From: a virus | IMG/VR virus record: IMGVR_UViG_3300025137_000123 | Location: 1-35,281 of that record | Length of the DNA stretch: 35,281 nt | Direction: 5' to 3' (one strand) | In this document: one piece after another, positions 1-35,281 of the stretch | Numbering within the stretch: the stretch's first letter is position 1 | How the letters are laid out: every line of letters begins with the position of its first letter | The notes under the pieces: model-generated | Database searches by the model: none | Told to the model about the DNA's origin: nothing | What the model saw: the letters and a program-made list of their open reading frames with translations, nothing else | Translations under genes and position numbers: made by a program

Positions 1-147
1 GATTTCTGTCAAACTTATTTGGATGAAAAGTATTGGAACTATTCCAAAACAACTTCCACATATCTTAATCAGTATTTAGGTATGACTAGTCAGCATGTAA
101 AAAATGCAATCAAAAGAGGAGAACTAATCTTAACTAATCTTAACTAA
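1..147 (+). CDS. 3' end of a small hypothetical protein (truncated by window edge)
   Basis: An open frame runs from base 1 to a TAA at 145-147, giving 48 residues with no start visible, so the gene begins upstream of the window. The pattern Y-L-D near the start, then T-x-x-Y-L-x-x-Y-L-G-M-T and I-K-R-G-E-L, resembles the spacing in the next small protein (242-391), which has Y-L-D-W, T-V-x-x-F-A-x-Y-Y-G-F-T and I-x-x-G-R-E-L. Both could be short helix-turn-helix-like proteins related by duplication; this is inference from pattern only. The last codons are built from a 10-bp tandem repeat. Function unknown. Confidence 0.5.
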   Translation, partial: DFCQTYLDEKYWNYSKTTSTYLNQYLGMTSQHVKNAIKRGELILTNLN

Positions 148-151
148 GGTT
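122..151. repeat. three tandem 10-bp repeats
   Basis: AACTAATCTT occurs at 122-131 and 132-141, followed by AACTAAGGTT at 142-151, which differs at two bases. The array covers the stop codon of the upstream small gene and runs into the palindrome at 148-197. A period of about one DNA turn suggests a protein-binding array, but slippage within the coding end is an alternative. Confidence 0.7.
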
Positions 152-197
152 AATAGTTTATAGGGTATTTTTCGGAGTACCTTATTTAATATTAACC
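148..197. promoter_or_regulatory. 50-bp imperfect palindrome (hairpin terminator or operator)
   Basis: GGTTAATA at 148-155 is the exact reverse complement of TATTAACC at 190-197, and GGTA at 164-167 of TACC at 178-181. Over the full 20-base arms, 16 positions pair, around the 10-base loop TTTTTCGGAG. It lies directly after the stop of the partial gene at 1-147 and ahead of the rightward gene series. It has no clean T-run after it, so an operator or RNA-processing hairpin is as likely as a terminator. Confidence 0.55.
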
Positions 198-226
198 AAC
201 GTCACTACGAAGTAGGGACTTACAAA

Positions 227-386
227 GAAGGGAACTAAACAATGGATATTAAAGAGGATAGATTGATTGAACTGTATTTAGATTGGTTTAATAACTTTTT
301 AACAGTGTCGGTATTTGCTGAGTATTATGGCTTCACACCAACACAAGCAAGCAACATAATTGATAAGGGAAGGGAACTAAACAATG
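227..386 (+). repeat. 18-bp direct repeat forming two identical translation starts
   Basis: GAAGGGAACTAAACAATG is present identically at 227-244 and 369-386. Each copy supplies the Shine-Dalgarno-like GAAGGGA and the ATG of a gene (starts at 242 and 384). The second copy also encodes the last residues of the first gene. This suggests duplication of a leader or gene. Confidence 0.8.
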
Positions 387-391
387 CTTAA
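242..391 (+). CDS. small hypothetical phage protein (49 aa)
   Basis: ATG at 242 follows GAAGGGA with good spacing; the TAA is at 389-391, overlapping the next start at 384 by eight bases. The 49-residue product is acidic at its N-terminus and carries L-Y-L-D-W-F-N-N-F-L-T-V followed by F-A-E-Y-Y-G-F-T and I-I-D-K-G-R-E-L. I recall very similar short proteins in many phages, without a proven function. The Y-G-x-T-x-x-x-A-x-x-I-I spacing is compatible with a small helix-turn-helix fold, which would make it a possible early regulator. That role is inference. Confidence 0.75.
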   Translation: MDIKEDRLIELYLDWFNNFLTVSVFAEYYGFTPTQASNIIDKGRELNNA

Positions 392-689
392 TCAAATGAC
401 CCACGTTATAAACGACAAGAACATAATGTTTAATGTCGTACTTAGTGAAAGAGAAAATGAAGACGACAACACCACAAAAATGTTAGTCAGTTTTTATGAT
501 ACAAGATACGACCACACTCAATACGGTCAATTTATAGGTCGTTACTATGCGTCAACTCTATTGGGTTTGGATGGATATGGGAGTGGAATAAAAGACAAAG
601 GTTTAAACTTACATGGCGGAATAGCTGACTGGTTTATAAATGCTGATAATGCAAATCATGTAGTAGATTTTATAGAAGGGAAAGTATGA
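384..689 (+). CDS. hypothetical early protein (101 aa)
   Basis: Starts at an ATG whose ribosome site is the second copy of an 18-bp direct repeat. The product has no membrane segment or signal peptide. A mid region reads L-V-S-F-Y-D-T-R-Y, then Q-Y-G-Q-F-I-G-R-Y-Y-A-S-T-L-L-G, followed by a Gly/Leu-rich stretch and W-F-I-N-A-D-N. This resembles a recurrent hypothetical protein of marine phages with no known activity. It is in the early position typical of host-takeover genes. The stop overlaps the next start (ATGA). Confidence 0.7.
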   Translation: MLNQMTHVINDKNIMFNVVLSERENEDDNTTKMLVSFYDTRYDHTQYGQFIGRYYASTLLGLDGYGSGIKDKGLNLHGGIADWFINADNANHVVDFIEGKV

Positions 690-904
690 TGAAAAGTATA
701 GTAAATGAGACAGTAGATTTTAATAAGAATGTTTATGTCACTCGTTATATAAAAAATGACGTTACAAAGTATTTACCTAACTGTGATGTATCCAATTTCT
801 TTTGTGACTTAATGGGTAGAACTCACATAGCTCAAGATAGGTTTCATTATATTAGAGACTTAGGTTTTAAGATTATGATTAAAGAAGAAGAGGTAACAGA
901 ATAA
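686..904 (+). CDS. hypothetical early protein (72 aa)
   Basis: The ATG at 686 overlaps the TGA of the preceding gene, and the upstream GAAGGGAAAG is a strong ribosome site; a second in-frame ATG follows at 689. The product is a small, mixed-charge soluble protein ending in an acidic K-E-E-E-V-T-E tail. No motif is recognised. Its TAA touches the following ATG at 904, so these genes are translationally coupled. Confidence 0.6.
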   Translation: MMKSIVNETVDFNKNVYVTRYIKNDVTKYLPNCDVSNFFCDLMGRTHIAQDRFHYIRDLGFKIMIKEEEVTE

Positions 905-1149
905 TGGCAAGATATCATTTCCAAAAGATACCCAATACAACAGAGGGTAAAGAGCTGGTCAGATTAATGAGGAAGTATCTTAATAGAGATGTCTACAAGC
1001 TGACGTGTAAGGGTCAGAACTTAGATAGTGAGAACCATAATTGGAGAGACTATGAGTTTGGTTCTCCAATATATGCCTCTAAAAATCTGAGGGTTTACAT
1101 TGATGAACGATGGTCTCATACTGATAGACCTACAAACAGAGGAGTATAG
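904..1149 (+). CDS. hypothetical early protein (81 aa)
   Basis: Starts at the ATG that overlaps the previous TAA (TAATG). The product is basic, with the N-terminus M-A-R-Y-H-F-Q-K and a tryptophan-rich centre. I recognise no domain. It is followed closely by the cytosine methyltransferase and shares its operon. It could be a small accessory or anti-host protein, but nothing in the sequence shows that. Confidence 0.6.
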   Translation: MARYHFQKIPNTTEGKELVRLMRKYLNRDVYKLTCKGQNLDSENHNWRDYEFGSPIYASKNLRVYIDERWSHTDRPTNRGV

Positions 1150-1152
1150 TTG

Positions 1153-1944
1153 ATGAAAGTATTAAGTTTATTTGACGGTATGAGTTGCGGTCAGATTGCA
1201 TTGCAACGATTGGGTATAGATGTAGAGAAGTATGTTGCATCTGAGATTGATAAGTATGCTATCTCTGTTGCAAAGAAGAACTTCCCTAACATGATACATA
1301 TAGGTGACGTGAGGGATGTAAAGGTTACTGAACATTTTGATTTGATTATGTTCGGTAGTCCATGCCAAGGTTTTAGTTTTGCAGGTAACAATTTAAATTT
1401 TGATGACCCTAGAAGTAAACTATTCTTTGAGGCTGTAAGAATACTAGAGGAAGCTAAGGCTATTAATCCTAATGTAAAGTTCTTGATGGAGAATGTTAGG
1501 ATGAAGAAGGATAGTGAGCAAGTAATCACTGACCTTCTAGGTGTTGAACCGATAGCTATTAACTCTCGTATATTCTCTGCTCAATCAAGGTACAGATTGT
1601 ATTGGACTAACCTTGAAGTAGGAGAGTTACCAGAAGATAAGGGTATCGTTCTCAAAGATATACTTGAGGATGATTACATAACCGACAGAGACAAGGCACA
1701 TTGTATAGATGCAAATTACTTTAAAGGTGGGAACTTAAAGTCTTACTTTGAGAAGCATAGGAGACAGCTAGTCTTTAGCAAGGATGGGGAGAGAAAGCTA
1801 ACACCACTAGAATGTGAGAGACTTCAGACAGTACCAGATAATTATACTAATCATGTATCCAACACCCAAAGGTATAAGATGTTGGGTAATGGTTGGACTG
1901 TAGACACTGTGTGCCACGTTCTGAGTAGCCTTAGGAATGAGTGA
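1153..1944 (+). CDS. DNA (cytosine-5) methyltransferase
   Basis: A 263-residue C5 methyltransferase with all core motifs: motif I L-S-L-F-D-G-M-S-C-G (4-13) binding AdoMet, motif IV F-G-S-P-C-Q-G-F-S with catalytic Cys71, motif VI E-N-V (113-115), motif VIII Q-S-R-Y-R (144-148), motif IX around T-P-L-E-C-E-R-L-Q, and motif X M-L-G-N-G-W-T-V. The region between VIII and IX, where target recognition lies, is short, as in small phage orphan enzymes. ATG 1153 is preferred over TTG 1150 because AGAGGAG sits eight bases before it. No partner restriction enzyme is visible, so protection of phage DNA is the likeliest role; the target sequence is unknown. Confidence 0.93.
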   Translation: MKVLSLFDGMSCGQIALQRLGIDVEKYVASEIDKYAISVAKKNFPNMIHIGDVRDVKVTEHFDLIMFGSPCQGFSFAGNNLNFDDPRSKLFFEAVRILEEAKAINPNVKFLMENVRMKKDSEQVITDLLGVEPIAINSRIFSAQSRYRLYWTNLEVGELPEDKGIVLKDILEDDYITDRDKAHCIDANYFKGGNLKSYFEKHRRQLVFSKDGERKLTPLECERLQTVPDNYTNHVSNTQRYKMLGNGWTVDTVCHVLSSLRNE

Positions 1945-2095
1945 GCCTTGTTACCTATGTGATGGTAGTGGTGTGGTCTATGAGGCAGACCCATTTAGTG
2001 AGGGTGAGGTCAATGCAGAGGAGTGTAGTTGTCAGAAGATTGGTGGCTATGTTGTTCAACCTTTACCCTCTCACTTTAATTTATATTTTAAGTAG
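1937..2095 (+). CDS. 52-aa zinc-ribbon-like microprotein (CxxCxGxG...CxC)
   Basis: ATG at 1937 overlaps the end of the methyltransferase by eight bases, and the frame stops with TAG at 2093-2095. Residues 5-12 read C-Y-L-C-D-G-S-G, followed by an acidic stretch and C-S-C at 30-32. C-x-x-C-x-G-x-G is typical of DnaJ-type and other small zinc ribbons. The four cysteines could hold one zinc ion. Function unknown; a nucleic-acid or protein contact role is inference. Confidence 0.7.
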   Translation: MSEPCYLCDGSGVVYEADPFSEGEVNAEECSCQKIGGYVVQPLPSHFNLYFK

Positions 2096-2106
2096 GAGAT
2101 AGAAAG

Positions 2107-2253
2107 ATGTCAGTATGTGGAGAGATTGAGAACATGCACCATGAGAATCGTATGTTAAATGAAGAGTATGTAAAAATTGTTGGAAGACAGAGACAAATCC
2201 AGGAATTGATTAAGATAAACAACGATAAGATAAAGATGCTTGAGGATTTATGA
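2107..2253 (+). CDS. 48-aa coiled-coil microprotein
   Basis: ATG at 2107 lies about six bases after AGGAGATAG, a strong ribosome site. The 48 residues are nearly all helix-forming, with leucine/isoleucine at heptad-like spacing and an N-terminal cysteine, and no membrane segment. The stop TGA overlaps the start of the next microprotein (ATGA). Function unknown; a small coiled-coil partner protein is likely. Confidence 0.6.
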   Translation: MSVCGEIENMHHENRMLNEEYVKIVGRQRQIQELIKINNDKIKMLEDL

Positions 2254-2434
2254 TGTCAGATACATTAATATTGTTTGGTATTTTTGTAGCATTAAATTTG
2301 GCTGCAATATATTTTTCAAGATAGGACTTGACAGATTAGATGAGGGCTGTATCATCGGACTACAGTTCGACAAAGGTGCATACATAGAAAGGATTGAAGA
2401 TGTTATTAGAAAACGTACCCCTAAGACTTATTAA
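2240..2434 (+). CDS. possible small protein, start unresolved
   Basis: A frame open from a TTG at 2240 to TAA at 2432-2434. Its C-terminal half (about 2327-2434) looks protein-like, with G-C-I-I-G-L-Q-F, G-A-Y-I-E-R-I-E-D-V-I and R-K-R-T. Its N-terminal half overlaps the 24-aa membrane peptide in another frame and has no ribosome site. No ATG or GTG exists in frame, and a promoter-like sequence lies at 2328-2355. Either it is a relic or frameshifted gene, or the open frame is accidental. Confidence 0.25.
   Translation: MRIYDVRYINIVWYFCSIKFGCNIFFKIGLDRLDEGCIIGLQFDKGAYIERIEDVIRKRTPKTY
2250..2324 (+). CDS. 24-aa single-span membrane microprotein
   Basis: ATG at 2250 overlaps the TGA of the preceding microprotein. 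The 24-residue product is M-M-S-D-T followed by about 16 hydrophobic residues and a terminal Y-F-S-R. This is the pattern of a minimal transmembrane peptide with an acidic outside end and a basic inside end. The coupled start supports translation. Such peptides in phages can act as inhibitors, holin-like peptides or superinfection factors; the role here is unknown. Confidence 0.45.
   Translation: MMSDTLILFGIFVALNLAAIYFSR
2328..2355 (+). promoter_or_regulatory. sigma70-type promoter upstream of primase-helicase
   Basis: TTGACA at 2328-2333, a 16-base spacer, and TATCAT at 2350-2355. It sits in the only sizeable gap (2325-2399) of the early region, just before the gene at 2400. Transcription would begin near 2362. 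Confidence 0.55.
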
Positions 2435-2630
2435 GAAAGAGATAAGTAAATCAGAGAGGAGAGTAAGGAATCTTGTTTACTCTTTAAACAAACCTAATGG
2501 CTACAAAGGTAAGAAAGATAAAGAGGATATGAACCAATATCTTTTGAAACAGATTAGAAATGAAAATCATTTTGTTAACATGTGCTTGTGCAATATTGAT
2601 TTTATAATGGAAAGGGAAAAGAATGTCTGA
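2400..2630 (+). CDS. hypothetical basic protein (76 aa)
   Basis: ATG at 2400 is chosen because AAAGGA lies about seven bases before it; a TTG at 2394 is an alternative. The protein is highly basic, with I-K-K-E-I-S-K-S-E-R-R-V-R-N-L-V and a G-Y-K-G-K-K-D-K-E-D cluster. A DNA-binding role is compatible with this. It resembles hypothetical proteins found just ahead of primase in related phages. It overlaps the primase start by eight bases and is the first gene after the promoter at 2328. Confidence 0.65.
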   Translation: MLLENVPLRLIKKEISKSERRVRNLVYSLNKPNGYKGKKDKEDMNQYLLKQIRNENHFVNMCLCNIDFIMEREKNV

Positions 2631-4218
2631 AAGAAGTCATGTAAGTTGTCCATTCGAGGACTGTGGTAGCTCCGATGCTTTCTCTTACAACACAGAGAAG
2701 AAGGTAGGCAAGTGTCACTCATGTGACAGAGCTTACCCTCACTCTGGGATGAAGTTAATAGATGGTGCAGCAGAAGAGTACCCACTAAACGAAGACCCTA
2801 TTGAAGACCAACTCAGTAGACTAAGTGTTGTGTTAAATCAAAACAAGAAAGCATACAGAGGTATCAGACCACCAAGCCTAGAGTTTTATGGAGTACAAAC
2901 ATTCTCTAATGCTTTGGATGAGGTTGTTAAACAAGCTTACATCTACCCTAGTGGTGGTCGTAAGATCAGACAAGTACCTAAAGCTTTCCATGTAGAGGCA
3001 GGGTTCAGAGGTGATGAACTCTTTGGTATGGATAAGTTTAATGCAGGTGCTAGTCGTGTTGTTATTGTGACAGAGGGAGAGGTAGATTGTTTGTCAGCCT
3101 ATCAGATGTTAGGTCAGAAGTATCCTTGTGTGTCACTACCATCCTCATCTCCATCAAAGAAACTGTGGCAAGGTAAGGCTAAAGATTGGTTAAATTCTTT
3201 CCAAAAAATTATATTATCTGTTGATACTGATGATGCAGGTAATGGGATAGCTGATAAGATTGCTAGTCTATTTCCTAACAAGACGTATCGAATACCACAC
3301 GATAAGTATAAGGATGCGAATGAGTTCTTACAGGCAGGTGCAATCGAGTCCTTCAAGACTGCTTTCTTTAATGCTAAGAAGTACACACCTCAACATGTGT
3401 GGAATACAACGGAACAATTCTTAAAGATATTAAATGCTAAGGATGATGCAAAGTTTGTACCAACAGGCATTGCTGCATTTGATGAGGTAGCTTTAGGTCT
3501 AATGCAAGGACACCTCACAGTATTCCAGGCACCAGAGGGCATAGGTAAGACAGAGTTTATGAGGTACTTGGAGTATCACATGTTGTCTAAACATTCGGAT
3601 ACACCCATTGCTATCTGTCACCTAGAAGAAACAAAGAAGAGAAGTATCTTAGGTCTTGTATCCTACCAGTTGGGTATCAACCTCACTCGTAAGGATCTGA
3701 TCGAAGAGAACAACATGTATGAAGAGGTGGAGCAAGCAGTGATTGACCTCACTGAAAAGGAAAACCTCTACCAATTTACTATCTCTGTTGATGAAGATCC
3801 GATGGAGATTATGAATAGGATCAGATACTTTAGTCAAGCATGTGGTGTTAAGTATGTATTCTTTGAACCTATCCAAGACCTTGCTTACTCAAGGCTAGGT
3901 GATGAGACCATAGAGAAGTGGTTGTCCTCTCTATCAGTACAACTTTCAAGGATGGCTGCAGAATTAAATGTAGGTATCGTTACCATCGCACATGAGAATG
4001 ATGACGGACAGATACGAGACTGTCGTACCATAGGTAAGAGAGCCAGTGTTGTTGTTAAATTACAAAGGGATAAGATGTCATCCGATGATGAGGACAGGAA
4101 CACAACACGACTACTCGTCGTTAAGAACAGACCTGCTGGTACAACAGGACATGCTGGGTTGCTTGCCTTTGATGCTGATAGTTTCACCCTTAAAGAAAAG
4201 TTTGAGAGGTTTGTATGA
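2623..4218 (+). CDS. T7 gp4-like DNA primase-helicase
   Basis: A 531-residue primase-helicase close to the T7 gp4 length. An N-terminal zinc-binding site uses Cys9, Cys14, Cys31 and Cys34. The TOPRIM primase core has T-E-G-E-V-D (E151) and D-T-D (201-203). The RecA-like helicase has Walker A A-P-E-G-I-G-K-T-E (303-311), a Walker B-like strand Y-V-F-F-E-P (411-416) ending in Glu rather than the usual Asp, and K-N-R-P-A-G-T-T-G (501-509) holding a probable arginine finger. It unwinds the fork and lays down primers for the adjacent polymerase. The start follows AAAGGGAAAAG. The stop overlaps the polymerase ATG. Confidence 0.96.
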   Translation: MSERSHVSCPFEDCGSSDAFSYNTEKKVGKCHSCDRAYPHSGMKLIDGAAEEYPLNEDPIEDQLSRLSVVLNQNKKAYRGIRPPSLEFYGVQTFSNALDEVVKQAYIYPSGGRKIRQVPKAFHVEAGFRGDELFGMDKFNAGASRVVIVTEGEVDCLSAYQMLGQKYPCVSLPSSSPSKKLWQGKAKDWLNSFQKIILSVDTDDAGNGIADKIASLFPNKTYRIPHDKYKDANEFLQAGAIESFKTAFFNAKKYTPQHVWNTTEQFLKILNAKDDAKFVPTGIAAFDEVALGLMQGHLTVFQAPEGIGKTEFMRYLEYHMLSKHSDTPIAICHLEETKKRSILGLVSYQLGINLTRKDLIEENNMYEEVEQAVIDLTEKENLYQFTISVDEDPMEIMNRIRYFSQACGVKYVFFEPIQDLAYSRLGDETIEKWLSSLSVQLSRMAAELNVGIVTIAHENDDGQIRDCRTIGKRASVVVKLQRDKMSSDDEDRNTTRLLVVKNRPAGTTGHAGLLAFDADSFTLKEKFERFV

Positions 4219-6101
4219 GACTAGAAGTAATGGACATTGAAACAGATGACCTTGATGCCAAACATATCTGGCTTATATGTTGTAAAAATGTCACAACTAA
4301 GAAGATAGTACTGTTCAAGAACTTGACAGAAGATAAACATGAGGCAGAAAAATTCAAAAAATATTGTGAAGGTGTGGATAAGTTTATCTTTCACAATGGT
4401 ATTAGCTTTGATGTTCCTGTTATCAACTCTTTGCTTGGCTTTACTATCGAGCCTAGTAAAATCATAGACACTCTTGTTATCTCTCGTTTGTATCACTACT
4501 CAATACTAAAGGGTCATAGTCTGGATGCTTGGGGAAAGAGATTGGGTCTATATAAAGGTAAGTTCACAGACTTTAAGTCAGGTCTCTCTGATGAGATGAT
4601 TGAGTATGGTATCAATGATGTTGAGGTAACTCATAGACTCTTTGACAACTTCAAACACATTGTCTTTGATGACAAGTGGGCTAAGTCTTTGAGGTTAGAG
4701 CATGACATACAAATCATTTGCCAAGGTATGAAAGAGAATGGCTTTAAGTTTAATGAGGATCAGGCAGAGGAGTATTTAGGTTCTGTCTTGGTAAGGATGG
4801 AAGAGTTAGAGAACCAATTCCAAATAGACTTCCCACCTAAACTTACTGAGATGAAGAGGATAAAGTACAAGGTCAGAGCAGATGGCAGCCTGTTTAAAAG
4901 TGTGACGGATGCTCTACTTAGGTACGAGAACACAAGGATAGATGGTGGTGACCTTGTGTGTCTTGATTACATGGACTTTAATCCAGGCTCTACTAAGCAG
5001 AGGATCGAAAGACTATGGGAAGCAGGTTGGAAACCAGTGGACAAAACAAAAGGACACCTGCTCTTTGAGAGAGAGGAAGACAAAGACCCAGAGAGAGGTA
5101 AGAAGTTTGAGTACTACGGATGGATGTGTAACGAGACTAACCTCAACACTTTACCTGTCAATGCACCTTCAGGTGGCTTGGCTCTAGCTGAGTGGCTCAC
5201 CTTAGAAGGACGGAGAAGTTCTTTAGCTGAGTGGTTAGGTTGTGTCAAAGAGGACGGAAGGATACATGGATCATTCAACCACATCGGTGCATGGACAGGC
5301 AGATTGTCACATGCTGCACCTAACCAAGCTAACATACCTTCAGCCTTTCATGGCACACCAACAACGGCAGTAGAGAAGGTGAAGCACACCTATGACGGAG
5401 CTTTTAGAGAGTTGTGGTGTGTCGGTGAAGGTAACTATTTAGTCGGCACAGATGCAGACGGAATCCAACTTAGAATATTAGCTGATCTTATGGGGTCACA
5501 AGAGTATGTCGATGCTATCCTTAGTGGTAAGAAAGAGGATGAGACTGACATACATAATGTTAATCGTAAAGCTTTAGGTCTGTCTCACATCACAAGAGAC
5601 ATGGCAAAGACGTTCATCTATGCCTTCTTACTAGGTGCAGGTACGGCTAAGGTAAGTCAGATACTCAAGACGGATAAGAGACAGGCTACAAGGGCAGTCA
5701 ATAACTTTATGGAAAGTATCTCTGGTTTATCCAGACTAAAGAAGAAGATTGTACCACAGATAGCAGAGAATGGATACTTCAGAGGGTATGATGGACGTAA
5801 AGTTAAAGTACCATCAGAACATAAGACACTTGCAGGTATGCTGCAGAATGGGGAGAGTACCATTATGAAACATGCTACTCGCAAGTGGATTAACTGGGGC
5901 CGTAAGGAAGGGATTGTCTTCAAGCTAGTGACATGGCCTCACGATGAGTGGCAGACAGAGGTGATAGGATCTAAGGATAGTGCAGAAAGATTAGGTGCTA
6001 TTCAACGTAAGTCAATCGAGTCTGTTGGTGTGGAACTAGGGCTTACTTGTCCTCTTGCTGGGTCTACAAGTATAGGTAAATCTTGGCTTGACACACATTA
6101 A
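4215..6101 (+). CDS. family A DNA polymerase (T7-like) with 3'-5' exonuclease
   Basis: A 628-residue replicative polymerase. Exonuclease motifs are D7-I-E9, H-N-G-I-S-F-D66 and Y-G-I-N-D135, so proofreading should be active. Polymerase motif A is G-T-D413-A-D-G-I-Q418-L-R420, motif B R461-D-M-A-K465-T-F-I-Y469-A-F-L-L-G, motif C H576-D-E578. Tyr469 matches T7 Tyr526. Two residues are unusual: Gln418 where the family normally has Glu (E. coli Pol I E710, the ribonucleotide steric gate), and Leu473 where Tyr is usual in Y-G. At 628 rather than 704 residues it probably lacks the T7 thioredoxin-binding insertion. The ATG overlaps the helicase TGA. Confidence 0.96.
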   Translation: MRLEVMDIETDDLDAKHIWLICCKNVTTKKIVLFKNLTEDKHEAEKFKKYCEGVDKFIFHNGISFDVPVINSLLGFTIEPSKIIDTLVISRLYHYSILKGHSLDAWGKRLGLYKGKFTDFKSGLSDEMIEYGINDVEVTHRLFDNFKHIVFDDKWAKSLRLEHDIQIICQGMKENGFKFNEDQAEEYLGSVLVRMEELENQFQIDFPPKLTEMKRIKYKVRADGSLFKSVTDALLRYENTRIDGGDLVCLDYMDFNPGSTKQRIERLWEAGWKPVDKTKGHLLFEREEDKDPERGKKFEYYGWMCNETNLNTLPVNAPSGGLALAEWLTLEGRRSSLAEWLGCVKEDGRIHGSFNHIGAWTGRLSHAAPNQANIPSAFHGTPTTAVEKVKHTYDGAFRELWCVGEGNYLVGTDADGIQLRILADLMGSQEYVDAILSGKKEDETDIHNVNRKALGLSHITRDMAKTFIYAFLLGAGTAKVSQILKTDKRQATRAVNNFMESISGLSRLKKKIVPQIAENGYFRGYDGRKVKVPSEHKTLAGMLQNGESTIMKHATRKWINWGRKEGIVFKLVTWPHDEWQTEVIGSKDSAERLGAIQRKSIESVGVELGLTCPLAGSTSIGKSWLDTH

Positions 6102-6116
6102 CAAATACAATATACT
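6088..6116 (+). promoter_or_regulatory. sigma70 promoter upstream of the SSB gene
   Basis: TTGACA at 6088-6093 (inside the 3' end of the polymerase gene), an exact 17-base spacer, then TATACT at 6111-6116. Transcription would begin near 6123, ahead of the start codon at 6153. The 51-base gap after the polymerase is otherwise empty. Confidence 0.75.
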
Positions 6117-6152
6117 ATACTTTCAACTTAGCCAAGCAAGGAAGGTTTTCTA

Positions 6153-6656
6153 ATGGCAAACAATCATGTAACAGCAGAGGGTGAGCTTTATTACCCTAAA
6201 CTTTTTCCTCAAAACAAAGAGGTTAGTGAGTACACAACAAAAACAGAAGGTAGTTACAACACTGTCTTTATCCCTGCCTCTGATGAGGAGCTTAACAAGT
6301 TCCTGGATGCAGGGTATCCCAAAGAAGCAATGGGTTATCCAATGATAAAGGAATATTCTGTTGCTGGTGGACGTAAAGGTATCAAACTTAAACGTCCTCA
6401 TGTACACCCATCAGGGATAGAAGACTTTGGTGGTGCTCCTAAAGTTCTTGACTTTACTCAAGGTCAAGGTGAAAAGCTTTGGGACTTTGACGTTGACGGT
6501 GCTTTGGGTAATGGAACGAAAGCTAAAGTAAAAGCTTCTATCTATGTACCTGAGAAGGGTTCTAAAACCAAAGGTTCTATCACTCGACTAGAAGCAATAG
6601 CCGTCACTGAACATGTGGAGTTAAAGGAAAGAGCCGAATCTGAGATGGTTTGGTAA
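6153..6656 (+). CDS. probable single-stranded DNA-binding protein
   Basis: A 167-residue protein placed between polymerase and nuclease genes, the usual place for the gp2.5-type SSB in T7-like phages. The C-terminal third holds a beta-rich K-A-K-V-K-A-S-I-Y-V-P-E-K and G-S-I-T-R-L-E-A-I-A-V-T-E-H-V, resembling SSB-annotated proteins of marine podoviruses. It ends in an acidic stretch with a terminal aromatic residue (E-S-E-M-V-W), reminiscent of the acidic, aromatic-ended gp2.5 tail that contacts the replisome. The N-terminal part is not recognised. It has its own promoter (6088) and the ribosome site AAGGAAGG, consistent with high expression. Confidence 0.6.
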   Translation: MANNHVTAEGELYYPKLFPQNKEVSEYTTKTEGSYNTVFIPASDEELNKFLDAGYPKEAMGYPMIKEYSVAGGRKGIKLKRPHVHPSGIEDFGGAPKVLDFTQGQGEKLWDFDVDGALGNGTKAKVKASIYVPEKGSKTKGSITRLEAIAVTEHVELKERAESEMVW

Positions 6657-6659
6657 AGG

Positions 6660-7526
6660 ATGACTGAAGAAAAAAACATAACAACATTGGTTGCCGACAT
6701 GGAGAGTATCTCTATTGGTGGTAATGGTTGGACAGGTAACGATGGCAGCCTAATGGGTAGTAGGATTGCCTTGTCGTCCAACCAAAGATTTTGTAACGAA
6801 AATAAACCTAGAGATTTTCTCTCCCTTTCTTCTCTAGGTGTAACTTGCAAACGCAAGCTTTGGTACAAGATCAATCAGCCTGAGCAAGCTGAGAGTATGA
6901 GACCTAACACGTTGTTAAAGTTTTTCTTCGGTGATATGCTCGAAGAAGTGGCTGTGCAAATGGCTAAAGCTTCGGGACATAGGGTGGAAGGGATGCAGAC
7001 ACCTCTCGTTATTGAGGGGATAAAAGGTCATAGAGATGCCGTCATTGATGGTGTTACTATAGACGTTAAGTCTGCATCACCTTTTGCTTTCAAAAAATTT
7101 AAAGAAGGTAAGCTAAGAGAGGATGATCCATTCGGATACATCTCACAATTATCTTCTTATGTATACGCAGGTAAAGATGACCCTCTTGTTACAGAGAAAA
7201 ATAAAGGTGGCTTCCTAGTCATTGATAAAGTTAATGGTAGTATCTGTTTAGATATGTATGACTTCTCTGAAGAACTAAACAACAAAGAACAAGAGGTCAG
7301 AGACATAAAAGAAATGGTGAAGGGTTCTATTCCAAAGGATAGGATACCACCTGTACCTCAGAGTAGTTCATCACCCAACACAAAGCTATCTATAAACTGC
7401 AGCTACTGTGAGTTTAAGGGTACATGTTGGCCTGAAGCTAGGAAGTTTTTGTATAGCAATGGGCCAGTGTACTTGGTTGATGTAGTTAATGAGCCTAAAG
7501 TTTTTGAGTGGACGGATGAAGCCTAA
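6660..7526 (+). CDS. Cas4/RecB-like Fe-S exonuclease
   Basis: A 288-residue PD-(D/E)XK nuclease of the Cas4/AddB kind. The iron-sulfur cysteines are Cys63 (T-C-K-R-K-L-W-Y) and Cys247, Cys250, Cys256 (C-S-Y-C-E-F-K-G-T-C). The active site has D126 in G-H-R-D, D135-V-K137 and the RecB-type Q163-L-S-S-Y167. Such enzymes degrade DNA from ends; here the enzyme probably does the work of T7 gene 6 exonuclease in breaking down host DNA and processing ends. It directly follows the SSB gene and overlaps the next nuclease gene. Confidence 0.85.
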   Translation: MTEEKNITTLVADMESISIGGNGWTGNDGSLMGSRIALSSNQRFCNENKPRDFLSLSSLGVTCKRKLWYKINQPEQAESMRPNTLLKFFFGDMLEEVAVQMAKASGHRVEGMQTPLVIEGIKGHRDAVIDGVTIDVKSASPFAFKKFKEGKLREDDPFGYISQLSSYVYAGKDDPLVTEKNKGGFLVIDKVNGSICLDMYDFSEELNNKEQEVRDIKEMVKGSIPKDRIPPVPQSSSSPNTKLSINCSYCEFKGTCWPEARKFLYSNGPVYLVDVVNEPKVFEWTDEA

Positions 7527-7860
7527 GAGTTCCAAAGCTAAAGGCAGGGTACTACAAAACTTTGTTAGAGATAAAATAGTAGAGGTCTTTCCTCACTTTG
7601 AAGTTGACATAGATATTCGTTCAGCTATCATGGGGGAGACAGGTGAAGACATAAAGCTTTCAAAGAAAGCAAGAGAACAATTTCCTTTTAGTGTTGAGTG
7701 TAAGTCTTTAGCTTCTGTTGCGGTGTATCGACACATGGAACAAGCTCAAGCTAACTGTCCCAAGGGAGCTACACCTCTTGTTGTTGTAAAAGAAAACAGA
7801 AAGAAACCTTTAGCTATACTAGACTTTGATTATTTTATGGAGATGTTTAATGGACATTAG
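7516..7860 (+). CDS. PD-(D/E)XK endonuclease, Holliday-junction resolvase-like
   Basis: A 114-residue basic protein. Active-site candidates are D45 (T-G-E-D-I) and V-E61-C-K63, with Q76 in a following helix, the arrangement of small PD-(D/E)XK endonucleases and of T7 endonuclease I-type resolvases. The N-terminus K-P-K-S-S-K-A-K-G-R would bind DNA. The likely role is cutting branched replication intermediates or debranching before packaging. ATG 7516 is preferred to an earlier in-frame ATG at 7489 because it gives a short overlap with the nuclease upstream and has GGA before it. The exact family is not certain. Confidence 0.7.
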   Translation: MKPKSSKAKGRVLQNFVRDKIVEVFPHFEVDIDIRSAIMGETGEDIKLSKKAREQFPFSVECKSLASVAVYRHMEQAQANCPKGATPLVVVKENRKKPLAILDFDYFMEMFNGH

Positions 7861-8101
7861 AGAGAAGACAGTAAAGATACACAAGGTATCTGACGGCCCT
7901 TACGAAGACGGTCCAGGCTTTTACAATCGATGTGTTGTAGAAGAAGAGGACGGTAAGGTTTATATACAAGATGTTATGTACCCTACGTTAAAGGCAGCAT
8001 ACCATGACATAAATGTTTTGAACAGTAGAATAGAACCTATTGTTACAAGAGTAGGTTATACAGAGGATGCAACAGATTGTTTGATTTTGAAAGTAAACTA
8101 A
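7850..8101 (+). CDS. hypothetical protein (83 aa)
   Basis: ATG at 7850 follows GGAG by about seven bases and overlaps the nuclease end by 11 bases. The product is a soluble protein with D-G-P-Y-E-D-G-P-G-F-Y and R-C-V-V-E-E-E-D-G-K-V-Y-I, suggesting a small beta-rich fold. No family is recognised. It sits in the nucleotide and recombination cluster. Confidence 0.6.
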   Translation: MDIREKTVKIHKVSDGPYEDGPGFYNRCVVEEEDGKVYIQDVMYPTLKAAYHDINVLNSRIEPIVTRVGYTEDATDCLILKVN

Positions 8102-8262
8102 ATGCTTTAGCAGATAACTATGGTATTGAGTTACTCTTAGAGCAGAATGATATAACCCCTCATCTTATTATTAAGTTCTTGATTGATGAGAAACTTATTG
8201 ATCTTGACGATTACTTTAACACAGATGTAGAGATGGAACAGTGGAAGGAACTAGAACAATGA
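8077..8262 (+). CDS. small acidic hypothetical protein (61 aa), TTG start
   Basis: The frame opens at TTG 8077, 25 bases inside the preceding gene, with AGAGGA about nine bases upstream; no in-frame ATG gives a longer product. The protein is acidic and helical, with L-A-D-N-Y-G-I-E-L-L-L-E-Q-N-D-I-T and L-I-D-L-D-D-Y-F. The stop overlaps the MazG start. Function unknown; the tight coupling on both sides supports that it is real. Confidence 0.5.
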   Translation: MFDFESKLNALADNYGIELLLEQNDITPHLIIKFLIDEKLIDLDDYFNTDVEMEQWKELEQ

Positions 8263-8627
8263 TGACAGAAGAAGACATTGCTCCGTTCAGAGAGTGGGAA
8301 GACTTGAGTAGGTTAGAACAGTTTGATTCTTACCAGACTGCAGCAAGTAGTTTTGCACAGTACCCTAAAGATCAAGAGCTTACCTATCTTGCATTAGGTT
8401 TAGTCTCTGAAGCTGGTGAAGTGGCAGATAAAATTAAGAAAAAAATTAGAGATGGTAAGTTTGACCCAAAAGAATTAGCTAAAGAACTAGGTGATTGTCT
8501 TTGGTACACTACTCTACTGGCTACACATCTTGACTACAACATGTCGGAGATAGCTAGTATGAACATCGATAAACTTGCAAGTCGTAGAACAAGAAACAAA
8601 ATACAAGGATCGGGAGACAACAGATAA
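8259..8627 (+). CDS. mazG: MazG-like nucleotide pyrophosphohydrolase
   Basis: A 122-residue single-domain MazG-type enzyme. The metal-binding signature is E51-A-G-E54 in L-V-S-E-A-G-E-V-A and E76-L-G-D79 in K-E-L-G-D-C-L-W-Y, the E-x-x-E...E-x-x-D pattern of all-alpha NTP pyrophosphatases. It hydrolyses NTPs or dNTPs to monophosphates; in marine phages it is thought to feed host nucleotides into phage DNA synthesis or to lower alarmone levels. ATG 8259 overlaps the previous TGA. The next gene, ribonucleotide reductase, overlaps its stop, so the pair is coupled. Confidence 0.85.
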   Translation: MMTEEDIAPFREWEDLSRLEQFDSYQTAASSFAQYPKDQELTYLALGLVSEAGEVADKIKKKIRDGKFDPKELAKELGDCLWYTTLLATHLDYNMSEIASMNIDKLASRRTRNKIQGSGDNR

Positions 8628-10315
8628 TGAGCTACAAGTCTAACTTAAACCCTATGTTCAGATCAAAATTTTCTGAAGATATATTTAACCAAAAGTATAA
8701 ACATCAAGGAGCAGAGACATGGTCAGAGTTGGCTGGTACTGTTGTTAATGATGTGTGTTCAGTGGCAGGTAATGCTTTTTCTCAGGAAGACAGAGACCAA
8801 CTGGAAGAATATATTAGGGATCTAAAGTTTATTCCAGGTGGACGTTATCTTTATTACGCAGGTAGGGACAACAAGTTCTTCAACAACTGCTACCTTTTAA
8901 AAGCAGAGGAAGATACAAGAGAGGATTGGGCTGACCTATCGTGGAAGTCTGAGTCTTGTCTGATGACTGGTGGTGGTATTGGCATAGACTACAGTATCTA
9001 TCGACCTGAAGGTTCTCTTATCAAACGAACAGGTGGTCAAGCATCTGGCCCTATACCTAAAATGAATATGATTAATGAGATTGGCAGGAGAGTAATGCAA
9101 GGTGGCAGCAGAAGGTCAGCTATCTATGCAAGTCTTAACTGGAAACATGGGGACATAGAACAATTCTTAAAGGCAAAGGATTGGGCTTCCATGCCAGTAG
9201 GTAGTACAGGTAAAACTTTATGGGACATTAAACAAGAAGACTTTAATTTTCCTGCACCTCTTGACATGACTAATGTCTCTGTCAACTACGACACAGAATG
9301 GTTACTGAACTACTACGAGACAGGTGATTCAGGTGAGGTGTTCAAGGCTAATGTTAGACAAGCAATGCAGTCAGCCGAACCAGGATTTTCTTTTAACTTC
9401 TTTGACAAAGAGAAAGAGACATTAAGAAATGCTTGTACTGAAGTAACAAGTGAAGACGACAGTGACGTATGTAACTTAGGTTCTTTAAACTTTGGAAGAA
9501 TAGAAAGCTTACAAGAACTTACTAATGTTGTTAGACTCTCAGTCATGTTCCTAATCTGTGGCACTTTAAAAGCAGAGCTTCCATACCCAAAGATAGGTCT
9601 TGTTCGAGCCAAGAACCGTAGGCTAGGGCTAGGTTTCATGGGTGTACATGAGTGGTTGCTCAAGAAAAACTCTAGGTATGAGGTTACTCCAGAGCTTCAC
9701 CAATGGCTATCAGTATATCGAGGTGAGTCAGACAAAGTCTCTAAAGAATTTGCCGACACTCTATCTATTACAAGACCTGTAGCTAACAGAGCTATTGCTC
9801 CTACTGGATCTATTGGTATACTTGCTGGTACATCAACAGGTATTGAACCTGTCTTTGCTGCAGCTTACAAGAGAAGGTTCTTAACAGGCCAAAGTAAATG
9901 GAAGTATTCTTATGTTGTTGACGATGTAACAAAGGTACTTGTTGAGCAAGGCCACGACCCTGACAAAATCGAAACAGCATTAGACTTAGCTTCTGATTAT
10001 GAAAGACGTATTAAATTCCAAGCAGATGTACAAGACTATGTAGATATGTCTATCTCTTCTACTATAAACTTACCACCTTGGGGTAGTAAACTAAACAATG
10101 AAGATACTGTTGATAAGTTTAGTTCTACCCTAGCTAAGTATGCCAGTAGACTAAGAGGATTTACATGTTACCCAGATGGAAGTAGAGGTGGACAACCTCT
10201 TACTTCTGTGCCATACTCAGAGGCAGTAACTAAACTAGGGGATGTATTCGAAGAGAACGTAGAAACCCATGACATATGTGACATCACTGGTGTTGGTGGA
10301 TCGTGTGGAGTATAA
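8627..10315 (+). CDS. nrdJ: ribonucleotide reductase, class II (cobalamin-dependent) type
   Basis: A 562-residue ribonucleotide reductase. Active-site cysteines are C88 (F-F-N-N-C-Y), the radical Cys270 in N268-A-C-T-E272, and C282 (D-V-C-N-L-G-S-L-N). A-P-T-G-S-I-G-I-L-A-G-T (391-402) forms the phosphate-binding loop. Two C-terminal cysteines, 551 and 560, can relay electrons. The single-subunit gene without a small (NrdB) subunit beside it, and the P-G-G-R plus N-N-C-Y context, point to class II as in other marine podoviruses. It makes deoxyribonucleotides from host ribonucleotides. Assignment to class II rather than class I rests on family resemblance. Confidence 0.88.
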   Translation: MSYKSNLNPMFRSKFSEDIFNQKYKHQGAETWSELAGTVVNDVCSVAGNAFSQEDRDQLEEYIRDLKFIPGGRYLYYAGRDNKFFNNCYLLKAEEDTREDWADLSWKSESCLMTGGGIGIDYSIYRPEGSLIKRTGGQASGPIPKMNMINEIGRRVMQGGSRRSAIYASLNWKHGDIEQFLKAKDWASMPVGSTGKTLWDIKQEDFNFPAPLDMTNVSVNYDTEWLLNYYETGDSGEVFKANVRQAMQSAEPGFSFNFFDKEKETLRNACTEVTSEDDSDVCNLGSLNFGRIESLQELTNVVRLSVMFLICGTLKAELPYPKIGLVRAKNRRLGLGFMGVHEWLLKKNSRYEVTPELHQWLSVYRGESDKVSKEFADTLSITRPVANRAIAPTGSIGILAGTSTGIEPVFAAAYKRRFLTGQSKWKYSYVVDDVTKVLVEQGHDPDKIETALDLASDYERRIKFQADVQDYVDMSISSTINLPPWGSKLNNEDTVDKFSSTLAKYASRLRGFTCYPDGSRGGQPLTSVPYSEAVTKLGDVFEENVETHDICDITGVGGSCGV

Positions 10316-10324
10316 GGATAAGTA

Positions 10325-10765
10325 ATGCAGAAAAGAAAATTTAGTAAGACACTATACGATGAGTATGATGAGAAAGCAAAGACAACTCTTATGTCTCACC
10401 TCGAAGCTAGAGGACATACTATCAGTCAGTCTAAAGAAGACTACAACGTAGACATTGTTTCTGAGAAGGAAGGGTACACCTACTTCAATGAGGCAGAGGT
10501 TAAGGTATCTTGGAAAGAAGATTGGCCTAGTAACTGGGCTGACATTAGAATACCAGAACGTAAGAAAAGATTAGTTGAGAAGTACGGCAAAGAAAATGGA
10601 GTACTAAACTTCTACATCTTTAGGAAAGATATGAAACAGGTGTTCAGAATAAAAGATACCTGCCTCACAGAAGACAGGTTGAAGCCAGCTTTCGGCCCTA
10701 ACATTGCACCAGGAGAGAAGTTCTTCCACATCCCTTACGGTGATGCAGACCTTCTTGTTGTATGA
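10325..10765 (+). CDS. nuclease-like hypothetical protein (146 aa)
   Basis: A 146-residue protein with an N-V-D43-I-V...E56-A-E58-V-K60 pattern, matching the D...E-x-K layout of PD-(D/E)XK nucleases, preceded by a helix and a G-H-T-I strand as in VRR-NUC or Holliday-resolvase-like folds. It then continues with a basic helix and V-L-N-F-Y-I-F-R-K-D. It resembles uncharacterised proteins found next to ribonucleotide reductase in marine phages. It would be the third candidate nuclease of the early region. It follows the reductase by nine bases with AAGGATAAG as ribosome site. Confidence 0.5.
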   Translation: MQKRKFSKTLYDEYDEKAKTTLMSHLEARGHTISQSKEDYNVDIVSEKEGYTYFNEAEVKVSWKEDWPSNWADIRIPERKKRLVEKYGKENGVLNFYIFRKDMKQVFRIKDTCLTEDRLKPAFGPNIAPGEKFFHIPYGDADLLVV

Positions 10766-11034
10766 TACTTCCGAAGGATGCAAAAGAACGGAAGTCTATC
10801 CCAGTATACACTGGGTTTGTTAAGTACTTTCCTAGAGCTATGGCAGCAGTAGCTAAAATCTCTATGAGTGGTGGTATCCAACATGGGCAATCACCAGATA
10901 AAATATTCTGGGATAGGTCTAAGTCAGGTGATGAACTCGATGCTCTGATGAGACACATGCTTGACGAAGAGTGGGGTCAGGTAGCTTGGAGAGCTATGGC
11001 TAACCTTGAGAAACAGTTAGAGAGAGAAGAGTAA
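10762..11034 (+). CDS. DUF5664 / dGTP diphosphohydrolase N-terminal-like protein
   Basis: A 90-residue protein with K-E-R-K-S-I-P-V-Y-T-G-F-V-K-Y-F-P-R-A-M-A-A-V-A and later W-D-R-S-K-S-G-D-E-L-D-A-L-M-R-H-M, which I recognise as the small helical DUF5664 type (called dATP/dGTP diphosphohydrolase N-terminal domain). That domain is common in tailed phages, alone or fused to MazG-like parts. Together with MazG and ribonucleotide reductase it points to nucleotide-pool control. Whether this short form is catalytic is unknown. The ATG overlaps the stop upstream. Confidence 0.6.
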   Translation: MILPKDAKERKSIPVYTGFVKYFPRAMAAVAKISMSGGIQHGQSPDKIFWDRSKSGDELDALMRHMLDEEWGQVAWRAMANLEKQLEREE

Positions 11035-11225
11035 TGTGGTCTCCTATTGTGTTACTCTGTCTGGCAAACATGACTGACTGCATCACAGTAGGTGGCCCAC
11101 TAACATACAATAAAGAAAATTGTATTGAGTCTATAAAAGATACAGGTATACCTTATTTAAAACAAAAGTACCCCAACCGAAAGGTTATTAATTTTACCTG
11201 TTACGATTGGGGTACTGATGTTTAG
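11034..11225 (+). CDS. small Cys-rich protein with hydrophobic N-terminus (63 aa)
   Basis: ATG overlaps the previous TAA (TAATG). The first 13 residues are hydrophobic (W-S-P-I-V-L-L-C-L-A-N-M) and four cysteines are at 9, 16, 30 and 56. The rest is C-I-T-V-G-G-P-L-T-Y, then E-N-C-I-E-S-I and N-F-T-C-Y-D-W. The pattern recurs as a last early gene in marine phages. It may be exported and disulfide-bonded; no function is known. Its TAG overlaps the stop codon of the convergent late operon, and a hairpin at 11167-11216 lies inside it. Confidence 0.6.
   Translation: MWSPIVLLCLANMTDCITVGGPLTYNKENCIESIKDTGIPYLKQKYPNRKVINFTCYDWGTDV
11167..11216 (-). terminator. hairpin, probable terminator of the leftward late operon
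   Basis: AGTACCCCAA at 11167-11176 and TTGGGGTACT at 11207-11216 form a perfect 10-bp inverted repeat enclosing 30 bases. On the minus strand the stem is followed at once by TTTGTTTT, as in an intrinsic terminator, just beyond the last late gene. A nested AACC-GAAA-GGTT hairpin lies at 11175-11186. On the plus strand a run of nine T at 11234-11242 follows 17 bases after the stem, so partial two-way action is possible. Confidence 0.6.
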
Positions 11226-11317
11226 TAAGCTGATTTTTTTTTCTTAGACTTCTTTATTTTTTTAGTCTTCATTATTTTCTTTGAACCTTTTCCGTAGGTC
11301 TTTGATCCTTTTGGCAT
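11222..11317 (-). CDS. 31-aa lysine-rich protein, last late gene
   Basis: The start is the ATG at 11317, which shares its A with the TAA of the spanin-like gene, with AAAGGA just upstream. The product starts M-P-K-G-S-K-T-Y-G-K-G-S-K-K and ends in runs of lysine. M-P-K-G-x-x-T-Y-G is a common opening of tiny basic phage proteins of unknown function. A longer frame starting at 11419 would only add residues overlapping the spanin-like gene. The stop overlaps the stop of the convergent early operon. Confidence 0.55.
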   Translation of the reverse strand: MPKGSKTYGKGSKKIMKTKKIKKSKKKKSAY

Positions 11318-11685
11318 TATCCTTTGTACCTTCCTAATGTTATTGTTTTTAAAAATCCTCTCCATATCTCTATTGGTGAGGGGAGTACCCATCCTAAGAC
11401 GAGTAGGAGTATTACCCACATGGGTATGTCTTGATTCATCACACTAATCTTACCCACGTCACCAGCAGGTTTGATAGCTGACGTTTCAATCTGTACAACT
11501 TCGGCATTAATCTCTTGATCTCGACTCTGATCAACAAGAGATTGATTGTTTTCTTTACCTACTTGAGTGTTGGCTGCAACATTAGTACCACCACTTTTAC
11601 TGCCACCACTTAACATCTTTGCTACACCAAGGGCAGCACAACCAGATAGAGATAGGGATAAGAGTAGGGCTATTATAAGTTTCAT
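11317..11685 (-). CDS. lipoprotein with C-terminal membrane segment, candidate u-spanin
   Basis: A 122-residue protein opens with a lipoprotein signal (hydrophobic 3-13, lipobox L-S-G-C16). A polar, Gln/Ser/Asn-rich linker (about 25-85) follows, then a membrane segment around 88-103 (P-M-W-V-I-L-L-L-V-L-G-W-V-L) and a basic tail. Outer-membrane lipid anchor plus inner-membrane C-terminal span is the layout of unimolecular spanins such as T1 gp11, which join the two membranes at lysis. The neighbour upstream is a cell-wall hydrolase. Assignment rests on topology and context, not on sequence match. It implies a Gram-negative host. Confidence 0.6.
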   Translation of the reverse strand: MKLIIALLLSLSLSGCAALGVAKMLSGGSKSGGTNVAANTQVGKENNQSLVDQSRDQEINAEVVQIETSAIKPAGDVGKISVMNQDIPMWVILLLVLGWVLPSPIEIWRGFLKTITLGRYKG

Positions 11686-11697
11686 TAGTTATCTTTC

Positions 11698-13071
11698 TTA
11701 AGGGTACATCTCATCTTCAAGTTGTTCTGTTCTATTCCAACGAATTTGTGCTGGTGTTAACGTCTCCCCAGTTTGTATTGTGTTGTCGTGTCCCACTATT
11801 CTTCTAAGTTTATTCCTAGTCAGATCACCTATAAAAAAGTCATTTCTAGTACTACTGCTTGAACCTGCTTTACTGGTTAAATAGGCCATAGCTACAGGTG
11901 CAGCATACTTAGGATCATTGACAAGTTCAGGGTTTGAGATTAAATCTATACCTAGAATTTTACCTATAGCTTCGTAGTTTGAACGTCCTGTAAGCTGAAT
12001 CAAACCTCTGCCCTTAAATCTAGAGCCATCTCCTACTTGGGTGTTGCCTAGTTTGGAGCTGGTATCACGGTATTGGTCATCATAGTAGATGTCAAAGATC
12101 ATATCATTCTTAGTTGCATCATCTGCAGCAATCCAATCGGGGTCAGTAGCAAGTGCATTAAAGGCGGCAGCCCTTGCAACCCTAAATCTACCTTGCACTA
12201 ACGTCGGATGGACTGCTAACTCAGCAGGTGTTCTATTACTCCCTTTAACACTTGAGTAAAGGTAAGGGATCTCTACAAGATTTCTACCCCCTGTCTCTGC
12301 TTCAACTGTAGCCACAAATGCAGCAGCTTTAATAGGATCACTAATGTTTTCTTTAGCCCAAGTCTTTACTTTTGCTAAATCAGGAGCAGTACCAGCTTCA
12401 TTAAGTACAGATTTTCTTGTAGATTCTTTGCGAGAGTCTAAAAAATTTGGATCTTTCATAGCAGCTAAAGTTTCGTCATTTAGTTCTTCTGAAATGGGTA
12501 GGCCATTTTTAGACTGCCATTTTACTAGGCTACGTTTAGAAATATTACCCCAGATACCGTCAGCAGCTACCCCAAGGTACTCTTGAGCATCTCTATTTTG
12601 TGCATTAGTTCTTGGCTGAGGTTGTTGATTATTAGTTTCTAAAATTGTTTGTTGATCAGGGTCTAAAGATCCCCTTAACACCTGAGTATTAATACCTTCA
12701 ACTTCAACTGGTGGTTGTTCTGTCGTAGGTTGTTCGGTCGTGGGTTGACCTTCTTTTTTTATTCTTTGCTTGTAAACATCAGGGTCTTCAATGTAGTACT
12801 CCATACGAATTGGATTTGAAGGAGAAAAGTATTCTTGTAATTGAATATTTAAGTCGTCCATTTTATTTTTCTCTGGAATGTAATACTCTTGAGCACCTGG
12901 TTCTGTTGTTGTAGCTTCAGAAGGACTGAAATAATTTTTTATTTCTGAAAACAAATCAACAAAAGTTTCACCCAATACATCTGATATTGTTTTTACTTCT
13001 AGTGACTTATTAAGTTCCATTGTGTCGAGTGCAATACCAAGTAGCTTACTATCTTCTCTTAATGCTGGCAT
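11698..13071 (-). CDS. peptidoglycan-binding / GH19-like lysin
   Basis: A 457-residue protein. Residues 1-125 are an unrecognised region with a duplicated Y-F-S-P-S...E-Y-Y-I motif (47-65 and 81-94) and a T-T-E-Q-P linker. Residues 160-206 resemble a peptidoglycan-binding domain (D-G-I-W-G). Residues about 230-450 are a lysozyme-like GH19 domain with candidate catalytic Glu in V-E257-A-E259-T-G-G and the signature G-D-G-S-R-F-K-G-R-G-L-I-Q-L-T-G (347-362). It cleaves cell-wall glycan. It has no signal peptide. Being directly downstream of the ejection-protein genes and long for an endolysin, it could be a virion-borne lysin for entry, a lysis enzyme, or both. Confidence 0.8.
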   Translation of the reverse strand: MPALREDSKLLGIALDTMELNKSLEVKTISDVLGETFVDLFSEIKNYFSPSEATTTEPGAQEYYIPEKNKMDDLNIQLQEYFSPSNPIRMEYYIEDPDVYKQRIKKEGQPTTEQPTTEQPPVEVEGINTQVLRGSLDPDQQTILETNNQQPQPRTNAQNRDAQEYLGVAADGIWGNISKRSLVKWQSKNGLPISEELNDETLAAMKDPNFLDSRKESTRKSVLNEAGTAPDLAKVKTWAKENISDPIKAAAFVATVEAETGGRNLVEIPYLYSSVKGSNRTPAELAVHPTLVQGRFRVARAAAFNALATDPDWIAADDATKNDMIFDIYYDDQYRDTSSKLGNTQVGDGSRFKGRGLIQLTGRSNYEAIGKILGIDLISNPELVNDPKYAAPVAMAYLTSKAGSSSSTRNDFFIGDLTRNKLRRIVGHDNTIQTGETLTPAQIRWNRTEQLEDEMYP

Positions 13072-13080
13072 AAGTTTTCC

Positions 13081-15453
13081 TTATTTTAATTGAAAGACTG
13101 AACCATCAAGGTTTTTGTACCAAGAACCTATTGGTACGTCTTTACTTTTTAAATAATCTTGGATAGCTTTTTTGTAGAAGTCTTTATTATTAGAAATTTC
13201 TTCAAGGATTAACTCTTTAATTTCGTCTGCTGTTGCAAGATTTTTCTGTTCTTCTTTTATAATATCAAGAATTTTTGTTCCGTCTTTTGTTACGGCAGAA
13301 TTTATAAACCATCGAGATACAGAGATAGGGTTATCTTTTGGTGCAGGTTCTGTTGGAGAAATTACAGCATTAGCAGCTACCCCTGCTCCTTGATTATCAG
13401 AACTCATAGTACCTGTTTCACTCGAATTTGTTATAGTACTTTCACTTTCTGCAACATTATTTGTCATTGAATTGTTTGACGTATTAACATTACTTGTACC
13501 TACATTAGATACGGAAGTGTTAACAACAGGTTGATTAAGTGTAGACGTAGATTCAAACTCTCCTTGAACAATTGCATGTATTGATTTACCTAAATCTCCT
13601 AGTTGACCAACAACATTCCATTTATATTTAAAGTCTTCTATGTTAATAATACCATCAGGGTAATCAGATTGTCTGTATATTGGGGAACTTAAATTTCCAG
13701 CAGGAACATTTTCAACAACCCCATTTTCTAAAATTCTAGCACCACTCATCATTCTTCTGGCTTGAACTGGCATTAACATAGTAGGATTATACTGACCGAC
13801 ACCAAGTTGTTTAGCTATGTAATTATCAATTTGTCTTTGTACATTAGGAGTTACTTTCTGTTCTTTGTCTGACAAAAATCCTAGAGTATTTAAATTGTCT
13901 GGACTAATACTAAACTTTATAACACCATCATCCCCTACACTCATGTCAATAAAAGAACGACTTGTAACTTCTTTTACTTTAGCAACGTCAACAGTCATGT
14001 CATTTGATAGACCGTCTACAACAGTTTGACCAAACTCAGTATCGTTGGTTGCTTCTTGGATAATAGCTTTACTATTTTTTTCAATCCACATACTGTATCC
14101 GTCACTAGTTATTCTTGACACAACACCGTTTCGGGTTGTTAAAGTGGCATTACAATCAATTATCCCTGTTAAACATTCTTTAACTTTAGAATCAATTTCT
14201 TTTGCACTTACTTCTGGATAAGTTTTAACAAGTGGGTCTTGTCCTGTAAAAGACAACAACAGTCTGCCGAAGTGAGAACGAGCATCTTCTAAATCTTGTG
14301 TTGAAGAACTTTGTAACTCTTTTAATCTGGCTGGTGCTGATTCTTCTTGTGTTTTTAAATATGACATTATAGTTTCTGAGTATGAACCTAAAAACTTTTG
14401 GTATAGCATAGGATTTGCAGACATTTGAGAAACGTCAAGCAATGCTAGAGCATCCATAGCACCTTTTACTTCAGGGTCTGTGGTGGCTTGAATTACAACA
14501 GAATTTTGCATACGTTTCACAATTTCTGATGGAGTTAAATCTCTTTCAATCCACCCTGACACAAGGTCTAAACTTTTAAACACCTCTGAGTCCCATTCAC
14601 TAGGTCTATCTCTATATCCTTCTCCTTGTGCATCAAGTTTTTTTCTTTCAAAGTTTACTAACTCTTGTTTTATTTGTCCAATAAAAGATTTTATATTTTT
14701 TCTATTAATTACTTTAGTCGTTAGTTGTGGAAACATTTCAAAAATACCAGAAAGGTTTTGTTTTTCAAAATCAAATTCTGAGTTAGGGTCTAACATTAAC
14801 GCATTGTAAAGTTCTGTTACACCTTGACTAACAATAGCTGCTCTGCTTGAAGCTCCTGGTTTAATAGCTTCCCATGCCTGATCCGAAAGTGTTTCTGTAC
14901 CCTCTCCTTTTTTTATTTTCATATCTATTCGGGCTAGTGTACCTTTTTCTTTTATATAATTTTCAGCACCGTCTTCCCTTAGTCTATTAGCTTCTTCAAT
15001 TTGACCTTTGTTTTCAAGGGCTTGGGCTTCTGCTTCAACTAAAGCATACATTCCAGACTCTATATAATCTCCATTTATTTTTGACATAGCACTTTCAACT
15101 GTGTTAAAATCTGCTAACTCTACGTTCTTTGCTGTCTCTGCTCTTGTAAAAGCTGAGTCTTCAAGAGAGGGAAAAGCTTTTCCAAAACCTCTTAGAACTT
15201 CCATAGAGACTGATCCTGGTGAATAGTTCACATCTTTTTGAAGTTTACCTAAGCCTATTTGTTTATCAATATACTTATTCCACGACAAGTCAAAGGTTTG
15301 ATCTTCAGTAGGTCGAGTACTAGTGGTGCTGGACATCCCTGTTGTTAAAGTAGCTAGAGAAGAAAACACACTGACTGGGTTTCGACCACCTGCACCTACT
15401 GGTTGTTCATAACCAACATCCCCTGCTAACATTTGTCCAAAAATATCTGCCAT
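13081..15453 (-). CDS. internal virion protein, T7 gp15-like position (790 aa)
   Basis: A 790-residue late protein between the 1519-residue ejection-type protein and the lysin. Its size and place match T7 gp15 (747 residues), the middle part of the DNA-ejection core. It is mainly helical and rich in charged residues, with a low-complexity Ser/Asn/Thr stretch at roughly 645-715. No enzyme motif is seen. Its ATG overlaps the stop of the upstream gene (TAATG). The gp15 name rests on synteny; direct similarity is not visible by eye. Confidence 0.6.
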   Translation of the reverse strand: MADIFGQMLAGDVGYEQPVGAGGRNPVSVFSSLATLTTGMSSTTSTRPTEDQTFDLSWNKYIDKQIGLGKLQKDVNYSPGSVSMEVLRGFGKAFPSLEDSAFTRAETAKNVELADFNTVESAMSKINGDYIESGMYALVEAEAQALENKGQIEEANRLREDGAENYIKEKGTLARIDMKIKKGEGTETLSDQAWEAIKPGASSRAAIVSQGVTELYNALMLDPNSEFDFEKQNLSGIFEMFPQLTTKVINRKNIKSFIGQIKQELVNFERKKLDAQGEGYRDRPSEWDSEVFKSLDLVSGWIERDLTPSEIVKRMQNSVVIQATTDPEVKGAMDALALLDVSQMSANPMLYQKFLGSYSETIMSYLKTQEESAPARLKELQSSSTQDLEDARSHFGRLLLSFTGQDPLVKTYPEVSAKEIDSKVKECLTGIIDCNATLTTRNGVVSRITSDGYSMWIEKNSKAIIQEATNDTEFGQTVVDGLSNDMTVDVAKVKEVTSRSFIDMSVGDDGVIKFSISPDNLNTLGFLSDKEQKVTPNVQRQIDNYIAKQLGVGQYNPTMLMPVQARRMMSGARILENGVVENVPAGNLSSPIYRQSDYPDGIINIEDFKYKWNVVGQLGDLGKSIHAIVQGEFESTSTLNQPVVNTSVSNVGTSNVNTSNNSMTNNVAESESTITNSSETGTMSSDNQGAGVAANAVISPTEPAPKDNPISVSRWFINSAVTKDGTKILDIIKEEQKNLATADEIKELILEEISNNKDFYKKAIQDYLKSKDVPIGSWYKNLDGSVFQLK

Positions 15454-18400
15454 TATTTATTCCTATCTAATACTGAGTAGAGTCCAGAGTTTTGTTTTAA
15501 AGCTTTTAGAAAAAGTTCATCTACAATAGGAGAACCTTTTTTATAAACCATTCTTTCTACAACTGTTTTTTGTCTTCCGTTTAAAGTGCCGTAAGATAAA
15601 GCTATTGCGTGACCCCATTTTCTCATTGATTCCATGTCGTCACGCCTCATTGCTTCTGCATAATTGTTCCAAGATCGTTCAATATCTTTGGCAGTACTTT
15701 TTAATAGAAGTTTGTCAAGTTGTGTTTGAGTCATAACTTTCCAAGCAGTTTCCATTCTTCCTGTCGGCACACCCATAGCTAAAGCTATTGACTCACCTGT
15801 ACTTAAATCGTCTGCAATTAAAGCCCCACTTTTACTGTAGTATTCTTGATACTTGAAAGCTTTGTAAGCATTGATAGCTTTGTTAGAAGAGGTAGCTAAC
15901 TTAGCTATACTCTCTAAGTCCTCTTGTAAAAGAATATAGTTTCCCTGAGGCACTCCTGTAGAAATATGTTTTAAGGTGTTAAATAAAATACCAAGAGAGT
16001 CAGTACCTAATTCTAACGAAGGGCCACCAAAAAACTCTAAAGCATTTTTATCAATAAGGTCTCTTGTTAACATAAACATACCGTCACCTGTACCCAATCG
16101 AGAACCTAATGAGGTATCAACTCCTGTTGCGTTACGAATAATTCCATCAAGCAAACCTTTTTGAATTATTTTATAAAGTTCTTCTTCACCTGGAGTATCA
16201 ATGTCATGTCCGTAAAGATGTCTTATTCTATCCATAGCAAAACTAAAGCCCATAAATCCATTGGCTCCAAAAAGAACGGCATCTCCTATTACAAGTTTAG
16301 CCTTTTCTTTATTATTAAGTATTTTTCTACCACCTGGAACAACGGATGTCCCTGAAAATATAGCTTCATTAAGCCTAAACATATACGAAGCAAACTGTAA
16401 GAAAGGAAGTTGGTCAACAGGAGTACGAGAGATACCAGTCATAGCTTGTGTTAGAACATCTTGTCTGTTCATAATCCATCTCTGTGCTTCATTGCTTGCT
16501 GGATTTACTGTTGGAAATTTTCTTAGGTACTCTATGTAAGCTGTGTTGTAACCAGAGATACGAGCTACTAGTTCCCCTTCTTTAAAGAAAACCCTACCTG
16601 CTTCTCTGATTCCTCTAAAACCACTGGCTGCAAGAGAAGCATCTTCTCCTAGCTCTGCAATAGATAAATTTGTAATACCCCTACCACTTGCTTTAAAAGA
16701 ACTAACCATGCCTACAAATTGATCGGCAGTAAGTCCAGTTGTTTTTTCTAATGTTTTTCCTAAATGTCTTATAACATTTTCGTTTCCATTTAACACAGCA
16801 AATCTCATAGGTGCATAAAGTGCTGTTCCAATTATACCTGCGTTTCCTTCAGCTAAGTAGTTTACTTTTATAATCTGAGAACTTTGAACCATTAGCTGAT
16901 CGGGGTTAAACATGCCTAGTTTTTGGTCAAAGACGTAGCCTCTCAAAGCTGTGTAAGGATCTGTTGATCTACCAGCAATAAAGTCAGAAGTCTTTAACAT
17001 GTTTTTGTCGTACATATAATTAGAAAGACCGATAGTCATTCGATCCCATATTTTACTATGAGCACTTTTCCTATCAAGTCGAGATTGTATTTTACGTCTT
17101 TCTAAACCTAAAGCTTTTCCAGCTTTTGTTGACTCGTCAATTTTTATTTTATCAAGACGTTGCCTTAGTGTCATCGGCCCTTTTATTTCTTCAATATTTT
17201 CAACAACATTGTTTACTAAACTTGACCTTAACAAACCATTAATAGCTGCAGACTGGTAAGCTCTATCTGAATTTACAGCTATACCTTCAGCTAACTTTTT
17301 TGTTATAGCTTCTTTTGCTGGGTAAGTCTTTAACTCTCTACCCCCAAATCCTAGTAACGGTTTATCTTTTCTTGCTAAAGTTTTTGATCCTCTTAATCTT
17401 AAAGAATCACCAAGGCCCATGCCAGAAAAAGGACTTAACGCATCGGCATCAACAATACTTTTACCATCTCCTACAAACTCTACAGTTTTTCTTAAGTCTA
17501 AACCAAATTCTTCAGCAAATTCAACAAGGGTTTCTACATTATAAACACTGTCTTTTAGAAAAGAATTATTTTTTAGTACAAGAGAATTTATTAGTGGGTC
17601 ACTTACAAGACCCTTTATTACTTCTCTATAATCTTCAGCATTTGTAAAATTAGCTGGGTCGAGTTTTGAATTTAAACCTTCAATAATATTATTTACTTGT
17701 GTCTTTGCAAGTCTGGCTTCTTTTTCAGTTCTAAAAGCCATTAGTGTAAGAGGAGAAAGTTTAGCTTTTGTTCCATCAGCAAATACTTTTTCTCTGTTCT
17801 GTTTTAAAAAAAGTTGTGTTTCTTGTTTTCGGTATATACGAGGGCCACCTGCATTTCTTTGCATTACATCCGACAAAAACAATCGTCTAGTACGAGGTTC
17901 TGATGTTGTAAAAAATTGTAAGTTACCAGCAAAAGTTTCATCTCCATCGTACAATCTAAAAATTTTCTGTCCTTCAGGAATTTCGTCTAAACTAATCCCA
18001 ACCCCTAGTTGGTCATCCCATATCTTAGCATTAACACTTGTGTCTTGTACCTCATTAGGTGTAACAGTTCTTACTTGTGTACCACTGGTCTTGTTTGTTG
18101 TAATGACAAGAACATTATCACTAACAGCTTTCTTAAAAAGAATATCAGCAGAAAACAAAGCATCAATATCTAGGTACTCTTGGTATTTTAAATAGGAAGC
18201 TACTTGGGCATCGGTAGGAAAAGATTTATGTATGTCAAAAAATTCATTCATAAACTCTGCACTTGTTAAACCTTCTCTTTGAGTAGCAAGAGTGCCATCT
18301 CTAAGTTCATCAAATACTTTAAATAATTGTTTCTCTTCGTTTTTATTTAAAAGTTTTGTAACAGCTTTAAATTCAGCACCAAAATCTCTTGTCCATTTTT

Positions 18401-20012
18401 CTCTACCAGCTTCAGCTTGTTTCAGTATCCCATTTAGAAAAGGATTAGTCTGAGCTAAAGGAGACATGGCATATTCTACAATATTGCCAACACCTAAATC
18501 TTGTGCATCTGTTTGTCTCCATAATTGTAAATCATTTAAAGAAAGATTTTTAACTTGGGTTGGAACATTCTCAGTTCTGACTACAACAAAAGTATTAGGT
18601 GCATCATAAGCTCTAACTTCCCCACCAATATCATCAGCATATTTTTGTGCAGCTCTCTGTCCGTTTGGCCCTTTAAACACATCACCTTTTTTTGTACCTA
18701 AAATATCTTTTACATACAAGTTTTCAAAATCATCAACTTCAAAATCAATATCTAAAAATCTTGCATTGCCAGACTCAATGTGAGCTTCTTTTCGTTGGGC
18801 TACAATTTCATTTACTTTAGCTTGAAGACCTTCTTGATTAAGAGATTTTCCTGTCGTTTTAAAATTTGCTAGAACAGTTTTTAAACCAATACTTGTATCT
18901 TCAAATAGTCTCATTGCTTGTTTTGAAGGACTACTCCAGTACTCTGCTCTTAAATAGCTAGGAGTTGTAGCTGATTCTGCTACATGATTACCAAGTATTG
19001 TTGAACTACTCCCAGGATCATCGAGAGTTACCGTGTCATCTAGTATTTTTTTAACAGCAACAGGGTCTTTCTTAACAAAACCTACGGCTCTTGCTGCATC
19101 TTTTGTAATGTTGTCTATTGAACCTAAAGTATTCTTAGACACAATACCTGAAGTAGACTTTACAGCTTTACCTGCCTTTAGTAGTGTACTTCCCTTTACA
19201 ACTTTTCCTACAAGAGTAACGTCCACAATACCTAAAGCTGTGTCAATCGTTCCTAGTGCTGTTTGTACTCTAGCTACTTGACTCTCTGATCCTGCAGCTA
19301 TAATGTCTAAGAAATTTTTTAGGTAGAATCTGTTAGCATCAGTAAACAAACCATAGTCGGACATTTTAGTTAACAAGTCTTCAAATCTATTTTCAAAATC
19401 TTCTTCTGAAATATTAGAATATATCATGTCTAACACTTCATCAGCATACTCTTGATTTTTCTTGGCATTAAAAAGATTCATTGGGCTTGACCCAACATAA
19501 TCTAAAAAGTCTCCTCCTGCATTTATCCACGACCAGAAACCATCAGGGGAAGCCTCTCCTACTTTCTTTTGTATAATGTTTTGAGCAGAAACTAATTTTC
19601 TTAGACGATTTGCAACATGTCTAACTTGGTATGGATCTCCTGATGTAAGCATAGCCACACTAGAAGGAGGAATAAATCTAGAAATTGCGTTTATGTCTCT
19701 AAGTTGTTCAACCGTTTGAGAAATGTTTCTTTTTCCCTCTTCAGAAATTTCAAAGCTACTTAATGCAATTTCTTTTTTGTTTACTTCTGTAATAGCTTTA
19801 GCATCTTCATCTAGTTTTATGGTAGCTCCTGAGTCAATAATAGGAGAGACATCTTTAAACTCTACACCTAAAAGATTAGACATAAAATGTGACTGTCTAT
19901 CTTTATCTGTTGGTGTAGCTTGTGTTTTTACAACATTAGTCTCTGGCCCAAAAAATAAATTTTTGTTTTCCTCTAAAGGAGTTTCTGGGCCAAACGTATT
20001 TAAACTAACCAT
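15453..20012 (-). CDS. large internal virion / DNA-ejection protein, T7 gp16-like (1519 aa)
   Basis: The largest gene of the window encodes 1519 residues, comparable to T7 gp16 (1318). It follows the gp14-like gene and is coupled to the gp15-position gene. It is mostly helical. A region near 1120-1250 is rich in Gly, Ala and hydrophobic residues (for example V-I-G-D-A-V-L-F-G-A-N-G-F-M-G-F), as expected of a protein that enters the cell envelope during DNA entry. I see no convincing lytic transglycosylase active site of the gp16 type, and the GH19 lysin two genes on may take that job. In T7 the gene order is 14-15-16; here the biggest gene precedes the 790-residue one. Confidence 0.65.
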   Translation of the reverse strand: MVSLNTFGPETPLEENKNLFFGPETNVVKTQATPTDKDRQSHFMSNLLGVEFKDVSPIIDSGATIKLDEDAKAITEVNKKEIALSSFEISEEGKRNISQTVEQLRDINAISRFIPPSSVAMLTSGDPYQVRHVANRLRKLVSAQNIIQKKVGEASPDGFWSWINAGGDFLDYVGSSPMNLFNAKKNQEYADEVLDMIYSNISEEDFENRFEDLLTKMSDYGLFTDANRFYLKNFLDIIAAGSESQVARVQTALGTIDTALGIVDVTLVGKVVKGSTLLKAGKAVKSTSGIVSKNTLGSIDNITKDAARAVGFVKKDPVAVKKILDDTVTLDDPGSSSTILGNHVAESATTPSYLRAEYWSSPSKQAMRLFEDTSIGLKTVLANFKTTGKSLNQEGLQAKVNEIVAQRKEAHIESGNARFLDIDFEVDDFENLYVKDILGTKKGDVFKGPNGQRAAQKYADDIGGEVRAYDAPNTFVVVRTENVPTQVKNLSLNDLQLWRQTDAQDLGVGNIVEYAMSPLAQTNPFLNGILKQAEAGREKWTRDFGAEFKAVTKLLNKNEEKQLFKVFDELRDGTLATQREGLTSAEFMNEFFDIHKSFPTDAQVASYLKYQEYLDIDALFSADILFKKAVSDNVLVITTNKTSGTQVRTVTPNEVQDTSVNAKIWDDQLGVGISLDEIPEGQKIFRLYDGDETFAGNLQFFTTSEPRTRRLFLSDVMQRNAGGPRIYRKQETQLFLKQNREKVFADGTKAKLSPLTLMAFRTEKEARLAKTQVNNIIEGLNSKLDPANFTNAEDYREVIKGLVSDPLINSLVLKNNSFLKDSVYNVETLVEFAEEFGLDLRKTVEFVGDGKSIVDADALSPFSGMGLGDSLRLRGSKTLARKDKPLLGFGGRELKTYPAKEAITKKLAEGIAVNSDRAYQSAAINGLLRSSLVNNVVENIEEIKGPMTLRQRLDKIKIDESTKAGKALGLERRKIQSRLDRKSAHSKIWDRMTIGLSNYMYDKNMLKTSDFIAGRSTDPYTALRGYVFDQKLGMFNPDQLMVQSSQIIKVNYLAEGNAGIIGTALYAPMRFAVLNGNENVIRHLGKTLEKTTGLTADQFVGMVSSFKASGRGITNLSIAELGEDASLAASGFRGIREAGRVFFKEGELVARISGYNTAYIEYLRKFPTVNPASNEAQRWIMNRQDVLTQAMTGISRTPVDQLPFLQFASYMFRLNEAIFSGTSVVPGGRKILNNKEKAKLVIGDAVLFGANGFMGFSFAMDRIRHLYGHDIDTPGEEELYKIIQKGLLDGIIRNATGVDTSLGSRLGTGDGMFMLTRDLIDKNALEFFGGPSLELGTDSLGILFNTLKHISTGVPQGNYILLQEDLESIAKLATSSNKAINAYKAFKYQEYYSKSGALIADDLSTGESIALAMGVPTGRMETAWKVMTQTQLDKLLLKSTAKDIERSWNNYAEAMRRDDMESMRKWGHAIALSYGTLNGRQKTVVERMVYKKGSPIVDELFLKALKQNSGLYSVLDRNK

Positions 20013-20015
20013 TTG

Positions 20016-20456
20016 TTATGTACCTCTAATTGCTTCCCCAATTTTACCAAATCCTTCTTGAGCACCTAGGTTCATTGACAATTTTGTTAAACCACCAAAC
20101 ATATCGGCTTTGTTTTGAGCAAATATTTGTTGTTGTTGGAAGTTACTAATTTCATTTGAAAGACCTGACATTTGTGTTGAAAAACCAAGTTGAGTTCCAA
20201 GCTGAGAAGTTAATGAACCACTTGCTCCAGCTAAAGCTGACCCACCAGCTATACCTCTACCCTCTGCTTGTGCTCTCATATTTGCTCTTTGTAATTGAAG
20301 CCTCCTTGCAGCTTGTCGTCTTCGGTTTCTGGAAGATACTTCTTGTTGTTTCCTAGCTCTTTCGGTAGCACTTGCCGATGCTGCTGCAGCTTTCTTAGCT
20401 TGTCTTCTTTGTCCACCAACCCCTATGACTGCACCTATTGCTGCTATTACACCCAT
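20016..20456 (-). CDS. internal virion protein, T7 gp14-like
   Basis: A 146-residue protein with a short hydrophobic N-terminus (V-I-A-A-I-G-A-V-I-G-V), a long basic Ala/Arg/Gln helix (15-65), a Gly/Ser-rich middle with G-G-S-A-L-A-G-A-S-G-S, and Q-Q-Q near 108-110. This layout is typical of podovirus gp14-type internal virion proteins, which insert in the outer membrane during ejection. The position just after the tail-tube genes and before the large ejection protein agrees. The name rests on composition and synteny. Confidence 0.7.
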   Translation of the reverse strand: MGVIAAIGAVIGVGGQRRQAKKAAAASASATERARKQQEVSSRNRRRQAARRLQLQRANMRAQAEGRGIAGGSALAGASGSLTSQLGTQLGFSTQMSGLSNEISNFQQQQIFAQNKADMFGGLTKLSMNLGAQEGFGKIGEAIRGT

Positions 20457-20458
20457 TT

Positions 20459-20929
20459 TTATTCTCCTAAATACTTACTGTAAATTCTTTCAATTTTTTC
20501 AAATCCTAATCTTTTTAAAACAGGATCAAAAGGTTTATGAACTTTTGTGTTAATTAATAATACGGAAACACCACGTTTTTTTAAATCTTTTTCCACATAC
20601 TTAATAAGAAAGTAACCAGCTAAACCTTTTCTGTAATCAGGATCTATAAAAAGAATATCATTTGAAACAAAAACATGGTCTTGGTAGTGTGGATGATTAC
20701 GAGCTATAACAACAAAGTAACCTACAAGTTTTTCAGAGTACCTTATAGTATAAACACCTAAACTTCCTTGCTCGTACAAAGCTTCATAAAAAGACCAATC
20801 AGGGTTTAACTTTATTTTATCTTTATTTATTGCAATTTCTTCCCAGTGTTTGTAAAAAAGTTCATCTACTTCTTTTTTTACTTTAAAAAAATCTTCTCTT
20901 TGTATTTTAAAACCTTTGATTGACTGCAT
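20459..20929 (-). CDS. GNAT-family N-acetyltransferase
   Basis: A 156-residue acetyltransferase fold. Motif A is D-I-L-F-I-D-P-D-Y-R-K-G-L-A-G-Y-F-L-I-K-Y (residues about 90-110), holding the acetyl-CoA-binding R-x-x-G-x-A/G loop, and is followed by helix K-Y-V-E-K-D-L-K-K-R-G-V, strand V-L-L-I-N-T and L-K-R-L-G-F-E-K-I. Residues 65-80 form the preceding strand (L-V-G-Y-F-V-V-I-A-R-N). It transfers an acetyl group to an unknown target. It sits inside the tail/ejection gene run and overlaps the tail-tube B gene by 23 bases, so it is made late. Similar genes occur at this place in other podoviruses. Confidence 0.85.
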   Translation of the reverse strand: MQSIKGFKIQREDFFKVKKEVDELFYKHWEEIAINKDKIKLNPDWSFYEALYEQGSLGVYTIRYSEKLVGYFVVIARNHPHYQDHVFVSNDILFIDPDYRKGLAGYFLIKYVEKDLKKRGVSVLLINTKVHKPFDPVLKRLGFEKIERIYSKYLGE

Positions 20930-23081
20930 TTAACATCCCATAACCAAGTAGAACAAAGTCTTTTCCTTGAGCACTTTCAAACCGTAGACGTACACTACGT
21001 CCAGTTCCTCTCAATTTAAGCCTTGTTGTTACCATGTCGTCTGGGTAGTTATAACTGTTTAAGTTTGATGGGTCTACAACAGGGGTATATTTAAGCCGAT
21101 ATGCCTCTTGTGCTGCAGACGATACTGTTTTTCTAAAGTCCCAGTAAGCTGAGACTAACATACTTGATTCTCTAACAGGAGTATAACCTGCTCCAGGACT
21201 CCCTGTCCATCCTGTCTCTGTTGGTCTTAGGTAAGTTACAATAAACGGAGAGGATTTTTTAAGGATCAAGTCTCCCATAAATTCGTAACCTGCTTCAGCA
21301 AATGAGCTATAGTTGGCATTGCCCCAATCTAAAAAACTAATGCTTTTAAATAAAGCCATCTTCATTTTGTTAGCACTGACATCTTTAACCATTAGCATAA
21401 CGGCAGAGTCAGCACTTGATAGTTCTGATAGTACGGATTGGACAACATCGTCACCGTTAGAAAGAACAACATCATTACCGTTAGATAGTTTTACATCAGC
21501 TTGTACAAAGTCTGATCCGTACCCTGAAAAGAACTGAGCACCAATAACATAGTCAACATCAGAAGAACTGTCGGCAATTTCCCAAGGGTAAAAAGCTTGT
21601 AAGTTCATGTCTAGTGTAAGAACTTTATTTTTTTTGTTTTTGTTTGACTCTCCGTTGCTAGGATAAAACCATAAGGCTCTCTTATTTATCTCGTCAAATA
21701 CACCAGTACATTCAGCTTTAGCATTACCGTCAATTAAATCCCAAAAAGTTTGTATAGTAGTAATTGTTAAACTTTGTTCTTGAACATTCCCTGACACTTG
21801 GTCTACTGATAGGGTGTGAATACCAACTTTAGACCACCATATAGGGACACCACCAACATCTACAAATGTTTCTGGATTGTTTATTCCTATTGAACTAATG
21901 TGAGATATAGAATATTCTGTAGCTCTAAAGACATTGTCCACACCTGCTATTTGCCACACACCATTCTCAGCAAAGACTAGTATAGAGCTTCCTTGTACGT
22001 GTAACTTTTGAATGTTTACAGCATCAGGTAAGTTTATAACACCACCATCTGTAGCTAATAAATCTGAAACATGTTCGGCTGTTGGGTCGTTCTGTTGGTA
22101 ACACCGACCAACCTCAGAAATATTGTCAATAACTTTAGAGAATAAAATTCGACCACCGTTTTTAGCACTATTTAATCCAGCATAAAACACACGACCAGAA
22201 AATGCTGCAACTGTTCTAGGTCTACTTGCTTCTACTTCTGTTGCTACATAAGTGGTTCCACCTGTGGCTCTTGCTTTATTAAAAAAGTCTAAAACAAAAT
22301 GACCGTTAGCTGTTAGTGTTGAACCACCAAAAACTTGATCCCATTCACTAACACCAAAGTCACCTGCTGCATTTTTTCCTGAGTACCAAGGATGAGTTAA
22401 AGGTGGGTAATTACCACTATTTGATGAACTCCAACTTGCTCTAGCAGCTTCTCCTTTAGTTCCAACCCACCCAGAGTTAAAAGTATCCCACTTGCGAGAG
22501 TCAGGAACAGTTCCAGAACTTACAGCATCATAAGTAGTAAGATCACCTTGCCACTCAAAGTCTCTTGTCTCAAAAGTAATAGCAGAGCTTGTACTTATTG
22601 TGTCATTAGAAGGATTGTACTCGATGTAAAAAGGAGATATAGCTCCTGACACAACAACAAGACTACCATTTATTGAACTTGTTTGGACTTTAACTGTGGA
22701 TGCTCCTGCACTTCCTGAAAACTCAAAAGAAGCAAGATTAACAGTAAAAGATTTTTGTTGTGCAGAGTAAGGTTGAGTAGCAGTATTATAAAAGTAAAGA
22801 ACAGACCCAGCTTGAACTGTTAAAAAAGTAAGACCAGCTTGACCTGCTACATTTGTCCATAGTGTTGTTGTAAAAACTTGTGTATCTGTTAAACCAAAGC
22901 TAGAATTAGCTGCATCTGTTTCGTACTCAACAGCTAGTCTTCGTCTTCGAGACCCATCTCTTTGAAGTAAACAGTTAGACTCGTCAATAGAAGCATCAGG
23001 TGGAAAGGTAAGTTCACCTGCTTCTGTAATTAAACCCTTTATAAACGTGTTAACTACTTTTTCATTGATGCTTTGAGGCAT
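20907..23081 (-). CDS. tail tubular protein B (gp12-like tail nozzle)
   Basis: A 724-residue beta-rich structural protein. The N-terminus I-N-E-K-V-V-N-T-F-I-K-G-L-I-T-E-A-G-E-L-style start, then P-D-A-S-I-D-E-S-N-C and R-D-G-S-R-R-R-R-L, is the recognisable opening of podovirus tail tubular protein B/nozzle proteins. The rest shows many short strands and turns, as expected for a beta-propeller-like nozzle. It extends the short tail tube built on the adaptor (23355-24086) and is the platform for fibres and DNA exit. Length is close to T7 gp12 (794). Confidence 0.85.
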   Translation of the reverse strand: MPQSINEKVVNTFIKGLITEAGELTFPPDASIDESNCLLQRDGSRRRRLAVEYETDAANSSFGLTDTQVFTTTLWTNVAGQAGLTFLTVQAGSVLYFYNTATQPYSAQQKSFTVNLASFEFSGSAGASTVKVQTSSINGSLVVVSGAISPFYIEYNPSNDTISTSSAITFETRDFEWQGDLTTYDAVSSGTVPDSRKWDTFNSGWVGTKGEAARASWSSSNSGNYPPLTHPWYSGKNAAGDFGVSEWDQVFGGSTLTANGHFVLDFFNKARATGGTTYVATEVEASRPRTVAAFSGRVFYAGLNSAKNGGRILFSKVIDNISEVGRCYQQNDPTAEHVSDLLATDGGVINLPDAVNIQKLHVQGSSILVFAENGVWQIAGVDNVFRATEYSISHISSIGINNPETFVDVGGVPIWWSKVGIHTLSVDQVSGNVQEQSLTITTIQTFWDLIDGNAKAECTGVFDEINKRALWFYPSNGESNKNKKNKVLTLDMNLQAFYPWEIADSSSDVDYVIGAQFFSGYGSDFVQADVKLSNGNDVVLSNGDDVVQSVLSELSSADSAVMLMVKDVSANKMKMALFKSISFLDWGNANYSSFAEAGYEFMGDLILKKSSPFIVTYLRPTETGWTGSPGAGYTPVRESSMLVSAYWDFRKTVSSAAQEAYRLKYTPVVDPSNLNSYNYPDDMVTTRLKLRGTGRSVRLRFESAQGKDFVLLGYGMLNAVNQRF

Positions 23082-23355
23082 TAAGCTCTTTCCGTTCTTC
23101 TAAACTTTTTGCAAAGTATGCTCTTTTAACAGCTACTGATTCACTTTTTTGATTAAGGTAGGCAGTTACAGCTTCTTTAGCTTTGTTTATACTAGAGTAT
23201 TTACCTGATAATTCTTTTGGTACAGAACCTTTTGTAACTCTAAATTCAAAGAAAACAAAACCATCGTTAGCTTTTTCAATTAAAATATCAGTAACAAGTT
23301 TGTCGGATTTACAGATACAAGTCTGGTTTACTGTGTCTTCTATAAATTCTACCAT
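23062..23355 (-). CDS. hypothetical protein between tail-tube genes (97 aa)
   Basis: A 97-residue protein overlapping both neighbours (TAATG with the adaptor gene, 20 bases with the nozzle gene). It has C-I-C near residue 14, a strand-rich centre (F-V-F-F-E-F-R-V-T-K-G) and a helical basic C-terminus. It recurs at this spot in related phages as far as I recall, with no function known. A tail assembly role is inference from place. Confidence 0.6.
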   Translation of the reverse strand: MVEFIEDTVNQTCICKSDKLVTDILIEKANDGFVFFEFRVTKGSVPKELSGKYSSINKAKEAVTAYLNQKSESVAVKRAYFAKSLEERKELNASKHQ

Positions 23356-24086
23356 TAACTTCTTCCATAAGTAGGACGTTGAGGAGCTTGCTTAGTTTTG
23401 TACATATCGTTTTGTACATATGTTTTTAATCTCCTTGCAGCTTGTTCTATTTTAGGGTCAGAACCTGATTTAAATAAAGAGAAACATGTAGACTTAGCCT
23501 CAGCTAAAAGGTAAGGTATTAGTGTGTCGTCTAGGTCTGGTTCAAAACTATCTGTCTGACTAAAGGTAGGGTAGATTGTTCCGTAAGCTTGTGTCTTACT
23601 AGCTGATAAAATAGTTTCAACAGAACTATCAAAAGAGTTCATCACAATGTGTAAGTCATCAAAGCTTGTGTAGTACGATGGCATTGCTGTATTATCAATA
23701 AACAAATCTGTACCACCAGCAACGTCAGCAACAACTGTTACACCTGTAGTTGCGTAGTTCATTGAGTTAATAAAGTCTAGTGGATGTTTGTAAAATATAT
23801 CAATGTACGAGTAACCAGTTGTGGCTACGTTGTACCTTAAACTGACAATTTCTTTTGTGTTTGTTGGGTACTGAAAGTGAGTTGGTTTAGCTGTAGTAGA
23901 CAAAGAAGTTAGCTTTAACAACTGGTGATGCTCTGGTATATCTCTTGCCGAAGATATATTATAAAAGGTATCTTCAATTACCGAAGCTATCTGTTGTGCT
24001 TCTACTGTATCACTGATTGAGTTTACAGCTTCAGAGTCCATGTCACTAAGAATGGACTGAGTCATTTGTAATAATGTTTGTTTCAT
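23355..24086 (-). CDS. tail tubular protein A (gp11-like head-tail adaptor)
   Basis: A 243-residue protein opening with M-K-Q-T-L-L-Q-M-T-Q-S-I-L-S-D-M-D and V-E-A-Q-Q-I-A-S-V-I-E-D-T-F-Y, then a beta-rich middle, and ending with helix L-I-P-Y-L-L-A-E-A-K-S-T-C-F and A-A-R-R-L-K-T-Y. This matches podovirus tail tubular protein A in pattern and size (T7 gp11 is 196). It forms the ring joining portal to nozzle. It lies directly ahead of the nozzle gene in transcription order. Confidence 0.85.
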   Translation of the reverse strand: MKQTLLQMTQSILSDMDSEAVNSISDTVEAQQIASVIEDTFYNISSARDIPEHHQLLKLTSLSTTAKPTHFQYPTNTKEIVSLRYNVATTGYSYIDIFYKHPLDFINSMNYATTGVTVVADVAGGTDLFIDNTAMPSYYTSFDDLHIVMNSFDSSVETILSASKTQAYGTIYPTFSQTDSFEPDLDDTLIPYLLAEAKSTCFSLFKSGSDPKIEQAARRLKTYVQNDMYKTKQAPQRPTYGRS

Positions 24087-24556
24087 TAGGTTCTATCCAG
24101 GGTAACAGTTACATATAATTTTTTGTTTCCTGTAGAAGCTCCGTTAGTTTCCACAGTCATAAAACTATTTGCAGAAATTGAATTGTTAGACGAAGGAGAT
24201 AAAGTGTCTACATCCCCTGCAGCCGATGAACTATTAGCAACAGTAATTGTTCCCATTGATGCAGCCGAAGCATTTTTTACAGTTATGGTTGCATCAGAAC
24301 CAGAGATAGCTCCTTCTAAAACTGTTACAACTTTTTCAATAGTACCAGCATAAGGAATACCAAAATGAATTGTTGATGCTGTAGAAACATTGTCGATAAC
24401 ACCTGTTAAAGTTAAGGGAACAACTGTTTGTGGGTTTGTCCACACACCACTTCCTGATCCGTTAGCAAGATAAACTGTACTAGCTCCAGCAGCAGCAACC
24501 CCTTTGGGTTCATGTAAAAATGATCCAGTAAGAGTACTGTGATTTACGTTAGCCAT
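24086..24556 (-). CDS. beta-rich structural protein (156 aa), first gene after tail promoter
   Basis: A 156-residue, Ala/Gly/Ser/Thr-rich protein with many short strands, for example T-I-H-F-G-I-P-Y-A-G-T-I-E-K-V and D-A-T-I-T-V-K-N-A-S-A. It ends with K-L-Y-V-T-V-T-L-D-R-T. No cysteines or membrane segments are seen. It is transcribed from the strong promoter at 24611-24583, with the ribosome site AAGGAAAAAC. It could be a head decoration, head fibre or neck protein. The family is not recognised. Confidence 0.65.
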   Translation of the reverse strand: MANVNHSTLTGSFLHEPKGVAAAGASTVYLANGSGSGVWTNPQTVVPLTLTGVIDNVSTASTIHFGIPYAGTIEKVVTVLEGAISGSDATITVKNASAASMGTITVANSSSAAGDVDTLSPSSNNSISANSFMTVETNGASTGNKKLYVTVTLDRT

Positions 24557-24582
24557 TGTTTTTCCTTAATAAGTAATACTTA

Positions 24583-24611
24583 ATTATACATCTTATTGAC
24601 GTTTATGTCAA
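24583..24611 (-). promoter_or_regulatory. perfect consensus sigma70 promoter for tail genes
   Basis: On the minus strand TTGACA (24611-24606), exactly 17 bases, and TATAAT (24588-24583), all consensus. Transcription would start near 24576, 20 bases before the gene start at 24556. It lies in the only real gap within the late unit. Confidence 0.88.
24596..24611. promoter_or_regulatory. operator-like inverted repeat over the -35 box
   Basis: TTGAC at 24596-24600 and GTCAA at 24607-24611 form an inverted repeat with a six-base centre that covers the -35 box of the tail promoter. A repressor site is possible, but a 5-bp repeat containing the -35 sequence can arise by chance. Confidence 0.3.
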
Positions 24612-24623
24612 CAATAAAGTAGA

Positions 24624-24645
24624 GTTGGCCCCCGAAAGAGCCAAC
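24624..24645 (-). terminator. hairpin after capsid-region genes, candidate terminator/attenuator
   Basis: GTTGGC (24624-24629) and GCCAAC (24640-24645) form a 6-bp stem with a 10-base loop, ten bases past the stop codon of the 157-residue gene. On the minus strand it is followed by TCTACTTTATTG, a weak T-tract, so termination may be partial. It stands directly before the tail promoter. Confidence 0.5.
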
Positions 24646-24655
24646 CCTGTTGTTT

Positions 24656-25129
24656 TTAAACTGTTATGTATTGGATAACAAGTTTACCAGCACCTGCTGT
24701 AAAGACAGCCGTGCCGTAGTTTAAAGCAATGTAAGCATCTGCTGCACCTACTGTAGCAGCAGCATTAACTAATGCTCCGTTACAGTTGACCGCAGTGTTT
24801 GCTGCTAAAGCTGTTTTGGCAATAGCTGCATCGATACCATCGGCATCAATAGCTGAACCAGCTGCAGTTTGCAGACCGATACCTAGTGTTCCAGAACCAC
24901 CTGAAGTCCAAGCAGTTGTAACAACTAGTTTTGCCATAGTGATATAAGAACCTGCTGGAATGTAAGCTTCATTCGGTGTAGGTGCTACAGCACCCGATGC
25001 TACTAATGTTGCATCAGGTATATCTACCACTAGATATTTAACAGAGTTAAGAGCACCACCGTCATTGACGACAGCACCTTCATCTCCATTTGATAAGACA
25101 TAAAGTCCATCTGAGTTTGTGTAAGACAT
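24656..25129 (-). CDS. beta-rich structural protein (157 aa), candidate head decoration protein
   Basis: A 157-residue protein rich in Ala, Gly, Val and Thr with strand-turn patterns throughout, opening M-S-Y-T-N-S-D-G-L-Y-V-L-S-N-G-D-E-G. It is the next gene after the major capsid protein and precedes a hairpin terminator, so it should be made in large amounts with the capsid. A trimeric or spike-like decoration protein is a reasonable guess. The composition is close to that of the following 156-residue gene, though the two do not align by eye. Confidence 0.65.
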   Translation of the reverse strand: MSYTNSDGLYVLSNGDEGAVVNDGGALNSVKYLVVDIPDATLVASGAVAPTPNEAYIPAGSYITMAKLVVTTAWTSGGSGTLGIGLQTAAGSAIDADGIDAAIAKTALAANTAVNCNGALVNAAATVGAADAYIALNYGTAVFTAGAGKLVIQYITV

Positions 25130-25140
25130 AAGTTATCCCC

Positions 25141-26106
25141 CTATACTGTTGGATTCGTAATAATACGAATCATATTTTCAGGACGATACAACTTAACACC
25201 ATAACGAGCAGTGGTTACAAACTCGTTTCTTTGGTAATCTTTGTTATACTCAAAGTCTACTTCTGGCTCTTGTCTCCATGCACCCACAAATGGGTTTACA
25301 GTTTGAGAGGCAGAGAAGAACAAGTTAGTCTTACCGTTGTTAGTGCTAAAGTCAACATTACCGCCACCTTCTCTATCAGGTAAAGCACCATCTGTAGCAG
25401 TTGCACAGAAGTTTGAAGTATAAACATCAAACCCATATACACTTGCAACAAATCTCATTCCAGTAGCAATACCATCTCTTACAATACCTTCCCATTTAGG
25501 GTTGCTTGACACAGCCACTAGGTCGGTTAGAGTGTTGAGAGCAAACTCAACAGATGGATCAACTATAGCAATCAGATTTTGGTCTGGTACATTAGCCTTT
25601 TTAAGAGCATATCTAGCATAAGCAAAGTCAGCAACTTCGATTTTACCAGCATTACCCCCAGACAAACGGTGATGAACACCATCAATGTCCTCTTGAGAGT
25701 TAGCAGAAATACCTACTTCTGGTGCTGCCATTGTAGTTGTCTCAAAGTGAGACATGATTGCACGTTCTTGCTCAGGAACAAAACGAGATATTAATTCCGA
25801 AGAATAGTATACATCTTGTTCAGCTTTCTTTGTCATGTAAGTAGCTGAGGACAGATACTTGTCAACGGTGAAAGTAAAGTTTCCTGTATCAAGTGGACGG
25901 TAAGTAACTGCTGCATCTTCTGCATAGTTCTCTACCTGTGCTTGTCCGATAGATGGGATGTTAAATGTGTTTCCATCTGGGAACCCATCAAGCATACGGA
26001 CGTACCGTTGTGCCATCATCTCATCTCTTAGTATCTCCTTCAGTTCGGCTGACCATAGATTAGTCCGAATGAGGAGAGCAGAGTTTGTCGTATTCATACC
26101 CGACAT
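25141..26106 (-). CDS. major capsid protein (HK97 fold)
   Basis: A 321-residue capsid protein of the podovirus HK97-fold type. Recognisable stretches are W-S-A-E-L-K-E-I-L-R-D-E near the N-terminus, I-P-S-I-G-Q-A, the long P-D-Q-N-L-I-A-I-V-D-P spine strand, G-M-R-F-V-A-S-V-Y-G-F-D-V-Y, and R-Y-G-V-K-L-Y-R-P-E-N at the C-terminus. Its place after the scaffold gene fits. The length is in the usual 310-350 range. The start has the ribosome site AAGGAGAAA, about the strongest of the window. Confidence 0.92.
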   Translation of the reverse strand: MSGMNTTNSALLIRTNLWSAELKEILRDEMMAQRYVRMLDGFPDGNTFNIPSIGQAQVENYAEDAAVTYRPLDTGNFTFTVDKYLSSATYMTKKAEQDVYYSSELISRFVPEQERAIMSHFETTTMAAPEVGISANSQEDIDGVHHRLSGGNAGKIEVADFAYARYALKKANVPDQNLIAIVDPSVEFALNTLTDLVAVSSNPKWEGIVRDGIATGMRFVASVYGFDVYTSNFCATATDGALPDREGGGNVDFSTNNGKTNLFFSASQTVNPFVGAWRQEPEVDFEYNKDYQRNEFVTTARYGVKLYRPENMIRIITNPTV

Positions 26107-26118
26107 GTGGTTTCTCCT

Positions 26119-26892
26119 TTAGTTTCCAAACTGTTCCCCTAATCTTTGTTTATCCTGTAAGATTTGTTGTTGTATTTTTGAGGAATAGTATAGGTTTCGG
26201 TTTTCTCGTCTAAGATTTTGGTAGTATTTCCAATTTCTTTCTGACGAGGATTGCATGTTAACACTTTCTGTACGAACCGAACCTTGAACCATTGGCTTAA
26301 AGTCTTTCTTTGGTTCACCAATCAGACTAAAAAAAGCATTTGGAGATTCAGATGCGACTTCTTGAAGACGTTGCATACTAATTCCCAGTTCTTTAGACTT
26401 CTCTTTGACTCTGTTAAGAGCCTCCGTCCCAAAACTACTTTCTAGTTCCTGATCGACAAGACTTAGATTCTGTTTAATCACAGACTCTCTGTCTCTTTCA
26501 GATAGTGTTTTCTCTACAAGGCTCTTCAGGTCTGCCTCACTAACATTGGAGTTGGTGTTCTCCTGTACAGTGCCACCATTATTATTGTTTGGCATTGCAG
26601 TATTCGCAGTGGTGGGGTCTGCGGCCTTATTCTGCAATTCTTCTAGGAGTTGTTTAGAATAATCTTGTTTACCCAAGTCTTCTTTCATTTCTGAAAGTTG
26701 ACGTTCAAGTTGTTCTATATGGCTGTCGGCTTCTATTTTTCCTTTAGCCAGAACTTCAGGGTCTTTCCAATTATCTCCTTTGGCCTCTGCGAGTTTAGTA
26801 ACATAAGATTCTACTGGTTTAGTTTCTTGTGTAGCTTGTAACTCTGGCTGAGTTGTGTCCGTGGTTGGACTGCTCTCAGTAAATACACTCAT
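26119..26892 (-). CDS. capsid scaffolding protein
   Basis: A 257-residue acidic protein. The N-terminal 40 residues are Thr/Gln/Glu-rich, followed by coiled-coil helices (60-85), a poly-Asn linker (about 100-115) and further helices. A C-terminal basic segment contains W-K-Y-Y-Q-N-L-R-R-E-N-R and S-K-I-Q-Q-Q-I. Acidic, helical protein with a basic C-terminal hook that binds capsid is the layout of podovirus scaffolds, and it sits between portal and capsid genes as in T7 (gp9). It guides procapsid assembly and is absent from the final head. Confidence 0.85.
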   Translation of the reverse strand: MSVFTESSPTTDTTQPELQATQETKPVESYVTKLAEAKGDNWKDPEVLAKGKIEADSHIEQLERQLSEMKEDLGKQDYSKQLLEELQNKAADPTTANTAMPNNNNGGTVQENTNSNVSEADLKSLVEKTLSERDRESVIKQNLSLVDQELESSFGTEALNRVKEKSKELGISMQRLQEVASESPNAFFSLIGEPKKDFKPMVQGSVRTESVNMQSSSERNWKYYQNLRRENRNLYYSSKIQQQILQDKQRLGEQFGN

Positions 26893-26895
26893 AAG

Positions 26896-27135
26896 TTATT
26901 CCTTACTTAAAGTAATTAATTTAAAAATGTCATCGAGGACTTGGTTGTACTCGTTAACACTCACTTGTCGAAGCTCCCAATTTGGAACTTCATAGTCACG
27001 AACAGAATCTTTTCTTTTATATTCTTGTTCGAGAATTCTTTTTAAATCATCAAAAGCATTTCTGTATCCTAATACTTCTGCTTTTCTTTTTTCTTTTTCT
27101 TCAGTCTTGTAACCTTTTACCCATACGGAAAGCAT
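26896..27135 (-). CDS. hypothetical protein between portal and scaffold (79 aa)
   Basis: A 79-residue, strongly helical and charged protein: K-T-E-E-K-E-K-R-K-A-E-V, then Y-R-N-A-F-D-D-L-K-R-I-L, and an acidic C-terminus. The gap to both neighbours is three bases or fewer. No family is recognised. A role in head assembly is inferred from position. Confidence 0.6.
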   Translation of the reverse strand: MLSVWVKGYKTEEKEKRKAEVLGYRNAFDDLKRILEQEYKRKDSVRDYEVPNWELRQVSVNEYNQVLDDIFKLITLSKE

Positions 27136-28872
27136 TTATATTCCTAACTCGTCAGCTAACATTTGTTGTTCAATGTCTTTTGTTTCAGCAGACTGAGCTT
27201 CTTGTTGAGTTTCCATTTGTTCTTCTACACCAATGTTTTCTTTAAAGATAGAAGGTTCTCCTAATTCATCAGCTAGAATTCTAGCAAATTCTTTTCCTGA
27301 AAGATGGACAGCAACAGTAGGATCAGATAATTTAATTTGGTAGAGTTGAGTAAGGTTTTGTAATCTTCTTGCTCTTTCAGCAAAATGTCTAGCTCCTATG
27401 GGAGTGATTCTTCCTCTACCTACAATGTCTTCTTTTGAAACATCCATGAAATAAGTGTTACCATTCTCTTCTACTTTAATAGTTTCTAAAGTATTCATTG
27501 TTCTTCGAGAAACTTCTAACATAGCATTAAGAATTGGCTCTAAAAATACTCTTTCAAAATGAGCAGTTTTGTGTTCAAATATTCTTGAAGAAGAGTTCTG
27601 TAAACTTTGTACTTCGAAAGCTGTCTTTTCTCCTGGTGTTCTAATACCCATAGCCTGTCGTGGAGCACCAGCCATCTCTTCCATAATGTCAGTAATGTTT
27701 CCTATTTGTAAGTCTGCTTGTAAAGCTGTTGTGTCAGGAGCCATGTAACCCACATCACCTTCTTCACCAAGATAAATTCTTGCCCCTGGTTCAAATACAA
27801 AGTCTTCAACATCCCCTCTAATTTTTAGAATAGGGTAAGCTATCTGGTCAAACACATCTGCTTTAAGATTTTCTAAGTGGTCAATTCTGTACTGTAGTCC
27901 AACAAGATTATCTAGTGGCCCCATTGCATAGAGATTGTCAGGTCTTGGTCTCCATCCTGCATGAAAGATTGGTGCTGTGCCAAACCAACTTGGATTTTCT
28001 TCGTTAGCTAAAATATAAGCTCTGTCTACAACAGTAATAATTCTATCTGTAGACAATTTATTTGTTTCTGCATCGTAGTAGTCACCGTAGAATGTAAGAA
28101 TTTCTACATAGTTAGACTCGTAGTATTGTTGTATTGAGGAAAATCCGTCAGCAATATAGCCATCAGCTTTTTCGTAAGTACCACCACCTCTAACGGCTGC
28201 TCTTGCTTCCATCATTTTAGTAAAGACACCACTCATGTATTCTTTTGACGGATCGTTTTCAATCATTGTTTTAATTTCACCTAGTGTTTTTATTGTTTTA
28301 ATAATCTTAGGTGTCTTGTGAAATTCTGCAGCAGTTGGGTTAAATACAATATCGTAAGGTGAAACACGAACTACTTTTGGGCCAACGTAATTAACATTTA
28401 TTTCTCCGTCTTTCTTTTCGTTGACATCTCTATCAAAAACTACAGTAGCAAAACAGTTTCCGTATTGAATATAATCATATAGTAAATCAGAAGCTACAGT
28501 TGTAAAATGAGACTGAGTAATTTTTGATTTCATAAAGTTTTCAATAATAGTTGTCTTGTCAAACTCAGTAGCTTCAGGATTACTAGCCTCAAACTTCATC
28601 CAGTTCTGTTGTGGAAACAAAGATGCAAAGTAGTTAGCATGTAAGTTATCCATGATCTGTGTAAGTTTTGGAGTTGTTGTAGAGTTTGACCAAGGCAACA
28701 TAGAGTTTGTAGTTGTTCGAGTGTCAGTGGCATAGATGTAGTTACGGAGTTCTTTCCATTCCTCAATCTTTTTCTGTCTTAAAGTATTCCACTCTCTCCA
28801 CCGATTAGCTATCTCAACAGCCATGTGGTCAGGGTCGAGCATATACTCAAGTTCTATTGTTTCTCCTGCCAT
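27136..28872 (-). CDS. portal protein (T7 gp8-like head-tail connector)
   Basis: A 578-residue portal. Features are the N-terminal W-R-E-W-N-T-L-R-Q-K-K-I-E-E-W-K-E-L-R helix, N-S-M-L-P-W-S-N-S, H-A-N-Y-F-A-S-L-F-P, the central G-P-L-D-N-L-V-G-L-Q-Y-R-I-D-H-L-E stem-type helices, and A-P-R-Q-A-M-G-I-R-T-P-G-E-K-T-A. Such proteins form a dodecameric ring at one head vertex through which DNA is packaged and ejected. The C-terminus is Gln/Glu-rich. The ATG overlaps the terminase stop (TAATG). Confidence 0.9.
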   Translation of the reverse strand: MAGETIELEYMLDPDHMAVEIANRWREWNTLRQKKIEEWKELRNYIYATDTRTTTNSMLPWSNSTTTPKLTQIMDNLHANYFASLFPQQNWMKFEASNPEATEFDKTTIIENFMKSKITQSHFTTVASDLLYDYIQYGNCFATVVFDRDVNEKKDGEINVNYVGPKVVRVSPYDIVFNPTAAEFHKTPKIIKTIKTLGEIKTMIENDPSKEYMSGVFTKMMEARAAVRGGGTYEKADGYIADGFSSIQQYYESNYVEILTFYGDYYDAETNKLSTDRIITVVDRAYILANEENPSWFGTAPIFHAGWRPRPDNLYAMGPLDNLVGLQYRIDHLENLKADVFDQIAYPILKIRGDVEDFVFEPGARIYLGEEGDVGYMAPDTTALQADLQIGNITDIMEEMAGAPRQAMGIRTPGEKTAFEVQSLQNSSSRIFEHKTAHFERVFLEPILNAMLEVSRRTMNTLETIKVEENGNTYFMDVSKEDIVGRGRITPIGARHFAERARRLQNLTQLYQIKLSDPTVAVHLSGKEFARILADELGEPSIFKENIGVEEQMETQQEAQSAETKDIEQQMLADELGI

Positions 28873-30410
28873 TATGCGGCTCCTCTAAATCTGTTATTAG
28901 CCCAAACAATATTGTTTTTCATTGTACGATTAATACTTTTTGATGGTTTAATTGCAATATCAATAGCTGCAGCTAAAGCATCTTTTATATCATCGTGTGG
29001 TGGATGTCTGGACATTAACTCTTCTTCCAACACTTGTATATTTCCTCCACGATAGTGCCATATTTGTAGGTTATCGTACCTTGGCTCTAGTGTCGCAGCT
29101 ATACGTTCTTCTTTATTTCCTTGATGTCTGTTAGGTCTGTATTCATCTATACTAATTGACAACCCATGTTGTTTAATTAATTCTTTTAGCTGAACAACAA
29201 TAGCTTGTTGTGCTACTGTAACCTCTGCTCTCATTTTTCTAAACGACCATTTAGTTGACAACTCTAGTATATGTTTAAAGTACTCAGATATTCTGTCTGT
29301 TCTAAATCTGTCTATATCTAAAACATAAATATTATTTTGAGAGTCTACTCCTACAATAACAAGTGCTGTGTAGTCTGCTTTCTTTGACAAACTAAATGCA
29401 AAGTCTACGGCTGCAAAGATATTTAATTTACTTTCTTTGTAGAACCAGTAACCACTTTCTTCTCGTAGATGTTTACGTTCAAAGTATTGAAACTTGTTTC
29501 TCTCTACTGGTACGTTGTCTGGATCACTAGGATCATTGTAATACTGTGCTTTAAACTGAGACTTGTCTAAGTACTGTCCTCTTTTTTTAGCTAGTATTTG
29601 TCGATTAAACCCAAACTGTTTGCCGTCTTTTCGTGACTGTTGAGGCCACAAGAACTCTCCTGTTCCGTCCCCTCTGTCCTCAACAGCTCTTTCTAAAATT
29701 TCGTATATCTGTTCTTCAGATACTTTGTTGCCATCATCGTCATACTTGTCTTCAACCATTTTCATTAGGTTACTATAAAGATCAGAAGGATGATACCTTG
29801 TTCCTACAATCCATTCTCTCGCATTAGTTCCTTCAATCGAGGATAAGAGGGAGTACTGACTCTTAACTTTTTCTCTACCTTCCCCTGTGTAGGCGTTTTC
29901 ATATACGACAACATCGTCCAAAACAGCAATGTCACAGTGCATACCAGTAAGTGAGGTAGTGAGACCACCTGTAAATATAGACGGATCACGAACATTTTCC
30001 TTTTTTCTAAGTGGGTGGTCTAACATAATTTCTGATGTTGTCCACCTTACACGTTTACCTTCTTCCTTTTGTACATGGTCAGGCCAGTATCTACGGAAGG
30101 TGTTTGATGTTAGTATTCCTTTAATAAATCCTAACTGTTTTTCTGCAAGGTTAGCTGTCGCAGATATATAAAGTATTCTAAGTGTCGGGTCTTTAGTTAA
30201 CTCCCATGCTACACGATAAGCAATCATTCGAGACTTACCATGATCTCTTGGGAAGAGTAGTAGTTGGTGGGTCTTACTGTTTTCTTTAGTCCACCACTGA
30301 CACATATCTTCGTGACATTGTCCTAGTAATTGTTCAGGTGCAATAAGTTTAATAAAAGTAATTAGATCACTTTCTGCTGCATCCCTTATGTCATCTTGGG
30401 TTACTACCAT
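28872..30410 (-). CDS. terL: terminase large subunit (packaging ATPase-nuclease)
   Basis: A 512-residue TerL. The ATPase has Walker A F-P-R-D-H-G-K-S-R (53-61) and Walker B I-A-V-L-D-D166 with the adjacent catalytic acidic residue. The RNase H-like nuclease has D336 (A-A-V-D-F-A-F-S), an acidic E396 (R-A-E-V) and D474/D477 in P-H-D-D-I-K-D-A. It pumps and cuts phage DNA into the prohead. It overlaps the upstream 85-residue gene by seven bases and the portal gene downstream. No obvious small terminase is visible in the window. Confidence 0.95.
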   Translation of the reverse strand: MVVTQDDIRDAAESDLITFIKLIAPEQLLGQCHEDMCQWWTKENSKTHQLLLFPRDHGKSRMIAYRVAWELTKDPTLRILYISATANLAEKQLGFIKGILTSNTFRRYWPDHVQKEEGKRVRWTTSEIMLDHPLRKKENVRDPSIFTGGLTTSLTGMHCDIAVLDDVVVYENAYTGEGREKVKSQYSLLSSIEGTNAREWIVGTRYHPSDLYSNLMKMVEDKYDDDGNKVSEEQIYEILERAVEDRGDGTGEFLWPQQSRKDGKQFGFNRQILAKKRGQYLDKSQFKAQYYNDPSDPDNVPVERNKFQYFERKHLREESGYWFYKESKLNIFAAVDFAFSLSKKADYTALVIVGVDSQNNIYVLDIDRFRTDRISEYFKHILELSTKWSFRKMRAEVTVAQQAIVVQLKELIKQHGLSISIDEYRPNRHQGNKEERIAATLEPRYDNLQIWHYRGGNIQVLEEELMSRHPPHDDIKDALAAAIDIAIKPSKSINRTMKNNIVWANNRFRGAA

Positions 30411-30661
30411 GCTCTACAAGACCAATACCTAGCTTTTGTTTTAGGGCCAGGAGTATCACAGTTATGCCTAGCCCTAAAGTTTTTCTTTCTTCCAGGAATA
30501 TTCTTTTTAATTGTCATGTTAGGATCACCGAAGGTAACTCGTTTTGTTTTACTACCGTCTTTAACGTAGACAACAGATTTCTTTTTACCGTAGCTTGTTT
30601 CTCCTTTAGAGATACGTCTAGGTTTATTTAACTTTACACTTTTACCTTGGTAAGCAGCCAT
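30404..30661 (-). CDS. DUF5872-like basic protein (85 aa) in the terminase-small position
   Basis: An 85-residue, very basic protein: N-K-P-R-R-I-S-K-G-E-T-S-Y-G-K-K-K-S-V, V-T-F-G-D-P-N-M, and at the C-terminus F-R-A-R-H-N-C-D-T-P-G-P-K-T-K-A-R-Y-W-S-C-R-A-W. I recognise the C-terminal R-H-N-C...A-R-Y-W-S-C-R-x-W pattern from DUF5872-type proteins in marine phages, function unknown. The two cysteines and histidine could hold metal. It occupies the place where T7 has its small terminase (gp18, 89 residues), but shows none of the acidic, helical features of that protein. Confidence 0.7.
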   Translation of the reverse strand: MAAYQGKSVKLNKPRRISKGETSYGKKKSVVYVKDGSKTKRVTFGDPNMTIKKNIPGRKKNFRARHNCDTPGPKTKARYWSCRAW

Positions 30662-30825
30662 TACTCTGGAGCTTTTTCTTTTAACACAATACCTAAAATT
30701 CCTGAAGCAATACCAATAAAGATTAGCTCACCTACTCCACTGATTACACCTAATCCAACTATGCCAACACCAACGGCTGCATAACTTGAAGGTTCGGTTG
30801 ATCTTGCTTTAATCCAATTTATCAT
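30661..30825 (-). CDS. holin-like small membrane protein (54 aa)
   Basis: ATG at 30825, TAA at 30663-30661 sharing one base with the next start. The product opens M-I-N-W-I-K-A-R-S-T-E-P-S-S-Y-A-A-V, followed by two Gly-rich hydrophobic stretches (about residues 16-30 and 34-48: G-V-G-I-V-G-L-G-V-I and L-I-F-I-G-I-A-S-G-I-L-G-I-V-L), ending K-E-K-A-P-E. Short protein, two hydrophobic helices and a charged tail fit a small class II-type holin, and its position one gene upstream of terminase resembles T7 gp17.5. No lysis test can be read from sequence. Confidence 0.65.
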   Translation of the reverse strand: MINWIKARSTEPSSYAAVGVGIVGLGVISGVGELIFIGIASGILGIVLKEKAPE

Positions 30826-30840
30826 AATACTATTCCTTAT

Positions 30841-31557
30841 TTAATTATCCAATAGTGGATTTGTTAAAGCTTGCTTAATTTTCATATCTAAGTTTTCTTC
30901 TAGTGTTACAATTTTTAAGTCAAGCCTGTCTACTTTTGAATCCATTCGTATTTCAAAAGAACTTATTACACCTCTAACGTCTTCGATGTTTTGTCTATTT
31001 CGTGATTCTTGCTTTGCCATATCAGACTCAGCTTGGTCTAGGTCTTCTTTAACTTGAGTGCTCTGAGTGTCCATAGCTTTTTCTACACTACTTATATCAA
31101 GTTTAATTCTTCGTTCTTGCTTTTCAATATTTTCTTCAAACGAATCTAAAGTTTCTTTTAATCTGTTTTCTTGTTCATTTATACTGACTTCTATTCCAGA
31201 TATGTCTTCTCGTAGTTCTATCTTTGCATCGTGGACACTTGCCGATACGTTAGCTACTGAAGACTTTATTGAGTTAACCTGTTCTCTAATCATTTCGTTA
31301 ACAAGTAAGTCTGCTTCTTTGAGATTACTAAACTGTTCTTCTATAATGTTTAGTTGGTTCTCTACCATTGTTATATGTTTATCAATGTGGCTAAGGTCAG
31401 GGCTTACAAAATTAGCTATTTTTTTTTCCATTGCCAAGTATCTATTGTAGGCTTCGAATCCCCCATACAAACCCCCAATAATTGTACCGACAAGGGGTAT
31501 AATAAGAAGTAGCTTAGAGCCACCTATCTTCAGTCCCTTGTATTCGACCTCTGCCAT
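30841..31557 (-). CDS. membrane-anchored coiled-coil protein (238 aa)
   Basis: A membrane helix at about residues 15-33 (L-L-L-I-I-P-L-V-G-T-I-I-G-G-L-Y-G) is followed by some 190 residues of coiled coil with regular heptads and a repeating pattern of K/Q-E-x-R-x-K/R...D-I-S/E-x-V (around 115-205). It has no cysteine. Anchor plus long rod is similar to an inner-membrane spanin or a membrane tether, but there is no Rz1-type partner inside the gene, and a candidate u-spanin already exists at 11317-11685. The place is between a tiny basic protein and the holin-like gene. Function unknown. Confidence 0.7.
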   Translation of the reverse strand: MAEVEYKGLKIGGSKLLLIIPLVGTIIGGLYGGFEAYNRYLAMEKKIANFVSPDLSHIDKHITMVENQLNIIEEQFSNLKEADLLVNEMIREQVNSIKSSVANVSASVHDAKIELREDISGIEVSINEQENRLKETLDSFEENIEKQERRIKLDISSVEKAMDTQSTQVKEDLDQAESDMAKQESRNRQNIEDVRGVISSFEIRMDSKVDRLDLKIVTLEENLDMKIKQALTNPLLDN

Positions 31558-31559
31558 CT

Positions 31560-31700
31560 CTAACCTTTTTTCTTTTTAGGAAAGCCAGCTTTCATATTAG
31601 CATATGCTTCTGGGGAAATAGTACTGTTTTTTTTAGAACGAGAAGTCTTGTTCTTTTTTCTTTCATTCATGTTTGCATATAAGCCTTTTCGTTTTGCCAT
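31560..31700 (-). CDS. 46-aa basic phage protein (MAKRKGLYANM type)
   Basis: ATG at 31700, TAG at 31562-31560. The product opens M-A-K-R-K-G-L-Y-A-N-M, has a run of Lys/Arg/Ser, then S-P-E-A-Y-A-N-M-K-A-G-F, and ends in five basic residues. This opening recurs in tiny proteins of many T7-like phages; function unknown, possibly nucleic-acid or capsid binding. It lies two bases upstream of the membrane-anchored coiled-coil gene and starts four bases after the exported 506-residue gene. Confidence 0.7.
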   Translation of the reverse strand: MAKRKGLYANMNERKKNKTSRSKKNSTISPEAYANMKAGFPKKKKG

Positions 31701-31704
31701 GTCG

Positions 31705-33225
31705 TTACCTTTTATACTGCATGTTTACAAGATTATCCATTGCTGCGTTTGACCCACCAAATAAAACAAACGAAGCTAATCCATTATCTTTTATCTGTGT
31801 GTCTGGTATTCGTGTTGCTGAAAAGAAACCAGGAGTATCTGGTATTGCTAACTGGTTACTAAAAAAATCTTTTGTATTTCCTAAGACTTGCATAACAAGT
31901 AAAGTCTTTAGTTGGTTTGTCTCATCGTACCTACCTTTATCACCCATCTTATTTATTATTTTACCTGCAGCTTTTTCTTTTTGTTCTGCTTTTGTTTGCT
32001 TGGGTTCAGGTTTTTTTTCAGCTACTTTTGTTTCTTTCTTAGGTTCTTCTTTTGTTTCTACTACATCCTCTGCTGCTTTTTCAGGTTCAGGTTCTGGTTG
32101 TGGTGTAGGTTCTATTTCTGGTTCTGGAGCTTCCATTGGTTTTGGAGGTGAAACTTCAGTTTCTATATCCATCTCCATATCCATTTCAACATCTATATTT
32201 AACTCAAGCTCTGTCATTACTGGTTCAACATTCATTTCAGGAACTTTAAAGTCTATTTCAAAATCAGGAAGTTCCATTTCAAGTTCAACAGTTTCATAAG
32301 AAACATCAGTATCTTGTATTGGTTCAAAGTCAATCATACCGTCAGGTTGTTCAACAATGTCGTTGTGTTCAAATATATCTTCAACAATGTCCAGTTCTTC
32401 TTGAGTGGCATCTCCGTTTAAATAAACATAAGATTCTATAGTTGTTATTGTTTGTTGGACTATTCTTGATATTACATTATAAAGTACGTTTACAGAAACA
32501 TCATCAAATACAGGCCCAATGTCTAGGTTTATATCTCTTCCACCTATCTCCAATAAAATAGAAGTAAGCCCACCATGAAAATTAAAACTACCAGTATACT
32601 GTGAGTATCCACTATTCACCCCCGAAGCTGATAGAAAGTCTGTTCCCGAAAATTGGGTAGCACTTCCATCTTTGCCAGTTATGTGTATATAAATGCTATC
32701 ACTTGCATCTTGTTTATCTACCTTAATAGTATAAGTTGTTTTACCACCATTGTCAATGTTTAAATTTTCTATGTCTATAGTCTGTTTAAATGTTGTTCCC
32801 ATATTAGGGACACCCATTGTGCTTGTTGTGGAGCCACTACCTCTTATCTCTGCACATTTATCTGTACCTAAATCTCCACACCTTGATCCAGTTGGCATAG
32901 AAGCTGGCCCCTGCCCACCCCAGTCAATGTCCATATCACCTTCTTTAGATGAAGACACGAACCCATTACCACCGTCTAATAAATCACCTGAATCTTCGTT
33001 AGTTACTGTAGTAGTTGTTGTATCGGTTACAGTAGTTTCAATAGTGGTCACACCTTGACCATCGTTATTTGTTTCAACTGTTGTGGTTTCTGTTGTGTCA
33101 ATAACAACTTGAGGGGTACATAAACCTACAACATCTGTAGCACAATTTAATTCTGCACTAGAGTAAGAGGATAAAAGCAAGTATAGACAAAGGGGTAGAC
33201 CAACGATTTTTACTTTCGTATTCAT
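31705..33225 (-). CDS. large exported protein with acidic and Pro/Glu/Lys-rich rods (506 aa)
   Basis: An N-terminal signal peptide (basic N-T-K-V-K, hydrophobic 7-19, small residues before about 24) is followed by Cys28, Cys36, a Thr-rich stretch (44-77), and Cys116 and Cys124. A beta-rich domain of about 140-270 comes next. Then an acidic Met/Glu/Asp repeat zone (312-358), a Pro-Glu then Lys-rich rod (359-420) and a compact C-terminal domain (421-506) follow. The rod recalls TonB-like periplasm-spanning linkers. The start overlaps the previous gene by 68 bases; no other start keeps the signal. Phage proteins with Sec signals are uncommon among late genes. Possible roles are envelope remodelling, receptor masking or lysis control; none is shown. 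Confidence 0.75.
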   Translation of the reverse strand: MNTKVKIVGLPLCLYLLLSSYSSAELNCATDVVGLCTPQVVIDTTETTTVETNNDGQGVTTIETTVTDTTTTTVTNEDSGDLLDGGNGFVSSSKEGDMDIDWGGQGPASMPTGSRCGDLGTDKCAEIRGSGSTTSTMGVPNMGTTFKQTIDIENLNIDNGGKTTYTIKVDKQDASDSIYIHITGKDGSATQFSGTDFLSASGVNSGYSQYTGSFNFHGGLTSILLEIGGRDINLDIGPVFDDVSVNVLYNVISRIVQQTITTIESYVYLNGDATQEELDIVEDIFEHNDIVEQPDGMIDFEPIQDTDVSYETVELEMELPDFEIDFKVPEMNVEPVMTELELNIDVEMDMEMDIETEVSPPKPMEAPEPEIEPTPQPEPEPEKAAEDVVETKEEPKKETKVAEKKPEPKQTKAEQKEKAAGKIINKMGDKGRYDETNQLKTLLVMQVLGNTKDFFSNQLAIPDTPGFFSATRIPDTQIKDNGLASFVLFGGSNAAMDNLVNMQYKR

Positions 33226-33808
33226 TAGCTCTTAACTTTTCCTCTCGTTTAATTTGTAGTGCTTCTTGTTTTGCTGACTGTAGTTTTTCTTTTGCATCTT
33301 TTTTAGCCTTGATACCTGCTAATTTTTTTTCTTTTTCTAAAGTTATTTTTTTTACTTCGTAGATAACTTTAACGTCTGAACCTTCAGGTATAAGTTCAAT
33401 ATTCTTTTCCCAAGTTTCTTTTGCATTTTTGCCAATCTGTCCCATAAAAGGACAAGGTGTACCTGCCATCCACATTGCATCAAAAACTCTGTAGTCCATA
33501 CATAATGTAGATACTGCAGCAACTTTCATTCCCATACCGTACAAAGACCTGGCTAGTTTTATTCTTTCACAGTTCTGGTCTGTAATTGTAACTCCTGTAG
33601 CAAACCCTAGTACTTGAGTTTGTACTGAAGCTGCGGCTGCAGACTTACATACGTCACTATTGTTTACTACAACAGATGGAGCACTGGCTGTTGGTGGAGC
33701 TTTATCTGTAACTACTGTACTGCTAACAGTATTACTATCGGCAGCTAGGACAGGACTACAAGCAAAGAGTGTTAGAGATACCAAACAATAACGTAAGACA
33801 TGTTTCAT
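33158..33808 (-). CDS. exported Cys-containing protein with hydrophobic C-terminus (216 aa)
   Basis: A signal peptide covers about residues 1-23 (hydrophobic 9-22, P-V-L-A-A-D cleavage-like; an L-F-A-C lipobox-like alternative exists). The mature part has C54, C80, C103 and C119 in K-S-A-A-A-A-S-V, N-C-E-R-I-K-L-A-R-S-L, A-V-S-T-L-C-M-D and A-G-T-P-C-P-F. I recall this core in marine phage proteins of unknown function. A highly charged helix (150-200) leads to a short hydrophobic end (203-216). The four cysteines could form two disulfides in the periplasm. It is coupled to the XhlA-like gene upstream and overlaps the next exported gene. Confidence 0.72.
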   Translation of the reverse strand: MKHVLRYCLVSLTLFACSPVLAADSNTVSSTVVTDKAPPTASAPSVVVNNSDVCKSAAAASVQTQVLGFATGVTITDQNCERIKLARSLYGMGMKVAAVSTLCMDYRVFDAMWMAGTPCPFMGQIGKNAKETWEKNIELIPEGSDVKVIYEVKKITLEKEKKLAGIKAKKDAKEKLQSAKQEALQIKREEKLRANEYESKNRWSTPLSILAFILLL

Positions 33809-34035
33809 TTTATTCCTATAATATTAAGCAGACCCATTAAACCCATTTGATCTGCTACAACAAAAACTGCAGCACCTACTGCAAACCATTTAATTTGAAT
33901 TAAAGTTTTATGTATGGAGTATAGAGAAGACTTTAATTCTTTTGATACACTTCTTAATTCTTTAATAGACTCTTGGTGTCGATCAAGTGTCCATTCAACT
34001 TTGTTGATACGAGCTTCTATGGGTTGGTCGTTCAT
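33805..34035 (-). CDS. XhlA-like coiled-coil membrane protein (76 aa)
   Basis: Residues 1-48 form an amphipathic helix with heptads (I-N-K-V-E-W-T-L-D-R-H-Q-E-S-I-K-E-L), followed by a membrane segment at about 50-70 (W-F-A-V-G-A-A-V-F-V-V-A-D-Q-M-G-L-M-G) and a short hydrophobic end. Soluble coil plus C-terminal span is the XhlA layout, a holin-associated family. It overlaps both neighbours by four bases. With the 54-residue holin-like protein it may form the pore-making part of lysis. Assignment is from topology. Confidence 0.6.
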   Translation of the reverse strand: MNDQPIEARINKVEWTLDRHQESIKELRSVSKELKSSLYSIHKTLIQIKWFAVGAAVFVVADQMGLMGLLNIIGIK

Positions 34036-34199
34036 TCGTATGCAACTCCTATTGTATTATTTTCTGCCACCCATTCAAGGATAGCTTGGTAGTGTCTGTT
34101 GGCTGGGTCTATTGGGACAAACATAGTCTTCCCATCTGCAACTAATTTTATACCTTTTTGGCCGTCATTACTTGTATATCTTGCCGAGTTAATAATCAT
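34032..34199 (-). CDS. 55-aa hypothetical protein downstream of tail fibre
   Basis: ATG at 34199, TGA at 34034-34032 overlapping the next start (ATGA); ribosome site AGGAGTG just upstream. The product begins M-I-I-N-S-A-R-Y-T, with G-I-K-L-V-A-D-G-K-T-M-F-V-P-I-D-P-A-N-R-H-Y and I-L-E-W-V. It resembles short proteins that follow tail-fibre genes in many phages (A-x-Y...V-P-x-D-P-x-N-x-x-Y pattern). They may be fibre chaperones or caps; no function is proven. Confidence 0.72.
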   Translation of the reverse strand: MIINSARYTSNDGQKGIKLVADGKTMFVPIDPANRHYQAILEWVAENNTIGVAYE

Positions 34200-34207
34200 A
34201 ATCACTC

Positions 34208-35275
34208 CTATAATTCTGCATCAAAAGTTAGAGTTGCTGCACCATCAGAATGTAAAGCTACAGCTTGTCCTGAAGTTAAGTTTGCGGCTACGTTGGCTCT
34301 AAAAGACAAAAACTGGTTATCTTGACTTATATCATCTATAGAAGTTATTGCTTGTTCTGAACCCCCAGCATAAAGTATATTAAAATTTGTTTCAGTGATG
34401 GATGGGGAGGTTCTCATAGGTATATGAAAACCAAATCTTGCAACAGTGGAGGTTTGAACATAACCTACTAGATGGGCTGTTCTATTATCTGCTCTTACAA
34501 TGTCAGTGTAATAACGACTACACAAAGCTAACTCTTGCCCATATGAACGATGCTCAAAGGGTGTGGCTACTGGGCCGACTTCCATCTGGACTCCAGTTAT
34601 GAAAAACTCGTTGTTAGTGCTACTGTAAAAACTACCTATACCTGCAGCCCTGTTTGCGTTAGTATTTGATACCCAAGAAGTTTGAAGTGTACCACTAGAA
34701 TACTGTGATCCTGAGTGTAACCAAAAGGCAAGATCCATACTATTAGCATTATCATCACCAAAAGCACCAGTTGTATCTGCTGGAAATGTTATTTCGTGCC
34801 GAACCCAATCAGTTGTTGTAGCATATAATTTAGAAACTCCCCTAAAATTGTCTCTATCAAATAACTCTAAAATAAAGTTAAATGCTCCACTAGCTTTAAC
34901 ATAGAAGCTTACTGTTATCTGCTCTGCGGCTGACGTACCTTTTTTTATTCTCTGTAGATTCTGTCCTTCAAATAACTGTCTAAGAATAAGATATTCTCCT
35001 GCGTCAACAGAGGTATCTGCGGTGGTACAATCTAGTTTAATACAATTAGCAAACCCACTAGGGCCATCTGCTGTTTGTGTCATCGTAAGTCTACCAGCAG
35101 AAGATCCTTGCAGATTCCACCTATCACAAGTTGGATAACTGGTAGCACCACCTAATGCTGTTGCTGACGTAGCCCTTTGAGACACTTGCATAGCACCATT
35201 AATTACAATATTTCTATTGCTTAAAGCCGTTTCGGAGGCACTGGCTAAACTGGCTAATTCTGCGGCTTTACTCAT
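34208..35275 (-). CDS. tail fibre / receptor-binding protein
   Basis: A 355-residue protein. After an Ala/Ser-rich lead (1-18) comes S-N-R-N-I-V-I-N-G-A-M-Q-V-S-Q-R, the typical opening of a fibre domain shared by many phage tail fibres. Then follows C-D-R-W-N-L and a jelly-roll-like region with carbohydrate-binding features: I-T-V-S-F-Y-V-K-A-S-G and F-F-I-T-G-V-Q-M-E-V-G-P-V-A-T-P-F-E-H-R, ending near 250, plus a C-terminal tip of about 100 residues. It recognises the host surface. There is no T7 gp17-like N-terminal tail-attachment domain, so attachment may use another protein outside the window. It is the first visible late gene; its promoter would lie beyond 35281. Confidence 0.82.
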   Translation of the reverse strand: MSKAAELASLASASETALSNRNIVINGAMQVSQRATSATALGGATSYPTCDRWNLQGSSAGRLTMTQTADGPSGFANCIKLDCTTADTSVDAGEYLILRQLFEGQNLQRIKKGTSAAEQITVSFYVKASGAFNFILELFDRDNFRGVSKLYATTTDWVRHEITFPADTTGAFGDDNANSMDLAFWLHSGSQYSSGTLQTSWVSNTNANRAAGIGSFYSSTNNEFFITGVQMEVGPVATPFEHRSYGQELALCSRYYTDIVRADNRTAHLVGYVQTSTVARFGFHIPMRTSPSITETNFNILYAGGSEQAITSIDDISQDNQFLSFRANVAANLTSGQAVALHSDGAATLTFDAEL

Positions 35276-35281
35276 TATTCT

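Follow-up and report, generated by a model that had tools for sequence, protein, structure and literature searches.

The question raised by this locus is whether the genes between the tail-fibre-like gene and the terminase gene of the window, the 35,281-nt stretch of viral DNA analysed here, form one unit in the cell envelope, and what such a unit could be for. An earlier note had described six open reading frames at 30661–34035, and all six are present there. Three are long, and are here called E1 (33158–33808, 216 aa), E2 (31705–33225, 506 aa) and CC (30841–31557, 238 aa). The other three are small: a 76-aa XhlA-like protein with a C-terminal membrane segment (33805–34035), a 46-aa basic peptide (phrog_25774; 31560–31700) and a 54-aa holin-like protein with two predicted membrane segments (30661–30825). 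One additional small gene flanks the block on each side (34032–34205 and 30404–30661); the second encodes an 85-aa basic protein (phrog_7595) ahead of the terminase. The tail-fibre-like gene (34208–35281; phrog_4492, 1.8e-49) is truncated by the window end, and the large terminase gene lies at 28872–30410 (phrog_38, 2.4e-90). The six open reading frames, the gene of the 85-aa protein, the tail-fibre-like gene and the terminase gene are all on the minus strand. An independent IMG/VR contig (L122) carries the identical gene set in the same order, and its E2 is 100% identical to that of the window. The gene block is therefore not an assembly artefact.

In the loci whose flanks allowed a test, E1 adjoins E2 in 62/62, CC follows E2 in 66/66, and E1 and E2 lie upstream of CC in 79/79. 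The gene set is seen in at least 598 IMG/VR contigs, where E2 and CC were searched with single proteins as queries. Because the order is kept in hundreds of homologues, the long open reading frames are not products of chance. Relatives of the XhlA-like protein, the basic peptide and the 54-aa protein occur at 5, 14 and 9 loci, respectively, compared with 249 loci with E1 and E2, and their membership of the unit is not supported; they are non-obligate neighbours. In other pelagiphages, DNA closely related to the gene of the basic peptide lies between the genes for scaffold and capsid. The match behind the label "XhlA-like" exists but is weak (Pfam PF10779, 18.5 bits against a cut-off of 34.7; PHROG hemolysin, 3.8e-4). 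The proposal of one envelope unit that stays together in relatives thus holds for E1, E2 and CC, and not for the other three genes.

The trio is found again in pelagiphages of the podo-, sipho- and myovirus types, and it is present in the cultured phages HTVC033P, Baldr, HTVC202P, HTVC023P, HTVC115P and Mosig. Between Baldr and HTVC202P the identities of E1, E2 and CC are 67, 60 and 44%, while the portals are unrelated and the terminases are 21% identical over a part. E1 is 71% identical between Baldr and HTVC033P. The hosts of these three phages are all SAR11. On sequence grounds, these comparisons establish that the trio moved jointly between unrelated phages. The trio occupies a late position, with the tail fibre on one side and the terminase on the other, both in the window and in S28C10, a fosmid phage. 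HTVC119P, which belongs to the same genus as S28C10, has neither E1 nor E2 in the region from tail to terminase (19.0–38.4 kb), and S28C10 has both. By this comparison, E1 and E2 are accessory genes, optional inside one phage genus.

A scan of bacterial genomes found 23 loci, nearly all on short viral-looking contigs within MAG bins, and hence gave no evidence for a cellular family of these proteins. A distant relative of E1 (hhalign 95.6%, with the conserved Cys pattern) is present in the Achromobacter phages phiAxp-2, AXY1, ART and 2-1, which represent three unrelated phage types on one host genus. It sits in the replication/accessory region and is paired with another exported protein, a Gly/Ala/Ser-rich repeat protein. 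In contrast to the window, these phages contain neither E2 nor CC. The trio genes are annotated as "hypothetical" in most records. As the earlier note had suspected, the system appears undescribed: no description of E1, E2 or CC was found in the libraries and the literature searched.

E1 consists of a signal peptide (...SPVLA/ADS), a Ser/Thr-rich linker, a domain with four conserved Cys, a single long helix and a hydrophobic tail. Cys 54, 80, 103 and 119 are invariant or nearly so in a profile of 54 sequences. The AF2 model has a pLDDT of 85.7, and the fold search gave no convincing PDB match, an absence which is no proof of a new fold. An N-terminus of the signal peptidase I (SPI) type is seen in 204 of 213 distinct complete E1 proteins, compared with 184 of 1500 background ORFs. 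A lipobox is seen in 12/213, and the site of the window E1 is SPI-type. Some E1 proteins contain long Asn/Thr-rich repeats. The E1 and E2 genes overlap by 68 nt (33158–33225, minus strand), the start of E2, with its signal peptide, being encoded in the +1 frame of the E1 3' end, which encodes the hydrophobic tail. An overlap of this kind is present wherever E1 ends in a hydrophobic tail (49/49 loci), and none of the loci without overlap has the tail (0/28). The tail was considered as a universal membrane anchor, and this was dropped on account of its restriction to loci with the overlapping E2 signal-peptide frame. The tail could thus simply result from the overlapping of the two genes.

E2 consists of a signal peptide, a Thr-rich beta hairpin, a jelly roll resembling carbohydrate-binding modules (CBMs), an acidic disordered rod and a helical C-terminal domain. 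Its SPI-type signal is present in 192/219 relatives (184/1500 in the background ORFs) and a lipobox in 6/219; the window E2 has an SPI-type site. The jelly roll covers residues 76–250 of the AF2 model (32476–33000). In VIA-align it reaches Z 13.3 with the Fbs2 sugar-binding domain, 12.5 with CBM16 and 10.6 with CBM4-2, and in Foldseek E 4.7e-5 (prob 1.00). The head thus has the fold of a CBM (Z up to 13), but not the sequence of a CBM family: none was assigned to 50 E2 members, no Pfam match exceeds its cut-off, and the E2 of S28C10 scores 16.8 bits with CBM_4_9, under the cut-off of 25.9. Sequence identity to the CBM and Fbs folds is 9–14%. A fold in common with CBMs shows no function. According to the fold search, the same fold is also known from phage tailspikes and central fibres. 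A hypervariable head shaped by an arms race was considered and rejected; the head diverges no faster than the C-terminal region.

The rod covers residues 288–410 (31996–32364; pLDDT mostly <50). Its former description as "TonB-like" was too strong. The match is compositional only (NCBIfam, 17 bits against a cut-off of 315, residues 355–419), and the rod resembles TonB in being a long charged stretch containing Pro. TonB identity was rejected, as E2 has no Pfam TonB match, no N-terminal anchor and no TonB C-terminal domain. The C-terminal helical region (residues 412–505; 31711–31992) is conserved in sequence, and its model is of low confidence. Alignments of diverse E2 and CC proteins lack conserved stretches.

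Could these be virion components that merely resemble exported proteins? The trio lies amid structural genes, and the E2 head shares its fold with tailspikes and central fibres. Against this, SPI-type signals are kept in about 90% of relatives, one partner is membrane-anchored, and the genes are optional within one genus. A virion-only role of E1 and E2 is unlikely because they are exported, and this is the least probable of the readings considered here.

CC has an N-terminal membrane anchor, a long coiled coil and a C-terminal NPL motif. NPL is invariant in an alignment of 50 sequences and is kept in 235/244 relatives; the N-terminal hydrophobic segment is present in 231/244. An i-spanin is defined by an N-terminal TM followed by a periplasmic coiled coil (PMC6139136), and CC has this topology, an N-terminal TM and a helical periplasmic domain. 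The trio could then be a replacement spanin, with CC as the i-spanin and E1 or E2 as the outer-membrane partner. The +1-frame overlap of E1 and E2 resembles the overlapped Rz/Rz1 genes, and no convincing spanin lipoprotein gene was found in the searched parts of HTVC115P, HTVC202P, Baldr and S28C10. However, HTVC019P, which is without E1 and E2, likewise shows no such lipoprotein, so there is no mutual exclusion. The rarity of lipoboxes in E1 and E2 speaks against an o-spanin. Moreover, some phages have canonical spanins in addition to the trio: one locus (L068) carries a whole lysozyme-holin-Rz-Rz1 cassette immediately upstream of it, whose Rz/Rz1 match Rz-like spanins. The window phage too has a u-spanin (11317–11685, minus strand; lipobox LSGC, C-terminal membrane segment), which matches NCBIfam spanin2_3 (1.7e-13; 50 bits, under the cut-off of 80) and phrog_1804 Rz-like spanin (2.1e-6). 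Spanin membership of the trio was rejected for the missing lipobox and the coexistence with real spanins, and the replacement is very unlikely. E1 was also rejected as a u-spanin of the T1 gp11 type, as it has no lipobox and its hydrophobic C-tail is confined to a subset.

The trio might instead be an accessory module for lysis or egress. It would act alongside endolysin, holin and spanin to promote or time the breakdown of the outer envelope, and may have arisen as an adaptation to alphaproteobacterial envelopes. Lysis-class genes are frequent around E1, at gene ranks −4 to +8 with none at +10 to +15, and lysis cassettes adjoin the trio in L068 and in L036, where trio, XhlA-like, lysozyme and holin genes are consecutive. 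The topology of CC fits, and so does the position in the window; in T7 the slot of holin and Rz/Rz1 precedes the terminase. The distance to lysis genes, however, is the same under random placement in the same loci (median of 2 genes in both; within three genes in 66% as observed and in 62% at random), in a control of limited power that used short E1-centred windows, and adjacency was therefore discarded as proof. The endolysin of the window (11698–13071, minus strand; GH19 domain; phrog_181, 3.1e-27; PF00182, 6.9e-8, above cut-off) and its u-spanin (11.3–13.1 kb together) are 18 kb distant from the trio. The lysozymes of HTVC115P are likewise far from it, and no annotated lysis genes adjoin the Achromobacter E1 relatives. 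An accessory role in lysis can be entertained tentatively. The reading that the trio is the lysis system itself is weakened, because the phage's own endolysin and u-spanin are distant and canonical spanins coexist elsewhere.

E1, E2 and CC probably form a hitherto undescribed structure in the wall of infected cells. On the reading preferred here, they would act as one periplasmic unit altering the envelope late in infection. The N-terminal segment of CC would anchor it in the inner membrane, with the coiled coil extending outward, and E1 and E2 would be exported via Sec. E2 would present its sugar-binding-like head on the long acidic tether; the target would presumably be a glycan of the envelope (peptidoglycan, LPS or a surface polysaccharide). 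E1 would contribute a disulfide-type domain. The complex would be produced late, alongside tail and packaging genes, and would modify the envelope so that the surface of that cell is closed to other phages or to released progeny of the phage itself, as is done by late exported proteins of the Cor type. This purpose is only slightly favoured, and the reading as a whole has less than even probability.

Of the two purposes, keeping out superinfecting or released phage has a slight edge over assistance to lysis. Counted for the preferred reading as a whole are the obligate trio, its joint transfer, the export signals, the CBM-like fold of the E2 head, the late position, the endolysin and u-spanin that the phage already owns, the accessory nature of the trio, and the location of the E1 relative in unrelated Achromobacter phages. 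Counted against it are the frequent lysis-gene neighbours and an E2 head without signs of an arms race. No match of the trio to known exclusion proteins was found, and the PADLOC defence models gave nothing above chance, only coiled-coil matches of CC to ZorA/JetC (≤14.8 bits).

Few biological entities on Earth are as numerous as SAR11 bacteria and their phages, yet the action of pelagiphages on the host envelope is barely known. Because the trio is obligate, small and present in cultured phages, its function can be tested directly in them. The E1 relative of Achromobacter phages offers a readily cultured entry point.

Among known systems, the curli (type VIII secretion) cassettes of pelagiphages are exported multigene modules which cross SAR11 phage families (PMC9599517), and the trio resembles them in this. 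By analogy, it could form an exported fibre or matrix altering aggregation or nutrient capture. The Asn/Thr-rich repeats of E1 and the Gly/Ala/Ser-rich partner of its Achromobacter relative would suit such a surface structure. The trio proteins are nevertheless different ones, without CsgG, CsgF, CsgA/B, FecR or kinase and with no Csg match in Pfam, PHROGs or NCBIfam, and the cassette has no outer-membrane pore; this reading is unlikely.

The E2 head (residues 76–250) has the same fold as CBM16 and CBM4 modules and the Fbs sugar-binding domain (Z 10–13). Cor of phi80 and N15 and Llp of T5 are late exported proteins for superinfection exclusion or receptor blocking, each a single small outer-membrane lipoprotein. 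The trio is similarly Sec-exported, near tail-fibre genes and optional between relatives. It differs in comprising three genes and an inner-membrane anchor, and a lipobox scan did not class E1 or E2 as outer-membrane lipoproteins. With the spanins (Rz/Rz1; T1 gp11) it shares the i-spanin topology of CC, partly overlapping genes and the frequent proximity of lysis genes. It differs from them in its three components, its large CBM-like domain and the lack of a lipobox in E1 and E2. Tentatively, the trio might be a new phage machine, a three-part, envelope-spanning and glycan-binding one, which would be swapped as a unit among several unrelated marine phage lineages and act alongside the usual lysis proteins without replacing them.

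The 35.3-kb record is of the T7-like marine podovirus type. The plus strand encodes a primase-helicase, a DNA polymerase, a Cas4-type nuclease and a ribonucleotide reductase, and the minus strand encodes the endolysin, internal virion proteins, tail, capsid, portal, terminase and tail fibre. A GNAT-type acetyltransferase gene (20459-20929, minus strand) lies within the structural operon; a "putative acetyltransferase" gene is seen at a similar position in S28C10, 3' of tail tubular protein B.

The six ORFs between tail fibre and terminase, proposed in the earlier note to be one envelope unit, are all found on the minus strand and closely packed. The order of transcription is tail fibre, a 57-aa protein, the XhlA-like protein (76 aa), E1 (an exported protein with four conserved cysteines; 216 aa, 33158-33808), E2 (a second exported protein; 506 aa, 31705-33225), a basic peptide (46 aa), CC (a membrane-anchored coiled coil; 238 aa, 30841-31557), a membrane protein (54 aa), an 85-aa basic protein and the terminase.

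The core of this set is three genes, E1, E2 and CC. E1 relatives are present in 11 phage records and at least 598 IMG/VR stretches. Among 112 E1-centred loci, E2 is almost always the next gene and CC then follows. Loci retrieved via E2 have E1 adjacent (62/62 testable) and CC downstream (66/66), and those retrieved via two different CC proteins have E1 and E2 upstream (50/50 and 29/29). The proposed unit is therefore reduced to this trio: the XhlA-like protein, the basic peptide and the 54-aa protein have relatives in 5, 14 and 9 loci, respectively, and do not belong to it. The basic peptide gene (phrog_25774; 31560-31700, minus strand) has DNA relatives, 73-77% identical, elsewhere in several pelagiphages and methylophages. 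In HTVC119P and HTVC019P, these are sited between the scaffold and capsid genes. It appears to be a small gene that shifts its genome position.

The roseophages CRP-810 (L007, 5641-6204) and CRP-207 (L115, 2510-3295) retain E1 and CC, with a middle gene that is not E2 by profile. At L036 (4020-4256) and related loci, exported proteins of 69-80 aa with several cysteines (phrog_19893) have CC on one side and lysozyme/holin genes on the other; this family recurs in several pelagiphage-like contigs.

Phages carrying the trio include Baldr, HTVC202P, HTVC033P, HTVC023P, HTVC115P, Mosig and S28C10. Baldr has podovirus-type genes, HTVC202P has a tape-measure gene, Mosig is a myovirus, S28C10 is an Autographiviridae fosmid phage, and HTVC033P is of the HMO-2011 type (PMC9038755). 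Between Baldr and HTVC202P, identity is 67% for E1, 60% for E2 and 44% for CC, while their terminases show 21% over a part only and their portals no similarity. E1 of Baldr and HTVC033P is 71% identical. The tail-to-terminase region of HTVC119P contains neither E1 nor E2, while S28C10, of the same genus, has the trio. Sharing despite unrelated portals, and presence or absence inside one genus, show that the trio is an optional cassette swapped among unrelated phages of one bacterial host group.

No family in Pfam, PHROG, NCBIfam or PADLOC accounts for E1, E2 or CC, and literature searches found no account of them. The top match of E1 is phrog_20531 (4.7e-11), a family of unknown function, and the matches of CC are coiled-coil background. 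E1 consists of a signal peptide, a Ser/Thr/Asn-rich linker, the four-cysteine domain and a long helix. Its AF2 model (mean pLDDT 85.7) resembles predicted structures of phage proteins that are uncharacterised, but no solved fold matches it convincingly. In E2, the signal peptide leads into a Thr-rich hairpin and a jelly roll (residues 76-250), beyond which lie an acidic, disordered rod and a helical C-terminal part of low model confidence. The jelly roll resembles the Fbs sugar-binding domain (Z 13), CBM16 (12.5) and CBM4 (10.6). CC carries a membrane segment at its N-terminus, followed by a coiled coil, and terminates in NPL; 235 of 244 relatives retain this motif. By simple sequence rules rather than a trained predictor, signal-peptidase-I-like N-termini are seen in 204/213 E1 and 192/219 E2 proteins, and a lipobox in 12/213 and 6/219.

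The window's E1 and E2 genes share 68 nt (33158-33225, minus strand, +1 frame). A hydrophobic C-terminal tail of E1 is seen only where the overlap encodes the E2 signal peptide, in 49 loci with such an overlap and in 0/28 without. Given this restriction, the overlap may have produced the tail incidentally, or the tail may be the reason for the overlap. T-first codons are more frequent in the E2 signal peptides encoded in such an overlap (42% versus 25%), hinting at dual coding.

It can be said with fair safety that the trio is a functional unit whose site of action is the periplasm or the surface, with CC as the tether, E2 bearing a glycan-binding-like head on its rod and E1 contributing a disulfide domain. 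We infer a physical complex of the three proteins, glycan binding and late timing.

The relation to lysis bears on the purpose. Canonical Rz/Rz1 pairs are directly beside the trio in L068 and L027, and by profile also in L064 and L069; in L076 the pair is positioned after the trio. Around E1, genes of the lysis class are seen from rank -4 to rank +8, with none from +10 to +15. The distances are no different under random placement within these loci, so this adjacency is suggestive only. The window has its own lysis pair 18 kb from the trio, the GH19 endolysin (11698-13071, minus strand) followed by a u-spanin (11317-11685, minus strand) with the lipobox LSGC and a C-terminal membrane segment (spanin2_3 1.7e-13, below the curated cut-off; phrog_1804 2e-6). 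The u-spanin, together with the Rz/Rz1 pairs coexisting with the trio elsewhere, led us to reject the idea that the trio replaces a spanin. Accessory help with lysis or egress is one of the main candidates for its purpose, slightly less likely than the one favoured below.

A distant E1 homologue is found in the Achromobacter phages phiAxp-2, AXY1, ART and 2-1 (iterated profile E 1e-4; hhalign 95.6%), which are of three unrelated types judging from genome size and context. In every case an exported repeat-rich protein precedes it, and this protein is not related to E2. The pair (L357, 44598-45710; L359, 3323-4399; L360, 3409-4555; L361, 3269-4402) lies in the replication/accessory region, not adjoining annotated lysis genes. 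The recurrence of exported E1 with an exported partner in unrelated phages of the same host favours a host-envelope role apart from lysis.

Of the three main candidates for the purpose of the trio, receptor blocking or superinfection control, for which Cor is a precedent, is our tentative choice. Exchange within the same host, a location beside the tail fibre, the sugar-binding-like fold and the Cor precedent all point this way, as does the independence from lysis genes seen in the window and in the Achromobacter phages; the preference is a leaning rather than a proven function.

Building a surface structure, or a role in adhesion, is the least likely of the three. In the literature, the nearest precedent for the trio itself is the pelagiphage curli cassette, which is a different gene set (PMC9599517), along with a speculation on curli pores and an S-layer-like protein in a methylophage (PMC9004378).
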